Shown here: in pieces, positions 1-64,000 of the stretch
How positions within the stretch are numbered: the stretch's first letter is position 1
Layout of the letters: each line of letters starts with the position of its first letter
NCBI RefSeq assembly: GCF_003386195.1
Contig: NZ_QRDX01000004.1
Span: 62,001-126,000, forward strand
Source of the DNA: Seonamhaeicola aphaedonensis
GTDB lineage: Bacteria > Bacteroidota > Bacteroidia > Flavobacteriales > Flavobacteriaceae
Length of the DNA stretch: 64,000 bases
Direction of reading: 5' to 3'
Made by a program: the position numbers and the translations under genes
The notes under the pieces: model-generated
Seen by the model: the letters and a program-made list of their open reading frames with translations, nothing else
Databases searched by the model: none
Told to the model about the DNA's origin: nothing

Positions 1-1757
1 CTATGATTGCCTTGTATTTAACAGGTATTTTAACTCCCACCGAAACTTTAAGCGGATTTAGTAATCCAACCGTTATCATGATTGCTGCCCTCTTTATTAT
101 AGGAGAAGGAATTGCTCAAACAGGCTGGACAGCTATGGCTGGTAAGAAATTTGTTGAATGGGCTGGTAAAAGTGTACCCAAATTACTAGTAATAGTAAGC
201 TTAGGTGCTGGGGTATTATCAGGCTTTGTTAGTAATACTGGTACAGTAGCTACCCTAATGCCGCTAACCATATCATCTGCGTGGAGTATAGGTACCTTAC
301 CTTCTAAAATGTTAATGCCAGTTGCTTTTGGTTCCAACACAGGTGGCCTACTTACTTTAACAGGAACGCCTCCTAATATCATTGCCAGTAACTCATTGGT
401 TGAAGCAGGTCATGAAGGCTTTTCATTCTTTGAATTTGGTTTAATAGGGCTACCTCTGTTAATCATCGCTTTACTATACTTTAGATATGTTGGTTACAAA
501 TTACTCCCAGAAAATAAAACCAACAATAAACCTGTAAATATTGAATCTACTTTACATAACTGGATAGAGGCTTATAAAATAGATGACGATTATTATAGGC
601 TTCGTATTAGATCTTTATCGCCGTTAATTAATACAAAAATTGAAAATTGGAATTTTGAAAAAGAGTTTAATATAACCATTATTAGACTAAAAAGAAGACA
701 TCCTAATAGATTAAAAGGATATCCTAAATTTGAAGAATTCCCAGATTTAGGTACGGAATTAAGATACCATGATATTATAACGGTTAAAGGTGATACTGAA
801 GCTATCAACCGCCTTATGATTAGGTTTAGATTGGGATTATTACCTCTAGAAGAAGAATCTACAGAAGAGTTAAAAAATAATCTTATCAACCAAGAGGTTG
901 GTATGACTGAAGTTTTAGTAAACCCTAACTCTATGTTGGTTGGTAGAAAATATAATTTAGCAGATTATTTTAAAAGATTTAATATTCAACTACTAGCTGT
1001 TTCAAGAAACCAAAAGCCTATACAGGATAAAGAGATAACCGTAAAAGTTGGAGATGCCTTTTTGTTAAGGGGTACTTGGGCTAGTATTGATGACCTAAAA
1101 AAACAACACGAAAACTTAGTAATATGTGGTAGCCCAGAGGGAATGGCAAAAAACGTTGAAAACCTCAACTACAGATCTTACATTGCCATGGGAGCCTTAT
1201 TACTCATGATTGCGTTTATGGTTTTTAAGGTAGTACCGGGCTCAATAGCGGCTTTAATCTCTGCTGGTATTATTTTACTAACAGGATGTGTACCAATGGC
1301 AAAAGCTTATAAAGGCATTAGTTGGACAAGTGTGGTTATGATTGCTGCCATGATTCCTATGGGTATTGCTTTACAAAAAACAGGAACTGCACAGGTAATA
1401 GCCAACGGACTTGTAAATTATTTAGGTGCCATACACCCTGTAGCATTATTGGGAGGTGTTTTTCTTTTAACCACTACCTTTAGTCAGGTAATTAATAACT
1501 CTGCTACAGCCGTATTAATGGCTCCTATTGCCATTTTAGCTGCTAGTTCATTAAACCTATCACCAGAACCATTTATGATTGTAGTGGCCATTAGTGCTTC
1601 AACAGCATTCTTAACACCAATAGGCACTACTACAAATGCCATGGTGATGACCGCAGGTGGTTATAAGTTTATGAATTATTTAAAGGTAGGTGCTCCATTA
1701 TTACTCTTGTTCTTAGTTGTTTCGCTAGTGCTGGTACCAATGATTTGGCCATTCTAA
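1..1757 (+). CDS. SLC13/DASS-type transporter with RCK_C domains (5' partial)
   Basis: Inner-membrane permease of the SLC13 (divalent anion:Na+ symporter) family; substrate not predictable. The gene is cut by the left window edge: the reading frame is open to base 1 and the first in-window Met (base 3) lies inside a membrane helix. Counting from that Met, SNTGT at 77-81 and a second NNSATAV at about 498 are the paired ion/carboxylate-binding hairpin motifs of the family. Between the two membrane halves (about 190-375) lies a hydrophilic region that looks like two RCK_C/TrkA-C domains. The C-terminal half carries TPIGTTTNAM. The product of the missing part is probably some tens of residues. 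Confidence 0.85.
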   Translation, partial: MIALYLTGILTPTETLSGFSNPTVIMIAALFIIGEGIAQTGWTAMAGKKFVEWAGKSVPKLLVIVSLGAGVLSGFVSNTGTVATLMPLTISSAWSIGTLPSKMLMPVAFGSNTGGLLTLTGTPPNIIASNSLVEAGHEGFSFFEFGLIGLPLLIIALLYFRYVGYKLLPENKTNNKPVNIESTLHNWIEAYKIDDDYYRLRIRSLSPLINTKIENWNFEKEFNITIIRLKRRHPNRLKGYPKFEEFPDLGTELRYHDIITVKGDTEAINRLMIRFRLGLLPLEEESTEELKNNLINQEVGMTEVLVNPNSMLVGRKYNLADYFKRFNIQLLAVSRNQKPIQDKEITVKVGDAFLLRGTWASIDDLKKQHENLVICGSPEGMAKNVENLNYRSYIAMGALLLMIAFMVFKVVPGSIAALISAGIILLTGCVPMAKAYKGISWTSVVMIAAMIPMGIALQKTGTAQVIANGLVNYLGAIHPVALLGGVFLLTTTFSQVINNSATAVLMAPIAILAASSLNLSPEPFMIVVAISASTAFLTPIGTTTNAMVMTAGGYKFMNYLKVGAPLLLLFLVVSLVLVPMIWPF

Positions 1758-1994
1758 ATATAGAATAAATAATAGTAGGAATCTTAAATTGAACAACCCT
1801 TTTCATTAGAAAGAGTAAGTAAGTAAAATAAACAGAGAATTCAAACTGAAAAAATTGAGAAGCAAAAAAACTGCCTATTCTCAATTTCACTTTAAAAATC
1901 ATAAGTTGATTAGATTATTATAAATGATTTAAATGTATTTTTTTAGGCAAGATTTTTAGATTCACATATCTTCGCAAAAAAAAAAAAAATTGAA
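1758..1994. other. Intergenic region with A14 tract before the HAD gene
   Basis: No supported gene. The minus-strand frame here is a shadow that runs into the transporter. A TATCTTCG sequence at 1967-1974 resembles a Bacteroidota -7 element. It is followed by 14 consecutive A residues (1976-1989) that end five bases before the ATG at 1995. Confidence 0.4.
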
Positions 1995-2654
1995 ATGCTT
2001 AAAGCGGTAATTTTTGATATGGATGGTGTTATTATTGATAGCGAACCCATGCATTACAAGGCATACCATGATATGTTTGATGAAATAGGTATAACTGTCT
2101 CTAATGAACTATATGAATCTTTTACAGGGCAATCAACCATCAATATTTGTAAACGTTTATGTGAGCATTTCAACTTAAAGAAAACGCCAGAAAGCTTAGT
2201 AGCCCTAAAACGCAAGTACTATAAACAATTTTTTGAGAGTAATTCTAATTTAACTTTAATTGATGGTGTCTTAGAGCTCATAAAAGACTATCATAGTAAT
2301 GGATTGACTTTGGTTTTGGGCTCTTCGGCAGCAATGACCAGTATTAATCAAATTTTTGAACGTTTTGACTTAAATCAATATTTCAAGGCAAAACTAAGTG
2401 GCGCTGATTTAAAAGAATCTAAACCTCATCCAGAAATATTTATAAAAGCTGCGGAAGCATCAGGATTTAAACCTAAAGAATGTTTTGTCATTGAAGATTC
2501 TACCAACGGAATTTTGGCTGCAAAAGCTGCTGGAATTTACTGTGTAGGTTTTGATAGTTTCCACTCAAAAAATCAGGATTACTCAAAGGCCAATAAAACC
2601 ATTACCGATTTTAAAGAGATATCCTATGGTAATCTATCAAGTATTTTAAATTAA
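1995..2654 (+). CDS. HAD-superfamily phosphatase/phosphomutase (beta-PGM-like)
   Basis: Cytosolic HAD hydrolase of the beta-phosphoglucomutase/phosphoglycolate phosphatase-like group, 219 residues. Motif I is FDMDGV with nucleophile Asp8 and Asp10. Motif II is the Ser in LGSSA, motif III the Lys in ESKPHPEIF, motif IV the Asp pair in VIEDSTNGI. The helical cap lies between motifs I and II (about 15-90), a C1-type cap that acts on small phosphorylated metabolites. The exact substrate cannot be told. It is monocistronic and converges with mscL 13 bp downstream. The ATG fits the family start (hydrophobic strand then DxD). Confidence 0.85.
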   Translation: MLKAVIFDMDGVIIDSEPMHYKAYHDMFDEIGITVSNELYESFTGQSTINICKRLCEHFNLKKTPESLVALKRKYYKQFFESNSNLTLIDGVLELIKDYHSNGLTLVLGSSAAMTSINQIFERFDLNQYFKAKLSGADLKESKPHPEIFIKAAEASGFKPKECFVIEDSTNGILAAKAAGIYCVGFDSFHSKNQDYSKANKTITDFKEISYGNLSSILN

Positions 2655-2667
2655 TGATAGATTAAAT

Positions 2668-3117
2668 TTAAAGCTTTTTATTTGCTTTCAAAAGCTGATT
2701 TTGTTCTTCCATTAATATAGTAAGTCGGTCTAATAATTCTATGTCTTTTGGGGTAACCACTGTAGTATCTTTTGTATCCTGAGCTCTTTGTTTTAGTTTA
2801 TTCAAAGATTTTACCACTATAAAAACGGTAAATCCTATAATTATGAAATCTAAAAATGCTTCTCCTAAAGCGCCATAACCTATAGCAACTTCGTCTGTGA
2901 TAACAGTACCTTTACTATTTAAAACAGCGTCTCTGAGAATTATCTTTTTGTGTTCAAAATTAACCCCACTGGTAAGTAATGACAATGGTGGAAGCATTAC
3001 GTTTTTTACTAAAACATCTATGACTTTGTTAAACGCTGCTCCTATTATAATACCAATGGCCATGTCCATCATATTACCTTTTACAGCAAATTCTTTAAAT
3101 TCTTTTATTAAATGCAT
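2668..3117 (-). CDS. mscL: Large-conductance mechanosensitive channel MscL
   Basis: Homopentameric inner-membrane channel that opens under membrane tension and releases solutes during hypo-osmotic shock. At 149 residues it has the usual size. The N-terminal amphipathic helix and TM1 contain KEFAVKGNMMDMAIGIIIGAAF, matching the conserved FKxFxxRGNxxDLAVGxxIGxAF pattern. TM2 (about 85-105) is FLDFIIIGFTVFIVVKSLN, and the charged C-terminal helix (about 120-149) forms the cytoplasmic bundle. Two small mechanosensitive proteins occur in this window (see the MscS-like gene at 10861). Single-gene transcript, convergent with the HAD gene. Confidence 0.96.
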   Translation of the reverse strand: MHLIKEFKEFAVKGNMMDMAIGIIIGAAFNKVIDVLVKNVMLPPLSLLTSGVNFEHKKIILRDAVLNSKGTVITDEVAIGYGALGEAFLDFIIIGFTVFIVVKSLNKLKQRAQDTKDTTVVTPKDIELLDRLTILMEEQNQLLKANKKL

Positions 3118-3188
3118 ACCTATAGATTTTTGGATTACAAAACTATAGGTTTAAAGTTGAAGATTAAAAAAATTAATATTAATACACT

Positions 3189-6100
3189 TTACTTCTTGTA
3201 GTATTTAATGTAACCTCTATAACTAAAGAAGCCTAACAAGGCAACAAAACAACAGGCGATAGCAATAATTTTGAAGCTATCAAGCTGCTGACCTGATTGA
3301 TAAGAATGCAATCCTGCTAAATAGAAGTTTACCCCAAAATAAGTGAAAATTATGAATGAAATTGCAATAACTGAACTGAGGTTAAATAACCAACGCCCCC
3401 GGAGTCCTGGAATCAATCTCATATGAATTACAAAGGCATAAATTATAATACTTATAAGAGCCCATGTTTCTTTAGGATCCCATCCCCAATAACGCCCCCA
3501 ACTTTCATTAGCCCACATGCCACCCAAAAAGTTTCCAATGGTCAACATGACTAAGCCAACAGTTAATGCCATTTCGTTTATAATGGTAAGTTCGTTAATA
3601 TTTAAATTCATTTTTTTTCGATTTTTAGAAGTGGTAAGTGCCATTAAAAACAATGAAACAGCTCCTAAAATCATCCCTAAAGTAAACGGGCCATAACTGG
3701 CCACAATTACTGCCACGTGTATCATGAGCCAGTAACTATTTAATACTGGCTGCAAGTTGCCTATGGCAGGATCCATCCATTGGAAATGGGCTACCATTAA
3801 CAACATGGAAGTAACAAAAGCTGCAGAAGCTACAGTTAAGTTAGAGCCTTTGCTTCTCTTGGTAATTCCTGTAATTAAACCAAATAACATGGTAGACCAC
3901 GCCACATATATCATAGATTCATAAGCATTACTCCAAGGTGCATGACCAGACACATACCAACGTAAAATTAACCCTCCTAAATGGAGAAAGAATAACCCAA
4001 CTATGATCCATTTAAAAACTGATATAAGATTGTTCAGTACTTTACTTTTATCCCTAAAAATCTGAACTATTAATAAAATAAACATCAAACTACCAGCATA
4101 CATGTACCAACTGAACAGTCTTTCAAAAATATCGTATTTGTTATACAATACTTCTGTATGTACTTTATCATCAGAAAGCATAACGTCTCCGCCATATTTG
4201 TGCTGAGTTTTTTTAAAGGCTTCTAACAGTTTTTCAGCTTCAGAATAATCACCTGATTGTTTTGCTTGATTTAAAGTTACAAGGTAAGCCTGAAAACCAT
4301 TCTTGATAAAATTACCGTAAAGTGAATCTTTAATTTTATTAGCTTGAAATCTATAATCATAAGAGGACATCCATGTATTATTGGAGTCATTTGGAATAGG
4401 AAACAAACGCAAAGACATTCCTTCAATGGCATTATACAACAGACTTACACGCTTATAAGCTTCTTGTATCTCCTTTTGATACCCATTAGGTTGGGTGGTA
4501 TTAAAAGCATCCTCTAAATAAGGTTGTATTTTTAATTCCCCTTTATCTGTAAAGAAATCGGCTAAAGTCACATATTTTTCTTCTACGCTAGTACCAATAA
4601 TGTGTCTTATGGTATCTGCTTTTTTCTTTGCTAAATATATTACCGGAACATTATACCACAACCTAGGACTTTCCTGCATTGACAGGAATACTTGATGCGC
4701 ATCAAAATCCTCATAAGTATCATGTTTACTTAATTTCCGAAGCATTTCAGAAGCATAAGTACTCACCGGTTTCATGCGTCCGTCTAAATCCTGAATGACC
4801 AAATGTGAAAATTTTTCGGCGTGCTCTTTTGGAGTGATATTAGCCGCTAAAATTGAGTCTATTTGAGACTTAGTGGGTTTAGCTATAATGGCATTAGTAT
4901 GTTCGTGATTATGCCCATCATGTTCAGCATGTTGTTGCGAAAAACCACTTAAGCCCAAGCATAAAAACACTACAGTAATTAATTTTGATTTCTTCTCTTT
5001 TACTTTATTAAGTTGCTTTCTTAAATATGAAAACCTTGTTCCTTTCACAAATAGAATAGCCAACAATCCAAAATATAGCATGAAGTAACCAATGTAGGTA
5101 AATAATGTTCCCCAATAATCGTGATTTACAGATAAAATGGTTCCTGTTTCATCTGGAAAAAAACTAGATTGAAAAAACCGATACCCTCGATGATTTAAGA
5201 TGTTATTCATGTAAATTTTATAGTCAAAACTACCTTCTTGTTCATCTAAGACGGTAACCTCACTTGAATAAGCCGAATTTATATCGGAACCTGGAAATTT
5301 ATCTGCCTGAAAATCATTTAATTTAATACTAAAAGGTAACTCCAAAACCTTTGCGCCATATTGAAATGCAAAATCTAGCCCTCCAACTTGTATTTTTTTA
5401 TGGGGCCTGTTCATTCCTTGTCCTCCCAAAACAGCAACACGTTTTGTTTCGCCACCTGTGGAAACTTTTAAAACAATACCATCTTCATCATTTTTATTGA
5501 CTTGTTCTTTTTGAACAATATCAAAAACACCTTTAATTACAGGCTCAGGAATAACAATTTGCATAGCACCTATTCTGTAAAGTGATCGCAATTTTAAAGC
5601 TTGTAAGCTGTCTTTAACCAAAGTTCCTTTTTCTTGGGTGGCCATGACCATATAATCGCCTTCAAATGGAGACTCTATTGCTAACGAATCGCCTTGATAC
5701 AATATATTTACTGCTCCTTTGGCTGGGTTATTTAATGTAAAAATAACATTGTGAATACTTGCTTGTTGACCCACTTTTAAAAAGTGATTATGCCTACCGC
5801 CGCCGCTGGTTCCAACAAGTTTTAGATAGGCTTCACCTTGGTCATCTGGAACAATGGTTTCTTCGGCGCCCACAACAAACTTTTCTAATTCAATCGTAAA
5901 TGGTTGTTCATTATAATCCCTATTAACCTTAAAATGGTTATTAAGTCTTTTTGAAAAATCCACTTCATACTCCAAAGGCAATCGCTGTTGTACACCATCA
6001 ATCTTAAAATCACCATCAACATAAGCACTTACATATGTTTTTTGCGAAAGGAATACATTTTCAGTGCCACCTTCTGGAATTGACATCATTCCTTCAAAAC

Positions 6101-6407
6101 TGACATATCTGGTAATAAAAGCACCAATAAAAATAAAAATAAATGCCACGTGCAAAATCAATGTTGCCCATTTCTCTTTTTTGTACAATCTGTACCTCAC
6201 AATATTTCCACAAAAATTAATAATAAATAACCCCATGATGGCCTCAAACCACCATGCATTGTAAATTAAATTTCTGGTATAAGGTGTTGGTGATGTTTCT
6301 TGTCCTGCATCCAAAAAAGTTCCTGTTACCATGGCTGCAGCAAAAACTAAAAATAAAAAACCTGTAAGACGTGTTGAGAAAAGAATGTTAGCGAGTATTT
6401 TTTGCAT
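3189..6407 (-). CDS. ccsBA: Fused ResB-CcsA (CcsBA) cytochrome c biogenesis protein
   Basis: System II cytochrome c synthetase: exports haem and attaches it to apocytochrome c at the outer face of the inner membrane. The 1072-residue protein is a fusion. The ResB/CcsB-like part (about 1-465) has N-terminal membrane helices, a large periplasmic domain and a helix near 430-450. The CcsA part has several helices from about 740 and the haem-handling WWD motif WGRYWGWDPKETW at about 970-982. Between them, near 475-505, sits a hydrophobic segment ending GFSQ followed by a His-rich stretch, resembling a second signal peptide at the fusion joint. Start ATG at 6407 lies just downstream of a TAAATTTG -7 element. 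Confidence 0.93.
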   Translation of the reverse strand: MQKILANILFSTRLTGFLFLVFAAAMVTGTFLDAGQETSPTPYTRNLIYNAWWFEAIMGLFIINFCGNIVRYRLYKKEKWATLILHVAFIFIFIGAFITRYVSFEGMMSIPEGGTENVFLSQKTYVSAYVDGDFKIDGVQQRLPLEYEVDFSKRLNNHFKVNRDYNEQPFTIELEKFVVGAEETIVPDDQGEAYLKLVGTSGGGRHNHFLKVGQQASIHNVIFTLNNPAKGAVNILYQGDSLAIESPFEGDYMVMATQEKGTLVKDSLQALKLRSLYRIGAMQIVIPEPVIKGVFDIVQKEQVNKNDEDGIVLKVSTGGETKRVAVLGGQGMNRPHKKIQVGGLDFAFQYGAKVLELPFSIKLNDFQADKFPGSDINSAYSSEVTVLDEQEGSFDYKIYMNNILNHRGYRFFQSSFFPDETGTILSVNHDYWGTLFTYIGYFMLYFGLLAILFVKGTRFSYLRKQLNKVKEKKSKLITVVFLCLGLSGFSQQHAEHDGHNHEHTNAIIAKPTKSQIDSILAANITPKEHAEKFSHLVIQDLDGRMKPVSTYASEMLRKLSKHDTYEDFDAHQVFLSMQESPRLWYNVPVIYLAKKKADTIRHIIGTSVEEKYVTLADFFTDKGELKIQPYLEDAFNTTQPNGYQKEIQEAYKRVSLLYNAIEGMSLRLFPIPNDSNNTWMSSYDYRFQANKIKDSLYGNFIKNGFQAYLVTLNQAKQSGDYSEAEKLLEAFKKTQHKYGGDVMLSDDKVHTEVLYNKYDIFERLFSWYMYAGSLMFILLIVQIFRDKSKVLNNLISVFKWIIVGLFFLHLGGLILRWYVSGHAPWSNAYESMIYVAWSTMLFGLITGITKRSKGSNLTVASAAFVTSMLLMVAHFQWMDPAIGNLQPVLNSYWLMIHVAVIVASYGPFTLGMILGAVSLFLMALTTSKNRKKMNLNINELTIINEMALTVGLVMLTIGNFLGGMWANESWGRYWGWDPKETWALISIIIYAFVIHMRLIPGLRGRWLFNLSSVIAISFIIFTYFGVNFYLAGLHSYQSGQQLDSFKIIAIACCFVALLGFFSYRGYIKYYKK

Positions 6408-6432
6408 AGTATTTACCTATTTTAAGGTGGTG

Positions 6433-6440
6433 CAAATTTA
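6433..6440 (-). promoter_or_regulatory. Probable -7 element of the ccsBA promoter
   Basis: Reading leftward, TAAATTTG matches the Bacteroidota -7 consensus TAnnTTTG and lies 25 bp ahead of the ccsBA ATG. No clear TTG at -33, so this is moderate support only. Confidence 0.45.
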
Positions 6441-6489
6441 CGTATTTAAGTTTATTTTAGAGTGTTAAAGTTTCGTTTCTATAATGATC

Positions 6490-6542
6490 GATGACTGATT
6501 ACAAAGAACCAGCGGCCGTAGGCTGATGACTGCTTACAGAGA
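6490..6542. repeat. Imperfect 18-bp direct repeat pair
   Basis: GATGACTGATTACAAAGA (6490-6507) and GATGACTGCTTACAGAGA (6525-6542) differ at two positions and are separated by 17 bp of relatively GC-rich sequence. The second copy runs into the 3' end of the globin gene. It resembles the short GACTGA-type interspersed intergenic repeats of Flavobacteriaceae, but that comparison is from memory. Confidence 0.5.
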
Positions 6543-6926
6543 CTGTCTTGCTTCAAATATTTTTAAATAAATGAATGTACCCATTTTTCTGGCGCGTCTT
6601 TTGGCATTCTCGGCGTAATCACCTTCAAAAAGTTCATCTATAGTTTGAAACCAAAGGTTTAACCATAAACCAAAGTGCATTTCGGTTATAGAGTTATTGT
6701 TTTCCTTATCTACTTTAATATGCGCTTCAAGTGGATCTCCGTAATATCTGGTTTGCAAAAACAAACTAGCTTCCCAAAAGCTAGTCAACCTTTCCAAATG
6801 AGCATCCCAATCTTCAATAAGATTATTAAAAAAAGGTCCTAAAACATTGTCTTTCCTTACTTTTTTATAGAATGATGACACTAATAAATAAACATCATTC
6901 CTCGTTTTTATATCTGATTTTGACAT
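6534..6926 (-). CDS. Group III truncated haemoglobin
   Basis: Small haem-binding globin (130 residues, 2-on-2 fold) of the TrbN/O/P family, group III-like. His84 in EMHFGLWLNLWF is the proximal haem ligand of helix F; the YYGDPLEAH segment (61-69) is the E-helix region, with His69 as candidate distal residue. Phe/Tyr residues in the B helix (SSFYKKV) fit the ligand pocket. Such proteins handle O2, NO or related oxidants in the cytosol; the actual ligand is not known here. The gene stands alone, divergent from the DUF2520 gene, with its own TATCTTTG -7 element. Confidence 0.85.
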   Translation of the reverse strand: MSKSDIKTRNDVYLLVSSFYKKVRKDNVLGPFFNNLIEDWDAHLERLTSFWEASLFLQTRYYGDPLEAHIKVDKENNNSITEMHFGLWLNLWFQTIDELFEGDYAENAKRRARKMGTFIYLKIFEARQSL

Positions 6927-6931
6927 ATAAA

Positions 6932-6939
6932 CAAAGATA
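6932..6939 (-). promoter_or_regulatory. Probable -7 element of the globin promoter
   Basis: TATCTTTG on the minus strand, a full match to TAnnTTTG, lies only six bases upstream of the ATG at 6926. If it is used, the message would be almost leaderless. No clear -33 TTG. Confidence 0.4.
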
Positions 6940-6984
6940 CATTAATACCCTTTTATTTACCACATTATTACTTATTTTAGCAAC

Positions 6985-7743
6985 ATGATTTCAGTGATTA
7001 TTCTTGGTGCAGGAAATGTAGCCACCCATTTATACAAAGCTTTTAAAAAGGCTGAAAATATCTCTGTAAAACAATGGTACAATCGGAATATTAAATCTTT
7101 AAATGGTTATAAGAATAAAGTTGATGTTACTGATGATTTTTCTAAACTTAAAGATGCAGATATTTACATCATTGCTGTAAGTGATGATGCTGTTTCTAAC
7201 GTATCATCTAAAATTCCTTTTGAAAATAAATTAGTAGTACATACCTCGGGCAGTGTCAATGTGCATGATTTAGATAAAAAACACAAAAGAGGTGTACTTT
7301 ATCCACTACAAACGTTTAGTAAAAGTACCAATTTAAACTTTTTAGATATTCCTATTTGTATTGAAACTATAGACAAAAAAGATTATCACACTTTAAAATC
7401 CTTAGCAACTTCAATTAGTAATACGGTAAAAAAAGTGAATAGTAATCAGCGGCAAGTGCTTCACTTGGCTGCCGTATATGTGAATAATTTCACCAATCAG
7501 TTGTACCGTATAGGTCATGAAATTACCGAAAGTGAAGGTGCTGAATTTGATTTGCTCAAACCCTTAATACAGGAAACAGCCAGAAAAGTTCAAGAATTAT
7601 CACCATATATGGCTCAAACGGGGCCAGCAAAACGAAATGACAAAAAAACCATCAAAAAGCATTTAAAACTATTGAAAAGTGAACATCACTTAAATATTTA
7701 CAATTTACTAACCGAATCAATCCAAAAAACACATGGAAGATAA
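6985..7743 (+). CDS. Rossmann-like/DUF2520 protein
   Basis: 252-residue cytosolic protein with an N-terminal NAD(P)-binding Rossmann fold, glycine motif GAGNVA near residue 8, and a helical C-terminal DUF2520 domain (about 120-250), as in F420-dependent NADP reductase/6-phosphogluconate dehydrogenase-like folds. The substrate is unknown. It is translationally coupled to the KdsC-like phosphatase: the next ATG lies 11 bp before this stop. The pair followed by UbiA-like and Maf genes is a recurrent flavobacterial arrangement (from memory). Confidence 0.8.
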   Translation: MISVIILGAGNVATHLYKAFKKAENISVKQWYNRNIKSLNGYKNKVDVTDDFSKLKDADIYIIAVSDDAVSNVSSKIPFENKLVVHTSGSVNVHDLDKKHKRGVLYPLQTFSKSTNLNFLDIPICIETIDKKDYHTLKSLATSISNTVKKVNSNQRQVLHLAAVYVNNFTNQLYRIGHEITESEGAEFDLLKPLIQETARKVQELSPYMAQTGPAKRNDKKTIKKHLKLLKSEHHLNIYNLLTESIQKTHGR

Positions 7744-8263
7744 AAGCTATAAAGAATACCTAAAGCATATTAATACCTTTATTTTTGATGTTGATGGCGT
7801 TTTAACTGATGGCAGTGTAACGATTATGACCAATGGTGATATGCTAAGAACTATGAACATCAAAGATGGATATGCTTTAAAAACAGCTGTAGATGCCGGT
7901 TTTAATGTGTGTATTATTTCGGGTGGTTCTAATGAAGGGGTTAGAAAACGTTTATCTGGTTTGGGTATTAAAGATATTTTTCTTGGCGCTCATAACAAAA
8001 TAGATCAGTTAAACGAATACATTAAAAACAATAATGTAGCTCTAGACCATGTGTTGTATATGGGAGATGATATCCCTGATTTTCCTGTGATGAAACTAGT
8101 TGGGTTACCCTGCTGTCCGCAAGACGCCGTTCCTGAAATTAAGTCTATTTCAAAATATATTTCTCATAAAAATGGAGGAAAAGGTGCCGCACGAGATGTT
8201 ATTGAACAAGTACTCAAAGTACATGATAAATGGAATGGAAATTTTGTTGCGAAATATGATTAA
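7733..8263 (+). CDS. KdsC-like HAD phosphatase
   Basis: Capless C0-type HAD phosphatase of 176 residues, closest in pattern to 3-deoxy-D-manno-octulosonate 8-phosphate phosphatase, a tetrameric enzyme of KDO synthesis. Motif I is FDVDGVLTDG (Asp19, Asp21), motif II ISGG, motif III a conserved Lys, motif IV MGDDIPD. The C-terminal GGKGAARDVIE matches the GGxGAxRE tail that completes the active site of the neighbouring subunit in KdsC. It overlaps the DUF2520 gene by 11 bp, so the two are co-translated. KDO phosphate specificity is a family inference. Confidence 0.85.
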   Translation: MEDKSYKEYLKHINTFIFDVDGVLTDGSVTIMTNGDMLRTMNIKDGYALKTAVDAGFNVCIISGGSNEGVRKRLSGLGIKDIFLGAHNKIDQLNEYIKNNNVALDHVLYMGDDIPDFPVMKLVGLPCCPQDAVPEIKSISKYISHKNGGKGAARDVIEQVLKVHDKWNGNFVAKYD

Positions 8264-8348
8264 TATTAAATTAAGAGTATTCCGTTTAAGTTTGCAGTAA
8301 ATACTATTGGTGAAAATCGTGATAACTTTAAACTTTGAATTTTAAATT

Positions 8349-9257
8349 TTGAACTTTCTAAACCTTATCCGTTGGAAAAACCTAATCATGATTGCCCTTG
8401 TGCAATTACTTGTTAAATATGCGCTTTTAGAACCTTTAGGTGCTTTAACCAGTTTAAGTTCTTTGGGCATCACTATTTTAATTTTAGCCACCATTTGTAT
8501 TGCTTCTGCAGGAAATATTATCAATGACATTTACGATATTGAGACCGATTTAGTAAATAAACCAGATAAAGTCATTGTAGGTAAATCCATTTCAGAAAAA
8601 ACAGCTTTCAACTTATTCATTACTTTAAATGTTTTGGGAGTTGCACTAGGATATTATCTATCTCATTTAGTTGAAAAAAGTGGTTTTTTCTCCTTATTCG
8701 TCATCATTTCTGCATTACTTTATGTGTATGCAAGTTATTTAAAACAAACCCTTGTTCTAGGTAATGTGGTTATTTCTATTTTGGTAGGGTTAAGTGTTTT
8801 AATTGTGGGAATCTTTGAATTAATACCAAATATTACTTCTGAAAATCAACAACTACAATTGGTGTATTTTAAAATTGTTTTAGACTATGCCTTTTTCGCT
8901 TTTCTAATCAACTTAATTCGAGAATTAACTAAAGATATTGAAGACATTGATGGCGACTATAAAGTTGGCATGAAAACCTTACCTATTGCTATCGGTAGAG
9001 AGCGAGCCTCAAATATTCTATTTGCATTAACACTTGTTCCTATTTTAGCCATAGGATATTATATAGTTTACAAAATTTATCAAAATCAAATAGCTGTTAT
9101 TTATTTTTTGGTTTGTATACTTGGCCCACTTATATACATATCTATAAAAACGTTTAGTGCCAAAACAAAAAAAGAATTCCATCACATTAGCAACATACTC
9201 AAATTAGTAATGTTGTTAGGAATGCTTTCCTTAATTTTATATAAGTTTTCATTTTAA
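8349..9257 (+). CDS. UbiA-family prenyltransferase (GGGP synthase-like annotation family), TTG start
   Basis: Integral membrane prenyltransferase, 302 residues and about eight hydrophobic helices. The first Asp-rich motif is NDIYDIETD (59-67); the second is in ELTKDIEDIDGDYKVGMKTLPI (about 196-217). These bind the Mg-prenyl diphosphate. Flavobacterial homologues are usually labelled geranylgeranylglycerol-phosphate geranylgeranyltransferase, but the real acceptor is uncertain. The chosen start is TTG at 8349 because it gives the family-like N terminus MNFLNLIRWKNL; the next ATG (8388) would remove part of helix 1. It abuts maf with no intergenic base. Confidence 0.8.
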   Translation: MNFLNLIRWKNLIMIALVQLLVKYALLEPLGALTSLSSLGITILILATICIASAGNIINDIYDIETDLVNKPDKVIVGKSISEKTAFNLFITLNVLGVALGYYLSHLVEKSGFFSLFVIISALLYVYASYLKQTLVLGNVVISILVGLSVLIVGIFELIPNITSENQQLQLVYFKIVLDYAFFAFLINLIRELTKDIEDIDGDYKVGMKTLPIAIGRERASNILFALTLVPILAIGYYIVYKIYQNQIAVIYFLVCILGPLIYISIKTFSAKTKKEFHHISNILKLVMLLGMLSLILYKFSF

Positions 9258-9851
9258 ATGCTTAACGATAAACTTAAAGATTACCATATCATTTTAGCTT
9301 CGGGCTCTCCCAGAAGGCAAGCATTTTTAAAAAGTCTTGGGCTAGATTTTGAAATTAGATTGAAACCTGTAAAAGAGGAATATCCACCGCGATTAACCCA
9401 TTTTGAGATAAGCAATTACTTGGCTCAACTCAAAGCATTGCCGTTTAAAAAAGAATTAAAAGAAAACGATATTTTAATTACAAGCGATACCATTGTGTGG
9501 CATCAAAACGAAGCTTTAGGAAAACCTAAAAAAGAAGCCGATGCTTTCTCAATTTTAAAATCCTTAAGCAATGCTACACACCAAGTCATAACATCGGTTT
9601 GCTTTACTTCAAAAAACTATGAAAAGACACTACATAGTATTACCAAAGTTACTTTTAAACCATTAACTGACGAAGAAATTTGGCACTACATAAAAACTTA
9701 TAAGCCATTTGATAAAGCAGGTGCCTATGGTATTCAAGAATGGATTGGTGAAATTGGGGTTACTAAAATTGAGGGATCATTTTTTAACGTGGTTGGTTTA
9801 CCCGTTCACCTTGTTTATAAAACGTTAAATGATATTGCAAACCGATCATAA
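9258..9851 (+). CDS. maf: Maf-family nucleoside triphosphate pyrophosphatase
   Basis: Cytosolic house-cleaning pyrophosphatase that hydrolyses dTTP/UTP or modified NTPs to monophosphates; earlier called a septum formation inhibitor. 197 residues. The substrate loop ILASGSPRRQAFL (about 12-24) is the signature; ITSDTIV near 70 carries the catalytic Asp, and KAGAYGIQEW (about 153-162) is the conserved later motif. The start codon directly follows the stop of the UbiA-like gene, so they are translationally coupled. Confidence 0.93.
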   Translation: MLNDKLKDYHIILASGSPRRQAFLKSLGLDFEIRLKPVKEEYPPRLTHFEISNYLAQLKALPFKKELKENDILITSDTIVWHQNEALGKPKKEADAFSILKSLSNATHQVITSVCFTSKNYEKTLHSITKVTFKPLTDEEIWHYIKTYKPFDKAGAYGIQEWIGEIGVTKIEGSFFNVVGLPVHLVYKTLNDIANRS

Positions 9852-9881
9852 CGCCTTAATTTTAAGTCAAAATAAGTTGTT

Positions 9882-10805
9882 ATGAATTTCATTATTAAAA
9901 CCTTTTTTCTAATACTATTATTCACTTCCTGTAAAGAACAAAAGCCTCAAGAAGATTTAGCCCATAATTGGAAAACTCATTTTGAAATTGGAGAACCATT
10001 TGAAACAGAAAAACTTTCACAAGAATTTAAAGACTATTGGTATGCTGGAGAAGCCGAAATTTCCTCGTATGAATTAGAGCAAGCGCGTTACGGAGAAATT
10101 AGAACTGGAAAAGCCGTGTTAATATATGTAACTGAAGATTTTTTACCTGAAATTCAGGTTAAAGCAGACCATTACTATACTAAAAACATATCTGTTTTAA
10201 AATTAAATGCCACAAAAAATTTCAATACGGGCATCTATCCTTATTCTATAATGCAAAGTGTCTTTTATCCAGTGTCTAACAATCAACATGCTTTAAAGGT
10301 TTCTAGTTCAATTCAAGAGTGGTGTGGACATGTTTATACGCAATTAAACAATCGTGATAAATTCGAAATCATGTCTCACTCCTATTTTGAAGGCGAAGCG
10401 GACCAAGAATTCAAATTAAATAAGTCTGTTTTAGAAAACGAATTGTTTACCCAATTGCGCATTAACCCAAAATCTTTACCAGTGGGTTCGCTAGAAATTA
10501 TTCCCTCATTTGAATTTTGCAGATTAAGACATCGAGAAATTAAGCCATACAAAGCCATTGCTAAATTAGAAGACAACAAATATTTGGTTGATTATCCTGA
10601 ACTAAATAGAACATTATCAATTAATTTCAATCCTGAGTTTCCTCATCATATTTTAAGTTGGGAAGAAACTTTTAAAAGTGGTTTTGGTTATAATGCCAAA
10701 ACACTCACAACAAAAGCTACTTTATCAAAGCGTATTAAATCATCATACTGGAATAAAAATAGTAATAAACACGAAACACTTAGAGATTCACTGAATTTAA
10801 ATTAA
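9882..10805 (+). CDS. Conserved lipoprotein of unknown function
   Basis: 307 residues. N-terminal lipoprotein signal ILLFTSCKEQ with lipobox Cys near residue 17, so it is exported and lipidated, probably at the outer membrane or periplasm. The remainder is soluble, with conserved-looking aromatic/charged stretches (KDYWYAGEAEISSYEL, IQEWCGHVYTQLNNR). I do not recognise a named domain. It follows maf by 30 bp on the same strand, and this neighbourhood is why related proteins are sometimes mislabelled Maf in databases (from memory). Confidence 0.75.
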   Translation: MNFIIKTFFLILLFTSCKEQKPQEDLAHNWKTHFEIGEPFETEKLSQEFKDYWYAGEAEISSYELEQARYGEIRTGKAVLIYVTEDFLPEIQVKADHYYTKNISVLKLNATKNFNTGIYPYSIMQSVFYPVSNNQHALKVSSSIQEWCGHVYTQLNNRDKFEIMSHSYFEGEADQEFKLNKSVLENELFTQLRINPKSLPVGSLEIIPSFEFCRLRHREIKPYKAIAKLEDNKYLVDYPELNRTLSINFNPEFPHHILSWEETFKSGFGYNAKTLTTKATLSKRIKSSYWNKNSNKHETLRDSLNLN

Positions 10806-10827
10806 ATGATTATTGCATTAGCTTGTG

Positions 10828-10835
10828 TATCTTTG
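10828..10835 (+). promoter_or_regulatory. Probable -7 element before the MscS-like gene
   Basis: TATCTTTG, a full match to TAnnTTTG, lies 25 bp before the ATG at 10861. A correctly spaced -33 TTG is not evident. Confidence 0.4.
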
Positions 10836-10860
10836 TAGGATAACGTGAATAGATATATTT

Positions 10861-11403
10861 ATGGATATAAATGACTTTAAATGGGAACTAATACAATCTG
10901 GAATTGTAATAATTTCTCTTCTTGTTTTAAGGTTTATAATTAATTTCACCATAGCTAAAATTGGTAAGAAAAATGGTATTAACATTGCTAGAATAAGGCT
11001 TATTCAGAGATATACTTCTGTAGTTTTGATGTTAATCGTAATTCTAATTGAAGCCTTTATTTTTGGTGCCGAGTTTAAGGATTTGGCAGTAATTTTTTCA
11101 TCAGTTTTTGCCATATTAGGTATAGCTCTATTTGCTATTTGGTCTATTTTAAGTAATATAACCTCTGGTATTATTATGTTTTTTAGTTTTCCATATAAAG
11201 TGGGTGACAAAATTGAAATCCATGATAAAGATTTTCCTGTGAAAGCTATTATTGAAGATATTAGGTCATTTCAATTACATTTGAGGTTAGAAAATGGAGA
11301 CTTAGTAACCTACCCCAACAACTTGATGCTTCAAAAAGCAGTAACCTTAGTTCAAAAAGATGCGATTGAAGAAATAATTGAAGATGACGGAGAGGCTGTT
11401 TAA
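10861..11403 (+). CDS. Small MscS-family mechanosensitive channel-like protein
   Basis: 180-residue membrane protein with three hydrophobic segments (about 13-35, 50-68, 75-115) followed by a short beta-rich MscS domain. The pore-lining helix is the segment containing FAILGIALFAIWSILSNITSGIIMFFSFPYKVGDKIEI; the beta domain start is VGDKIEIHDKDFPVKAIIEDI, and NGDLVTYPNN matches the conserved PN element of MscS. It is much shorter than E. coli MscS because the C-terminal alpha/beta vestibule is absent. It may form an operon with corA, 30 bp downstream. Confidence 0.85.
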   Translation: MDINDFKWELIQSGIVIISLLVLRFIINFTIAKIGKKNGINIARIRLIQRYTSVVLMLIVILIEAFIFGAEFKDLAVIFSSVFAILGIALFAIWSILSNITSGIIMFFSFPYKVGDKIEIHDKDFPVKAIIEDIRSFQLHLRLENGDLVTYPNNLMLQKAVTLVQKDAIEEIIEDDGEAV

Positions 11404-11433
11404 TTAATAGCTATATTTATTGATGAAATACTC

Positions 11434-12513
11434 ATGAAAATTCAATTAAAGAAAATCAAACCTAAGAACTACAAGAAACAGCTTGGTCAAATACCTGGTT
11501 CTGTTATTTACACTGGTAAAAAAGATTCCCAAAAATTATTTATTGAGGCTTTCGATTATAACAAAGATTTTTGTAATGAAATTGAATTACAGTCTATTGA
11601 AGAAGCTTTTACTTTTGGGTTAGAAAATGCTATTACATGGATTAATGTTAATGGTCTAAATCATGTAAAAGAAATTGAGGCATTGGGGAATAACTACAAT
11701 TTACACCCGTTAGTATTAGAAGATGTTGTAAATATTTCGCAAAGACCAAAAATAGATGAGTATGATGACTATATTTTTGTAGTTCTTAAAATGTTGTATT
11801 ACGATATTAATTCAATTATTGTATCTGAACAAGTTAGCTTTGTACTTGGTAAAGACTATCTTTTAACATTTCAAGAATCTGAAGGCGATGTATTTGATTC
11901 TGTTCGTGATAGAATTCGTCACGGAAAAGGTAGAGTTCGCAACAAGCAGTCTGATTATCTATTGTATGTTCTTATTGATGCTATTGTAGATCATTACTTC
12001 CATGTTCTAGAAGTTCTTGGTGATAAAATAGAAAATTTTGAAACAAATTTATTTAACGGTAATATAGGAGATAACGCCAATAAGGATATACAAAACTTAA
12101 AACGTGAGGTATTAAGGTTGAGACGTGCCATATTTCCGCTTCGAGAAGTTATCAACCGCATAGAAAAAAATGATAATACACTCATACAAAATAAAACCAT
12201 AACCTATTACAGAGATGTTTATGACCACCTTATTCAGGTTTCTGAAAATATTGAAATTTATAGAGAAATGACCTGGAGTTTAATGGATATGTACATGACA
12301 TCTATTAGTAATAAGATGAATGAAGTTATGAAAGTACTAACCATCATGGCTTCTATTTTTATTCCTCTTACCTTTATTGCTGGCATTTACGGAATGAATT
12401 TCGAATATATCCCAGAATTAAAATTTCGCTATGGTTATTTTGTAATTTGGGGCATTATGATTTTTATTTTCCTAGCAATGCTTTACTATTTCAAAAGAAA
12501 AAAATGGCTTTAG
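11434..12513 (+). CDS. corA: CorA-family magnesium/cobalt transporter
   Basis: Homopentameric divalent-cation channel of the inner membrane, 359 residues. A large acidic N-terminal cytoplasmic domain (about 1-295) is followed by two C-terminal helices. TM1 (about 297-318) ends in the diagnostic YGMN selectivity motif, and TM2 (about 333-352) leads to a basic KRKKWL tail. It follows the MscS-like gene by 30 bp, so the two are likely co-transcribed and both serve ion homeostasis. Confidence 0.95.
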   Translation: MKIQLKKIKPKNYKKQLGQIPGSVIYTGKKDSQKLFIEAFDYNKDFCNEIELQSIEEAFTFGLENAITWINVNGLNHVKEIEALGNNYNLHPLVLEDVVNISQRPKIDEYDDYIFVVLKMLYYDINSIIVSEQVSFVLGKDYLLTFQESEGDVFDSVRDRIRHGKGRVRNKQSDYLLYVLIDAIVDHYFHVLEVLGDKIENFETNLFNGNIGDNANKDIQNLKREVLRLRRAIFPLREVINRIEKNDNTLIQNKTITYYRDVYDHLIQVSENIEIYREMTWSLMDMYMTSISNKMNEVMKVLTIMASIFIPLTFIAGIYGMNFEYIPELKFRYGYFVIWGIMIFIFLAMLYYFKRKKWL

Positions 12514-12622
12514 CTCTGTCATTTTGACAATTTCTTGATTTTTTTTGTTTTCATTTTACGCTGGCATATTTTTTGAAAAAATATGTTTTAAAAGGTATGT
12601 CTATTTCAAAAAAACAACAAAG

Positions 12623-13099
12623 ATGAAAGCATTGAAAATATTACCATTGTTTTGTCTGTTATTTTTTAATTGTTCCGGACAAGACAAACAAAAACAAACT
12701 GAAGACCCTAATTTAAAACCCGATGAAAATATTACGGTAAACAAGGAGTATGATGAATTTGGAAACTTAAAGCGTTACGATTCCATTTACTCGTACAGCT
12801 ATTCATCTAATGGAAAAATAAGCGATAGTCTTTCACTACAGTTTCAAAAACATTTTAACAATCATTCGTTTTTTAACGATTCCTTTTTTGATGATTTCTT
12901 CGGAAAAGACTCTAGCTTTGGTGGTTTTTACCCCGATAACTTTTTTCATAACGGTTTCATAAATCACAACAAGCAAATAGAGGATATGATGAAACGAATG
13001 GATTCCATTCAGCAATTATTCTTTAACAAGAGATTAACCCCCATTATACCTGCAGAACCCGAAAAGGAGAAACCTATAAAAAATACAAAACAAATTTAG
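12623..13099 (+). CDS. Small lipoprotein with Phe/Asp/Asn-rich segment
   Basis: 158 residues from the ATG at 12623, chosen because it gives a clean lipoprotein signal (KILPLFCLLFFNCSGQ, lipobox Cys near 17); the longer frame from 12545 would put a non-signal stretch in front. The mature part is polar, with a low-complexity segment (about 75-115) full of FF, FDD, SFGG and HN steps, then a helix-prone KQIEDMMKRMDSIQQL segment. No known domain recognised. Followed by a good terminator at 13126. Confidence 0.7.
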   Translation: MKALKILPLFCLLFFNCSGQDKQKQTEDPNLKPDENITVNKEYDEFGNLKRYDSIYSYSYSSNGKISDSLSLQFQKHFNNHSFFNDSFFDDFFGKDSSFGGFYPDNFFHNGFINHNKQIEDMMKRMDSIQQLFFNKRLTPIIPAEPEKEKPIKNTKQI

Positions 13100-13125
13100 T
13101 TTTATTATCTGTTAAATAAAGATTA

Positions 13126-13147
13126 AAACCAGTCCTTCGGCTGGTTT
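13126..13147 (+). terminator. Rho-independent terminator after the 12623 lipoprotein
   Basis: Stem AAACCAG (13126-13132) pairs perfectly with CTGGTTT (13141-13147) across an 8-base loop containing TTCG, followed by a T-rich run. Confidence 0.75.
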
Positions 13148-13153
13148 CTTTGT

Positions 13154-13161
13154 TATCTTTG
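13154..13161 (+). promoter_or_regulatory. Probable -7 element before the PIG-L gene
   Basis: TATCTTTG, a full TAnnTTTG match, 22 bp upstream of the ATG at 13184. Its upstream half overlaps the preceding terminator hairpin. Confidence 0.45.
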
Positions 13162-13183
13162 ATTTTTAGCAAAGGAATTCATT

Positions 13184-15706
13184 ATGCGAAAACACCTGTT
13201 AATTGTTGGGTTTTTAATTCTAGCACCTATATCTATTAATGCTCAAAAACCCACAACCCCATCAGCATCCTATATTTACGAGTCTATTCAAAAACTAAAC
13301 TTTTTGGGTTCGGTAATGTATGTAGCAGCACATCCTGACGATGAAAACACTCGTTTAATTTCATACATATCCAACCAACTAAAGGCTAGAACAGCCTATT
13401 TATCGTTAACTCGTGGTGATGGTGGTCAAAACCTCATTGGTCCAGAACTTAGAGAGCTTCTTGGGGTAATAAGAACTCAAGAGTTACTAGCCGCAAGACG
13501 CATTGATGGTGGAGAGCAATTGTTTACTAGAGCTAATGATTTTGGGTATTCAAAAAACCCTGAGGAAACGTTATCTATTTGGAATAAAGAGCAGGTTTTA
13601 AGTGATGTGGTTTTGGCCATTAGAAAATTTAAACCAGATGTTATTATCAACCGTTTTGACCATAGAACTCCTGGAAGCACCCATGGACATCATACAAGTT
13701 CGGCTATGTTGAGTTATGAAGCCTTTGACTTAGCTGGTGATAAAGACTTCAACTCAGATTTAATAAAACATGCCAGTGAGTGGCAACCCAAACGTCTGTT
13801 TTTTAATACTAGTTGGTGGTTTTACGGTAGTCAAGAAAACTTTGAAAACGCTGACAAAACCAATATGATAAATTTTGATATTGGCACCTATTACCCGTTA
13901 AAAGGCATGTCTAATAATGAAGTGGCAGCCTTAGCAAGTAGCCAGCATTTATGCCAAGGTTTTGGTAGATTAGCACAACGCGGATCGCAGCAAGAATACA
14001 TTGAGCTTATTAAAGGGGAACCCCTAAATGGAAATGATATATTTGCTGGCATTGACACGTCTTGGAATCGAATTAAAGGAGGAAAAGCTATTGGAGATAT
14101 TTTGTATACCATTGAAAATAACTTCAATTTTAAAAATCCATCAACACACATACCGCAACTCATTGAGGCTTACAAATTGTTACAAAATATTGATAACAAG
14201 CATTGGAAAACACAAAAAACCAAAGAATTTAAAGCTATCATTGAAATGTGTGCTGGATTGTATTTAGAGGCATCGGCGGAAACTTATTCAAGCTCCCTCA
14301 ATCAAAACATTAACATAAATATTGAGGCATTAAACCGAAGCAATCAAAATATTGTTTTAGAGAGTATCATGCTTTGGGATGGAAATACTGTCAACAAAAA
14401 CATCACCCTAAAAAACAACCAAAAACAAACTTTTAAAACCGAATATTATATTTCAACAGAAGAAGATTATACTTCTCCTTATTGGCTGAACAAAAAGGGC
14501 TCACTTGGGATGTATGAGGTAGAAAGTAAAAGCCTTATTGGTAAGCCAGAAACACCAAGAAGTGTCAACATCAATTTTAATTTGATAATAAATGACTTTC
14601 CATTAACCATAACAAAGAATGTTACACATCGTTATTCTAAACCAGATAAAGGGGAGCTATATCGTCCATTTGAAATTACTCCAGAAGCTTCAGCTAAAAT
14701 ATCCCAAAAGGTAATCATTTTTGAAAACGACAAGCCTCATGATATCAGCATTATAGTTAAAGCCGGAAAAGACAATTTAGAAGGTTATGTAGAAATAAGT
14801 CATCCAAACGACTGGAATGTATATCCCAAAAATCAGAAAGTTTTTATTAAGCATAAAGGAGAAGAGCAATCGCTCACCTTTACCATTTTTCCTCCCAAAT
14901 ATCAAAGTGAAGGTTTTATAAGTCCTATTGTTCATATTGGTGATAAGGCTTACAGCAAAGAACTTATTGAAATTAAATATGACCATATCCCATTTCAAAC
15001 GGTTATACTACCAAGTGAAAGTAAAGTAGTTCGTTTAGATATTAAAAAGCGAGGTGAGAATATTGCTTATATTCAAGGCGCTGGTGATATGGTTCCTGAA
15101 AGTTTAGAGCAATTAGGATACAATGTTCGCATATTAACATTGAATGAAATTGATGATCAAACCCTCAGCAAGTTTGACGCTCTTGTTGTTGGAATTAGAG
15201 CCTATAATACTTTAGACAATATTGATTTTAAACAACAACAGCTATTTAATTTTGTGGCAGATGGTGGCAATATGATTGTGCAATATAATACGTCATACAG
15301 ATTAAAAACCGAACAAATAGCTCCTTATAAATTATCGCTATCAAGGGACAGAGTAACCAATGAAAATGCTGAAGTCCGTTTTTTAAATCCAAACCATGAA
15401 GTATTAAATTTTCCAAATAAAATAACTCAGAAAGATTTTGAAGGATGGAAACAAGAGCGTGGTTTATATTTCGCCAATAATTGGGGGGATGAATTCACTC
15501 CTATCCTATCTATGAATGACAAAGGAGAATCTCCTAAAGAAGGAAGTCTTTTGGTAACTAAACATGGGAAAGGTTATTATATTTATACAGGATTGAGCTT
15601 CTTTAGGGAATTTCCTGAAGGTGTTTCTGGAGCATATCGCCTATTTGCAAACATGCTTTCTCTAGGAAAAGAAGACCTAAAATTAGAAGCTAAACTAAAT
15701 GACTAA
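13184..15706 (+). CDS. Secreted PIG-L/LmbE-family deacetylase, large form
   Basis: 840-residue exported protein with signal peptide (about 1-20, cleavage near NAQ). The catalytic PIG-L domain (about 40-290) carries the zinc motif AAHPDDE (49-54, His50, Asp52, Asp53) and the later HGHHTSSAM with the other metal His. PIG-L enzymes remove N-acetyl groups from GlcNAc-type sugars; the substrate is not known here. The middle (about 370-610) looks beta-rich, and the C terminus (about 620-830) looks like a glutamine-amidotransferase-like flavodoxin fold (VVGIRAYNT). Such large forms are common in Bacteroidota, often beside a sodium:solute symporter, as here. Confidence 0.85.
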   Translation: MRKHLLIVGFLILAPISINAQKPTTPSASYIYESIQKLNFLGSVMYVAAHPDDENTRLISYISNQLKARTAYLSLTRGDGGQNLIGPELRELLGVIRTQELLAARRIDGGEQLFTRANDFGYSKNPEETLSIWNKEQVLSDVVLAIRKFKPDVIINRFDHRTPGSTHGHHTSSAMLSYEAFDLAGDKDFNSDLIKHASEWQPKRLFFNTSWWFYGSQENFENADKTNMINFDIGTYYPLKGMSNNEVAALASSQHLCQGFGRLAQRGSQQEYIELIKGEPLNGNDIFAGIDTSWNRIKGGKAIGDILYTIENNFNFKNPSTHIPQLIEAYKLLQNIDNKHWKTQKTKEFKAIIEMCAGLYLEASAETYSSSLNQNININIEALNRSNQNIVLESIMLWDGNTVNKNITLKNNQKQTFKTEYYISTEEDYTSPYWLNKKGSLGMYEVESKSLIGKPETPRSVNINFNLIINDFPLTITKNVTHRYSKPDKGELYRPFEITPEASAKISQKVIIFENDKPHDISIIVKAGKDNLEGYVEISHPNDWNVYPKNQKVFIKHKGEEQSLTFTIFPPKYQSEGFISPIVHIGDKAYSKELIEIKYDHIPFQTVILPSESKVVRLDIKKRGENIAYIQGAGDMVPESLEQLGYNVRILTLNEIDDQTLSKFDALVVGIRAYNTLDNIDFKQQQLFNFVADGGNMIVQYNTSYRLKTEQIAPYKLSLSRDRVTNENAEVRFLNPNHEVLNFPNKITQKDFEGWKQERGLYFANNWGDEFTPILSMNDKGESPKEGSLLVTKHGKGYYIYTGLSFFREFPEGVSGAYRLFANMLSLGKEDLKLEAKLND

Positions 15707-15818
15707 TATGGCTCGTGATAACCAACCTAAACAAAAGTGGCTTAAACTTTACTCCATTGTTTTAATAGCTAATGTGGTTTATTTTATGGTGTTTTACCTA
15801 ATTATGAAAGCTTTTTAA
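15699..15818 (+). CDS. 39-residue single-pass membrane microprotein
   Basis: Short open frame filling the gap between the PIG-L gene (overlap 8 bp) and the symporter (next ATG one base after this stop). Product starts MTNMARDNQPKQKW; a hydrophilic N terminus, then one membrane helix of about 20 residues (LYSIVLIANVVYFMVFYLIM). An alternative start is the Met at 15708 (36 residues). No family recognised. Exact tiling between two co-oriented genes argues that it is translated and may associate with the symporter. Confidence 0.6.
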   Translation: MTNMARDNQPKQKWLKLYSIVLIANVVYFMVFYLIMKAF

Positions 15819-15819
15819 T

Positions 15820-17529
15820 ATGCAGTTAAACTGGATTGATTGGGTGGTACTCAGCGCTACTTTATTTGCTATTGTTGCATATGGTACATGGCAAACCAGA
15901 GGTAGTAAAAATGTAAAAGATTATTTAAGAGGCGGAAATAAATCTAAATGGTGGACTATTGGTTTGTCTGTTATGGCTACTCAGGCAAGTGCCATTACAT
16001 TTCTTTCTACTCCTGGTCAAGCATTTAATGATGGTATGGGGTTTGTACAATTTTACTTTGGACTACCCATAGCTATGGTCGTTATTTGTATGGTATTTAT
16101 TCCACTGTATCATCGGTTAAAAGTGTATACAGCTTATGAGTTTTTAGAAAGCAGATTCGATTTAAAAACCAGAACACTAACAGCAATTTTATTCTTAATT
16201 CAACGGGGTTTAGCTGCTGGAATTACCATTTTTGCACCAGCTATTATTCTTTCTGTTGTTTTAGGTTGGGACTTAATAATACTCAATATTGCCATTGGAC
16301 TTTTGGTAATAATTTATACCGTTTCTGGTGGTACACGTGCTGTAAACGTAACTCAGAAACATCAAATGGTGGTGATATTTATTGGTATGTTAGTTGCCTT
16401 CTTTCTAATTGTAAGTAAGCTTCCCGAAAATATTACTTTCAGTAAAGCCCTAAGTATTGCAAGTGCTAGCGGTAAAATGGAAATTTTAGATTTTTCTTTC
16501 AGCCTAAACAATCGCTACACGTTTTGGAGCGGTATTATTGGAGGTACATTTTTAATGTTGTCTTATTTTGGAACAGATCAAAGTCAGGTACAACGCTATT
16601 TATCGGGTAAATCAATAAAAGAAATGCAATTGGGTTTATTATTTAACGGTTTGCTAAAAGTACCAATGCAGTTCTTTATTTTGTTGGTTGGAGTTATGGT
16701 TTTTGTATTTTATCAATTTAATGAAGCACCCATTAATTTTAATCCAAACGGAAAGGAAATAGTTCTTAAATCTCAATATGCAGAGGCTTATAAAGCACTT
16801 GAAATAGAGCAAAATCAGGTATTCAATGATAAACAAAAAATAATTAGTTCTTTTATAGAAACTAATAGCGAAACGTCTAAAAAGTATATAGCCTTAGCCA
16901 ATGAGGCTAATGATGACATAAGAAATGATGCCAAATTACTTATTGAGAAAGCAGCCGAAGAACTCAATGAAAAAGTTGTAAGTAATGATAAGGATTATGT
17001 ATTTATCAATTTTATTTTAAACAATCTCCCCAGAGGATTAATTGGTTTATTATTGGCAGTTATATTAAGTGCAGCGATGTCTAGTACTGCCAGTGAGCTC
17101 AACGCATTAGGCTCTACGACCACTATAGATTTGTATATTAGAAATAGTGGAGAAAAGACCGAAGAAGAAAAAGTAAAGATATCGCGTTGGTTTACTTTTG
17201 CTTGGGGTATTCTAGCCATTGGAGTTGCTTGTATTGCGAACCTCTTTGAAAATTTAATACAACTCGTTAATATTATAGGCTCTATTTTTTATGGCAATGT
17301 ATTGGGGGTCTTTTTGTTAGCGTTCTTTTTCAAATTTATAAAAAGCAATGCCGTATTTGTGAGTGCACTTATAACACAAGTAATTATTATTGGTTTGTAT
17401 TTTCTTAACGAGTTTGAATACATTAATTTGCCATTTCTTTGGTTAAATTTTGTAGGTTGCGCTATCGTTATTATTATAGCAATTATAATCCAAACCTCAA
17501 ATGGAAAACCAAAAACAGTCACAACATAA
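15820..17529 (+). CDS. Sodium:solute symporter (SSS family)
   Basis: 569-residue inner-membrane symporter of the LeuT-fold SSS family (SGLT/PutP-like), about 13 membrane helices. Typical features are the N-terminal WIDWVVL helix, SKWWTIGLSVMATQASAITFLSTPGQAF (about 45-70) with Na+ site elements, and AMSSTASELNALGSTTTIDLY (about 423-442). Between about 310 and 395 a long charged helical insert interrupts the membrane core. Substrate unknown; the link to the upstream deacetylase suggests a sugar or sugar-acid, as inference. The 3' end overlaps the next gene by 29 bp. Confidence 0.88.
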   Translation: MQLNWIDWVVLSATLFAIVAYGTWQTRGSKNVKDYLRGGNKSKWWTIGLSVMATQASAITFLSTPGQAFNDGMGFVQFYFGLPIAMVVICMVFIPLYHRLKVYTAYEFLESRFDLKTRTLTAILFLIQRGLAAGITIFAPAIILSVVLGWDLIILNIAIGLLVIIYTVSGGTRAVNVTQKHQMVVIFIGMLVAFFLIVSKLPENITFSKALSIASASGKMEILDFSFSLNNRYTFWSGIIGGTFLMLSYFGTDQSQVQRYLSGKSIKEMQLGLLFNGLLKVPMQFFILLVGVMVFVFYQFNEAPINFNPNGKEIVLKSQYAEAYKALEIEQNQVFNDKQKIISSFIETNSETSKKYIALANEANDDIRNDAKLLIEKAAEELNEKVVSNDKDYVFINFILNNLPRGLIGLLLAVILSAAMSSTASELNALGSTTTIDLYIRNSGEKTEEEKVKISRWFTFAWGILAIGVACIANLFENLIQLVNIIGSIFYGNVLGVFLLAFFFKFIKSNAVFVSALITQVIIIGLYFLNEFEYINLPFLWLNFVGCAIVIIIAIIIQTSNGKPKTVTT

Positions 17530-18493
17530 AACTATTAACTGGGGCATCATAGGCCTTGGAAGTATTGCTCACAAATTTGCCAAAGATTTATTAACCATTG
17601 AAGGAGCAAACCTATTAGCGGTAGCCTCCAGAACTCAGGAAAAAGCTAATGAGTTCGCTTTGCAATACAATGCCACCAGAGCATATTCTAGTTATGAGGC
17701 ATTAGCCCACGACCAAAATATTGATGCGGTTTACATTGCTACACCTCATGCACTCCATAAAGAAAACACCTTGCTGTTTTTAGAACACGGTATTGCCGTT
17801 TTATGTGAAAAGCCTTTTGCAATGAATAGTGAAGAAGTGAGTGAAATGATATCTAAGGCAAAAGAAAACAATGTACTGCTCATGGAAGCCCTTTGGACCT
17901 ATTTTTTACCGCACTATCGATATGTTGTCAACTTGTTAAAAAATGAAACATATGGGAAGTTACTTAAAATTGAGGCTGACTTTGGCTTTTACAGAGCCTT
18001 TGACAATAACGCAAGACTCTTCAATAAAAGCCTTGGTGGAGGCAGCTTATTAGATATTGGCATCTACCCTATTTTTGTAGCCTTGTCTACTCTAGGAATT
18101 CCTGACAACATTGAAGCAGTTGCTACTTTTTTTGAAAATGGTGCCGACTCTACCTGCCAAATGAAATTTCATTATGAAAACAACGTAACAGCCTCTCTAC
18201 AAAGTTCATTAATTGAGGACACACCTACCGAGGCAACTTTCTACTGCGAAAATGGTATCCTTAAAATTAATACCATGTTTCATCAACCATCAACAGTAAC
18301 CATTACTACCGAAGCTAAAAAAGAAACCATTGATTTTGAATACAGCACCATTGGCTATAACTACGAAGTACTACACTTCAATCAATTATTAAGAGAGGGT
18401 AAAACCGAAAGTAATGTTATGACTTTTGAGTTTAGTAAAAACCTTATTAAGTTACTAGATAAGGTTCGAAATATCATTGACTTAGAATACTAA
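17501..18493 (+). CDS. Gfo/Idh/MocA-family NAD(P)-dependent oxidoreductase
   Basis: 330 residues. N-terminal Rossmann domain with GIIGLGSIAHKFA (about 15-27), the EKP motif CEKPFAMN (about 105-112) that carries the catalytic Lys, and a C-terminal Gfo/Idh/MocA beta-sheet domain (from about 135) with GGGSLLDIGIYP. These enzymes oxidise or reduce sugars and inositols. The ATG lies 29 bp inside the symporter gene, so transport and metabolism are probably coupled. A perfect terminator follows 2 bp after the stop. Confidence 0.9.
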   Translation: MENQKQSQHKTINWGIIGLGSIAHKFAKDLLTIEGANLLAVASRTQEKANEFALQYNATRAYSSYEALAHDQNIDAVYIATPHALHKENTLLFLEHGIAVLCEKPFAMNSEEVSEMISKAKENNVLLMEALWTYFLPHYRYVVNLLKNETYGKLLKIEADFGFYRAFDNNARLFNKSLGGGSLLDIGIYPIFVALSTLGIPDNIEAVATFFENGADSTCQMKFHYENNVTASLQSSLIEDTPTEATFYCENGILKINTMFHQPSTVTITTEAKKETIDFEYSTIGYNYEVLHFNQLLREGKTESNVMTFEFSKNLIKLLDKVRNIIDLEY

Positions 18494-18495
18494 AA

Positions 18496-18520
18496 AAAGC
18501 GCAATCAAAAGTTGCGCTTT
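18496..18520 (+). terminator. Terminator after the Gfo/Idh/MocA gene
   Basis: Stem AAAGCGCAA (18496-18504) pairs with TTGCGCTTT (18512-18520) across a 7-base loop. A-rich on the left and T-ending on the right, so it can also serve the converging DUF2911 gene. Confidence 0.85.
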
Positions 18521-18559
18521 CTCATTGAAACTTATCTAGAATCTAGTGTTCTAGATATC

Positions 18560-19411
18560 TTATAATGCTCCCCATTCCTTCAGGACATCTTCATTCTTTT
18601 TGATGTATGGTGCATAATTTTGTTTCTTAGCAAGCTCAAGGGAAGATTTAGCAGCCTCAATAGCACCTTTTTTGTCTCCTGCTTTAGCATGAATTAATGC
18701 CTGCTGATGAATAAACCAAAAACGAGGGTTTTTGCTGGTCATTTCAACGGCTTTGTCAACCCATTTTACAGCTTTTTCTATATCCTTTCCAGATTCAAGA
18801 TAGTACACTGCAGAGGCAAAGTAATCTTGAGCACTGGGTCCACCCATCACAGCTTCAATACTCTTAGAAACTTTAGCGTCTGTTGGTACAGTAAAAGGAA
18901 CAGCAGCATAAGACTTCTCCCAAATCAATTCTAAAATGGCACTATCGTTTTTTATATGATTAATATCAATAGCAAACGTTTCTACGTTGAAAGGAATTTC
19001 TTCTACTTCAACCTGAGCAGAAGCAACTACCTTACTTTCTTCCCAATTTTGAGGTGTTCCCCAATTATTGGTGTCAGAGTATAAAATAACATCCCAATTG
19101 GTAGCAGAATTTAACCTTGTGTAAATGGCATAAGTTCCAGCTTTTACTTCGGTTCCTGCAAAAGTAATATCATCACTAAAGGTTATAGTGGTATTCTTGT
19201 TAGCTCCAGTTCTCCAAATAGTTCCCCAAGGCTCTAATTCACCAAATATAGTTCTCCCTTTTACTCCTGGGCGAGAATATTCAATGGTAATATCGGTTAA
19301 TCCAACCTTCTGTTCTAATTTGGCTGACGGACTGGGTGCAGGGGTTTCAACTTGTGCACTTACAACGCTAATTGTAGCAAATGCCATAAATAGTAATAAT
19401 AACTTTTTCAT
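18560..19411 (-). CDS. Secreted DUF2911 protein with C-terminal TPR-like helices
   Basis: 283 residues. Signal peptide MKKLLLLFMAFATISVVSAQ with cleavage near 20. DUF2911 domain (about 25-185): conserved-looking IEYSRPGVKGRTIFG, WRTGANKNTTITF and KAGTYAIYT. Helical TPR-like repeats (about 195-280) contain AVYYLESGKDIEKAVKWVDKAVEM and KAGDKKGAIEAAKSSLELAKK. Function of DUF2911 is unknown; the protein is periplasmic or outer-membrane associated. Its gene is divergent from the aquaporin gene. Confidence 0.88.
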   Translation of the reverse strand: MKKLLLLFMAFATISVVSAQVETPAPSPSAKLEQKVGLTDITIEYSRPGVKGRTIFGELEPWGTIWRTGANKNTTITFSDDITFAGTEVKAGTYAIYTRLNSATNWDVILYSDTNNWGTPQNWEESKVVASAQVEVEEIPFNVETFAIDINHIKNDSAILELIWEKSYAAVPFTVPTDAKVSKSIEAVMGGPSAQDYFASAVYYLESGKDIEKAVKWVDKAVEMTSKNPRFWFIHQQALIHAKAGDKKGAIEAAKSSLELAKKQNYAPYIKKNEDVLKEWGAL

Positions 19412-19498
19412 TTTTGATTGTTTTAAATTTAAGTTTATACTTGTTAAAATTAACGATTAAATAACGGCTTAATGTTAATAAAACCTTAAATAAGCCTG

Positions 19499-19506
19499 TA
19501 TATTTG
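19499..19506 (+). promoter_or_regulatory. Probable -7 element before the aquaporin gene
   Basis: TATATTTG matches TAnnTTTG and lies 62 bp before the ATG at 19569, leaving a leader of about 55 bases. The -33 box is weak. Confidence 0.45.
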
Positions 19507-19568
19507 TATGAACTTTTTCAATTCTAAAAAAAGAAAATTTCATTAAACTTCCTAAAATAAATGTATAG

Positions 19569-20225
19569 ATGAAACAATATCTTTCAGAAACCATAGGTAC
19601 TTTTACCATGATATTTTGTGGCTGTGGAGCAATGACAATTAATGAAATTACTGGAGGTGCTATATCACATGTTGGTTTAGCTGCCACTTGGGGGCTCATA
19701 GTTATGGCCATGATATACGCCTTTGGTGAAATATCTGGAGCACATTTCAACCCCGCAGTAACTATAGGATTTGCCTTTGCAAAAAAGTTTCCTTGGAAGA
19801 ATGTTCCAAAATATGTCTTCTTCCAAGCTATTGGAGCTATTTTTGCAATTTTTTTACTTTGGTTTTTATTTCCTGAAAGTCAGTTTTTGGGTGAAACTAC
19901 GCCCGCCAAAGGATTTCCTGTTTTTAAAGCTGCCATTTTAGAGTTTCTGCTTACATTCTTTTTAATGATAGTTATTATTAACGTATCTACAGGTAGTAAA
20001 GAAATTGGGATTATGGCAGGTATTGCTATTGGCGGTGTTATTTTATTAGAAGCTATATTTGCTGGCCCTATGACCAAAGCCTCTATGAATCCAATAAGAT
20101 CCATAGCCCCTGCTATATTTACTGGAAATTTTCAATATTTATGGCTCTACATAACAGCGCCTATTTTAGGAGCCATTACAGCGGTATCAAGCTGTAAATT
20201 AGTGAAGGATGAGCAATGCTGCTAA
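19569..20225 (+). CDS. MIP/aquaporin-family channel
   Basis: 218-residue six-helix channel of the major intrinsic protein family. The first half-helix motif is canonical (SGAHFNPAVT, about 57-66). The second is MNPIRS instead of NPARS (about 176-181), an Ala to Ile change in the second NPA box. The Arg of the selectivity filter is kept. Substrate (water, glycerol or other small solute) cannot be fixed. It lies directly upstream of the photoprotection operon on the same strand, but the next gene has its own promoter. Confidence 0.85.
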   Translation: MKQYLSETIGTFTMIFCGCGAMTINEITGGAISHVGLAATWGLIVMAMIYAFGEISGAHFNPAVTIGFAFAKKFPWKNVPKYVFFQAIGAIFAIFLLWFLFPESQFLGETTPAKGFPVFKAAILEFLLTFFLMIVIINVSTGSKEIGIMAGIAIGGVILLEAIFAGPMTKASMNPIRSIAPAIFTGNFQYLWLYITAPILGAITAVSSCKLVKDEQCC

Positions 20226-20263
20226 GCTTCAATAGATAACTTCTATAGTCTTATATTATATTC

Positions 20264-20307
20264 TGTTTAACTTTTTTTATTTTTTGTTAAACATTTTGTA
20301 TCTTTAC
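20264..20307 (+). promoter_or_regulatory. Shared promoter/operator of photoprotection operon A
   Basis: GTTTAAC (20265-20271) and its inverted partner GTTAAAC (20286-20292) are separated by 14 AT bases, 21 bp centre to centre. A -7-like TATCTTTA lies at 20299-20306, 18 bp before the regulator ATG. The right half-site falls between the expected -33 and -7 regions, so a bound protein would interfere with RNA polymerase. The same 44 bp recur at 28799-28842 with four differences. The binding protein is unknown; the TetR-like product of the first gene is an obvious candidate. Confidence 0.75.
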
Positions 20308-20323
20308 CATAAATATTCAAATT

Positions 20324-20980
20324 ATGGCAAAGAAGAAATCCATATCTAAAAACGACATCGTCACATGGTACATGGATTATGTGCTAGAACACGATGAAAA
20401 CCCAAAAACAGTATTTGCTTTTGCCAAAATCAAGAATTTTGAAGAAGTACATTTCTACAAACATTTTACATCATTTGAGGCTATTGAAAAAGGTATTTTT
20501 GAAGTATTTTTTATAAACTCATTAAAAGTACTTGAAAAAAACGAAGACTATGTAATTTTCGATGCTAGAAACAAACTATTAAGTTTTTATTACACCTTTT
20601 TCGAAAACCTCACCGCTAATCGAAGTTATGTAAAACACATATTAGATAAATACAAAAATGATCTTAAGGGATTGCAAATACTGTCGGGATTAAAATCTCA
20701 TTTTACAAGCTATGTGGGGCAATTAGAAATACAAATGCTTGATATCAAACAAGAGCAGATAGAAAAATTACAAGATAGAGCTCTCAAAGAATCAGCATGG
20801 TTACAGTTACTAATGACCATGAAATTTTGGTTAAATGATACTTCGCCTTCATTTGAAAAAACGGACATCTTTATAGAAAAATCTGTTAATACCACATTTG
20901 ATGTATTAGATATTGCGCCTGTAAAGAGTGTGATAGATTTAGGAAAATTTCTTTTCAAAGAAAGATTTAGCATGAATTAG
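20324..20980 (+). CDS. TetR-family-like transcriptional regulator
   Basis: 218 residues. The N terminus (about 1-65) fits a TetR-type helix-turn-helix: KNDIVTWYMDYVLEHDENPKTVFAFAKIKNFEEVHFYKHFTSFEAIEKGIF, with FYKHF in the position of the usual YYHF recognition motif. The helical remainder resembles the TetR C-terminal domain family of Bacteroidota proteins; no ligand is predictable. It is the first gene of operon A, immediately behind the inverted-repeat promoter, so autoregulation and control of the second operon are likely inferences. The next gene starts 3 bp after the stop. Confidence 0.75.
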   Translation: MAKKKSISKNDIVTWYMDYVLEHDENPKTVFAFAKIKNFEEVHFYKHFTSFEAIEKGIFEVFFINSLKVLEKNEDYVIFDARNKLLSFYYTFFENLTANRSYVKHILDKYKNDLKGLQILSGLKSHFTSYVGQLEIQMLDIKQEQIEKLQDRALKESAWLQLLMTMKFWLNDTSPSFEKTDIFIEKSVNTTFDVLDIAPVKSVIDLGKFLFKERFSMN

Positions 20981-20983
20981 TTT

Positions 20984-22297
20984 ATGAAAACCATTGATAA
21001 CATACCTACATCAAAAATTCAACGTGCTACAAAGCTGGTAACAACAGGTGCCAAGGTAGGCGTGAATTATATTAAATATTACGGTGATAAAATTGTAAAA
21101 ACAGAAGCTGAGGCTAAAGAACGCCTAAACAAAAACAATGCTGAAGATATTTACGACGGGTTGAAACAGCTAAAAGGAAGTGCTCTAAAAGTAGCCCAAA
21201 TGCTTAGTATGGAAAAAAGCATTTTACCAAGAGCCTATGTTGAGAAGTTCTCATTAGCGCAATTCTCGGTTCCACCTTTATCACCGCCATTAGTAATTAA
21301 AACATTCAAAAAGTACTTTGGAAAACATCCAAATGACATATTTGATACTTTCAACGCAACTTCTGTAAACGCTGCTAGCATCGGACAGGTGCATGTTGCA
21401 ATTAAAGATGGGAAAAAACTTGCTGTGAAAATCCAATACCCAGGAGTTGCGGAAAGTATCGCATCAGATTTAGCCATGGTGAAACCAGTGGCTATGAGTA
21501 TGTTTAATATCAAAGGAAAAGACTCTGATAAGTATTTTAAGGAGGTAGAAAGTAAATTGGTTGAGGAAACTAATTATATTTTAGAGGTATCACAAAGCAA
21601 GGAAATATCCAAAGCCTGCAGTCATATTTCGAACTTAAAATTTCCGAAATATTATGAAAACTTATCCTCTGAGCGTATCATTACTATGGATTATATGGAG
21701 GGCGAACACCTTTCTGAATTTACTGCTCATAACCAAGATCAAGAGAAAGCAAATAAATTAGGACAAGCTCTTTGGGACTTCTACATGTTTCAAATACACA
21801 ATTTGAAAAAGGTACACGCCGATCCACACCCAGGTAATTTCCTAATTTCTGAAAAAGGAGAATTAATTGCGCTAGATTTTGGATGTATGAAAGCTATTCC
21901 CAAAGAATTCTACACACCTTATTTTGAGCTTGCATTGCCTGAAAACATAAACAATCAAGAAAAGTTCGTTAACAAATTATATGAGCTGGAAATATTGAAA
22001 GATGACGACAGTAAGGAAGAATTAGAATTTTTTACTGCCATGTTTCACCAGATGCTGAGTTTGTTTACCCAACCATTTCATAATGAAACCTTTAATTTTT
22101 CGGATGCCACATTTTTTGGAAAAATTGCAGAACTAGGGGAGCGTTACTCTAAAAGCACAGATTTAAAGAAAATGAACGGTAATCGTGGTTCGAAACATTT
22201 TATATACATCAATCGTACCTTTTTTGGGCTTTACAATTTAATGTTCGATTTAAAAGCCGAAAACATCAAAATCAATAATTATCTAAGATTATCATAA
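20984..22297 (+). CDS. ABC1/UbiB (AarF) family atypical kinase
   Basis: 437 residues of the ADCK/UbiB protein-kinase-like fold. Seen: nucleotide loop NAASIGQVHVAIKDGKKLAVKIQYPG (about 124-149) with the family Ala-rich loop and Lys, catalytic HADPHPGNFLI (about 281-291) and metal-binding LDFGC (about 301-305). The N-terminal signature normally KxGQ reads KVAQ (ALKVAQMLS, about 67-75). Relatives act in quinone or isoprenoid lipid metabolism and in plastid photostress. Here it sits between a regulator and redox enzymes of the photolyase operon; substrate unknown. Confidence 0.87.
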   Translation: MKTIDNIPTSKIQRATKLVTTGAKVGVNYIKYYGDKIVKTEAEAKERLNKNNAEDIYDGLKQLKGSALKVAQMLSMEKSILPRAYVEKFSLAQFSVPPLSPPLVIKTFKKYFGKHPNDIFDTFNATSVNAASIGQVHVAIKDGKKLAVKIQYPGVAESIASDLAMVKPVAMSMFNIKGKDSDKYFKEVESKLVEETNYILEVSQSKEISKACSHISNLKFPKYYENLSSERIITMDYMEGEHLSEFTAHNQDQEKANKLGQALWDFYMFQIHNLKKVHADPHPGNFLISEKGELIALDFGCMKAIPKEFYTPYFELALPENINNQEKFVNKLYELEILKDDDSKEELEFFTAMFHQMLSLFTQPFHNETFNFSDATFFGKIAELGERYSKSTDLKKMNGNRGSKHFIYINRTFFGLYNLMFDLKAENIKINNYLRLS

Positions 22298-22298
22298 G

Positions 22299-22931
22299 AT
22301 GCAGTATTTCAGCGAAAGCGACATACAGGAGTTAAATCATATCTATAAAATCAATTTGATTAATAGTTGTTCTGGCTACAAATCTGCCAACTTAATAGGT
22401 TCCACCTCAAAAGACGGCAAAGAAAATGTTGCTGTATTTAGTTCTGTAACACACATTGGATCAAGTCCAGCTCTGTTAGGCTTTTTTTTGAGGCCAACAA
22501 CAGTTTTAAGAAATACCTATGAAAATTTAAAGGCCACAGGCGTTTATACCATAAACCATATTCACAAAACCATAGTTAGTGAAGCTCATCATACTTCGGC
22601 AAAATATGATGTGGACATTTCAGAATTTGATGTAACTGATTTAGAAGCAGAATACAAACCTAACTGTTTGGCACCTTTTGTAAAAGGAGCTCCTATTCAA
22701 CTAGCCATGAAATATGTAGAAGAATACCCTATAAAAGCCAACAATACCATTCTGGTTATTGGGAAAGTTACGGGCCTATATGTAAATGATGATTTAATAG
22801 AAGAAGATGGTTTTATAAACCTTGCTAAAGCAGAAGTTGCTGCTATTAACGGATTGGATGGCTATGTTATACCCAAAGAAAAAACACGCTATGGTTATCA
22901 AAGACCAAAAGCTTTAATAATGAACTCATGA
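22299..22931 (+). CDS. Flavin reductase-like FMN-binding protein
   Basis: 210 residues, split-barrel flavin-binding fold. The N-terminal half has SCSGYKSANLIGSTSKDGKENVAVFSSVTHIGSSPALLGFFLRP (about 22-65), the FMN-binding strand-loop pattern of this family. It starts 1 bp after the ABC1 gene and overlaps the next gene by 4 bp. It could supply reduced flavin or use FMN as cofactor; in a cluster of FAD photolyases a flavin role is suggestive but not proved. Confidence 0.82.
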   Translation: MQYFSESDIQELNHIYKINLINSCSGYKSANLIGSTSKDGKENVAVFSSVTHIGSSPALLGFFLRPTTVLRNTYENLKATGVYTINHIHKTIVSEAHHTSAKYDVDISEFDVTDLEAEYKPNCLAPFVKGAPIQLAMKYVEEYPIKANNTILVIGKVTGLYVNDDLIEEDGFINLAKAEVAAINGLDGYVIPKEKTRYGYQRPKALIMNS

Positions 22932-24397
22932 CAATTCTTGTAACAGGCGCAACAGGTTATATTGGTAAGCGTTTGATTCCGTTTTTATTGAATCAAGGAC
23001 ATACGGTTGTGTGTGTAGTTAGAGACAGATTACGAGCAGACAAAAGTTACATTGATGAGGATAATGTTTACGTGATTGAGGCTGACTTTTTAAAGCCTGA
23101 AACACTTGAAAACATTCCAAAAAAAATAGATGTTGCGTATTATTTAATTCATTCTATGTCTAATTCCTCAAAGGATTTTGAATCGCTTGAGGAACACTGT
23201 GCTATCAATTTTAAAAATTACATTGAAACAACCGATACCAAACAAGTTATTTATTTGAGTGGCATTACCAATGAAGATGTTTTATCAAAACACTTACGCT
23301 CAAGAAAAAATGTAGAGGAACATTTAAAATCTTATAAGTATGCCTTAACCATTTTTAAAGCAGGAATCATAGTAGGCTCTGGTAGTTCATCTTTTGAAAT
23401 CATTAGAGATTTGGTTGAAAAACTACCTTTTATGATTGCCCCAAAATGGTTAAACACGAAAACGCAACCATTAGCCGTAAGAGACGTTTTAGCATTTTTG
23501 TACCGTGCTGCGGGCAACACATCGGTTTATAATAAATCGTTTGATGTTTTTGGTCCAGAAATTTTAACCTATAAGGAAATGTTGTTGCAATTTGCCGAGG
23601 TTAGAGGCTTAAAACGTTACATATTAACAGTGCCATTAATGACGCCAAAATTGTCATCGTATTGGTTGTACTTTGTAACATCAACCTCATATAAATTGGC
23701 TACCTCATTAGTAGATAGTATGGGCATTCAAATAATAGGAAAACCAAGTAATATTAATGAATCACTCAATGTAAACCCTATAACCTACAAAGAGGCTGTA
23801 GAATTAGCGTTCGAAAGAATTGAGCAAAATAGTATTGTTTCCAGTTGGAAAGATTCTATGGTAAGTAGTGGAAGACTAAGCAAAAGTTTACATAAATATG
23901 TAAACGTTCCAAAATTTGGATGCTTTAGAGATACACAGAAACGATATGTTATAGATGCTGAACAAACCATAGACAAGATTTGGAGAATAGGTGGTGAAAA
24001 CGGGTGGTATTATGGTACAATTCTATGGCGCATACGAGGGTATCTAGACAAACTATTTGGTGGGATTGGATTAAGACGAGGAAGAACAAACCCTTCAGAG
24101 TTAGATGCTGGAGACGCTTTAGATTTTTGGCGTGTTATATATGCTGATAAAGATCAACAGAAATTATTGCTCTATGCCGAAATGCGACTACCTGGAGAGG
24201 CTTGGCTAGAATTTAAAATACGGAATAATGAACTGATACAAACGGCCACTTTTAGACCACGCGGACTTTGGGGTAGGTTGTATTGGTACAGTATTCTACC
24301 CTTTCACGGTTTTATTTTTTCTGGAATGATTAATAAACTAGTTAAAGTTGAGTCACAAAAAGCAGCACTTACCACAGAAAATATGTCCAATTTGTAA
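22928..24397 (+). CDS. SDR/NAD(P)H-binding protein with DUF2867 domain
   Basis: 489 residues in two parts. The N-terminal extended SDR-like Rossmann domain has [16 protein letters not shown] (about 6-21) and YYLIHSM (about 77-83). The C-terminal DUF2867/SRPBCC-like domain (about 325-475) has [26 protein letters not shown] and [19 protein letters not shown]. This fusion is common in Bacteroidota; its substrate is not known. It starts inside the stop of the flavin reductase gene (4-bp overlap), and its own 3' end contains the start of the DUF2256 gene. Confidence 0.85.
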
Positions 24398-24494
24398 ACG
24401 TCCGTTTTCTTGGAGAAAGAAATGGGCAAAACATTGGGAACAGGTTAAATATTGTAGCGAAAGATGCCGAAAAAACAAGACACCAACGGTTTAG
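24348..24494 (+). CDS. DUF2256 zinc-ribbon-like small protein, TTG start
   Basis: 48 residues, overlapping the SDR gene by 50 bp and the CRY-DASH gene by 31 bp in another frame. Product begins [17 protein letters not shown] and continues [19 protein letters not shown] then SERCRKNK. The CxxC ... C(x3)C pattern and the WRKKWAKxWxxVKYCSxRCR block are the DUF2256 signature, which leaves little doubt despite the TTG start and length. Four Cys fit a zinc ribbon. DUF2256 genes are often found next to cryptochrome/photolyase genes (from memory); function unknown. Confidence 0.88.
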
Positions 24495-25774
24495 TTTGGT
24501 TTAGAAATAACCTTAGAGTTAATGATAATGAAGTTTTAAACAAAGCCTTAGAAAATCATAAACATGTTATTGGATTGTATTGTTTTGATCCAAGACAATT
24601 TAAAACGGAACTTTTTGGGTTTAAAAAAACAGAAAAGTATAGAGCTAAATTTTTAATTGAAACAGTTGAGAATTTAAAACAAAGTTTGAATAGATTAAAT
24701 GTTGAACTTTTTGTTTATTATGAACTACCTGAAAAGGTAATCCCAAAACTTGTTAATCAATTTAAAATTAATTCAATTTATCTTCAAAAGGAATGGACAA
24801 ATGAAGAAGTTGAAGTTCTTGAAGGCATAAAATTAAATTGTCTCACTAATATCGCATTCAAAGAGTATTATGATCAATTTTTATTTCATCCAGAGGATAT
24901 TAAAATGCCGTTTGAAGATATTCCTCAGGTATTTACGAATTTCAGAAAATATGTTGAAAAATACTGTCTGGTTAAACCAATAAACAAACCCACAGCGGCA
25001 GAGCCCATACAAAACCTTTCAAACCTAACTTATATTCCTACACTTGAAAACCTAGGGTTTGAGAATTTTAAAACACACCCAAATACGGCTTTTCCTTTTA
25101 ACGGCGGTGAAACCTCAGCTATAAATCGATTAAATCATTACTTTTTTCAAACTAAAAAATTAGGTTTTTACAAAAAAACTAGAAACGGTTTAATTGGTGA
25201 AGATTACAGCTCAAAATTCTCTCCTTGGTTAGCAAACGGAAGCATTTCAGCAAGAACAATTTACTGGTACATTAGTAAATTTGAAAAGGAACATTATAAA
25301 AACCAATCAACATATTGGCTCTTATTTGAACTTATTTGGCGCGACTATTTTAAGTACATATCCTTAAAACATGGTAATACTATTTTTAAAATTGAAGGTA
25401 TTCTGGGTAAAACTTATGAATGGGATACAAACAATGCTAAAATTAAGCAATGGATTAATGGTAAAACATCATCATCTTTTGTGAATGCCAATATGATAGA
25501 ATTAAAGGAAACTGGGTGGATGAGCAATAGGGGTAGACAAAACGTGGCATCATATTTTTCCAAAGATTTGCTGCTCGATTGGAGAATTGGTGCTGCGTAT
25601 TTTGAATCTCTACTCTTAGACTACGATGTACATAGTAATTATGGAAATTGGATGTACGTTGCCGGTGTGGGTAATGACCCTAGAGATAGAAAGTTTAATG
25701 TAAACCAGCAAGCAAACCGATATGATCCCTCAGGAAAATTTCAAAATATGTGGTTACAAAAAGTCTTGTTTTAA
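24464..25774 (+). CDS. CRY-DASH cryptochrome/photolyase
   Basis: 436-residue flavoprotein of the DASH class; relatives bind FAD and methenyltetrahydrofolate and repair cyclobutane dimers in single-stranded DNA or act in light signalling. N-terminal antenna domain starts [17 protein letters not shown]. The FAD domain has [66 protein letters not shown], the clearest DASH signature (about 352-403). It keeps the Trp residues expected for electron transfer. It overlaps DUF2256, and the next gene starts 2 bp after its stop. Confidence 0.93.
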
Positions 25775-25776
25775 AA

Positions 25777-27264
25777 ATGAGTGCTCAGGATATTCACATA
25801 GTATTTCCACATCAATTATTCAAGAAAACTGAAGTTCTTGAAACAGTAAACCATATTTATTTAGTTGAGGAATTTTTATTTTTTAAGCAATATAAATTCC
25901 ACCAACAAAAGATAGCTTTTCATCGTGCTAGTATGAAGGCCTATGAAAACTACCTAAAATCAATTGGCAAATCAGTAACTTATGTTAATGCTACAGAAGA
26001 CACATCGGATATAAGAATCTTACTTCCCAAACTTTTTAAAACGGGCGTTTCAACCCTTCATATCATTAATCCAACAGATAATTGGTTGGAAAAGCGTATT
26101 GTATCAGCCTCAAAAGATATCACAATAATATGGTATGAGAATCCGCTTTTTATAAATTCTAAAGAAGATTTATCATTATTTTTTAAACCATCTAAACAAA
26201 AATTTTTTCAAACATCTTTTTATAAAAACCAACGAAAAAAGCGAAATATTTTAATGCATGGCGACCAACCAGCAGGTGGTAAATGGACTTTTGACACTGA
26301 AAACCGACAAAAATACCCTAAAGGTAAAAAACCTCCAAGTATACAATTTCAAAAGAAAACAATATATCATAAAGAAGCAGAAGACTACCTAATCCAAAAT
26401 TTTAAAAACAATTATGGGGAGCTTAATGATTTTGTTGTATATCCAATCGATTTCAAATCTGCTGAAGCTTGGTTAAACCAATTTTTAGAACAACGTTTCC
26501 ATGAATTTGGTAAGTATGAAGATGCTATTGTTAAAGAAGAGCACTTTTTAAACCATAGTTTATTATCTCCGTTAATTAATGTTGGTCTTTTAGATGCGCA
26601 AGATATAGTAGATAAAGCCATTATTTATGCTAAGACTCATGATATTCCCATAAATTCAACAGAAGGTTTTGTGCGTCAAATACTAGGTTGGCGGGAATTT
26701 ATTAGAGGTGTTTACGAGGTAAAAGGAACTGAAGAACGCACCAAAAACTTTTGGAACTTCTCTAGGAAAATACCAAAATCCTTTTACGATGGTTCAACTG
26801 GAATTAGACCCGTTGATGAGGTTATTAAAAAAGTATTAAAAACTGGTTATGCCCACCATATTGAAAGACTAATGATTTTAGGGAATTTTATGGTGCTTTG
26901 TGAATTCGACCCCAATGATGTTTACCAGTGGTTTATGGAATTATTCATTGATGCTTATGATTGGGTAATGGTGCCTAATGTGTATGGTATGAGCTTGTTT
27001 TCCGATGGAGGTTTAATGAGCACAAAACCTTATATAAGTAGTAGCAATTACATTTTAAAAATGAGCAATTACCCAAAAGGAGAATGGCAAAACACATGGG
27101 ATGGCTTATTTTGGACCTTCATGGACAAACATCGTGATTTTTTCTCAACCAACCCTAGATTAGGTATGCTGATTGGCACATTAGATAAAATGACGCCTGA
27201 AACAAAAAGCAAACATTTTAAAAACGCTAAAACTTTTTTTAATGCCCTAGATAATGACAAATAG
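25777..27264 (+). CDS. FeS-BCP/(6-4)-photolyase-like protein lacking Fe-S cysteines
   Basis: 495 residues from the ATG at 25777, chosen over an upstream GTG (25750) that lies inside the DASH gene. The DPRP-like antenna domain (about 1-180) and the FAD domain have the pattern of PhrB/CryB proteins: FVRQILGWREFIRG, AHHIERLMILGNFM, WFMELFIDAYDWVMVPNVYGMS, DGGLMSTKPYISSSNYI. Characterised members bind a 4Fe-4S cluster with four Cys; here only Cys375 exists in the whole protein, and the segment that normally carries CxxC (about 429-445, NYPKGEWQNTW) has none. Repair of (6-4) photoproducts is a family inference. Confidence 0.85.
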   Translation: MSAQDIHIVFPHQLFKKTEVLETVNHIYLVEEFLFFKQYKFHQQKIAFHRASMKAYENYLKSIGKSVTYVNATEDTSDIRILLPKLFKTGVSTLHIINPTDNWLEKRIVSASKDITIIWYENPLFINSKEDLSLFFKPSKQKFFQTSFYKNQRKKRNILMHGDQPAGGKWTFDTENRQKYPKGKKPPSIQFQKKTIYHKEAEDYLIQNFKNNYGELNDFVVYPIDFKSAEAWLNQFLEQRFHEFGKYEDAIVKEEHFLNHSLLSPLINVGLLDAQDIVDKAIIYAKTHDIPINSTEGFVRQILGWREFIRGVYEVKGTEERTKNFWNFSRKIPKSFYDGSTGIRPVDEVIKKVLKTGYAHHIERLMILGNFMVLCEFDPNDVYQWFMELFIDAYDWVMVPNVYGMSLFSDGGLMSTKPYISSSNYILKMSNYPKGEWQNTWDGLFWTFMDKHRDFFSTNPRLGMLIGTLDKMTPETKSKHFKNAKTFFNALDNDK

Positions 27265-28735
27265 AGAAGAAATACATCTTGTATGGCTAAAGCGTGATTT
27301 ACGTTTGCAGGATAATGAAGCTATTTTTAATGCTTTAAATTCTGAAAAACGTGTTTTGCTTTTGTATTGTTTTGAACCTATATTACTTAAAGATTCTCAT
27401 TATAGTCAACGTCATTGGAATTTTATTAAAGAATCTATTACAGATTTAAACAAGACTCTTAAACCTTACAACGCTAAAATTTTGGCGGTAGAGTCGGATA
27501 TAATTCCAACCATTAATCAATTGCTTTCCAAATATAGGATTTCAAATATTTTTTCTCACCAAGAAACGGGAATTTTAGTGACTTATGAACGGGATAAAAA
27601 TTTTAAGCGCTATTGCAAGAACAATTTAATACAGTGGCATGAAAATATAAACAATGGGGTGCAGCGTGGTTTAAAAAACAGGGATGGATGGAATGAAATA
27701 GTAGAGGCGTTTTATGCCATTGAACCCCTCTCCTTTTCGCCACAGGAAAACCAACTATTGCTAATAGATGAAATTGAAACTTTAGAGAATTATTTTAAAA
27801 TTCCCAATTTAAATACTCTAAATACAAAATCATTTCAAAAAGGAGGTAGAACTTCAGGTTTAAAATATTTAAACTCTTTTTTTAAAGAGCGCTATCCTAA
27901 TTATATGATACATATCTCCAAACCAGAATTGGCAAGAATGAGTTGTAGTAGACTTTCACCATACTTGGCATGGGGAAATTTATCGATTCGTGAGATTTAC
28001 CACAGAGCAAATCATTTTAAAAAAACTGCCAGACACAAAAAAGCTATTGAAGCTTTTATGTCTAGACTACGCTGGCAAACCCATTTTATTCAAAAGTTTG
28101 AAATGGAGCACACTATGGAAGAAGCTAGTCTTAACAGAGGTTTCCACAAGCTTAAAAAAAGTATTTCTAAACAATATAAATATGCTTGGAAAACAGGACA
28201 AACTGGCTATCCGCTTGTAGATGCCTGTATGCGTTGTTTAAATGAAACTGGCTACTTAAATTTTAGAATGCGTGCATTGGTAGTTTCCTTCTTTACTCAT
28301 AACCTTTGGCAGCCGTGGCAAGAAGCCACTACTCATTTATCACAAATGTTTTTAGATTTTGAGCCCGGTATACACTTCCCGCAACTACAAATGCAAGCTG
28401 GTGAAACCGGTGTAAACATGTTGCGCATTTATAACCCAATTAAAAATAGCTTGGAGCACGATCCTGAAGCTATATTTATTAAAAAATGGGTGCCAGAATT
28501 AAAGGCACTGGATATACCTTTTGTTCATCAGCCTTATTTGATGACTGAAATGGAACAACAGTTCTATAATTTCAAATTAGGAAAGGACTATCCCAAACCA
28601 ATTGTAGACGTAGAAACCTCTCGCAGAAAAGCAAGCGACACTCTTTGGGAATATAGAAAAGATAAAACTGTACTTGAAGAAACCAAAAGAATTTTACGAA
28701 AGCACACCTTAAAAAGCCGGCTAACTAAATCATAG
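27254..28735 (+). CDS. Divergent photolyase/cryptochrome homologue
   Basis: 493 residues. N-terminal photolyase domain HLVWLKRDLRLQDNEAIF (about 8-25); FAD domain with SRLSPYLAWGNLSIREIY and YAWKTGQTGYPLVDACMRCLNETG, matching class I photolyase (first triad Trp kept). The next Trp (QPWQ) also seems kept, but the FAD-proximal WQW block is replaced by HFPQLQMQAGETG (374-386), with no Trp there and no obvious counterpart of the Asn that faces flavin N5. It overlaps the preceding gene by 11 bp and ends operon A. It may be a sensor or a differently wired repair enzyme. Confidence 0.82.
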   Translation: MTNREEIHLVWLKRDLRLQDNEAIFNALNSEKRVLLLYCFEPILLKDSHYSQRHWNFIKESITDLNKTLKPYNAKILAVESDIIPTINQLLSKYRISNIFSHQETGILVTYERDKNFKRYCKNNLIQWHENINNGVQRGLKNRDGWNEIVEAFYAIEPLSFSPQENQLLLIDEIETLENYFKIPNLNTLNTKSFQKGGRTSGLKYLNSFFKERYPNYMIHISKPELARMSCSRLSPYLAWGNLSIREIYHRANHFKKTARHKKAIEAFMSRLRWQTHFIQKFEMEHTMEEASLNRGFHKLKKSISKQYKYAWKTGQTGYPLVDACMRCLNETGYLNFRMRALVVSFFTHNLWQPWQEATTHLSQMFLDFEPGIHFPQLQMQAGETGVNMLRIYNPIKNSLEHDPEAIFIKKWVPELKALDIPFVHQPYLMTEMEQQFYNFKLGKDYPKPIVDVETSRRKASDTLWEYRKDKTVLEETKRILRKHTLKSRLTKS

Positions 28736-28798
28736 AACAGCTAATTAACTTATAGTTATTAACCTCATAAGTTTTATCAATAGTTGCATGTTAATTTT

Positions 28799-28842
28799 TG
28801 TTTAACTTTTTTTATTTAAAGTTAAACATTTTGTATATTTAC
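28799..28842 (+). promoter_or_regulatory. Shared promoter/operator of photoprotection operon B
   Basis: GTTTAAC (28800-28806) and GTTAAAC (28821-28827) with a 14-base spacer, then TATATTTA (28834-28841) as -7-like element, 19 bp before the ATG at 28861. 40 of 44 bases equal those at 20264-20307; half-sites, spacing and distance to the first gene are all conserved, while the intervening coding DNA is unrelated. Strong evidence of a common regulator. Confidence 0.78.
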
Positions 28843-28860
28843 TTCACAAAGGCTTAGAAA

Positions 28861-29289
28861 ATGATTCTGAATACTACACATTTTAACAAAGAACACAAAC
28901 AATTAATACAAGACTTGGTGGGGCCTTCATTTACATTTTTAGAAGCATTTAAAATGAAAGGTGTCGGATCAAAACGTATGATTATTGAAGATGTTAGTCC
29001 CAATTTAAGTAGACTTATGAATAATGTCTCTGATGTTAATTATGCCAATATAGAATTACGTCAAAAAGGCATTCTAATATTCATTAACAAAGGCTTACAA
29101 AGCTTTACTTGGGTAATCCCCTACTATCAGTTAGTAATCTATAAAACAAATGGTTCTAGCATTCATGCACAGGGCAAATTTATTCATTTTAGAAATAGTA
29201 AAACATTTAGGGAAAATAAAAAGTTTTTTGAGAAAATGTTAGATGAAAAAATAAAGTATGACAATCAATATAATTTTCAAAACACATGA
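28861..29289 (+). CDS. Unknown 142-residue protein, first gene of operon B
   Basis: No domain recognised. Soluble, mixed alpha/beta, no signal peptide. Central strand-rich part ANIELRQKGILIFINKGLQSFTWVIPYYQLVIYKTNGSSIHAQGKFIHF (about 60-110) looks like a PH- or lipocalin-like sheet, followed by a basic helix NSKTFRENKKFFEKMLDEK. It sits directly behind the shared promoter and overlaps the TIGR03643 gene by 4 bp, so the two are co-translated. Confidence 0.7.
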   Translation: MILNTTHFNKEHKQLIQDLVGPSFTFLEAFKMKGVGSKRMIIEDVSPNLSRLMNNVSDVNYANIELRQKGILIFINKGLQSFTWVIPYYQLVIYKTNGSSIHAQGKFIHFRNSKTFRENKKFFEKMLDEKIKYDNQYNFQNT

Positions 29290-29558
29290 CACTGAGTGTT
29301 CAAGAAACCGATAGAATTATAGAGATGGCTTGGGAAGACCGAACCACTTTTGAAGCTATAAAATTTCAGTTTGGCCTAAACGAACAGGAGGTCATTGAAT
29401 TAATGCGAAGAGAAATGAAACCTAGCAGCTTCAGAATGTGGAGAAAACGTGTACAAGGAAGAACAACAAAACATGAAAAATTAAGAACATTTGAAAAAGG
29501 ACGTTTTAAATGCAGTAGACAAAAACAAATAACACATAATAAAATTTCAAAACGCTAA
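29286..29558 (+). CDS. TIGR03643/DUF2805 family protein
   Basis: 90 residues. IIEMAWEDRTTFEAIKFQFGLNEQEVIELMRREMKPSSFRMWRKRVQGRTTKH (about 11-63) is the recognisable TIGR03643 (DUF2805) block; it is helix-turn-helix-like and ends in a very basic tail, which suggests nucleic-acid binding (inference). Start ATG overlaps the previous stop (ATGA). Family function unknown; its presence with photolyases is a repeated association from memory. Confidence 0.83.
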   Translation: MTLSVQETDRIIEMAWEDRTTFEAIKFQFGLNEQEVIELMRREMKPSSFRMWRKRVQGRTTKHEKLRTFEKGRFKCSRQKQITHNKISKR

Positions 29559-29606
29559 ACGTGCTTTGATTGGTTTTAAATCAAGACAGCACATAAAAAA
29601 GATAAT

Positions 29607-30302
29607 ATGCAATTAGAAAAATTAAAGACAAAGACAAACGGTCACAAGTTAAACGGTTTTACAATTGATGACATTGGTGATGATCATCTATTCACAGGAC
29701 TTGAAACACCTATGAGAAAAGATGCCTTTAAACTTAGTGACACTGAAAAAAAGGAGCGCATTGCCATTTTATTTGAAGAAATCATGGAGGTTATGGGTTT
29801 AGATTTAACCGATGATTCATTAAAAGGCACCCCAAAACGTGTTGCTAAAATGTATATAGATGAAATTTTTTCAGGTTTAAATCCCGATAATAAACCGAAG
29901 GTGGCCTTGTTTGATAATAAATACCAATACAATCAGATGTTGGTTGAAAAGAATATAACGTTCTATTCAAATTGCGAGCATCATTTTGTACCAATCATAG
30001 GAAAAGCACATGTAGCCTACATCTCGTCTGGTAAGGTTATTGGGCTTTCTAAACTAAACAGAATCGTTCAGTATTATGCTAAACGTCCACAAGTTCAAGA
30101 ACGGCTAACCAATCAAATTGCCAACGAATTAAAATCTATTTTAGACACAGAAGATGTAGCTGTTATAATAGACGCCAAACATCTTTGTGTATCATCAAGA
30201 GGAATTAAAGATAATACCTCTGCGACGGTTACCGCGTATTATGGCGGAAAATTTAATACTTCAGATAAGATTAAAGAATTACAAAATTATTTAAACGGTT
30301 AA
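29607..30302 (+). CDS. folE: GTP cyclohydrolase I (FolE)
   Basis: Converts GTP to 7,8-dihydroneopterin triphosphate, the first step of folate and pterin synthesis; decameric cytosolic zinc enzyme. 231 residues, usual for the family. Seen: TPKRVAKMYIDEIFSGL (about 74-90), the zinc/catalytic Cys-His in SNCEHHFVPIIGKAHVAYI (about 117-135), GLSKLNRIV, and HLCVSSRGI with the second Cys ligand (about 193-201). Placed inside the photolyase operon, it could raise pterin/folate supply for the methenyltetrahydrofolate antenna; whether another folE exists in the genome is not visible. Confidence 0.96.
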   Translation: MQLEKLKTKTNGHKLNGFTIDDIGDDHLFTGLETPMRKDAFKLSDTEKKERIAILFEEIMEVMGLDLTDDSLKGTPKRVAKMYIDEIFSGLNPDNKPKVALFDNKYQYNQMLVEKNITFYSNCEHHFVPIIGKAHVAYISSGKVIGLSKLNRIVQYYAKRPQVQERLTNQIANELKSILDTEDVAVIIDAKHLCVSSRGIKDNTSATVTAYYGGKFNTSDKIKELQNYLNG

Positions 30303-30306
30303 CATT

Positions 30307-30543
30307 ATGGAATTAGAATTAATTAACAGAGCGTTAGAGTTTGAACAAAGAAAAATGCGTGGTTTATCAACAAGTGACAGAGTTAAAATTTCTAGAGAAG
30401 CTAAAACTCTAATTTTAGATCTTAATCAGATTTACAAGGTTAAAAAAGACGAAAAAATCATGGACATCATGAAACGTTTAACAGCAATAAAAAGAAAAGT
30501 TGAGAAACGATTAATGGGTAAACATCTGATAGCTGGAATTTAA
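30307..30543 (+). CDS. 78-residue helical protein (paralogue of 34317 gene)
   Basis: Small, highly charged, helical protein: LINRALEFEQRKMRGLSTSD, then helix SREAKTLILDLNQIYKV and basic helix MDIMKRLTAIKRKVEKRLMG. 41 of 67 aligned residues equal the product of 34317-34547. No named family recognised. Starts 4 bp after folE and ends 2 bp before the SDR gene, so it belongs to the operon. Amphipathic pattern suggests a two-helix coiled-coil. Confidence 0.75.
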   Translation: MELELINRALEFEQRKMRGLSTSDRVKISREAKTLILDLNQIYKVKKDEKIMDIMKRLTAIKRKVEKRLMGKHLIAGI

Positions 30544-30545
30544 AA

Positions 30546-31229
30546 ATGGAAACAATAGTTATAGTTGGTGGTAGTAAAGGTATTGGTAATACTATTCTAG
30601 AAGAATTAATAACCAACAACAAGATTATTAATATAAGCAGATCGGCTCCAGAGCTTTCACATAATAACTTAACCCATTATGATTGTGATGTGACGCAGGA
30701 TGATTTACCAGACCTTGAACGTGCCGATAAGTTAGTTTATTGTCCGGGTAGTATAAATTTGAAACCCATTTCGAGATTGAGTATTGAAGATTTTCAAAGT
30801 GATTTTGATATAAATGTCTTAGGAGCTGTAAAGGCTATTCAAAAATATTTACCTCTTCTTAAACAGGGTAAAAATCCTGCTATGCTTTTTTTTAGTACGG
30901 TTGCAACTAAATTGGGAATGCCATTTCATGCCAGTGTAGCGGTATCAAAAGCAGGTGTTGAAGGTTTAGTAAAATCTCTAGGAGCCGAATTGGCACCAAC
31001 AGTAAGAATAAATGCCATAGCTCCTACAGTGACCAATACAAATCTGGCATCGAAGTTATTAAGAAATGAAAAAATGATTGAGAATATTACAGAACGTCAT
31101 CCGTTAAAAAAATTCTTAGACCCAAAGGAAGTTGCACAAATGGCCACGTTCTTACTTTCTAATAAAGCGGCTTCTATTTCTGGTCAAATATTTGAAATGG
31201 ATTGTGGCATTGTAAATCTAAAAATATAA
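30546..31229 (+). CDS. Atypical short-chain dehydrogenase lacking catalytic Tyr
   Basis: 227 residues, classical SDR Rossmann fold. Cofactor motif GGSKGIGNTILEEL (about 8-21), Ser in FFSTVATKLG (about 116-125), and the C-terminal PxxTxT and GQIFEMDCG parts are present. The YxxxK active site reads VAVSK (in HASVAVSKAG, about 133-142): Lys is kept but the Tyr position is Val. It may bind NAD(P) without normal dehydrogenase chemistry, or use another acid. Spacing of 2-3 bp to both neighbours. Confidence 0.82.
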   Translation: METIVIVGGSKGIGNTILEELITNNKIINISRSAPELSHNNLTHYDCDVTQDDLPDLERADKLVYCPGSINLKPISRLSIEDFQSDFDINVLGAVKAIQKYLPLLKQGKNPAMLFFSTVATKLGMPFHASVAVSKAGVEGLVKSLGAELAPTVRINAIAPTVTNTNLASKLLRNEKMIENITERHPLKKFLDPKEVAQMATFLLSNKAASISGQIFEMDCGIVNLKI

Positions 31230-31232
31230 ATT

Positions 31233-31763
31233 ATGAATACACTAAAAGCCTTTGTTTCTAGATTGCACACACCTCTGAAAAGACTTAATAAAGAAAGTAT
31301 CTACGATATTTCCATTAATGACCTGAATGGTAATCCTATAAATTTCAAAGATTTCCAAGGGAAGTATTTACTGTTTGTAAATGTAGCATCAAAATGTGGT
31401 TTTACACCGCAGTATAAAGATTTACAGCAATTGTACGATACATATAAAGATAAATTAGAAATCATTGGTGTACCTTGTAATCAGTTTGGTAATCAAGAAC
31501 CTGGAAGTGCCAATGACATTGAAACTTTCTGCCAGATTAACTACGGAGTTACCTTTACCATTACAGAGAAAATAAAGGTAAAAGGAAAGGACAAGCACGA
31601 ACTTTACAGCTGGCTTACTGAAAAAATAAATAATGGTGTTAAAAGTTCAAATGTTAAATGGAACTTTCAAAAATATCTATTAGACCCCAAAGGACAATTA
31701 ATTGACTATTTTTTTTCAATTACTAATCCTATGAGTTCAAAAATCACCAAGTATCTTAAATAA
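31233..31763 (+). CDS. Glutathione peroxidase-family thiol peroxidase
   Basis: 176 residues, thioredoxin fold. Reduces peroxides using a Cys (not selenocysteine): peroxidatic Cys in NVASKCGFTPQYKDLQ (about 46-61), Gln in VPCNQFGNQEPG (about 84-95), and Trp/Asn in KWNFQKYLLD. In bacteria the reductant is usually thioredoxin. No signal peptide, so cytosolic. Fits an oxidative/photo-oxidative stress operon. Confidence 0.93.
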   Translation: MNTLKAFVSRLHTPLKRLNKESIYDISINDLNGNPINFKDFQGKYLLFVNVASKCGFTPQYKDLQQLYDTYKDKLEIIGVPCNQFGNQEPGSANDIETFCQINYGVTFTITEKIKVKGKDKHELYSWLTEKINNGVKSSNVKWNFQKYLLDPKGQLIDYFFSITNPMSSKITKYLK

Positions 31764-31769
31764 AAAGCT

Positions 31770-31946
31770 ATGTTTAAACTATTTAAAAGGAAATCAAAAA
31801 GAGAAAAATTAGAAGAAAAGTTTAAAAAATTAATGCAAGAATGGCACAAATTGTCATCAATTAATAGAGCTGCCAGCGATAAAAAATATGCTGAAGCTCA
31901 AAAGATTGCTCAAATTTTGTATAATATGAAACATGAAGCTGCTTAG
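31770..31946 (+). CDS. Lacal_2735-family small protein
   Basis: 58 residues: MFKLFKRKSKREKLEEKF start, then LMQEWHKLSSINRAASDKKY and AEAQKIAQILYNMK. The pattern (FK-rich start, HKLSxxNRxxSDxKYAEA) matches the flavobacterial Lacal_2735 family of unknown function. Helical and strongly basic at the N terminus. Begins 6 bp after gpx and overlaps the tspO-like gene by 14 bp. Confidence 0.82.
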   Translation: MFKLFKRKSKREKLEEKFKKLMQEWHKLSSINRAASDKKYAEAQKIAQILYNMKHEAA

Positions 31947-32394
31947 TTTATTTGTTATATTTCTAGTTATTAATTTTGGAGCTCTGGCCTTGGGTAATTG
32001 GTTAATGGTAAACGGACCACAAACTCAATGGTATTTATCCTTAAATAAAGCCCCATGGACACCTCCGGGTTGGGTTTTTGGTATGGCTTGGTTTAGCATA
32101 ATGGTCTGCTTTTCAGTTTATATGGCTTACCTTTACAAGCTCATACCTGATTATCAAATCATTATACTTTTCAGTATTCAGTTTATTCTTAATGTTAGTT
32201 GGAATTATGTTTTTTTCAACAGAAGGCTAATTGCTTTAGGTTTTATTATAATTCTGTTATTGACTTTATTATTAGCCTTGTTCCTTTACCTATATGCTAA
32301 ACCGCTAAAGAGTATAAGTTTATTAATCATCCCCTATTTGTTATGGCTAATCATTGCATCCTCGTTAAATGGTTATATATATTTCAATAATTAA
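31933..32394 (+). CDS. TspO/MBR-family tryptophan-rich sensory protein
   Basis: 153 residues, five membrane helices. N-terminal signature WYLSLNKAPWTPPGWVFGMAW (about 33-53) and later FNVSWNYVFFN-like segment (ILNVSWNYVFFNRR) are diagnostic. TspO proteins bind porphyrins/haem and in Rhodobacter modulate light- and oxygen-controlled genes. In this cluster it may sense or clear photosensitising tetrapyrroles (inference). Overlaps Lacal_2735 by 14 bp; next gene 2 bp downstream. Confidence 0.93.
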   Translation: MKLLSLFVIFLVINFGALALGNWLMVNGPQTQWYLSLNKAPWTPPGWVFGMAWFSIMVCFSVYMAYLYKLIPDYQIIILFSIQFILNVSWNYVFFNRRLIALGFIIILLLTLLLALFLYLYAKPLKSISLLIIPYLLWLIIASSLNGYIYFNN

Positions 32395-32396
32395 AA

Positions 32397-32858
32397 ATGA
32401 AAATTTACACATTACACAGAAAACAAAAAATTCCAATTAGTGTTGATGAAGCATGGGACTTCTTATCGGATCCAAAAAATTTAAAAACTATTACACCAAA
32501 TTATATGGGTTTCAACATTTTATCTGGAGCTGATAGACCTATGTATGCGGGACAGATTATTCAGTATATTGTAACACCTGTTTTAGGAATTAAAACTAAG
32601 TGGGTCACAGAAATTACGCATGTAGTTGATAAATATTATTTTGTAGATGAGCAGCGCTTCGGTCCTTATGCTTTATGGCATCACAAGCATTTTATAAAAG
32701 AAATTAAAGGCGGTGTTGAAATGGAAGATATTATTGATTATAAACTTCCTTTTGGCTTTTTAGGTTCTTTAATGCATCCTATTCTGGTAAAGCCAAAATT
32801 AGAAGAAATATTTAACTACAGAAAGCAAAAGTTAGAAGCGCTATTTGGTTTCTATTAA
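32397..32858 (+). CDS. SRPBCC-family ligand-binding protein
   Basis: 153 residues, START/Bet v1-like helix-grip fold: N-terminal strand and helix KIPISVDEAWDFLSDPKNLKTITP, central sheet TKWVTEITHVVDKYYFVDEQRFGPYALWHHKHFI, and C-terminal helix KPKLEEIFNYRKQKLEALF. Ligand not known. It is directly between tspO and phr genes, as in many marine Bacteroidota light-response clusters (from memory). Confidence 0.85.
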   Translation: MKIYTLHRKQKIPISVDEAWDFLSDPKNLKTITPNYMGFNILSGADRPMYAGQIIQYIVTPVLGIKTKWVTEITHVVDKYYFVDEQRFGPYALWHHKHFIKEIKGGVEMEDIIDYKLPFGFLGSLMHPILVKPKLEEIFNYRKQKLEALFGFY

Positions 32859-32864
32859 TTACAC

Positions 32865-34169
32865 ATGAAACAGCCTATTAATATATTCTGGTTTAGAAGA
32901 GACTTAAGACTTTATGACAACAATGGGTTTTCAAAAGCCCTAAAAAGTAACTACAAAGTATTACCAATATTCATATTTGATTCGAATATTTTAGACAAGT
33001 TACCAAAAGATGATGCTAGAGTAACATTTATCTATAATACTCTGCAAACCATGCGTGAGAGTTTACAAAAAAATAACAAATCAGATATTGCTCTTTTTTA
33101 CGGTACACCATTAGAAGTCTTCAAAATCCTCATAAAAACTTACAACATACATACAGTTTATACAAATCATGACCATGAACCTTATGGAAAAGAAAGAGAT
33201 AGAAGCATAGAACACTTTCTTAAAAAAGAAAAAATAGCCTTTAGAACATATAAAGATCATGTTATTTTTGAAAGGTCTGAGATAGTAAAAAACAATGGAG
33301 AACCATATATGGTATATACCCCCTATATGAAAGCTTGGAAACAAAAGTTTACTATAGAACATTTGGATAAGTACAAAACTGAAGAAAATTTCAATAATTT
33401 ATATTCCTCAAAACAAACTAAAGATCTTGAACTTGTGGATATTGGCTTTAAAAAATCAGGTCAATACATAAAAGCTTATAATATTGATTCAGAGCTAATT
33501 GAAACTTATGAAGCCAAAAGAAATTTTCCTGCCGAAGATGCTACTTCTAGATTAGGCCCTCATTTGCGGTTTGGGACTGTAAGTATTCGTGAAATTGTTA
33601 AAAAATCTCTTTCCCAAGAAAACCCTACCTTCTTAAATGAGCTAATATGGAGAGAATTTTTCATGCAAATTCTTTGGCACTTCCCATATACTGTAGACTA
33701 TTGTTTTAAAACAAAATATGAGAGACTAGAATGGAGAAATAACGAAACAGATTTTAAAGCATGGTGCTTTGGTCAAACAGGATATCCTCTAGTTGATGCT
33801 GGCATGCGACAGCTTAACAAAACTGGCTTTATGCACAACCGCGTGAGAATGTTGGTAGGAAGTTTTCTTTGTAAACATTTGCTGATAGATTGGAGATGGG
33901 GTGAAGCCTATTTTGCAGAAAAGTTACATGACTATGAACTCTCAAGCAATGTAGGTAACTGGCAATGGGTAGCTGGATGTGGTGTGGATGCTGCTCCTTA
34001 TTTTAGAATATTTAATCCTATAACGCAGGTTAAAAAATTTGATAAGAATTTAGAGTATATAAATAAATGGGTTCCAGAATTCCAAGAGCTCACCTATCCA
34101 AAACCTATAGTAGAACACAAATTTGCAAGAGAACGTTGTTTGGAATTCTATAAGAAAGCTCTGAATTAA
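32865..34169 (+). CDS. phrB: Class I deoxyribodipyrimidine photolyase
   Basis: 434 residues; uses blue light and FADH- to split cyclobutane pyrimidine dimers. N-terminal antenna domain INIFWFRRDLRLYDNNGF. The FAD domain has RLGPHLRFGTVSIREIV, FLNELIWREFFMQILWHFP, AWCFGQTGYPLVDAGMRQLNKTGFMHNRVRMLVGSFLCKHLLIDWRWGEAYF and SSNVGNWQWVAGCGVDAAPYFRIFNP. All three electron-transfer Trp equivalents and the flavin Asn are present, unlike in the 27254 homologue. Last gene of operon B, 6 bp after SRPBCC. Confidence 0.95.
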   Translation: MKQPINIFWFRRDLRLYDNNGFSKALKSNYKVLPIFIFDSNILDKLPKDDARVTFIYNTLQTMRESLQKNNKSDIALFYGTPLEVFKILIKTYNIHTVYTNHDHEPYGKERDRSIEHFLKKEKIAFRTYKDHVIFERSEIVKNNGEPYMVYTPYMKAWKQKFTIEHLDKYKTEENFNNLYSSKQTKDLELVDIGFKKSGQYIKAYNIDSELIETYEAKRNFPAEDATSRLGPHLRFGTVSIREIVKKSLSQENPTFLNELIWREFFMQILWHFPYTVDYCFKTKYERLEWRNNETDFKAWCFGQTGYPLVDAGMRQLNKTGFMHNRVRMLVGSFLCKHLLIDWRWGEAYFAEKLHDYELSSNVGNWQWVAGCGVDAAPYFRIFNPITQVKKFDKNLEYINKWVPEFQELTYPKPIVEHKFARERCLEFYKKALN

Positions 34170-34316
34170 ATGAGCACAGATATTAACTTGAAAATTCTTC
34201 ATATATTCAAATCATAAATTTTGCATAATAATTTAGCCCAGAAAACATAAGTTTCGTAGATTTTATTATATTGTCAAAATTCGATGTCTTAATCGGTTAT
34301 AAATTATAATGAATAT

Positions 34317-34547
34317 ATGAAACTTATTGAAAGAGCTTTAGAGTTTGAACAACGCAAACATACCTTTAAAACTACAAGTGAGCGTATAGAATCGTCTCGT
34401 GAGGTAAAAGCACTTATTCTAGAGATAAATAACATCTATAAAGAAACTAAAGACCCTGAACTCATGGAGTTAATGAAACGTCTTACAACCATAAAACAAA
34501 AAATTGAAAAGCGTTTAAAAGGAAGACAAGACGACTTAATAGGTTAA
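34317..34547 (+). CDS. 76-residue helical protein (paralogue of 30307 gene)
   Basis: LIERALEFEQRKHTFKTTSERIESSREVKALILEINNIYKE... with basic C-terminal helix MKRLTTIKQKIEKRLKG; 41 of 67 aligned residues equal the 78-residue protein of operon B. It lies 147 bp beyond phrB with its own upstream AT-rich region and no GTTTAAC box. Unknown function; likely duplicated from the same ancestor. Confidence 0.72.
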   Translation: MKLIERALEFEQRKHTFKTTSERIESSREVKALILEINNIYKETKDPELMELMKRLTTIKQKIEKRLKGRQDDLIG

Positions 34548-34699
34548 CTCACTCATCCGTATAATTATAATTACTTATCCAAAATATTTAAGCTTTTTTT
34601 TCACACATATAAAAGAGGAATACTTTAAGCAGATTAATCATAAACTATTATTAAAAATAAGTTTTATTTATATTAATAGCTTTTATGTATTTTTAAGAC

Positions 34700-35332
34700 A
34701 TACTAGTAATCTCCACTAATATATCAATACCAACTACCTTTATTTGGAATGGTAAAAGTATTAGTACAGGCATTAACAAATTACCAACAAACAAACCTAT
34801 TTTCTTAGGTACATTTGACGTTAAGAACGACTGTGTTGTAGATAGAAAAAATAATGGAGTAGCATTTAAGGCATGCTATTTGTTCTCTGAAAATCATTAT
34901 GATTATTGGAAAAAATTATATCCTAACCTAAATTGGAATTGGGGCATGTTTGGTGAAAACTTAACCATTTCAGGTTTAAATGAAGATAATTTATATATAG
35001 GTGATATATATAAGGTTGGAGAGGCATTGATTCAAGTTACGCAACCTCGCGAACCCTGTTTTAAATTTGGATATAAATTTGGCTCACAAAAAGCAATAAA
35101 ACAGTTTATTGATTATGGTTATTCTGGCTCTTATATTCGTATTTTAGAAGAAGGCTATGTGAGTAAGGGTGATACATTTCAATTAAACAAACAAGCTAAA
35201 AATAGTATCACAACTACACAATTTTTTAATTTACTTTTTACAAAAAATAAAGATAAAAAGCTCATTAAAGCCATCATTAACAATAATTCACTACCTCTAA
35301 GAAAACGTGAAAAACTTAAAATATTTTTATGA
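34700..35332 (+). CDS. MOSC-domain protein with no normal start codon
   Basis: The reading frame opens after the TAA at 34694. Its N terminus ILVISTNISIPTTFIWNGKSISTGINKLPTNKPIFLG is what MOSC proteins of this size begin with (MKVISTNI-type), so the gene starts near 34700, where the codon is ATA. The first ATG/GTG/TTG in frame is a TTG at 34880, deep in the domain. Seen later: KACYLFSENHYDYW, NWGMFGENLTISGLNEDNLYIGD and QPREPCFKFG with the conserved MOSC Cys. MOSC proteins handle sulfur/molybdenum cofactor or N-hydroxylated substrates. Either an ATA start or a start-lost gene. Confidence 0.65.
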   Translation: MLVISTNISIPTTFIWNGKSISTGINKLPTNKPIFLGTFDVKNDCVVDRKNNGVAFKACYLFSENHYDYWKKLYPNLNWNWGMFGENLTISGLNEDNLYIGDIYKVGEALIQVTQPREPCFKFGYKFGSQKAIKQFIDYGYSGSYIRILEEGYVSKGDTFQLNKQAKNSITTTQFFNLLFTKNKDKKLIKAIINNNSLPLRKREKLKIFL

Positions 35333-35835
35333 TGAGCGAAGCCGAAAAAATTGCAAACATTTTGAAAATGCAACCGCATCCTGAAGGTGGCTTCTTCAAA
35401 GAAACTTATAGAAGCGAAGGATCTATAGGAGAAAAAGATTTAAATAATCACATCAATGGAAGAAGAAACTATTGTACTGGGATTTACTTTTTACTCACTT
35501 CAGATTCCTTTTCAGCATTTCATAGAATTAACCAAGATGAAATGTGGCATTTTTACAAAGGCACTCCTTTAAAATTACATATAATTTCAGAAATGGGAAC
35601 CTACTCCAATGTTGTCATTGGCAACAACATAGAAAAAGGAGAAGTACCTCAATTTACAGTTAACGCCAGAGATTGGTTTGCTTCAGAAGTTGCAGATAAT
35701 GGTGATTATGCTCTAGTAGGTTGTACAGTATCGCCTGGGTTTGATTTCAGGGATTTTGAACTCCCAAAGAGAGAAACATTAATTTCAATGTTTCCTCAAC
35801 ATTCTAAAATCATCAGAAAACTTACCAGAGTTTGA
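35329..35835 (+). CDS. Cupin-like DUF985 protein
   Basis: 168 residues. Double-stranded beta-helix of the DUF985 family: MQPHPEGGFFKETYRSEG (about 15-32), STGIYFLLT-like segment NYCTGIYFLLTSDSFSAFHRINQDEMWHFYKGTPLKLHII (about 47-86), then RDWFASEVADNGDYALVGCTVSPGFDFRDFEL. His residues in the HR and MWHFY motifs are candidate ligands. Function unknown (related to plant/yeast cupin AEP-like proteins). Overlaps the MOSC gene by 4 bp. Confidence 0.88.
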   Translation: MMSEAEKIANILKMQPHPEGGFFKETYRSEGSIGEKDLNNHINGRRNYCTGIYFLLTSDSFSAFHRINQDEMWHFYKGTPLKLHIISEMGTYSNVVIGNNIEKGEVPQFTVNARDWFASEVADNGDYALVGCTVSPGFDFRDFELPKRETLISMFPQHSKIIRKLTRV

Positions 35836-35852
35836 TTCGTTTTATAAACTGA

Positions 35853-36518
35853 TTATTCTATTGGAAAATTAAAATAGGTATTTGGGAAAGGTTCGTCTTT
35901 TAATGTAAAATGCCACCACTCTCTTGGGTAGTTTTTAAAACCAAATTTAACCATAACTTCTTGCAAAAGTTGCCTATTTGCTTTTTGCTCATCAGTAATA
36001 CCATTGTAATTTATCCAAGATTGAACTCCAAAAAAATCATAAATACTTCCCATGTCTAAGGGTTTTTGGGTATCTGCAATAACAATAGTCAAATCAACAG
36101 TACTGCCTTTACTATGTCCTGACCTAGCTGCTATATATTCCTCCTTAAAAAGATTTTTCTTTTTAAAATCTGGATAAAATACTAGTTTATTTATAGTATC
36201 ATTTAAGTTATTTGACCAACGAATAAAATGATTCACAGCGCTCTGGGGTCTGTAACCATCATAAATTTTTAAATATAAACCTTTACTTTTTAAATACTCA
36301 TTGACTAATTTTAGAGCTTCGGCAGTTTGTTTGGTAAGAATAAGTCTGTTAGCATTATAGCCCTCAATGGGTTTTCCAACAAAATTATTTTGAGAATAAT
36401 AGCGAAGTTCAACATCTAAATTTGGTATAATATTGTTTACATAAACAAACCCTTCAGGTAATTGTCCAAAAGAATATAAACCATGTAGAAATAAGAAAAG
36501 TATAACAGTTTTTTTCAT
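35853..36518 (-). CDS. VanX-like D-Ala-D-Ala dipeptidase (M15D)
   Basis: 221 residues, exported: signal peptide about 1-18 ending YSFGQ. Zinc peptidase of the VanX/DdpX type: substrate Arg region YDGYRPQSAVNHF (about 92-104), zinc motif SGHSKGSTVDLTI (about 135-147, His and Asp ligands) and catalytic Glu plus third zinc His in REWWHFTL (about 200-207). In non-resistant bacteria it recycles cell-wall D-Ala-D-Ala. No VanH/VanA neighbours, so there is no sign of vancomycin resistance. Confidence 0.9.
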   Translation of the reverse strand: MKKTVILFLFLHGLYSFGQLPEGFVYVNNIIPNLDVELRYYSQNNFVGKPIEGYNANRLILTKQTAEALKLVNEYLKSKGLYLKIYDGYRPQSAVNHFIRWSNNLNDTINKLVFYPDFKKKNLFKEEYIAARSGHSKGSTVDLTIVIADTQKPLDMGSIYDFFGVQSWINYNGITDEQKANRQLLQEVMVKFGFKNYPREWWHFTLKDEPFPNTYFNFPIE

Positions 36519-37285
36519 TACTACTAATTTATATAAAATAATGAATCAAAATATAGGGCACAAAAAAACCGAGTTCCCTCAAACTCGGTCTTTTCTTAAT
36601 TTGCTTTTTTATTATGTATTAGATTTGGGGTATCCATATCAACAACATAATGCAAATATTAATTAATTAATCCATTGAACTAAAAAGTATATTATTTAGT
36701 ACACTTCAAAAGTAAAATTATATTTCATTTAAAACGATAAAAAACACTATTAATCGATGTAATGCATATAATTTTAACATTTTAAGATGAAATGCAAATA
36801 AATTAGATTAAAATGATACATGGATATTTTTCTGAATTTTAAATATTAAGAAGTAATAAAACTTATCATTCTTTAATTAACGGTACTACTTTTAAGCAAT
36901 CATTATGCTTCTATTGAAACCAAAATTGGTTTTAATCACTTTCTTGACATTTATTAATGTATATCCAGAAAATCAAAATATCAAGCTAGGTAAACTTCTG
37001 TTTAATAAACTAAAAAGAAGCTCATTAACTTTATGAAGCAGCTTCCAGCTCTCAATTAGATATTATACCGTGTACTTGTTTCAATAAAGGAAAAAATTTA
37101 TATATTCTAAATCTTATTATGATTCTCTCAGATAACTCTCAATCCTCTTTATCAATACAATTATAACCTTCATAAAATCAACCAATTAATCATTTCGTAG
37201 TAAAAATTAACGTCTTATCGTTATTTGAATAATTTTCATACCATAAGCTTTATATTACACTAAATTTTAACCAAATCGTGTAATA
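36519..37285. other. 767-bp gene desert
   Basis: Very AT-rich with no frame I can support. It contains a strong leftward terminator (36568-36589) without an evident gene feeding it. A 43-codon frame at 36905-37036 has no family resemblance. Could hold a small RNA or the remains of a lost gene. Confidence 0.5.
36568..36589 (-). terminator. Orphan leftward terminator upstream of the VanX-like gene
   Basis: Stem ACCGAGTT (36568-36575) with AACTCGGT (36582-36589), 6-base loop. On the minus strand it is followed by seven T, the classic intrinsic-terminator form. It sits 49 bp upstream of the VanX-like ATG, and no minus-strand gene lies before it. Confidence 0.75.
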
Positions 37286-38002
37286 ATGAAACTAATTTAC
37301 CTACTAGTTGCTGCACTTTTTCTGCAGTCTTCTTCACTATTTTCTCAAGATTATGTTTTCGGTGTCAAAGCTGGACTAAATAATAATACTATTGGTGATA
37401 TTAATTCAAGAGGTGGGTCAATTGCTGTAGGAAAACCTAATGAGGTTTTTGGTCCTAACAAAGAGATTAGTTATCAAATTGGAGCTTATTTTATGGCAGA
37501 GTTTGGAAGCTTTTTTATTAGACCTGAACTTAATTATGTATCATTAAAAAACAACTATGATTTCCCATTAAGAAAAGCTAATTGGGAAACTTCAAAAATT
37601 GAATTTCCTATATTACTAGGTGTTGAAGTTTTTGAACCTATATCCATTTATGCGGGTCCAAGTTTTAACTTTTTTGATGAAGTTATTCTAGATGGAGTTC
37701 AGGTAACCTCATTCAGTGATGGTGGTCCTGATCTTGAAGATAAGTCCATAAGTCTAAACTTTGGCGTTATGTTTAGATACAATCGGTTTGGTATTGACTT
37801 AAGGTATGAAATAAGCACCAATGAAACTGAAGAAGAACTTCTAGATATTAATAATTCTGCATATGGAGTTAATCTTGCTGATCTGAGAGTTTATAAACCT
37901 AAAATGCTCAGATTAAGTTTATTTATAGATCTTTTTAGAACAGACGGAACAAGTTTAGCTGATTTGTTCAAAAATGATAATAATTGTGGTTGTCCCTATT
38001 AA
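37286..38002 (+). CDS. Outer-membrane beta-barrel (PorT-like) protein
   Basis: 238 residues. Signal peptide about 1-20 ending SSLFSQ. The mature part alternates hydrophobic residues in strands typical of OMP_b-brl_2/PorT proteins: FGVKAGLNNNTI, YQIGAYFMAEFGSFFIRPELNYVSLKN, FPILLGVEVFEPISIYAGPSFNFF, ISLNFGVMFRYNRFGIDLRYEIS. Integral outer-membrane protein of about eight strands, function unknown. Downstream terminator at 38031. Tail NNCGC is unusual. Confidence 0.85.
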   Translation: MKLIYLLVAALFLQSSSLFSQDYVFGVKAGLNNNTIGDINSRGGSIAVGKPNEVFGPNKEISYQIGAYFMAEFGSFFIRPELNYVSLKNNYDFPLRKANWETSKIEFPILLGVEVFEPISIYAGPSFNFFDEVILDGVQVTSFSDGGPDLEDKSISLNFGVMFRYNRFGIDLRYEISTNETEEELLDINNSAYGVNLADLRVYKPKMLRLSLFIDLFRTDGTSLADLFKNDNNCGCPY

Positions 38003-38326
38003 TTTAATGCTATCTTCTACATAAAATAAAAAAGCATCTAAATAATAGATGCTTTTTTTACTAACTAACTAACCAAAAATATGAATTACAATTATTAAGT
38101 TTAAAGTAACCACTCAATAAACTTTTTCATTAAGTGTAATTAAATTATAATTAACAAACATTGTGCCAAACTAAAACATGTTACTTTTTTATTTGACTAC
38201 AAAAAACTAACTCAATTACTTGTTTCCATTCCTTATACTTGTTAACAAACTAATTTAATGGAATTCATATTACAGCATCATTTTTAAATTTTATTTTATG
38301 ATATTTGCGCCCAAACAATATTTTAA
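38003..38326. other. 324-bp intergenic region
   Basis: Holds the terminator of the beta-barrel gene at its left end. The rest is AT-rich with no supported gene; a degenerate TATTTG-type promoter may lie near 38305. Confidence 0.4.
38031..38055 (+). terminator. Terminator after the beta-barrel gene
   Basis: Stem AAAGCATCTA (38031-38040) with TAGATGCTTT (38046-38055), 5-base loop, followed by T's. Confidence 0.88.
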
Positions 38327-39025
38327 ATGAAAAAAATTATATTCATACTTTTAGTTTTATTTATTGCTGCATGTGGAAAAAAAGAACGTAATTTAGTGGT
38401 AAAAGCACACGTTAAAGGATTAAAAAAAGGAACTGTTTATCTAAAAAAAGTCATTGACACTAATTTGGTTACTGTAGATTCTGTAATCATTAACGGAAAC
38501 TCTCAATTTGAATTATATAGTGATGTTGAGTCTCCTGAAGTTTTCTATTTATACCTTGATAAAAATAGCAAAGAAGATGACAGAATAACTTTTTTTGCAG
38601 ACAAAGGGGTTACTGAAATCAACACGTCGCTTAAAACTTTTGCATTTGAACCAAAAATTAATGGTAGTGAACAACAAAAAGTTTTAGAAGATTACCTAAA
38701 AATGGAATCACGGTTTAATAATGAAAACTTAGAATTAATTAAAGCGTCTTTAGAAGCCCAAAAAGATGGTGATACCACAAAATTATACGCAACTAAAAAA
38801 GATATGGATAACTTATTAAAACGAAAATATCTATATACCGTTAATTTTGCCCTTAACCATAATGATAGTGAAGTTGCACCATATCTTGCATTAACAGAGA
38901 TTTATGATGCTAGACTTAATTTGTTAGATACAATTAATAACTCCCTAACTACAAAGGTAAAAGGTTCAAAATACGGCAAACAATTAGATGAATTTGTAAC
39001 CAAAATTAAAGCGCAAAAACAATAA
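38327..39025 (+). CDS. DUF4369 lipoprotein
   Basis: 232 residues; lipoprotein signal FILLVLFIAACGKKE with Cys near 16. The mature N-terminal half is a DUF4369 beta domain (VKAHVKGLKKGTVYLKKVIDTNLVTVDSVIINGNSQFEL, about 25-64), seen in Bacteroidota lipoproteins and before thioredoxin-like domains. Here no thioredoxin CxxC follows; the second half is helical. Function unknown. Confidence 0.82.
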   Translation: MKKIIFILLVLFIAACGKKERNLVVKAHVKGLKKGTVYLKKVIDTNLVTVDSVIINGNSQFELYSDVESPEVFYLYLDKNSKEDDRITFFADKGVTEINTSLKTFAFEPKINGSEQQKVLEDYLKMESRFNNENLELIKASLEAQKDGDTTKLYATKKDMDNLLKRKYLYTVNFALNHNDSEVAPYLALTEIYDARLNLLDTINNSLTTKVKGSKYGKQLDEFVTKIKAQKQ

Positions 39026-39046
39026 GTCATCTCAATAATTTCTATA

Positions 39047-39086
39047 AAACAACAAAGCCTTTCAGAAATGAAAGGCTTTGTTGTTT
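39047..39086 (+). terminator. Long hairpin terminator after the DUF4369 gene
   Basis: A perfect 17-bp stem: 39047-39063 pairs with 39070-39086 around a 6-base loop. It contains AAAGCC/GGCTTT and ends in TTGTTT. Works in either direction, so it may also stop transcription from the tRNA-Thr on the minus strand. Confidence 0.85.
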
Positions 39087-39122
39087 ATGACCTCAGGAGG
39101 CACTATTCTGTAAACTTTTTTG

Positions 39123-39196
39123 AGCCGATAGAGGGACTCGAACCCACGACCTGCTGATTACAAATCAGCTGCTCTAGCCAGCTGAGCTATATCGGC
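39123..39196 (-). tRNA. tRNA-Thr(TGT), solitary copy
   Basis: 74-nt cloverleaf on the minus strand: acceptor GCCGATA/TATCGGC, D-arm AGCTCAGCTGG, anticodon stem GCTGA/TCAGC with loop TTTGTAA (anticodon TGT), T-arm GTGGGTTCGAGTCCC, discriminator T, CCA not encoded. Sequence identical to the tRNA-Thr at 56125. Has its own promoter. Confidence 0.96.
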
Positions 39197-39209
39197 AATT
39201 TAACGGGTG

Positions 39210-39239
39210 CAAATATAAAAGCAAAATTATAATTTGCAA
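39210..39239 (-). promoter_or_regulatory. Promoter of the solitary tRNA-Thr
   Basis: Minus-strand TTG (39237-39239), 19-bp spacer, TATATTTG (39210-39217): full match to the Bacteroidota -33/-7 consensus, 13 bp before the tRNA 5' end. Confidence 0.75.
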
Positions 39240-39252
39240 CTATTCCATTAAA

Positions 39253-39522
39253 CTATTTTAAGCTATTTACCTTATCAATAAGCGCTTGGGCTTTTTCCTC
39301 TAGTTCATTATTAATTGCTCTATAATGTGCTTTAGCATTTTCTACATCTTTAGCATTTACTTTAGCTATTAAATCGTCAAAAACATCAATTGCTTCATCA
39401 ATAATAGCTTCACTCTTTTTAGTGTCTTTATCGGTATTATCCAACTCCCAATCACATACTGCTCCAATAACATCTCCTAGAACATTATTAATATCTTTTT
39501 TAAGATTTTTTACACTTGCCAT
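39253..39522 (-). CDS. 89-residue conserved helical protein
   Basis: Acidic helical protein: ASVKNLKKDINNVLGDVIGAVCDWELDNTDKDTKKSEAIIDEAIDVFDDLIAKVN, then RAINNELEEKAQALIDKVNSL. Looks like a three-helix bundle, no signal. I recognise it as a recurring flavobacterial hypothetical next to queD/idi, without known function. Confidence 0.72.
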   Translation of the reverse strand: MASVKNLKKDINNVLGDVIGAVCDWELDNTDKDTKKSEAIIDEAIDVFDDLIAKVNAKDVENAKAHYRAINNELEEKAQALIDKVNSLK

Positions 39523-39571
39523 TTTTACGTTTTTTTAGTTTAAATTAAATATAGAAAATAATTTTATAGAA

Positions 39572-39982
39572 TTACTTTCCAGAATAGGTTACAAAATTTC
39601 TTGGTGTTTCATAAAGCGTGATTTCCAGATCCAAATTGCCATCTATTTTTGGCCTCATTTTATTATAGATTACAACCGAAATGTTTTCGGCTGTTGGATT
39701 TAAGTTTTTAAACTCGGGTACTTCAATATTCAAGTTTTTATGATCAAAAGCGTCCTCTACTTCTTCTTTAATTAAAGACTTGAGTACCTTCATATCAATA
39801 ACATAACCTGTTTCTTTATCAATCTCTCCTGTTACACTCACTATAAGTTCATAGTTGTGTCCATGAAAATTAGGATTATTACATTTATCAAAAACCAATT
39901 CATTCTTTTCATTGCTCCAATCCTTTCGGTATAATCTGTGCGCAGCATTAAAGTGCGCTTTTCTACTTACTGTTACTCTCAT
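39572..39982 (-). CDS. queD: 6-carboxytetrahydropterin synthase-like (QueD/PTPS)
   Basis: Converts dihydroneopterin triphosphate to 6-carboxytetrahydropterin in queuosine synthesis, or acts as PTPS. 136 residues. Zinc His ligands in HFNAAHRLYR (about 8-17) and NFHGHNYELIV (about 38-48), catalytic Cys in DKCNNPN, and Asp/His in FDHKNLN; PTAENISVVIYN and LYETPRNF complete the family pattern. Overlaps idi by 20 bp; its substrate comes from FolE (29607). Confidence 0.92.
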   Translation of the reverse strand: MRVTVSRKAHFNAAHRLYRKDWSNEKNELVFDKCNNPNFHGHNYELIVSVTGEIDKETGYVIDMKVLKSLIKEEVEDAFDHKNLNIEVPEFKNLNPTAENISVVIYNKMRPKIDGNLDLEITLYETPRNFVTYSGK

Positions 39983-40505
39983 TGGTAGTTACGTTTATAT
40001 GTTCGTAGAATTTTTCAAAAATAACCTTAAACCATGCTGTATATTCTTGTGGGTTTAGTTTTATATCAGTCCTTACATCTTCTAATGGCATCCACTTCCA
40101 ATGGGCTACTTCATTTTCATTAATGATTGGTTCTCCTTCATATTTACCAAGAAGTATATGGTCATACTCATGTTCAGTCAATCCGTTGTCAAAAGGCGCT
40201 TTATAAATAAATGAAATAGATTCTTTTAATTCTGTAACAAAGCCCATTTCCTCTTGCAAGCGTCTTTTTCCTGCTTCAATATTACTTTCTCCATCACGCT
40301 GATGGCTACAGCAAGTATTAGTCCAAAGCCCAGGTGAGTGATATTTATCTAAAGCTCTTTGTTGCAACATCAATTCGTTTTTATGATTAAAAATAAAAAC
40401 AGAAAATGCACGATGTAATAAAGCCTTTTCATGAGCTTCCATTTTTGGCATTAACCCAATTTGTTCGTCCTGTTCATTAACAAGAATTACTTTTTCTTCT
40501 TCCAT
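39963..40505 (-). CDS. idi: Isopentenyl-diphosphate delta-isomerase type I
   Basis: Interconverts IPP and DMAPP for isoprenoid (quinone, carotenoid) synthesis. 180 residues, Nudix fold. Active site Cys in WTNTCCSHQRDGE (about 61-73), REE-like Nudix Glu in RRLQEEMGF (about 80-88), and Glu metal ligand near EHEYDHILLG. Co-translated with queD. Has a good promoter upstream. Confidence 0.95.
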   Translation of the reverse strand: MEEEKVILVNEQDEQIGLMPKMEAHEKALLHRAFSVFIFNHKNELMLQQRALDKYHSPGLWTNTCCSHQRDGESNIEAGKRRLQEEMGFVTELKESISFIYKAPFDNGLTEHEYDHILLGKYEGEPIINENEVAHWKWMPLEDVRTDIKLNPQEYTAWFKVIFEKFYEHINVTTNESNSK

Positions 40506-40512
40506 AGTACAA

Positions 40513-40544
40513 CAAAAATACCAAGTAATAATTAATATTTACAA
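40513..40544 (-). promoter_or_regulatory. Promoter of idi-queD
   Basis: Minus-strand TTG (40542-40544), 21-bp spacer, TATTTTTG (40513-40520), just upstream of the idi ATG. Confidence 0.65.
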
Positions 40545-40594
40545 TGTTTGCGATAAAAACTAAAAATGCGAATAATGAAAAGTAAATTATAAAG

Positions 40595-40602
40595 TATCTT
40601 TG
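40595..40602 (+). promoter_or_regulatory. -7 element of prfC; decides the start codon
   Basis: TATCTTTG, full TAnnTTTG match. It overlaps the more upstream in-frame ATG at 40600, so that codon cannot be in the message; translation must begin at 40624. Confidence 0.6.
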
Positions 40603-40623
40603 CAGCCATTCAAGAATATCAAC

Positions 40624-42213
40624 ATGAGTTTTTTTAAAGAAATTAAACGCAGACGTACTTTTGGGATTATTTCACATCCTGATGCTGGTAAAACCACTTT
40701 AACTGAAAAATTATTATTATTTGGAGGTGCTATTCAAGAAGCTGGAGCAGTAAAAAGTAACAAGATTAAGAAAGGTGCTACCAGTGATTTTATGGAAATT
40801 GAAAGGCAACGTGGTATTTCGGTTGCTACATCTGTGCTGGCATTTGAGTATAATAATATTAAAATTAATATTCTTGACACACCAGGTCATAAAGATTTTG
40901 CTGAGGATACTTTTAGAACCTTAACCGCGGTTGATAGCGTTATCGTTGTAATTGACGTAGCCAAAGGTGTTGAAGAGCAAACTGAAAAACTGGTTGAAGT
41001 TTGTAGAATGCGAAATATTCCCATGATTGTATTTATTAACAAATTGGATAGAGAGGGTAAAGATGCATTTGATTTATTGGATGAAGTAGAACAAAAGTTG
41101 GGTTTGAGAGTAACACCATTAAGTTTCCCAATAGGTATGGGTTATGAATTTAAGGGCATTTATAATATTTGGGAAAAGAATATTAATCTATTTAGTGGAG
41201 ACAGCAGAAAAAATATTGAAGAAACTATTGAAATATCAGATTTATCATCTTCAGAATTGGATGATTTAGTAGGTGAAAGTCCTGCAAGTAACTTAAGAGA
41301 TGAAATTGAATTAGTGGAAGGTATCTATCCAAATTTTGATAAGGTAGCCTACAGAAGTGGTCATTTGCAACCGGTATTTTTTGGTTCTGCATTAAACAAC
41401 TTTGGCGTAAGAGAACTTTTAGATTGTTTTGTAGAAATTGCGCCTACACCAAGAGCTAAGCAAAGTGATACAAGATTGGTTAACCCTGAAGAAAACAAAT
41501 TTACAGGGTTCGTTTTTAAAATCCACGCTAATATGGATCCCAACCACAGAAACCGATTAGCCTTTGTGAAAATTGTTTCTGGAGCGTTTAAACGAAATAC
41601 TCCCTACCTTCATGTTAGACACAACAAAAAACTTAAGTTCTCCAGTCCGAATGCTTTTTTTGCTGAAAAAAAAGAGATTGTAGATATATCTTATCCTGGT
41701 GATATTGTAGGTTTACAAGATACTGGAAGCTTTAAAATTGGAGACACTCTCACCGAAGGTGAGGTTCTAAATTATAGAGGTATCCCAAGCTTTTCACCAG
41801 AGCATTTTAGGTATATTAATAATGCTGATCCTTTAAAATCTAAACAATTAGCTAAGGGTATAGATCAATTAATGGACGAAGGTGTAGCTCAATTATTTAC
41901 ATTAGAATTAAATGGCAGAAAAGTAATTGGTACAGTAGGAGCATTACAATATGAGGTAATCCAGTATAGATTGGAACATGAATATGGGGCCAAATGTACT
42001 TATGAAAACTTAAATGTAGCCAAAGCCTGTTGGGTAGATCCTGAAGATGATAAAAATGATGAATATAAAGAATTCACCCAAGTTAAGCAGCGTTTTCTTG
42101 CAAAAGACAAACAAGGACAATTAGTATTTTTAGCAGATTCACTGTTTTCATTACAAATGACACAGCAAAAATACCCGAGCATTAAGTTCCTTTTTACATC
42201 TGAATTTAACTAA
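40624..42213 (+). CDS. prfC: Peptide chain release factor 3
   Basis: Translational GTPase that recycles RF1/RF2 after termination. 529 residues from the ATG at 40624 ([25 protein letters not shown]). G1 HPDAGKTT, G2 region [11 protein letters not shown]3 DTPGHKDF, G4 NKLDRE. RF3-specific C-terminal domains follow ([21 protein letters not shown], about 445-465). Monocistronic. Confidence 0.96.
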
Positions 42214-42355
42214 TCACCTTTTGTGTTTCATCGATAATTTCTGAAATATTTTGTTTTTAAACGATGTTTTTATACATTTAGTCGTTAAAATTAAATTTGT
42301 AGAGTTATGAATTTCTACATTTAATAAAGAATATAACCCCAAAAATGTTCTACTT

Positions 42356-42589
42356 ATGGAAGTTAAAGCCAACGAATTCAGTAATAAAGATATTACTGTT
42401 ACCTACGATCCGTGTAAATGTGTTTTATCTGGAATTTGCGCCAAAGAACTCTCTGATGTATTTAGTAACTCAATCATTCCTTGGGTAAACTTAGACAACA
42501 CTGAAACCAAACGAATCATTGAACAAGTTAAAAGATGTCCAACTGGTGCGTTAAATTATTTTAAAAATAAAAGGATGCAAGCCTCATAA
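42356..42589 (+). CDS. YjdI-type divergent 4Fe-4S mono-cluster protein
   Basis: 77 residues, Fer4_19 family. Four Cys: two in DPCKC, one in SGICAKEL, one in KRCPTGAL, the usual ligand set. E. coli YjdI is small and of unknown physiological role; here no N-acetyltransferase partner is fused. Upstream TAAATTTG at 42292 could be its -7 element. Terminator directly after the stop. Confidence 0.87.
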   Translation: MEVKANEFSNKDITVTYDPCKCVLSGICAKELSDVFSNSIIPWVNLDNTETKRIIEQVKRCPTGALNYFKNKRMQAS

Positions 42590-42590
42590 A

Positions 42591-42627
42591 AAAAGCCTTG
42601 AACTAAAATAAGTAGTTCAAGGCTTTT
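42591..42627. terminator. Bidirectional terminator between yjdI-like and DUF3467 genes
   Basis: Perfect 15-bp stem AAAAGCCTTGAACTA/TAGTTCAAGGCTTTT (42591-42605 with 42613-42627), 7-base loop, A-run left and T-run right, so it serves both converging genes. Confidence 0.92.
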
Positions 42628-42628
42628 T

Positions 42629-42946
42629 TTACGCTTGTCCAGTTGGACCAAAATTTAAAGGAATTGGTGGTTGCTCATAATCCTTAATCTCTCCATGAGC
42701 ATTTTCAAATCTAGCTACATTATCGGCTAATGCTTTTAATAAACGTTTTGCATGCTGAGGCGTTAAGATAATTCTAGATTTCACCTTGTTTTTAGGTACC
42801 CCAGGCATAATGTTTACAAAATCTACTACAAATTCTGACACAGAATGATTAATAATTGCCAAATTAGAATAAGTCCCTTCTGCTACTTTTTCATCTAACT
42901 CGATATTTATCTGACCTTGTTTTGGTTTATCCGTTTCGTCTGCCAT
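42629..42946 (-). CDS. DUF3467 protein
   Basis: 105 residues, soluble. Conserved core INIELDEKVAEGTYSNLAIINHSVSEFVVDFVNIMPGVPKNKVKSRIILTPQHAKRLLKALADNVARFE (about 14-81) matches DUF3467, a ribbon-like fold often located beside rpoC in Bacteroidota. Function unknown. Confidence 0.9.
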   Translation of the reverse strand: MADETDKPKQGQINIELDEKVAEGTYSNLAIINHSVSEFVVDFVNIMPGVPKNKVKSRIILTPQHAKRLLKALADNVARFENAHGEIKDYEQPPIPLNFGPTGQA

Positions 42947-42964
42947 TTCTTTAGTATTTAATTA

Positions 42965-42997
42965 AAAAGCCTTCAAGTTAATTACATGAAGGCTTTT
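42965..42997 (-). terminator. Terminator after rpoC
   Basis: Stem AAAAGCCTTCA (42965-42975) with TGAAGGCTTTT (42987-42997), 11-base loop. Lies between the rpoC stop and DUF3467, ending the long rpoBC message. Confidence 0.85.
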
Positions 42998-43037
42998 ATT
43001 ATTATTTGTTCTCTTAGAGGTTTTACCCCTTTAAGAC

Positions 43038-43053
43038 CCCGAACATGTTCGGG
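43038..43053. repeat. Perfect 16-bp palindrome downstream of rpoC
   Basis: CCCGAACATGTTCGGG reads the same on both strands with no loop. Located in the rpoC 3' UTR, 58 bp after the stop. Relatively GC-rich compared with its surroundings. Confidence 0.6.
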
Positions 43054-43110
43054 ATAAATTCGACCAACTTAAATCACAGCACCTTCTGCTTGTGAGATTA
43101 GAGTCTTCAT

Positions 43111-46100
43111 TTAATTATAATTCAACTCTTGCTTTACTTGCATCATTTCGTCAAATTCTTCTTTAGAACCTACAATGATATCAGAATAACTTCTCATACC
43201 TGTACCAGCTGGAATTCTGTGTCCAACAATTACATTTTCTTTGAGTCCTTCTAAATCGTCAATTTTACCTGCAACAGCGGCTTCATTTAGAACCTTGGTA
43301 GTTTCTTGGAAGGATGCGGCAGAAATAAATGACTTCGTTTGAAGTGATGCTCTTGTAATACCTTGTAATATTGGTGTAGCAGTTGCTGGTTTAGCATCTC
43401 TAGCCTCAACAAGCTTTTTATCCTCTCTACGTAATATAGAGTTCTCATCTCTTAACTCACGTGGTGTTACTATTTGACCCGCTTTAAGATTTACAGAATC
43501 ACCCGCATCTTCAATAACCTTCATTCCGAAGATATCATCATTTTCCTTGATGAAATCTGCTTTATGAACTAATTGATCTTCTAAGAAAATAGTATCTCCT
43601 GAATCAATAATCCTTACCTTACGCATCATCTGTCTTACAACAACCTCAAAGTGTTTATCATTAATTTTCACACCTTGTAAACGATATACTTCTTGAACCT
43701 CGTTTACTAAATATTGTTGCACTGCAGATGGTCCTTTAATATTTAAAATATCATCAGGAGTTACAGAACCATCAGATAATGGCATACCAGCTTTCACATA
43801 ATCATTTTCTTGAACAAGAATCTGATTAGATAACTTAACTAGGTATTTCTTAATATCACCTGTTTTAGATTCTACTATAATTTCACGATTACCACGTTTG
43901 ATTTTTCCAAAAGAAACAACACCATCAATTTCACTAACAACTGCTGGGTTAGATGGGTTACGTGCTTCAAATAGCTCTGTAACACGTGGTAAACCTCCTG
44001 TAATATCGCCTGCTTTAGCAGACTTTCTAGGAATTTTAACCAATACTTTACCAACATTAATTTTCTCACCATCATCAATCATTAAGTGAGCACCTACTGG
44101 TAAATTGTATGAGCGTATAGTTTCTCCCTTACCATCCTCAATGTGAATGGTAGGAATTAATTTCTTATTTCTAGATTCTGAAATTACTTTTTCTTGGAAT
44201 CCAGTTTGCTCATCAATTTCAACTTGATATGTTATACCTTGCTCAATATTTTCATATTTAATTTTACCAGCAAATTCTGAAATAATAACACCGTTGTATG
44301 GATCCCAAGTACAAACTACATCTCCTTTACTTAATTTTTGTCCGTTCTTAATTAAAAGATTAGAACCGTAAGGAATATTGTTAGTACTTAAAGTAATACC
44401 TGTTTTCTCATCAACTAACTTAACTTCAGATGTACGAGAAATCACAATATCAACTTCATTACCTTCATTATCAAGACCTTTAACAGTCTTTAAGTCTTCA
44501 ATTTCAGCAATACCATTAAACTTCACAGCAAGTTTGTTATCTTCAGAAATGTTACCTGCAATACCACCTACGTGGAATGTACGTAAGGTTAACTGTGTTC
44601 CAGGTTCACCAATAGATTGCGCGGCAACTACACCAACTGCCTCACCACGTTGTACCATTTTACCAGTAGCCAAGTTGCGACCGTAACATTTAGCACAAAT
44701 ACCCTGTAAAGCCTCACATGTTAATGCTGAGCGTACTTCAATACTTTCAATTGGAGAATCTCCAATAACTTTAGCTATATCATCATCAATTAATTGACCC
44801 GCTGAGGCTAACAATTCATCTGTTAATGGATTATGAACATCATTTAAAGAAACACGACCTACAATTCTTTCTTCTAAAGTTTCTACAACTTCATCATTTT
44901 TCTTTAATGCTTCTACTTCAACACCTCTTAAGGTTCCACAATCTTCAGTGTTAATGATTACATCTTGAGACACATCAACTAAACGACGTGTTAAGTAACC
45001 TGCATCTGCTGTTTTAAGAGCGGTATCGGCAAGTCCTTTACGTGCACCATGCGTAGAGATAAAGTATTCTAAAATTGAAAGTCCTTCTTTAAAGTTAGAA
45101 AGGATAGGATTTTCAATAATCTCTCCACCTCCGGCATTAGATTTCTTTGGTTTTGCCATTAACCCGCGCATACCAGTAAGCTGACGAATTTGTTCTTTAG
45201 AACCACGAGCTCCAGAATCTAGCATCATGAACACAGAGTTAAACCCTTGCTGGTCTTCACGAATACGCTTCATAGAAAGTTCTGTTAACTCAGCATTAGT
45301 AGATGTCCAAATATCAATAACTTGATTATAGCGTTCGTTATTGGTAATAAGTCCCATGTTATAGTTACCTGTAATACCATCAACTAAACCGTTAGCCTTA
45401 TCTATCATTCCTTGTTTTTCCGGTGGAATAATAATATCACCTAAACTAAACGATAAACCTCCTTGAAAAGCGAATTTAAATCCTAATGTTCTAATAGAAT
45501 CTAAGAAATCTGCTGTCTCAGGAACTGAGGTAACCTTCAAAATGTTTCCAATAATATCTCTTAAAGACTTTTTAGTTAACACTTGATTTATGTATCCAGC
45601 AGCTTGAGGAACATGTTGATTAAATAACACACGTCCAACCGTGGTTTCAACAATCATTCTATCAAGTTTTCCTTCATCATTTAAATCAATGGTTCTTACT
45701 TTAATACCCGCATTTAAATCAACTCTCTTCTCGTTAAAAGCAATAACAACCTCTTCAGGCGAATAGAATGTTAATCCTTCTCCTTTTACTGGCATTTCAG
45801 GAGTTGACTTACGCTCCTTTGTCATGTAATATAACCCAAGAACCATATCCTGAGATGGAACCGTTACTGGCGAACCATTGGCAGGGTTTAAGATATTGTG
45901 TGATGCCAACATTAATAATTGACATTCTAAAATAGCCTCTGGGCCTAATGGTAAGTGAACCGCCATCTGGTCACCATCAAAATCCGCATTAAATGCTGTA
46001 CACACTAATGGGTGTAATTGGATAGCTTTACCTTCAATTAACTTAGGCTGAAACGCTTGAATACCTAAACGGTGTAAAGTGGGAGCACGGTTTAGTAATA

Positions 46101-47412
46101 CTGGGTGTCCTTTAAGAACATTTTCCAAAATATCCCAAACCACTGGCTCTCTTTTATCTATAATTTTCTTTGCAGATTTTACAGTTTTTACAATACCTCT
46201 TTCAATTAATTTTCTAATTACAAAAGGTTTATAAAGTTCTGCAGCCATATTTTTTGGCAATCCACACTCATATAATTTTAATTCTGGACCAACAACAATT
46301 ACAGATCGTGCTGAATAATCTACACGTTTACCAAGTAAGTTTTGACGAAAACGCCCTTGCTTACCTTTTAATGAATCTGACAATGATTTTAATGGTCTGT
46401 TAGAATCTGTTTTTACTGCAGATGATTTACGCGTGTTATCAAATAATGAATCTACAGATTCTTGTAACATACGTTTTTCATTACGTAAAATTACCTCCGG
46501 TGCTTTGATTTCAACCAAACGCTTTAAACGATTGTTTCTGATGATTACTCTTCGGTACAAATCATTTAAATCAGATGTAGCAAAACGGCCACCATCTAAT
46601 GGAACCAACGGACGTAATTCTGGTGGAATAACAGGGATCACCTTCATAATCATCCACTCTGGACGATTTTCACGATTATTGTTAGACTCACGTAATGCTT
46701 CAACAACTTGCAAGCGCTTTAGAGCCTCTGTTTTCCTTTGTTTAGAGGTCTCTGTATTTGCCTTATGACGTAATTCATAAGACAACGATTCTAAATCAAT
46801 TCTTGCTAAAAGCTCAATTAAACATTCAGCTCCCATTTTAGCAATGAACTTTTCTGGGTCTGAATCATCTAAATATTGGTTTTCTTGTGGAAGTGTTTCA
46901 AGAATATTTAAGTATTCTTCTTCTGTTAAGAAATCCATTTTTTGTAATGGTTCCCCATCTTCGTTTTTTGCATTACCAGGTTGAATTACTACGTAACGTT
47001 CGTAATAAATAATCATGTCTAATTTCTTAGACGGTAACCCTAATAAATAACCTATCTTGTTTGGTAAAGAACGGAAATACCAAATATGTGCGACAGGTAC
47101 CACTAAATTTATGTGACCTACTCTATCTCTACGTACTTTTTTCTCGGTAACTTCAACACCACAACGGTCACAAACAATACCTTTATATCGAATTCTTTTA
47201 TACTTTCCACAAGCACACTCATAGTCTTTTACTGGACCAAAAATACGCTCACAAAACAAACCATCACGTTCTGGTTTGTGTGTACGATAATTGATAGTTT
47301 CTGGTTTTAAAACCTCACCTCTAGATTCTGCTAGAATAGATTCTGGTGATGCTAAACCAATTGAGATTTTATTGAATCTCTTAACTGTATTTTTATCTTG
47401 TTTTCTTGCCAT
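43111..47412 (-). CDS. rpoC: RNA polymerase beta' subunit
   Basis: 1433 residues, full length. N-terminal zinc ribbon with Cys in CACGKYK and CDRCGVE (about 67-92), catalytic [15 protein letters not shown] with the three Mg-binding Asp (about 460-474), bridge-helix/trigger-loop region and second zinc site ([14 protein letters not shown]). Contains the Bacteroidota sequence insertions in the C-terminal half. Last gene of the rplKAJL-rpoBC operon. Confidence 0.98.
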
Positions 47413-47441
47413 AATATATGGATGAAATGATTTTTAATTTA

Positions 47442-50400
47442 CTACTCCTCTAATCTAATATCTAATCCTAAACCTTTTAATTCATGCATTAATACATTGA
47501 ATGACTCAGGTAAACCTGGATCTGGCATTGGCTCACCCTTAACAATACTCTCGTAGGTTTTAGCTCTACCAATTACATCATCAGATTTTACAGTTAAAAT
47601 CTCACGTAAGGTACTTGATGCCCCATAAGCTTCAAGTGCCCAAACTTCCATCTCACCAAAACGCTGACCACCAAATTGTGCTTTACCACCAAGCGGTTGT
47701 TGCGTAATTAATGAGTAAGGTCCAATAGAACGAGCATGCATTTTATCATCAACCATGTGTCCTAATTTCAACATATAGATAACACCCACCGTTGCTGCTT
47801 GATCAAATCGTTCACCAGTTCCTCCATCGTATAAATAAGTATGACCATATCTTGGAATACCTGCCTCATCAGTTAATTCGTTAATCTGATCAATTGTGGC
47901 TCCATCAAATATAGGTGTTGCATACTTTCTACCTAATTTTTGACCCGCCCAACCAAGAACAGTTTCATAAATTTGACCAATATTCATACGAGAAGGTACC
48001 CCCAATGGATTTAATACAATATCAACAGGAGTTCCATCTTCTAGGAATGGCATATCTTCTTCACGAACAATACGAGCCACAATACCCTTATTCCCGTGAC
48101 GGCCTGCCATTTTATCTCCCACTTTTAGTTTACGCTTTTTAGCAATGTAAACTTTAGCAAGCTTAATAATTCCAGCCGGTAATTCATCTCCAACAGAAAT
48201 AGTGAACTTCTCACGTCTTAATGCTCCTTGAAGATCGTTTTCTTTTATTTTATAGTTGTGGATTAAATCGTCAACCAACTTATTGGTATGATCATCTGTA
48301 GTCCACTTTCCAGCAACTAAATGAGCATAATCATCAACAGCATTTAACATTTTTAAAGTGAATTTTTTACCTTTTGGTAATACTTCTTCGCCTAAATCAT
48401 TATAAATACCTTGAGCCGTTTTCCCATTAACTATATTAAATAATTTATCAACCAGAACAGCTTTTAAGTCATCAAACTTTCTGTCATATTCTGCTTCTAA
48501 TGCTAAAATATCATCTTTATCTTGTGCTCTCTTACGTTTATCTTTAACAGCTCTAGCAAATAATTTTTTATCAATTACAACACCGTTTAATGATGGTGAG
48601 GCTTTTAAAGAGGCATCTTTTACATCTCCAGCTTTATCACCAAAAATAGCACGCAATAATTTCTCTTCTGGAGTTGGATCAGACTCACCTTTTGGTGTAA
48701 TTTTACCAATTAAAATATCACCTGGTTTTACTTCTGCACCAATACGAATCATTCCATGTTCATCCAAGTCTTTTGTAGCCTCTTCCGATACATTTGGAAT
48801 ATCGTTTGTTAACTCCTCGTTCCCTAATTTGGTATCTCTAACTTCTAATGAATACTCATCAATATGAATGGATGTGAAGATATCTTCGCGAACAACTTTT
48901 TCAGAAATAACAATAGCATCCTCAAAGTTGTAACCTTTCCAAGGCATAAAAGCAACTTTCATATTTCTACCTAGTGCTAATTCTCCTTGTTGGGTAGCGT
49001 ATCCTTCACAAAGTACTTGACCTTTAGTAACTTTATCTCCTTTTTTAACAATAGGCTTAAGGTTAATTGAAGTGCCTTGGTTAGTTTTTCTAAACTTAAC
49101 TAATTGATAGGTTTTAACGTCTGAATCAAAACTCACTTTTGCTTCATCTTCAGTACGATCATATCTAATTTGAATTTCATTAGCATCTACATAAAGTACT
49201 TCTCCAGACCCTTCAGCGTTAATTAAAACACGAGAATCTGATGCTACTTGACGCTCAAGACCAGTACCTACAATAGGTGCATCTACTCTTAATAATGGCA
49301 CCGCTTGACGCATCATGTTAGATCCCATTAACGCACGGTTTGCATCATCATGCTCTAAGAAAGGAATTAATGATGCTGAAATAGATGAAATTTGATTTGG
49401 AGCAACATCTGTATAATGAAGCTCACTTGGATCAACCACTGGGAAATCACCTTCTTGACGTGCAATAACTTTATCATGAAGAATTTTACCAGTTTCATCA
49501 ACCTTTACAGTTGCTTGAGCAATCATTTTTTCTTCTTCCTCTTCTGCACTTAAATAAATAGGATTTCCTTTAATATCTACAACACCATTTTCAACAGGGC
49601 GATAAGGTGTTTCAATGAATCCCATTGAGTTCACTTTCGCGTATACTGATAATGAAGAAATTAATCCAATATTTGGCCCCTCAGGAGTTTCTATAGGACA
49701 AAGTCTTCCATAATGAGTGTAATGAACGTCACGAACCTCAAAACCAGCTCGTTCTCTTGAAAGTCCTCCTGGTCCTAGAGCTGATAAACGACGCTTGTGA
49801 GTAATCTCTGCTAACGGATTGGTTTGATCCATAAACTGAGACAATTGGTTTGTACCAAAGAATGAATTTATAACAGAAGATAGTGTCTTCGCATTAATCA
49901 AATCAATCGGTGTAAACACCTCATTATCACGAACATTCATACGCTCACGAATGGTACGAGCCATACGTGCTAAACCTACTCCAAATTGAGATGACAACTG
50001 CTCACCAACAGTACGTACACGACGGTTTGATAAGTGATCAATATCATCAATCTCTGCTTTAGAGTTAATAAGTTCAATTAAATATTTTATAATCGTAATG
50101 ATATCATCTTTAGAAAGCACTTGCTTATCCATTCCAATATCAAGACCTAATTTTTTGTTCATTCTGTAACGCCCAACTTCACCAAGAGAATAACGTTGGT
50201 CTGAGAAGAATAATTTATCAATTATACCTCGAGCCGTTTCCTCATCTGGTGGTTCAGCATTACGTAATTGACGGTAGATGTGCTCAACAGCTTCTTTTTC
50301 AGAATTTGTTGGGTCTTTTTGAAGCGTATTGTGAATAATAGCATAATCTCCTTGCTCAGAGGTTTCTTTATGTAAAAGAATGGCCTTAACTTCTGCTTCT

Positions 50401-51257
50401 AAAATTTCCTCGATATTGTCTTTATCAAGCACAGTATCACGGTCAAGCACAATTTCATTACGCTCTATAGATACAACTTCTCCAGTATCTTCGTCTACAA
50501 AATCCTCATGCCATGTGTTAAGTACACGTGCTGCTAATTTTCTTCCTAAGTATTTTTTTAACCCCGTTTTAGATACTTTAACTTCTTCAGCTAAATCAAA
50601 AATCTCTAAAATATCTTTATCACGCTCAAAACCTATAGCTCTGAATAACGTTGTTACAGGTAATTTTTTCTTTCTATCAATGTAGGCATACATTACCTGA
50701 TTGATGTCTGTAGCAAACTCAATCCAAGAACCTTTAAAAGGAATGACCCTTGCTGAGTATAATTTAGTTCCATTTGCATGGAAAGATTGCCCGAAAAATA
50801 CCCCTGGAGAACGGTGTAACTGAGATACTACAACACGTTCAGCACCATTAATTACAAAAGTTCCACTAGGCGTCATATAAGGAATAGTTCCTAAGTACAC
50901 ATCCTGAACAATGGTTTCGAAATCCTCATGTTCTGGATCTGTACAGTATAATTTTAACCTTGCCTTTAAGGGTACACTGTAAGTAAGTCCTCTTTCAATA
51001 CACTCTTCGATAGTATATCTTGGTGGATCTATGAAGTAATCTAAAAATTCTAAAACAAATTGATTTCGAGAATCTGTGATTGGAAAGTTTTCCATGAAGG
51101 TGTTGTATAAACCTTCGTCACCTCTTTCATCTGATTTTGTTTCTAATTGGAAAAAATCCTGGAAGGATTTAATTTGAATATCCAAGAAATCTGGATATTC
51201 TGTTCTATTTACAATAGACGAGAAATTTAATCTTTCAGCTTGTGTTGACAACATCAA
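47442..51257 (-). CDS. rpoB: RNA polymerase beta subunit
   Basis: 1271 residues. Rif-region motifs seen: [33 protein letters not shown] (about 463-495), with wild-type-like Ser/His/Ser positions for rifampicin sensitivity. Also [10 protein letters not shown] (catalytic Lys/His block) and the C-terminal [11 protein letters not shown]. Two Met codons head the frame (51257 and 51254). 29 bp separate it from rpoC. Confidence 0.98.
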
Positions 51258-51319
51258 TGAACGGAATTTTGATTAAAAAAATATGAAAATAGCGTATGTA
51301 TTCTTTATATACGCAAAAT

Positions 51320-51357
51320 GGTTTAGGTCTTAGAGATCAACTCTCCAGACCTAAACC
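51320..51357 (-). promoter_or_regulatory. Hairpin between rplL and rpoB
   Basis: An 11-bp stem GGTTTAGGTCT/AGACCTAAACC (51320-51330 with 51347-51357) with an inner 4-bp AGAG/CTCT helix. No U-run follows, so it is a processing site or attenuator rather than a full terminator. In E. coli an RNase III-cut attenuator lies at the same place. Confidence 0.65.
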
Positions 51358-51380
51358 TTTGTGTTTTTAGGTTATTAAGC

Positions 51381-51761
51381 TTACTTAAGCTCAACCTCAG
51401 CTCCAGCTTCTTCTAATGAAGCTTTTAAGCCTTCTGCTTCGTCTTTAGAAACACCTTCTTTAATAGCGCTAGGTGCCTCATCAACTAATCCTTTAGCCTC
51501 TTTAAGACCTAATCCAGTCAATTCCTTAACTAACTTAACTACAGCTAATTTAGAAGCTCCAGCTGCTTTAAGGATTACGTCAAATTCAGTTTTTTCTTCT
51601 GCAGCATCTCCGCCAGCAGCAGCACCTCCACCAGCAGCAACAGCTACAGCTGCAGCAGCAGGCTCGATACCATACTCATCTTTTAATATAGTAGCTAACT
51701 CATTAACTTCTTTTACTGTTAAGTTAACTAATTGTTCTGCGAAATCTTTTAAATCTGCCAT
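51381..51761 (-). CDS. rplL: Ribosomal protein L7/L12
   Basis: 126 residues; stalk protein that recruits translation factors. N-terminal dimer helices (about 1-35), Ala/Gly-rich hinge (about 35-55: [17 protein letters not shown]), and C-terminal domain [42 protein letters not shown]. Confidence 0.98.
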
Positions 51762-51827
51762 TTTTCTATCGTTTTAAAATGTTTTTTTTAATAATTTATT
51801 TTTGTAAAAAGTGCGTACTGTTTAATT

Positions 51828-52349
51828 CTATCCTTCTTTTTCAGATAGTGTTTTAATAATACCAGCCAGTTTTCCTCCACTTGATTGAAGCGCTGAAACA
51901 ACATTCTTAGCAGGAGATTGTAATAATGTAATAATGTCTCCAATCAACTCTTCTCTAGATTTGATATCTACTAAAGTGTCTAACTGCTCATCACCAATGT
52001 AAATAGCTTCCTCAATAAAAGCGCCTTTTAACAAAGGCTTATCCGACTTTTTTCGGAAGGTTTTAATTAACTTTGCTGGTGCATTACCTGTTTCAGAATA
52101 CATCACAGATGTATTTCCTTTTAAAACAGAAGGAAGGTCTCCAAAATCTTTATCAGAAGCTTCCATTGCTTTTTCAAGTAATGTATTTTTAACTACAGCC
52201 ATCTTTACGTTTGCTTTAAAAGCAGCACGACGCAAATCTGAGGTTGTTCCTGCGTTTAACCCTGAAATATCTGTTAAATAGATATTTGTATTGTTAGCTA
52301 ATTCTACAGTTAACTCCTCAATTACTTGTGATTTTTCCTCTCTTGTCAT
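51828..52349 (-). CDS. rplJ: Ribosomal protein L10
   Basis: 173 residues; anchors L7/L12 to 23S rRNA. TREEKSQVIEELTVELANNTNIYLTDISGLNAGTTSDLRRAAFKANVKMAVVKNTLLEKAM is typical. With L7/L12 it normally represses its own operon by binding the leader; the short gap to rplA (23 bp) leaves little room for the classical L10 leader. Confidence 0.97.
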   Translation of the reverse strand: MTREEKSQVIEELTVELANNTNIYLTDISGLNAGTTSDLRRAAFKANVKMAVVKNTLLEKAMEASDKDFGDLPSVLKGNTSVMYSETGNAPAKLIKTFRKKSDKPLLKGAFIEEAIYIGDEQLDTLVDIKSREELIGDIITLLQSPAKNVVSALQSSGGKLAGIIKTLSEKEG

Positions 52350-52372
52350 AATAAAAGTTTTAACTATTTAAA

Positions 52373-53062
52373 TTAACCAACTTTAGGATCAACAGCTACA
52401 CTAGGACTCATTGTAGAAGACATGTAGATGCTTTTTACGTAAGTTCCTTTTGCCGCAGTTGGCTTAAGTTTTATTAATGTTTGAATTAATTCATTTGCAT
52501 TTCCTGCAATTTTATCAGCACTGAATGATGACTTACCAATAGCAGCATGAACAATACCAGTTTTATCAACTTTAAAGTCAATTTTACCAGCTTTAACTTC
52601 ACTTACTGCTTTTGCAACATCCATAGTTACTGTACCTGTTTTTGGGTTAGGCATTAAACCACGAGGACCTAAAATACGTCCTAAAGGGCCTAATTTACCC
52701 ATAACGCTAGGCATCGTGATGATTACATCAACATCTGTCCAGCCATTTTTAATTTTATCAAGGTACTCATCTAACCCCACAAAATCGGCACCAGCTTCTT
52801 TAGCTTCTGCCTCTTTATCTGGCGTTACTAATGCTAATACTTTCATATCTTTACCAGTACCATGAGGCAATGATACCACGCCTCTTACCATTTGATTTGC
52901 CTTTCTTGGATCAACTCCTAAACGAACTGCTATATCTACAGATGCATCAAATTTTGTATTGGTAATTTCTTTAACTAATGCTGAAGCTTCACTTAGTGAA
53001 TAAAGTCTTCCTTTTTCAATTTTCGCTACAGCTTCTTTTTGCTTTTTTGTTAATCTTGCCAT
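52373..53062 (-). CDS. rplA: Ribosomal protein L1
   Basis: 229 residues; L1 stalk protein. Seen: [28 protein letters not shown] (45-72 region) and [22 protein letters not shown] (about 120-141). Likely autoregulator of rplK-rplA. Confidence 0.97.
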
Positions 53063-53079
53063 TTTTAATGTTTTAAAGA

Positions 53080-53517
53080 TTAATTAGGAAATTGTCCTGT
53101 TACAGTAATTCCCATAGATCTTGCTGTACCAGCAACCATTTTCATAGCAGATTCTAAAGTAAATGCATTTAAATCTTGCATTTTATCTTCTGCAATGGTT
53201 TTAATCTGATCCCAAGAAACTTTAGCTACTTTTTTTCTGTTTGGTTCACCAGAACCTTTCTTCACCTTGGCCGCTTCTAATAATTGTACTGCAGCTGGAG
53301 GGGTCTTGATCACAAAATCAAAAGACTTATCCTTGTAAACAGAGATAACAACTGGTAACACTTTACCAGCTTTATCCTGAGTTCTAGCATTAAATTGCTT
53401 ACAAAACTCCATGATGTTTACCCCAGCAGCACCTAGAGCGGGTCCTACCGGTGGCGATGGATTCGCTGCACCTCCCCTAACTTGTAGCTTAACTACTTTA
53501 CTTAACTCTTTTGCCAT
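53080..53517 (-). CDS. rplK: Ribosomal protein L11
   Basis: 145 residues. [33 protein letters not shown] is the L11 signature; target of thiopeptides together with 23S rRNA. Operon head of L11-L1. Confidence 0.97.
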
Positions 53518-53590
53518 TTTTAATAATTTAGTTTGATACGATTCTTTGTATTTGGAAGCTCAAGAACGCACCTATATAGTGTAACAATTA

Positions 53591-54145
53591 TTATACTTTT
53601 TCTACTTGCATATAGCTTAATTCTAATGGAGTTTTTCTTCCGAAAATCTTAACCATTACTTCTAGCTTACGCTTTTCTTCATTTATTTTCTCGATAGTAC
53701 CATCAAAACCATTAAACGGACCATCAATTACCTTAACCGTTTCTCCTTTAGTAAACGGAATAGCTACATTAGCTGTTTCTTCTAAAGATAACTCATCAAC
53801 CTTTCCTAACATTCTATTCACTTCAGACTGTCTTAAAGGCACAGGATCTCCTCCTTTTGTTTCACCTAAAAATCCTATGACATTAGTAACCGATTTGATG
53901 ATATGAGGAATCTCTCCCGACAAATTAGCTTGAATCATTATATATCCTGGGAAGTAAACTTTTTCCTTACTTATTTTTTTCCCATTGCGAATTTGAATCA
54001 CTTTTTCTGTAGGAACCAATACTTGATCAACATAATCTTGTAAACCTAAACGAGCTATTTCATTCTCTATATAGGTTTTAATTTTGTTTTCTTGACCACT
54101 TACAGCCCTAACAACGTACCATTTTTTTTCACTCACTTCAGACAT
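53591..54145 (-). CDS. nusG: Transcription antitermination factor NusG
   Basis: 184 residues. NGN domain (KKWYVVRAVSGQENKIKTYIENE, about 6-28) and C-terminal KOW domain (KGETVKVIDGPFNGFDGTIEKINEEKRKLEVMVKIFGR, about 128-165). Couples transcription elongation with Rho and ribosomes. Starts 9 bp after secE. Confidence 0.97.
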   Translation of the reverse strand: MSEVSEKKWYVVRAVSGQENKIKTYIENEIARLGLQDYVDQVLVPTEKVIQIRNGKKISKEKVYFPGYIMIQANLSGEIPHIIKSVTNVIGFLGETKGGDPVPLRQSEVNRMLGKVDELSLEETANVAIPFTKGETVKVIDGPFNGFDGTIEKINEEKRKLEVMVKIFGRKTPLELSYMQVEKV

Positions 54146-54154
54146 AACTTTTTA

Positions 54155-54349
54155 TTATTTGAGTAAGTCATAGTAATACCCAATAACCGTAGCAAAAACC
54201 TCATCTACTCCCCATATTGCTAATGAGAAAATAATTGAAAATACGGCAACCAACACTGTTAAACTTTGAGCTTCTGCCCAAGTAGGCCAACTTACGTTAG
54301 TTTTAAGTTCGTTAAATGATTCTTTTATATAATTTACAAATCCTGCCAT
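54155..54349 (-). CDS. secE: Preprotein translocase subunit SecE
   Basis: 64-residue single-helix form. FVNYIKESFNELKTNVSWPTWAEA amphipathic helix, then membrane helix LTVLVAVFSIIFSLAIWGVDEVFA. Stabilises SecY in the translocon. Confidence 0.95.
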   Translation of the reverse strand: MAGFVNYIKESFNELKTNVSWPTWAEAQSLTVLVAVFSIIFSLAIWGVDEVFATVIGYYYDLLK

Positions 54350-54364
54350 TTATAATTTTATTTG

Positions 54365-54437
54365 CACGGGTTGAGAGACTCGAACTCCCGACACCTGGTT
54401 TTGGAGACCAGTGCTCTACCAACTGAGCTAAACCCGT
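54365..54437 (-). tRNA. tRNA-Trp(CCA)
   Basis: 73 nt on the minus strand. Acceptor ACGGGTT/AACCCGT, D-arm AGCTCAGTTGG, anticodon stem CTGGT/ACCAG with loop CTCCAAA, T-arm GGGAGTTCGAGTCTC, discriminator G. Sits between tuf and secE, the usual Bacteroidota place. Confidence 0.96.
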
Positions 54438-54448
54438 AAACATAAGTC

Positions 54449-54478
54449 AAGGTATTCCGAAAAAAACCGGAATACCTT
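54449..54478 (-). promoter_or_regulatory. Hairpin between tuf and tRNA-Trp
   Basis: 11-bp perfect stem AAGGTATTCCG/CGGAATACCTT (54449-54459 with 54468-54478). On the minus strand its 8-base loop is G followed by seven T, and no T-run follows the stem. Probably an RNA-processing or partial termination signal that sets the tuf 3' end. Confidence 0.6.
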
Positions 54479-54502
54479 TAGCTTACACTATGTTTAACTG
54501 TA

Positions 54503-55690
54503 TTAGTCTAAAATTTCAGTTACCTGACCAGCACCAACAGTTCTACCACCTTCACGGATTGCAAAACGTAAACCTACATTCATTGCAATTGGTTGAATTA
54601 ATTCAACAGTGATAGTTAAGTTATCTCCAGGCATTACCATTTCAACTCCATCAGGTAAAGCAATGTTACCAGTTACGTCAGTTGTACGTACGTAAAACTG
54701 TGGACGGTAATTGTTATGGAATGGTGTATGACGACCACCTTCTTCTTTTTTAAGGATATAAACCTCTGCTTTAAACTTAGCGTGAGGCGTTACAGATCCT
54801 GGCTTAGTAATTACCATACCTCTAGAGATTTGATTTTTATCAATTCCTCTTAATAAGATACCTGCATTATCACCAGCTTCACCTCTATCTAATATTTGAC
54901 GGAACATCTCAATACCTGTAATAGTAGAAGTTAACTTCTCTGCACCCATACCAATAATTTCTACTGGATCACCAGTTTTAGCAATACCAGTTTCAATTCT
55001 ACCAGTAGCAACAGTACCACGACCAGTAATAGAGAATACGTCTTCAATTGGCATTAAGAAAGGCTTATCCATATCACGTACTGGCTCTTCAATCCAAGTA
55101 TCACAAGCTTCCATTAATTCTAATACCGTATCCACCCATTTTTGCTCACCGTTAAGAGCACCTAAAGCAGAACCAGAAATTACAGGACCATTATCACCAT
55201 CGTACTCATAGAATGATAATAAATCTCTAACCTCCATATCAACAAGCTCTAAAAGCTCTTCATCATCAACCATATCAACTTTGTTTAAGAAAACAACGAT
55301 ACGAGGAATACCTACCTGACGACCTAATAAGATGTGCTCACGAGTTTGTGGCATTGGACCATCAGTAGCCGCAACCACTAAAATAGCACCATCCATTTGA
55401 GCTGCACCAGTAACCATGTTCTTTACATAATCGGCGTGACCTGGACAGTCAACGTGTGCATAGTGACGATTAGCTGTTTGATACTCTACGTGAGAAGTAT
55501 TAATTGTGATACCTCTTTCTTTCTCTTCTGGAGCATTATCAATTTGGTCAAACGATTTTGCTTCTGAAAATCCAGCATCAGCCAAAACTTTAGTAATAGC
55601 TGCTGTCAAAGTTGTTTTACCGTGATCTACGTGTCCAATAGTACCTATATTTAAATGTGGTTTTGAACGATCAAAAGTTCCTTTTGCCAT
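54503..55690 (-). CDS. tuf: Elongation factor Tu
   Basis: 395 residues, full length. G1 GHVDHGKT (about 18-25), G3 DCPGHADY, G4 NKVDM, C-terminal barrel ending [14 protein letters not shown]. Delivers aminoacyl-tRNA to the ribosome. Located between four tRNA genes and tRNA-Trp, as with E. coli tufB. Confidence 0.98.
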
Positions 55691-55757
55691 GTTAAAATAA
55701 TTTAATCTTAGTTATATAATAATATTAGTGTATTCTAATTCTTTTTTCAAAAAATTG

Positions 55758-55829
55758 AGCCAACGACGGGATTTGAACCCGTGGCCTCTTCCTTACCAAG
55801 GAAACGCTCTACCCCTGAGCTACGCCGGC
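55758..55829 (-). tRNA. tRNA-Thr(GGT)
   Basis: 72 nt on the minus strand. Acceptor GCCGGCG/CGTTGGC (two G-U pairs), anticodon loop TTGGTAA between TTTCC and GGAAG, T-arm CGGGTTCAAATCCCG, discriminator T. Confidence 0.95.
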
Positions 55830-55888
55830 GTAAAGTGTTTACATCCTCATTTAAATTAAATGAGATTCCTGCCTTCGCAGGAATTTAG

Positions 55889-55961
55889 AGCGGGAGACCG
55901 GGTTCGAACCGGCGACATTCAGCTTGGAAGGCTGACGCTCTACCAACTGAGCTACTCCCGC
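55889..55961 (-). tRNA. tRNA-Gly(TCC)
   Basis: 73 nt on the minus strand. Acceptor GCGGGAG/CTCCCGC, anticodon loop CTTCCAA between TCAGC and GCTGA, T-arm CCGGTTCGAACCCGG, discriminator T. Confidence 0.96.
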
Positions 55962-55996
55962 ATTTTGCAAATTTCAAAAACTTGCTTGGTTTTTTG

Positions 55997-56079
55997 TGGG
56001 AAGAGCAGGATTCGAACCTGCGAAGGTGAAAACCAACAGATTTACAGTCTGTCCTCGTTGGCCGCTTGAGTATCTTCCC
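55997..56079 (-). tRNA. tRNA-Tyr(GTA)
   Basis: 83 nt class II tRNA with long variable arm on the minus strand. Acceptor GGGAAGA/TCTTCCC, anticodon loop CTGTAAA between ACAGA and TCTGT, T-arm GCAGGTTCGAATCCTGC, discriminator A. Confidence 0.96.
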
Positions 56080-56124
56080 ATTTTTAAATTTGTCAATATT
56101 TTAAAGAACTTTTTTCTTCTTTTG

Positions 56125-56198
56125 AGCCGATAGAGGGACTCGAACCCACGACCTGCTGATTACAAATCAGCTGCTCTAGCCAGCTGAGCTATATCGGC
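56125..56198 (-). tRNA. tRNA-Thr(TGT), array copy
   Basis: 74 nt, identical to the solitary tRNA-Thr at 39123. First in the array tRNA-Thr, Tyr, Gly, Thr, tuf (same order as thrU-tyrU-glyT-thrT-tufB of E. coli). Confidence 0.96.
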
Positions 56199-56226
56199 TT
56201 TTTTACACATTTTTGTGCATAAAAAA

Positions 56227-56248
56227 AGTCCGCTATTTCTAACGGACT
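56227..56248 (-). terminator. Leftward terminator after hpf
   Basis: Stem AGTCCG (56227-56232) with CGGACT (56243-56248), 10-base loop; on the minus strand followed by seven T. Closes the xerC-hpf unit before the tRNA array. Confidence 0.7.
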
Positions 56249-56249
56249 G

Positions 56250-56278
56250 CAAATGTATTGATTTATTTTTGTATTCAA
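56250..56278 (-). promoter_or_regulatory. Promoter-like sequence for the tRNA/tuf operon
   Basis: Minus-strand TTG (56276-56278), 18-bp spacer, TACATTTG (56250-56257). Reads towards tRNA-Thr, but the expected start point lies just before or inside the terminator hairpin at 56227-56248. Confidence 0.45.
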
Positions 56279-56299
56279 AACATTTTTTTAAAAATTTTA

Positions 56300-56602
56300 C
56301 TATAAATGTGCTCTTAGTTTTTCCTTTCGTTTTTTGAGTTGTCTCTCTAAAGATGAAGTGGCCATATCAACACCTTCTTCAAAGGTTTTACATTGCTTTT
56401 TAACAACAAGACTATCTCCTGGAACACTAAGTCTAGCTTCAAAAATTTTATTCTCCTTGTCACTTGTGTTTTCTACCTTTAAATAAACATCTGATTTAAT
56501 AACCTTATCATAAAACAAATCTAATTTATCCATTCGTTTTTGAATGAAATCTAAAAGCTTTTTGTCTGCACTAAAATTAACTGATTGGGTGTTTACCTTC
56601 AT
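56300..56602 (-). CDS. hpf: Ribosome hibernation factor HPF/RaiA family (short form)
   Basis: 100 residues from the ATG at 56602; the longer frame from 56668 adds a non-family N terminus overlapping xerC. MKVNTQSVNFSADKKLLDFIQKRMDKLDLFYDKVI and the basic KRKEKLRAHL tail fit the HPF beta-alpha-beta fold. Binds the 30S decoding region and inactivates ribosomes. Lies 37 bp after xerC on the same strand. Confidence 0.9.
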   Translation of the reverse strand: MKVNTQSVNFSADKKLLDFIQKRMDKLDLFYDKVIKSDVYLKVENTSDKENKIFEARLSVPGDSLVVKKQCKTFEEGVDMATSSLERQLKKRKEKLRAHL

Positions 56603-56639
56603 ACTTTTCTTTTTATGGTTAGACAATAATTTCTTGCTG

Positions 56640-57527
56640 CTATTTCTTACTTCTGGGGTGCGCTTCAATATGCACTTTTTTTAATTCGGCTATACTATTG
56701 TGAGTGTATATTTGTGTAGCAGCCAAACTAGAATGTCCAAGAAGTTCTTTAACAGCATTGATATCGGCACCTTGGTTTAGCAAATGGGTTGCAAAAGAAT
56801 GCCTTAGTATGTGAGGACTTCTTTTGACTTTAGAAGATGCCTTACTAAAATAGTTATTTATTATTCTGTAAACAAGTGTTTCGTATATTTTTGCTCCTTT
56901 TTTTGTTAGAAATAAGTTATTTCTCTCTTTAATATTTTCAAGCTTGTTTCTCTCAATTAAATACTTTAACATGGTTTCTTTTACAGAGCCTAATAACGGT
57001 ACCAAACGTTCCTTATTTCTTTTCCCCAAAACCTTTAGCATATTGTTATTCAAATCTAAACTTGACACTCTTAAGTTTACTAACTCAATCCTTCTAATTC
57101 CAGTAGAGTAAAACAGTTCTATTATTAATTTATCTCTAATGCTTTCAAAGTCGTTTTCCTGAAATTCATCTAAAACATTAAATATTTCAGTTTCAGAAAA
57201 AGGCACTTGTATTTTTTTACTAGTTTTTAGAGCTTTATGTTTTGCTAGTGGGTTTATTTTTAAGGAACCTACTTTTAACAAAAACTTATAGAACGTGTTG
57301 AGTGCAGATATTTTTCTGTTGATGCTCTGATTTGCAATACCATTCTCTACCATATAAACTATCCAACTTCTTATTTGTGTATAGTTTACGTTTTCTATAT
57401 TAGTGCTTTGAAATTCTTTACTAACAAATTCTGAAAAGTTTTCTAGATCTTTTCGATAAGCATTTACAGTTAATTGAGAATACTTTTTCTCTAATAGTAG
57501 ATAATCTGTAAATGATTTAAGAGACAT
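56640..57527 (-). CDS. xerC: Tyrosine recombinase XerC
   Basis: 295 residues, chromosome-dimer resolution at dif. N-terminal SAM-like core-binding domain (about 1-95) and catalytic domain with Arg145 (STGIRRIEL), Lys169 candidate (LGKRNKERLVPL), His239 and Arg242 (PHILRHSFATHLL), His265 (LGHSSL), and nucleophile Tyr274 (TQIYTH). All catalytic residues are present. Chromosomal housekeeping copy rather than an integrase, as no att or phage genes are near. Confidence 0.93.
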   Translation of the reverse strand: MSLKSFTDYLLLEKKYSQLTVNAYRKDLENFSEFVSKEFQSTNIENVNYTQIRSWIVYMVENGIANQSINRKISALNTFYKFLLKVGSLKINPLAKHKALKTSKKIQVPFSETEIFNVLDEFQENDFESIRDKLIIELFYSTGIRRIELVNLRVSSLDLNNNMLKVLGKRNKERLVPLLGSVKETMLKYLIERNKLENIKERNNLFLTKKGAKIYETLVYRIINNYFSKASSKVKRSPHILRHSFATHLLNQGADINAVKELLGHSSLAATQIYTHNSIAELKKVHIEAHPRSKK

Positions 57528-57560
57528 ATGATGAGTTAAATGTACGAAGTTTTGGGCACA

Positions 57561-57583
57561 AAAAAAACCCCACTCATAGTGGG
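57561..57583 (-). terminator. Terminator after rpsU
   Basis: On the minus strand CCCACT/AGTGGG (57569-57574 with 57578-57583) with 3-base loop, then a long T-run. Separates rpsU from xerC. Confidence 0.85.
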
Positions 57584-57610
57584 ATTTAATTCTTATAAAG
57601 ATGCATGAAA

Positions 57611-57805
57611 TTAAATTTCTTCTGCGTCTCTTAATCTTTGAATGTATTGGGCTTTTTGTATTTGCGCTCTACGAGCTACTGAAGGCTTAGTAAACTGCTT
57701 TCGAGTTTGTAATGCTCTTTTTGTACCAGTTCTATCAAATTTTCGTTTATAACGCTTAAGCGCTCTATCTATATTTTCTCCTTCTTTTATTGGTATAATT
57801 AACAT
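57611..57805 (-). CDS. rpsU: Ribosomal protein S21
   Basis: 64 residues from the ATG at 57805: MLIIPIKEGENIDRALKRYKRKF, then FDRTGTKRALQTRKQFTKPS. The longer frame (57859) lacks homology. A strong Shine-Dalgarno AGGAGGT lies at 57814-57820, 8 bases upstream of this ATG, unusual for this phylum and supporting the start. S21 lies by the 16S 3' end. Confidence 0.96.
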   Translation of the reverse strand: MLIIPIKEGENIDRALKRYKRKFDRTGTKRALQTRKQFTKPSVARRAQIQKAQYIQRLRDAEEI

Positions 57806-57813
57806 AGTTCTTA

Positions 57814-57820
57814 ACCTCCT
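57814..57820 (-). promoter_or_regulatory. Strong Shine-Dalgarno of rpsU
   Basis: AGGAGGT on the minus strand, full anti-SD complement, 8 bases before the ATG. Other genes in this window show no comparable SD. In Flavobacterium, S21 helps hide the anti-SD, so a strong SD on rpsU gives autogenous control (established for F. johnsoniae). Confidence 0.85.
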
Positions 57821-57856
57821 CTCTTTTAGTATTCCGTTTGTTTCTAAAACGGGCTG

Positions 57857-57886
57857 CAAATATAAAAACTAATTAATAATTAACAA
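57857..57886 (-). promoter_or_regulatory. Promoter of rpsU
   Basis: Minus-strand TTG (57884-57886), 19-bp spacer, TATATTTG (57857-57864): full consensus. Confidence 0.75.
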
Positions 57887-58023
57887 TTAAAAATTAGTTT
57901 TATTTAAAGCATTGTAAAAGCAACAGCAATAGCACCATTTTTTCCATGCTTAATTAATTGAATATTTAGAAAAATATGCTAGAAAACAATATTTTACGCT
58001 TACACAATATTTGCCAAGTAAAC

Positions 58024-59193
58024 TTATACTTTGAGTTTATACTCTTTTTTATCGATGACCATCTTAGACAAGATTTCTTTTAGAATCTCAGATGTTCCTC
58101 CTCCTATTGGCCCTAATCTACTGTCCCTTAACATTCTTGCTAATGGATAATCTTCCATGTAACCATAGCCTCCTAAAAATTGTAAACACTCATAAATGAC
58201 ATCATCCGCCATTTTAGTAGATTTTAGCTTAGATATTGAAGCCTCTTTTACCACATACTCGCCTTTATCTAACCTAGCCGCAATTGAGTAATTATATGCT
58301 TTACAAATTTCCATGTCAGCATACATATCTACATATCTATGACGTAGAGCCTGAAACTTATTCAATTCTTTACCAAATGCGGTTCTTTCAGACATGTAGT
58401 TTAAAGTATACTCTAAGGCAAATTCTGCTCTGGCATGTGCATTAATACCCATTACTAAGCGTTCTAAGGAAAAATGCTGCATGATATATGAAAAACCTTT
58501 GTTTTCCTCTCCCAACAGATTACTTGCCGGTACTTTTACTTTATCAAAAGCAATTTCGGCGGTATCAGATGCTCTCCAACCTAACTTATTCAATTTTGTT
58601 GCAGAAATACCTGATGCATCTCTGTCTACAACAAAGATACTTATCCCTTTATTACCAATATCTGGGTTTGTCTTGGCGGCGAGTACCAAATAGTCACTGT
58701 AAAACCCATTAGTAATAAAGGTCTTTGAGCCATTTATTATGTATGAGTCCCCATCTTTAACAGCAGTAGTTCTCATTCCAGCAACATCACTTCCTCCAGA
58801 GGGTTCTGTGATGCATAGGCACCCCAGTTTGTCTCCTGAAATACTTGGCACTAAATATTTTTGTTTTATTGCTTCACTACCTTCTGCATTAAGATGTGTC
58901 ATAGCTAAATAAACATGCGCCCAAACAGCTGCTGCAAATCCACCTGAATTTATTCTTTGAAGTTCTTCCTGAAGTATAACTGTGTAAAAGATATCAAGAT
59001 CTGATCCACCATAAGCTTCTGGGTAATGAATACCAAAGAAGCCCATATCTCCAATTTTTTTCCAAATAGTTTTAAAGTCAATTTTACCTTTTTTTTCCCA
59101 CTCATCTATATGGGGAACTACTTCCTTTTTTAAAAAATTTCGTAGGCTATCTCTAAAAAGTTGATGTTCTTCATTGAAGTACATACTGCTCAT
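58024..59193 (-). CDS. Acyl-CoA dehydrogenase
   Basis: 389 residues, FAD enzyme that makes trans-2-enoyl-CoA. N-terminal helical domain, middle beta domain with LGCLCITEPSGGSDVAGMRTTA (about 133-154) and YIINGSKTFITNG, C-terminal domain with MADDVIYECLQFLGGYGYMEDYPLARMLRDSRLGPIGGGTSEILKEIL (about 328-375). Resembles long-chain acyl-CoA dehydrogenases: the Glu in the usual Ile-Tyr-Glu-Gly-Thr-style position reads GGGTSE, so the base may be elsewhere. Fatty-acid or branched-chain catabolism. Confidence 0.92.
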   Translation of the reverse strand: MSSMYFNEEHQLFRDSLRNFLKKEVVPHIDEWEKKGKIDFKTIWKKIGDMGFFGIHYPEAYGGSDLDIFYTVILQEELQRINSGGFAAAVWAHVYLAMTHLNAEGSEAIKQKYLVPSISGDKLGCLCITEPSGGSDVAGMRTTAVKDGDSYIINGSKTFITNGFYSDYLVLAAKTNPDIGNKGISIFVVDRDASGISATKLNKLGWRASDTAEIAFDKVKVPASNLLGEENKGFSYIMQHFSLERLVMGINAHARAEFALEYTLNYMSERTAFGKELNKFQALRHRYVDMYADMEICKAYNYSIAARLDKGEYVVKEASISKLKSTKMADDVIYECLQFLGGYGYMEDYPLARMLRDSRLGPIGGGTSEILKEILSKMVIDKKEYKLKV

Positions 59194-59204
59194 AACAATT
59201 ATTT

Positions 59205-60083
59205 TTATTCAAGGAACAAATATAATTGAATTATCTCTAATTTATTTACGGGAAAGTCTTTAACTTTTGTTAAATCAGTTAAGGATTTATAGCCCTCTCT
59301 CAATACTCGCTGTTCAATAATATTATGAGCAATCTCGTAATCTATATATTGTATCGTAACAAGCTCTTCAACCGTTGCTTTGTTCAAATTCAATTTTTTA
59401 ATAGGTCTAGGTGTTTTTACTGTAAACTCATTGGTTAAACGTTGAATAACTTCTGGGGTTAAACCATAAACATCTTGCAACTGAACATCTGCAATAAAAC
59501 CACCAGCAAATTTACTTCTGTAATTTATTATTCGTTCAGAAAGAACCTTCCCAATACCATTTACTCTCTGGAGTTGAAATGCTGTTGCTTTATTTAAATC
59601 TTGCTTTTGGGTAAATGTTTTAAGTTTTGAATTTAGATGGAAAACTGTTTTTGATTTTAATGAAGAGTTGTTAACCCATTCTGGAAATTTAAAATAAGGA
59701 GAAATAGTGTTTAATAGTGAATCTGAAACTTTTGTAACCTGTTGAAATTGTTTTGTAGAGTTTATCCATTGACCTTGTTTTCTAAATTCAAGTAATCTGT
59801 CAATTTCCTCATTAGACATTCCTAAACAAGCTCCTTTATAGTCTGTAATGTAATTAGGATTAAAAGGAAATATTTTTGGCTTTCTAGCATCTATTTCAAT
59901 TTGCTTAAGCGAATCTATTTCATTCTGAAATTTTGCTAATTCTTCTTTATTTATTTTAATATCATTAGAGGCAAAATCTATGAAAAAATAAGCACATTGA
60001 AAAAAAACAATGAGTAGAATTAATAAAAAAATCCCATTTCGTTGTTCTTTAGTAAACGTGAAATGGGATTTCATAGCCATCAA
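59205..60083 (-). CDS. Membrane-anchored helix-hairpin-helix (ComEA-like) protein
   Basis: 292 residues. One N-terminal membrane helix (GIFLLILLIVFFQCAYFFIDFA, about 16-37), then three HhH-type repeats: around 78-120, DLNKATAFQLQRVNGIGKVLSERIINYRSKFAGGF (about 158-193) and LNLNKATVEELVTIQYIDYEIAHNIIEQR (about 228-256). ComEA relatives bind DNA at the outer face. Several Met codons lie at the start (60083, 60080, 60074). DNA uptake role is inference. Confidence 0.83.
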   Translation of the reverse strand: MMAMKSHFTFTKEQRNGIFLLILLIVFFQCAYFFIDFASNDIKINKEELAKFQNEIDSLKQIEIDARKPKIFPFNPNYITDYKGACLGMSNEEIDRLLEFRKQGQWINSTKQFQQVTKVSDSLLNTISPYFKFPEWVNNSSLKSKTVFHLNSKLKTFTQKQDLNKATAFQLQRVNGIGKVLSERIINYRSKFAGGFIADVQLQDVYGLTPEVIQRLTNEFTVKTPRPIKKLNLNKATVEELVTIQYIDYEIAHNIIEQRVLREGYKSLTDLTKVKDFPVNKLEIIQLYLFLE

Positions 60084-60091
60084 AATTATTA

Positions 60092-61714
60092 TTACATGTG
60101 TTTGGTAAGATCCTCAGCACCTTCATCTAAAGCATCATGCTTTACATTTATGGCTTTCATATATTTTTTAAGTTCTTTACTAATAATTGGAGACAACACA
60201 ATTACCCCAATTATGTTAGGAACTACCATAGCAAAAATCATGGCATCAGAGAAATCTATAACTGCACCAAGACTTATGGATGAGCCCACAACAACAAAAA
60301 ACAAGAACAATATTTTATAAATTAAATCGCTCACTTTTCCTTTACCAAACAAAAACACCCAACCTTGCATACCGTAATAAGACCATGAAATCATAGTTGA
60401 AAATGCAAACAATATTACGGCTATGGTCAATATGATTGAAAAATGAGGAATTACACTGTCAAAAGCGATTGCTGTAAGTTCCACACCTTCTTTAATTGGC
60501 ACACCGTATTCCATAAAACTACCATCAAAATTAGTTATCACTATTACCAAAGCTGTCATAGTACAGATAACTACGGTATCAACAAAAGGTTCTAGTAGAG
60601 CGACGATACCTTCACTAGCAGGATACTTTGTACGTACAGCAGAGTGCGCAATGGCAGCACTACCTACTCCTGCTTCATTGGAAAAAGCGCCTCGCCTTAT
60701 ACCTTGAATCATTACACCTACTAATCCTCCAGCTATTCCTAATCCTGAAAAAGCTCCCTCATATATCAGTTTGAAAGCATCATCAATCAGACTCCAATTA
60801 GCTCCAAGAATTATTAAAGCTGCTAAAACATAAATCCCCGCCATGAACGGAACAATTTTTTCGGTTACCGAAGCTATACGTTTGATACCTCCAATAATGA
60901 CAATTGCAACAATTATAGCCATTACAATTCCGAAATACATACCAGCGTTATCACTTTCAAAATTAAAAAGTTTTATAAACTGTGCTGCTGCTTGATTAGC
61001 TTGAAACATATTTCCGCCACCAAATGATCCTCCAATGACAAAAATAGCAAACAACACGGCAAGCACTTTACCAAGAGGCTTTATTCCTTTCTCTGCAAAA
61101 CCTTTTGTTAAATAATACATAGGTCCTCCGTAAACCGTTCCATCTTCACCTACATCTCTATATTTTACACCTAAAGTACATTCAGCAAACTTAGAAGCCA
61201 TACCTAAAAGCCCTGCTAATATCATCCAAAAGGTTGCTCCAGGCCCACCAATAGAAAGCGCAACAGCTACACCAGCAATATTACCTAGACCAACAGTTGC
61301 TGACAAAGCTGCAGTTAAAGCCTGAAAATGTGAGACTTCTCCATGAGCACTATCATCTCTTAATGTTTCAATAATATTATGATCAACATTATCCGTAGGG
61401 TCTCCATACAAGGTATCAGCTCCGTGTTTTTCAATATCTTCATATTTACCCTGTACCACTCTTAAAGCTGTTCTAAAACCCGAAACATTTATAAAACGAA
61501 AATATATTGTAAAAAATATAGCCCCTCCAATTAACACAATTAACACCCATGGTATTTGATACTCTTCAGAAAATGGGATTTCGTAAAAAATTGCATCAAC
61601 AAACCACCCTGTATAATCTTTGAAAGTTCTATCAATCTTTTCGGAAGTTGTTTCCTGAGCATAAGTTAAAAATGGTAAAATGAGTGTTAAAACAGAAAGA
61701 ATATATTTCTTCAT
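60092..61714 (-). CDS. AGCS-family alanine/glycine:cation symporter
   Basis: 540 residues, Na+- or H+-coupled amino-acid transporter. Signal-like N terminus, then about 11 helices. Typical segments: ALSATVGLGNIAGVAVALSIGGPGATFWMILAGLLGMASKFAECTLGVKYRD (about 133-185), GVMIQGIRRGAFSNEAGVGSAAIAHSA (about 333-359). Amino acid not determinable. Located 8 bp upstream of the HhH gene. Confidence 0.93.
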   Translation of the reverse strand: MKKYILSVLTLILPFLTYAQETTSEKIDRTFKDYTGWFVDAIFYEIPFSEEYQIPWVLIVLIGGAIFFTIYFRFINVSGFRTALRVVQGKYEDIEKHGADTLYGDPTDNVDHNIIETLRDDSAHGEVSHFQALTAALSATVGLGNIAGVAVALSIGGPGATFWMILAGLLGMASKFAECTLGVKYRDVGEDGTVYGGPMYYLTKGFAEKGIKPLGKVLAVLFAIFVIGGSFGGGNMFQANQAAAQFIKLFNFESDNAGMYFGIVMAIIVAIVIIGGIKRIASVTEKIVPFMAGIYVLAALIILGANWSLIDDAFKLIYEGAFSGLGIAGGLVGVMIQGIRRGAFSNEAGVGSAAIAHSAVRTKYPASEGIVALLEPFVDTVVICTMTALVIVITNFDGSFMEYGVPIKEGVELTAIAFDSVIPHFSIILTIAVILFAFSTMISWSYYGMQGWVFLFGKGKVSDLIYKILFLFFVVVGSSISLGAVIDFSDAMIFAMVVPNIIGVIVLSPIISKELKKYMKAINVKHDALDEGAEDLTKHM

Positions 61715-61809
61715 AATATTTAAGGTTCTGTAATTTTCTTCTAAAATGTTGCCAGTAAAACAGGCAAGATGCTAAAAATAATTGACTATATAAAATTTAG
61801 CTTAGTTAA

Positions 61810-62844
61810 TTAACCATTTTCAATTTCGATATCGAAGGCGGTATTTAACTCTTCTATTTGCTCTGGGCGACCTAATACAATGATCTTTGAATTTACTTCT
61901 AAAACCATTTCTGGTTCTGGATTTACGGTATACTCACCATTTGAACTTTTGTAACCAATAATAGTACAACCCGTTCTTTTTCTTAAATCTAAATCCTTTA
62001 TGGTTCTAGCTTTTCTAGAGTTATATAACTTTTCAACAGCAACCTCTTCAATATTAATGTTAGATTCCCCAACAATCGATAAATTATCAATAAACTCCAT
62101 TAATCCAGGAACAACTACCAAAGATGCCATGTGATCTCCACCAATCATATCTGGTAAAATTACATTATTAGCACCAGCGAACTTCAACTTTTTATATGAT
62201 GATTCTTGGGATGCCCTACTTATTATATTGATTTTGTTGTTTATCTGTCTTGCAGATAATACTACAAATAAGTTATCGGCATCATTTGGTAAGGCCGAAA
62301 TAAAACTAGAGGCTCTGTCTACCCCAGCTAACAATAATGTTTCATCTTCATTGGCATTTCCAATTACGTAAGGCACATCATCTGCACGTAAACGCTCTTC
62401 AACTTCCTTGTTTTTTTCTATTACTACAAAAGATTTATTATGAGCCGTAAGTTTTCTTGCAGCTTGCTTACCGTTCCTTCCATAACCACAAATTATTACG
62501 TGATTATTAAAACCATCAATTTGTTTTTGCATCTTTTTTTGTTTTATTTCTTCAATGTCATTTTTACTTAGGATGTACTCTGTAATTATTGATATGGCAT
62601 AACCTACAATAACAACACTTGCTAGAATTAAGAATATGGTGAAAATTTTAGCTTGCTCATCTAAGGGCTCTACTTCACCAAAACCAACCGTGGTCATTGT
62701 TATTACGGTCATGTAAAGGGCATCAATCCATGAGTAGTTTGATATTACCATAAAACCTGCAATACCAACTAGCATTAAAACAACTAGTAGTGTTAGGGCG
62801 GCATATATTTTTGATCTAAAAAGTCTTATTAACGGATTACTCAT
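61810..62844 (-). CDS. Potassium channel with TrkA-N/RCK regulatory domain
   Basis: 344 residues. Two membrane helices flank the pore: YMTVITMTTVGFGEVEPLDE gives the filter TVGFGE (about 45-50; GFG instead of GYG). The cytosolic RCK domain follows: NHVIICGYGRNGKQAARKL (about 113-131) NAD-binding motif and a TrkA-C-like end (about 255-340). MthK-like ligand-gated K+ channel. 3 bp after PspC. Confidence 0.92.
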   Translation of the reverse strand: MSNPLIRLFRSKIYAALTLLVVLMLVGIAGFMVISNYSWIDALYMTVITMTTVGFGEVEPLDEQAKIFTIFLILASVVIVGYAISIITEYILSKNDIEEIKQKKMQKQIDGFNNHVIICGYGRNGKQAARKLTAHNKSFVVIEKNKEVEERLRADDVPYVIGNANEDETLLLAGVDRASSFISALPNDADNLFVVLSARQINNKINIISRASQESSYKKLKFAGANNVILPDMIGGDHMASLVVVPGLMEFIDNLSIVGESNINIEEVAVEKLYNSRKARTIKDLDLRKRTGCTIIGYKSSNGEYTVNPEPEMVLEVNSKIIVLGRPEQIEELNTAFDIEIENG

Positions 62845-62847
62845 ACA

Positions 62848-63072
62848 CTACAAATCGAAAACTGATGAACGCTTGGTATAAATTAAATCTTTAATACGCA
62901 TCCAAAATGCCAAAAACAAATACAATGCAAACCCAAAACCAACAGTAACAAAAGTTAAATACATAAAAGTAGTGCGTACCACCTTTGCCCTAATTCCTAG
63001 CCTATCAGCTATTCGCTGACATACATAATACCCATGCTTTTGAAAAAAATATAATGGCCTGTAAATATTCAT
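62848..63072 (-). CDS. PspC-domain membrane protein
   Basis: 74 residues. Single PspC-like domain: YVCQRIADRLGIRAKVVRTTFMYLTFVTVGFGFALYLFLAFWMRIKD. One or two helices; related to the phage-shock sensor but no PspA/B nearby. Likely co-transcribed with the channel gene. Confidence 0.85.
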   Translation of the reverse strand: MNIYRPLYFFQKHGYYVCQRIADRLGIRAKVVRTTFMYLTFVTVGFGFALYLFLAFWMRIKDLIYTKRSSVFDL

Positions 63073-63108
63073 GCTGCAATTTAAACTTTACTTCAGAAGT
63101 TTAAAAGT

Positions 63109-64000
63109 TTATTTATTTAAAATTGTATTCCCTATAGCACATTGTAGGCATCTATTATTATTACAATACTTTGTTTTTAATTGAATTAGAGCTTGCGATT
63201 GCAATGCCGTTTTTGAAACTTGTTTTAAATTATTAAAGGCTGAAACAATACTATTCTTTTCTGATTTTATAGCATTTGAAATATCCATGATAATATTTTC
63301 GGAAGTTTCTCCCTTTTGTTTTGAATAAGCAAACTTTACAGGTAAAATAGTATTTACAAGTAGCAAATTGATAAATGATTTTGTTAATACCTTTTTGCTT
63401 GATTTAGATGTCTTTTGAAATGTATAATGATTTGTCCAATACTCTGAAGTTGCAAGGTTAAACAACTCATAGAAACCATCAATAGCTTGGGTTTCTATTA
63501 TTTTTGAAAATAGGCCTTGTTGCGTGTTATATAAACTTGCTATTTGCGACAACCTAATGGTTGGAAAGTTTAACGGGCGTAACCTAAAAAATTTTAAAGG
63601 TAATACTGAATGGTTTTGTAAATTGAATTTCTGCTTTAAAAAATGATACTCTTGCTTTAAACTTAAAAAGTAAGCACCTTCAATATCATCATTTAACAAA
63701 CCAGCTTGACCAAACAACAGGGCTTCCATAGTATGTTGTTTGGATTGCACTTTTCTAATAATTGAAAAATCAATGGAATGTGCCAAACTTAAAAAGGATT
63801 CTCCATTTATGTTCAACCCAAAATTTTTCATCAACATTCTAAATAATACAGCTTCCCAATCATTCTTAGTATCTTGAAGTAGTTGATTGATATCGTTAGC
63901 TTTTCGTTCTAAACGTTCAAAGTACATTCGTTCCAACCAATTATATAAAATAAAGTCATCAATGTTAGCAAAATCACTTTCACAGTTTATCCATTTATCC
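63109..64000 (-). CDS. DUF2851 protein (5' partial)
   Basis: C-terminal part of a DUF2851 protein. The frame stays open to the right edge (CESDFANIDDFILYNWLERMYFERLERKAND), so the start is outside; the Met at 63936 is internal. The Cys cluster CNNNRCLQCAIG near the C terminus is typical. Function unknown in Bacteroidota. Confidence 0.88.
   Translation of the reverse strand, partial: DKWINCESDFANIDDFILYNWLERMYFERLERKANDINQLLQDTKNDWEAVLFRMLMKNFGLNINGESFLSLAHSIDFSIIRKVQSKQHTMEALLFGQAGLLNDDIEGAYFLSLKQEYHFLKQKFNLQNHSVLPLKFFRLRPLNFPTIRLSQIASLYNTQQGLFSKIIETQAIDGFYELFNLATSEYWTNHYTFQKTSKSSKKVLTKSFINLLLVNTILPVKFAYSKQKGETSENIIMDISNAIKSEKNSIVSAFNNLKQVSKTALQSQALIQLKTKYCNNNRCLQCAIGNTILNK

Follow-up and report, generated by a model that had tools for sequence, protein, structure and literature searches.

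The described proteins closest to the regulator proposed here belong to the CarH/LitR group, whose known members are repressors (PMC8156234, PMC9758184). In Thermus thermophilus, the CarH operator is described as three 11-bp direct repeats (PMC8156234), and CarH altered at its light ligand (H132A) is reported to stay mostly tetrameric after light, a persistence on which an earlier report cited in the same source disagrees (PMC10442372). In Chryseobacterium lacus, light-induced carotenoid synthesis has been described in an account that mentions finding no car or lit operon (PMC7064467), and MliR of Bizionia, which we compare by description only, is presented as an iron-related MerR-like protein (PMC9478572). 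Searches of an open-licence library gave no publication that describes a CarH/LitR regulon in flavobacteria.

In a stretch of 64,000 nucleotides from Seonamhaeicola aphaedonensis (the window), two operons are each preceded by a copy of one 44-bp repeat. We consider it probable (about 0.75) that both copies are operators of a single MerR protein of the CarH/LitR-like kind, whose gene lies outside the window and which would repress in the dark and leave the DNA in light. The copies, at 20264-20307 and 28799-28842, are identical at 40 of 44 bases, end 16 and 18 bp ahead of the respective start codons and have half-site centres 21 bp apart, all as an earlier note on this DNA had described. GTTTAAC-N(13-15)-GTTAAAC occurs twice in the window and in none of 100 dinucleotide shuffles; moreover, the genome-wide search proposed in that note located the N14 form at exactly two places in the 3.5-Mb genome, both ahead of the window operons (reversed-letter control, 0), which supports its view of one shared operator-promoter. 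Each copy also holds a TAnnTTTA element, starting 34 bases past the inverted-repeat start, with one mismatch to TAnnTTTG, which we take to be the -7 promoter consensus and by which both promoter elements were called; the position of the repeats relative to this element fits the repressor-type placement claimed previously. The gene assignments (Table 1) likewise agree with a photoprotection gene set in both operons.

Table 1. Operator boxes, promoter elements and genes of the two operons (positions in the window).
Feature	Position	Strand	Evidence
Operator box 1, GTTTAAC-N14-GTTAAAC	20265..20292	.	sequence, shuffles, genome search
-7-type promoter element TATCTTTA, +34 from box start	20299..20306	+	assumed promoter consensus
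TetR_C_23 protein (operon 1, first gene); probably a target rather than the binder	20324..20980	+	Pfam, co-occurrence, conservation
ABC1 (UbiB/COQ8-like) kinase	20984..22297	+	
Flavin reductase-like protein	22299..22931	+	
SDR / DUF2867 protein	22928..24397	+	
DASH-type cryptochrome	24464..25774	+	above curated cut-off
Photolyase-related protein (DPRP)	25750..27264	+	
Cryptochrome/photolyase family protein	27254..28735	+	
Operator box 2, GTTTAAC-N14-GTTAAAC	28800..28827	.	sequence, shuffles, genome search
-7-type promoter element TATATTTA, +34 from box start	28834..28841	+	assumed promoter consensus
142-aa protein, first gene of operon 2; without family match	28861..29289	+	
DUF2805 protein	29286..29558	+	
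GTP cyclohydrolase I (folE)	29607..30302	+	
Small protein of 78 aa, between folE and the SDR gene	30307..30543	+	
Short-chain dehydrogenase	30546..31229	+	
Glutathione peroxidase-like protein	31233..31763	+	
TspO/MBR protein	31933..32394	+	
SRPBCC-type protein (Polyketide_cyc)	32397..32858	+	
DNA photolyase	32865..34169	+	

Elsewhere in this genome, the plain motif with two mismatches was at noise level (41 sites vs. 66 in the control) and was therefore dropped for the regulon list; the extended form TGTYTAAY-N14-RTTARACA, at one mismatch or fewer, gave 14 sites vs. two in the control. Eight of them belong to crtI, to a crtW-like gene, to both window operons and, as tandem pairs, to two fasciclin genes, the crtI site being a one-mismatch box in the merR-crtI gap. 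The other six are weaker, and lie 36 nt upstream of a mevalonate-kinase-like gene, ahead of the gene of a GLPGLI protein, near 2-isopropylmalate synthase, behind a fasciclin gene and, in two cases, within genes.

Across 299 Flavobacteriaceae genomes, where a match at E 1e-20 or better counted as presence of the MerR, the occurrence of the boxes depends on the gene of a 299-aa MerR protein with B12-binding (CarH/LitR-like) domains: the exact motif was detected in 112 of 241 genomes with the gene vs. 2 of 58 without it (Fisher p 2.7e-11, which overstates independence because the genomes have common ancestry), and the reversed control in 29/241 vs. 4/58 (p 0.35). In total, there were 165 exact sites vs. 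37 control sites, and 129 of the 241 MerR-bearing genomes had no exact site. Within Seonamhaeicola, one genome (G304) has both MerR and box, and another (G088) has neither. Exact N14 sites precede crtI, the TetR/photolyase operon, the 142-aa/folE operon, another folE, or a fasciclin or photolyase gene in 21 of 23 cases, and the same target groups follow all 29 additional exact sites read in context (from 30 of the 165, tool-selected, 29 of them new). With contexts this specific and the control far rarer, a general intergenic motif was ruled out; frequent occurrence at random intergenic sites, which the earlier note had named as evidence against its proposal, is not what was found. None of six N15 sites in relatives lies at a target gene (two are intragenic), and such sites were therefore treated as chance; contrary to this, N15 boxes stand ahead of crtI in three loci (L188, L191 and L221).

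The TetR-like product of the first operon, which the earlier note had put forward as the binder, is probably a target of regulation, to judge from comparisons with relatives. As a repressor on both boxes, it would control itself and the second operon; its gene stands first behind one box, Pfam TetR_C_23 assigns it a TetR fold, and its profile weakly matches solved TetR regulators over the N-terminal part (best E 0.026). The distribution of the motif argues against such a role, since it is present in 19 of 54 genomes that have the MerR but no TetR gene, in none of 48 with neither, and in 2 of 10 with the TetR gene only, both incomplete assemblies. Furthermore, the box ahead of the TetR-like gene is lost in five of the seven MerR-less genomes that keep this gene, a small group whose two exceptions are also incomplete assemblies. 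Pfam TetR_N does not match the product, and conservation is lowest in its HTH-like third: among 13 unique sequences, 18/75 positions reach 90% identity in residues 1-75, compared with 32/75 in 76-150 and 31/63 in 151-213. On grounds of co-occurrence, box loss and the HTH, with the weak profile match standing contrary, we rejected the TetR-like product as the regulator, a role in which it would be very improbable.

It would be similarly surprising if the boxes were bound by some other regulator co-inherited with the MerR, for example with carotenoid genes, even considering that linked genes are indistinguishable by co-occurrence alone and that many MerR-bearing genomes also have crtI and further candidates outside the search. 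The box sits inside the merR-crtI gap, and half-sites follow the type of MerR at the TetR operon. There, we compared 50 upstream regions, taken from the TetR genes with the highest scores and from genomes with no MerR or a divergent one (the motif was not a criterion), and 20 more selected because their TetR identity was lower and their MerR coordinates were listed (one, G201, had a listed exact site there). Where the MerR is close, the box is there in all 34 of the chosen genomes, and a GTC-type left half-site is seen in 6/9 divergent-MerR genomes, a small group, vs. 0/34 close-MerR ones; four divergent-MerR genomes (G031, G127, G269 and G281) carry an exact standard site, that of G031 preceding the TetR gene. 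Support is weaker upstream of divergent merR genes themselves, where 8 of 11 have a variant box within 1.5 mismatches of a degenerate pattern, counted without a shuffled control. Where the MerR is 49-57% identical, the box ahead of crtI is missing in 18/20 genomes. Autoregulation of main-group merR genes is not claimed, an upstream box being found in only 3/79 loci at one mismatch or fewer and 9/79 at two or fewer.

Promoter register bears on how the MerR would act. A perfect TAnnTTTG lies at +14 of the box in 20/20 crtI sites and, in a second set of 80 loci that partly overlaps the 299 genomes, in 50 of 59 boxes, the box ahead of crtI being missing in 21/80 loci of that set. At TetR and 142-aa sites, the element lies at +33 to +35 within one mismatch (25/25), with an equally good -7 match also upstream (+3, +13 or +14) in 6/15 and 2/10 of them, respectively. 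The two registers, +14 and about +34, would fit promoter occlusion. Many MerR proteins act as activators, and an activating or dual role on the boxes could draw on the MerR-type HTH, on the half-site always found just upstream of the -7 element and on the consensus of aligned sites, in which no clear -33 element was seen. We consider this role unlikely: at each of the 20 crtI sites, the remaining half-site overlaps both the -7 element and the start region, so that polymerase would be blocked by protein bound there, the pair of registers suits occlusion, and repression is the action of the CarH/LitR proteins cited above.

The single such MerR gene of this genome (G000:C7:120914-121810) lies just upstream of crtI, and the order merR-crtI-crtB-like occurs in locus L201. 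Its product has an N-terminal MerR winged-HTH (Pfam MerR_1, E 1e-12, above cut-off) and a helical-bundle B12-binding_2 domain (PF02607, 34.6 bits vs. a cut-off of 23). W-x9-EH was present in 12/12 MerR proteins, with W143, E153 and H154 invariant in 22 aligned rows; a separate 35 proteins were not counted as evidence because they had been selected by this motif. The Rossmann B12-binding domain is indicated by ExHDIG, which follows the E/DxHxxG pattern of the lower-ligand histidine, by E191 and H193 (invariant in the 22 rows) and by the fold match, its PF02310 score of 15.9 bits being under the cut-off of 32.1; the CarH equivalog NF052513 of NCBIfam reached 69.4 bits of the required 400. The counterpart of His132, the residue shown in Thermus CarH to serve bis-His ligation after photolysis, is Gln (Q144, invariant in the 22 rows), and Ser, Thr or Gly in divergent MerRs. 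The predicted model (pLDDT 87.6) shows both B12 domains, and Thermus CarH at full length takes the first 12 places among its PDB matches (5c8e_B, E 9.4e-14); the predicted fold is CarH-like, with most B12-contact residues. A cobalamin adenosyltransferase gene is also present. The light trigger of the earlier note finds its support, indirectly, in this predicted fold and these B12-binding residues.

For the CarH/LitR-like MerR as dark repressor, we infer direct binding, repression, and cobalamin and light dependence. In the dark, an adenosylcobalamin-bound MerR oligomer would occupy both half-sites. One of these lies immediately ahead of the -7 box. The other is further upstream at the photolyase and folE operons; at crtI, and in at least a part of the fasciclin genes, it would cover the -7 box and start site. 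We propose that RNA polymerase would be excluded by an oligomer so placed. Light would cleave the cofactor, the MerR would leave the DNA, and photolyases, pterin synthesis, redox enzymes and carotenoid genes would be turned on together. Against this reading stand the replaced His132, the low score for the CarH equivalog, the direct-repeat operator of Thermus, the MerR-bearing genomes and loci lacking an exact site or a crtI box, the standard sites in divergent-MerR genomes and the additional upstream -7 matches.

In 40 of the 299 genomes, this one not among them, a similar box with the same -7 spacing precedes a conserved putative small RNA of about 110 nt. Eight of its loci gave no Rfam match above gathering score. 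The median shuffled-arm fraction for stem 1 is 0.33 in the 24 loci, out of 30, that have the loop motif, and only the terminator helix is claimed because stem 1 is generally no stronger than shuffled arms. The wider picture, of a widespread Flavobacteriaceae light regulon with a CarH relative lacking the His132 light ligand, a palindromic operator read in two registers that differ by about one half-site, and a post-transcriptional small-RNA arm in one branch, is tentative, and we hold it somewhat less probable than not.

If true, the proposal would give the carotenoid, photolyase and pterin genes of a large bacterial family one sequence-defined light switch in common. Accounts of carotenoid synthesis induced by light in this family, such as that on C. 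lacus, have named no regulator, and the switch would tie such responses to vitamin B12. Its natural variants, with no His132 and with other half-sites, would bear on CarH-type switching and DNA recognition.

Compared with known systems, the MerR resembles CarH (class I LitR) of T. thermophilus and Bacillus megaterium in its MerR HTH, two-part B12-binding fold, W-x9-EH and ExHxxG, in an operator overlapping the promoter and in a merR gene adjoining a carotenoid gene, and the half-site core T--ACA is common to both (TAAACA here, nAnnTnnACAn as given for Thermus in PMC8156234). It differs in an operator built as an inverted repeat (21 bp from centre to centre) where CarH has 11-bp direct repeats, in Gln for Thermus His132, in 19-22% identity over full-length Foldseek matches, and in targets that include photolyase, folE and fasciclin genes and, in relatives, the putative small RNA. 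The class II LitR proteins of Pseudomonas (PplR/PmlR) are likewise described as dark repressors of a photolyase, cryptochrome-like and GTP cyclohydrolase I set with paired half-sites, T(G/A)TACA-N12-TGTA(C/T)A (PMC9758184), whereas, in that description, they retain one of the two B12 domains, partner a short LOV protein, and use another half-site and spacing. Myxococcus xanthus CarA and CarH, as outlined in PMC8156234, are also MerR-type repressors with a B12-binding motif acting on a carotenoid promoter, and differ in an operator of about 55 bp bound by two CarA dimers and in the antirepressor CarS.

The two 44-bp stretches ahead of the TetR and 142-aa operons share 40 of 44 bases, with the respective start codons 16 and 18 bp away, as the earlier note had described. 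Moreover, the genome-wide search that it proposed found GTTTAAC-N14-GTTAAAC only at these two places in the 3.5-Mb genome and the reversed pattern nowhere; in the window the motif occurs twice, against 0 in 100 shuffles. When an extended box with at most one mismatch was searched, 14 sites were recovered in this genome vs 2 for the control. Apart from the two window sites, crtI and a crtW-like gene (NF045690, 226 bits vs a cut-off of 350; probably with a TTG start) have one each and two fasciclin-domain proteins a tandem pair each, which leaves six weaker sites. Among the weaker sites is a one-mismatch box 36 nt upstream of a mevalonate-kinase-like gene, which may connect the regulon with the supply of carotenoid precursors, or else occurs by chance. 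Gene spacing suggests that each of the two gene sets is a single transcript.

Positions and contents of the features discussed
Feature	Position	Description
44-bp stretch, operon 1	20264-20307	Box at 20265-20292
Operon 1	20324-28735	TetR_C_23 protein (20324-20980), ABC1 kinase, flavin reductase, SDR/DUF2867 protein, three cryptochrome/photolyase-family genes
Gene pair in operon 1	20324-22297	TetR_C_23 protein adjoining COQ8-like ABC1 kinase
44-bp stretch, operon 2	28799-28842	Box at 28800-28827
Operon 2	28861-34169	142-aa protein (28861-29289), DUF2805, folE, 78-aa protein, SDR, glutathione peroxidase, TspO, SRPBCC protein, photolyase
Conserved 78-aa small protein	30307-30543	Fills the folE-SDR gap; also read at loci L067, L068 and L240
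MerR	G000:C7:120914-121810	Own genome, outside the window
Box before mevalonate-kinase-like gene (L238)	G000:C8:154367-154396	Own genome
Putative small RNA, ~110 nt		Loci L239, L242-L248, L250-L257 (upstream of TetR-like gene); L279-L308

Among relatives, the motif with a spacer of N13-15 was present in 19/59. A first set of 29 sites was read, the two own sites included, of which 23 had N14 and six N15. Twenty-one of the 23 N14 sites precede crtI, the TetR operon, the 142-aa operon, folE or a fasciclin-type gene (the last assigned by eye at locus L018), and the other two lie before a D-arabinono-lactone-oxidase-like gene (L021) and a gene without assigned function (L026); none of the six N15 sites precedes a gene of these five kinds, and two are inside genes. 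Furthermore, 29 additional sites (L044-L072) were distributed among crtI (12), the TetR operon (7), the 142-aa operon (6), fasciclin (2), folE (1), and a photolyase-family gene (1), the latter site lying 137 nt ahead of its gene. Since the boxes before crtI sit between this gene and that of a ~299-aa MerR protein, they point to MerR as the regulator; the own genome has a single MerR match, followed by crtI, with a one-mismatch box in between.

The earlier note had placed both operons under one regulator and proposed the 20324 product for this role; the shared repeat was confirmed, whereas the regulator is here reassigned to MerR. In 299 Flavobacteriaceae genomes, the exact motif was detected in 112/241 with the MerR gene vs 2/58 without it (p 2.7e-11), the figures for the reversed control being 29/241 vs 4/58 (p 0.35). 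With both genes considered, it was found in 93/187 genomes carrying both, in 19/54 with MerR only vs 2/10 with TetR only, and in 0/48 with neither; the two MerR-negative genomes with the motif, G108 and G299, have a completeness of 81 and 76%, respectively. For the TetR upstreams of 50 chosen genomes, a box (GTYTAAY-N13-15-RTTARAC, at most one mismatch) was located in 34/34 with a close MerR, 7/9 with a divergent MerR, and 2/7 without MerR (again G108 and G299), and in 43/5000 shuffled TetR upstreams. Within a single genus, G304 has MerR and the box, and G088 (99% complete) has the TetR gene but neither MerR nor the box.

The box also varies with the protein, as the left half-site upstream of TetR was GTC-type in 6/9 divergent-MerR genomes vs 0/34 otherwise, both halves being altered (GTCTAAT/GTTAGAC) in four of these six; and 8/11 divergent merR genes have their own upstream TGTCNAAY/RTTNGACA box (at most 1.5 mismatches; a raw count, with no control). 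Counter-examples are G031, G127, G269, and G281, which have a divergent MerR yet one exact standard site each, that of G031 preceding the TetR gene. We predict that MerR binds the boxes, with a probability of about 0.9. As for the TetR_C_23 protein, its HTH part is poorly conserved, and weak COQ9 matches were obtained (E 0.0027 and 0.017). Judging from sequence, it is perhaps a COQ9-like partner of the ABC1 kinase instead of a DNA-binding regulator, although weak TetR profile matches count against this reading.

MerR contains MerR_1 and B12-binding_2 domains (Pfam), shares 84% identity with the G003 protein and 95% with that of Seonamhaeicola sediminis, and matched Thermus CarH in phmmer (5c8d, E 1.7e-14). 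Counterparts of CarH W131, E141, H142, and H177 are present, and Gln replaces H132 (numbering in part that of PMC10442372). In a structure model of the S. sediminis protein (22 aligned relatives; pLDDT 87.6), the 12 best PDB matches were full-length Thermus CarH chains, and for the cobalamin domain the TM-scores, normalized to the target length, were as high as 0.85 among the 50 matches listed. The score against the curated CarH family was 69 of 400 bits, missing the cut-off; MerR is thus of CarH/LitR type by modelled fold and cofactor motifs, though not by that score. The own genome has an adenosyltransferase gene, so any B12 that the cell acquires could be converted to adenosylcobalamin.

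Promoters of Bacteroidetes follow a -33/-7 consensus. Counting from the box start, a perfect TAnnTTTG lies at +14 in 20/20 crtI sites, and the -7 element at +14 in 2/3 fasciclin sites; with at most one mismatch it lies at +33 to +35 in 15/15 TetR sites and at +34 in 10/10 142-aa-operon sites, 8 of these 25 having an equally good match upstream too. In 80 loci of GTDB species genomes, a box (at most two mismatches) was found behind merR in 59, with a perfect -7 at +14 in 50/59, and none within two mismatches in 21, Maribacter and Cellulophaga loci included. The two registers are ~20 bp apart, near the 21-bp half-site distance, so that in both registers one half-site directly precedes the -7 element, and the other shifts from upstream onto the start region. 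Such placement suits occlusion, and MerR is predicted, with fair confidence, to repress in the dark and release DNA in light.

In 20 lower-identity genomes (TetR 43-49%, MerR 49-57% identity), a crtI box was found in only two; within the ~500 bp upstream of TetR, a box occurred in 15/20 with at most one mismatch and in 19/20 with at most two, the latter near chance level for that length. After the box, 16/20 upstreams (19 scanned) have a conserved stretch that contains the core TTATTGGTTAGGTTGT and has a terminator-like hairpin at its end. From 14 aligned sequences, the predicted helix shows compensated changes in 6/11 pairs, and in eight single folds at most 7/200 shuffles folded equally well; Rfam returned no family at gathering score for eight loci. 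The core (at most one mismatch) was found once each in 40/299 genomes, all 40 with MerR, the own genome and the control giving 0. Among 30 core loci fetched, a box was present in 28 (at most two mismatches) or 24 (at most 1.5) vs 17/523 random windows, with a perfect -7 element at +33 to +36 in 22. The stretch, preceded by a box and -7 element resembling those in the window, looks like a putative small RNA of the same regulon. By eye, a TGACAAACTGACA-type sequence recurs upstream of the small RNA/TetR box (L239, L243-L247, L249-L256, and others), and the divergent gene at L241 and L249 appears htpG-like.

Thermus CarH has an operator of three direct 11-bp repeats (nAnnTnnACAn), from which it is released by light (PMC8156234), Pseudomonas class II LitR is a repressor that acts through T(G/A)TACA-N12-TGTA(C/T)A on folE and on photolyase and cryptochrome-like genes, among others (PMC9758184), and Chryseobacterium lacus has light-induced carotenoid genes, with no car or lit operon found there (PMC7064467). 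Thermus CarH H132A is described as mostly tetrameric in light, in conflict with the dissociation of an earlier report cited in the same source (PMC10442372); consequently, the missing histidine of MerR may or may not affect the light step. The half-site core TAAACA has T--ACA in common with both operators; the gene set resembles that of class II LitR and the protein resembles class I LitR/CarH, but the operator differs from either. The system is read as a variant of the CarH/LitR kind, likely acting by light-controlled repression.
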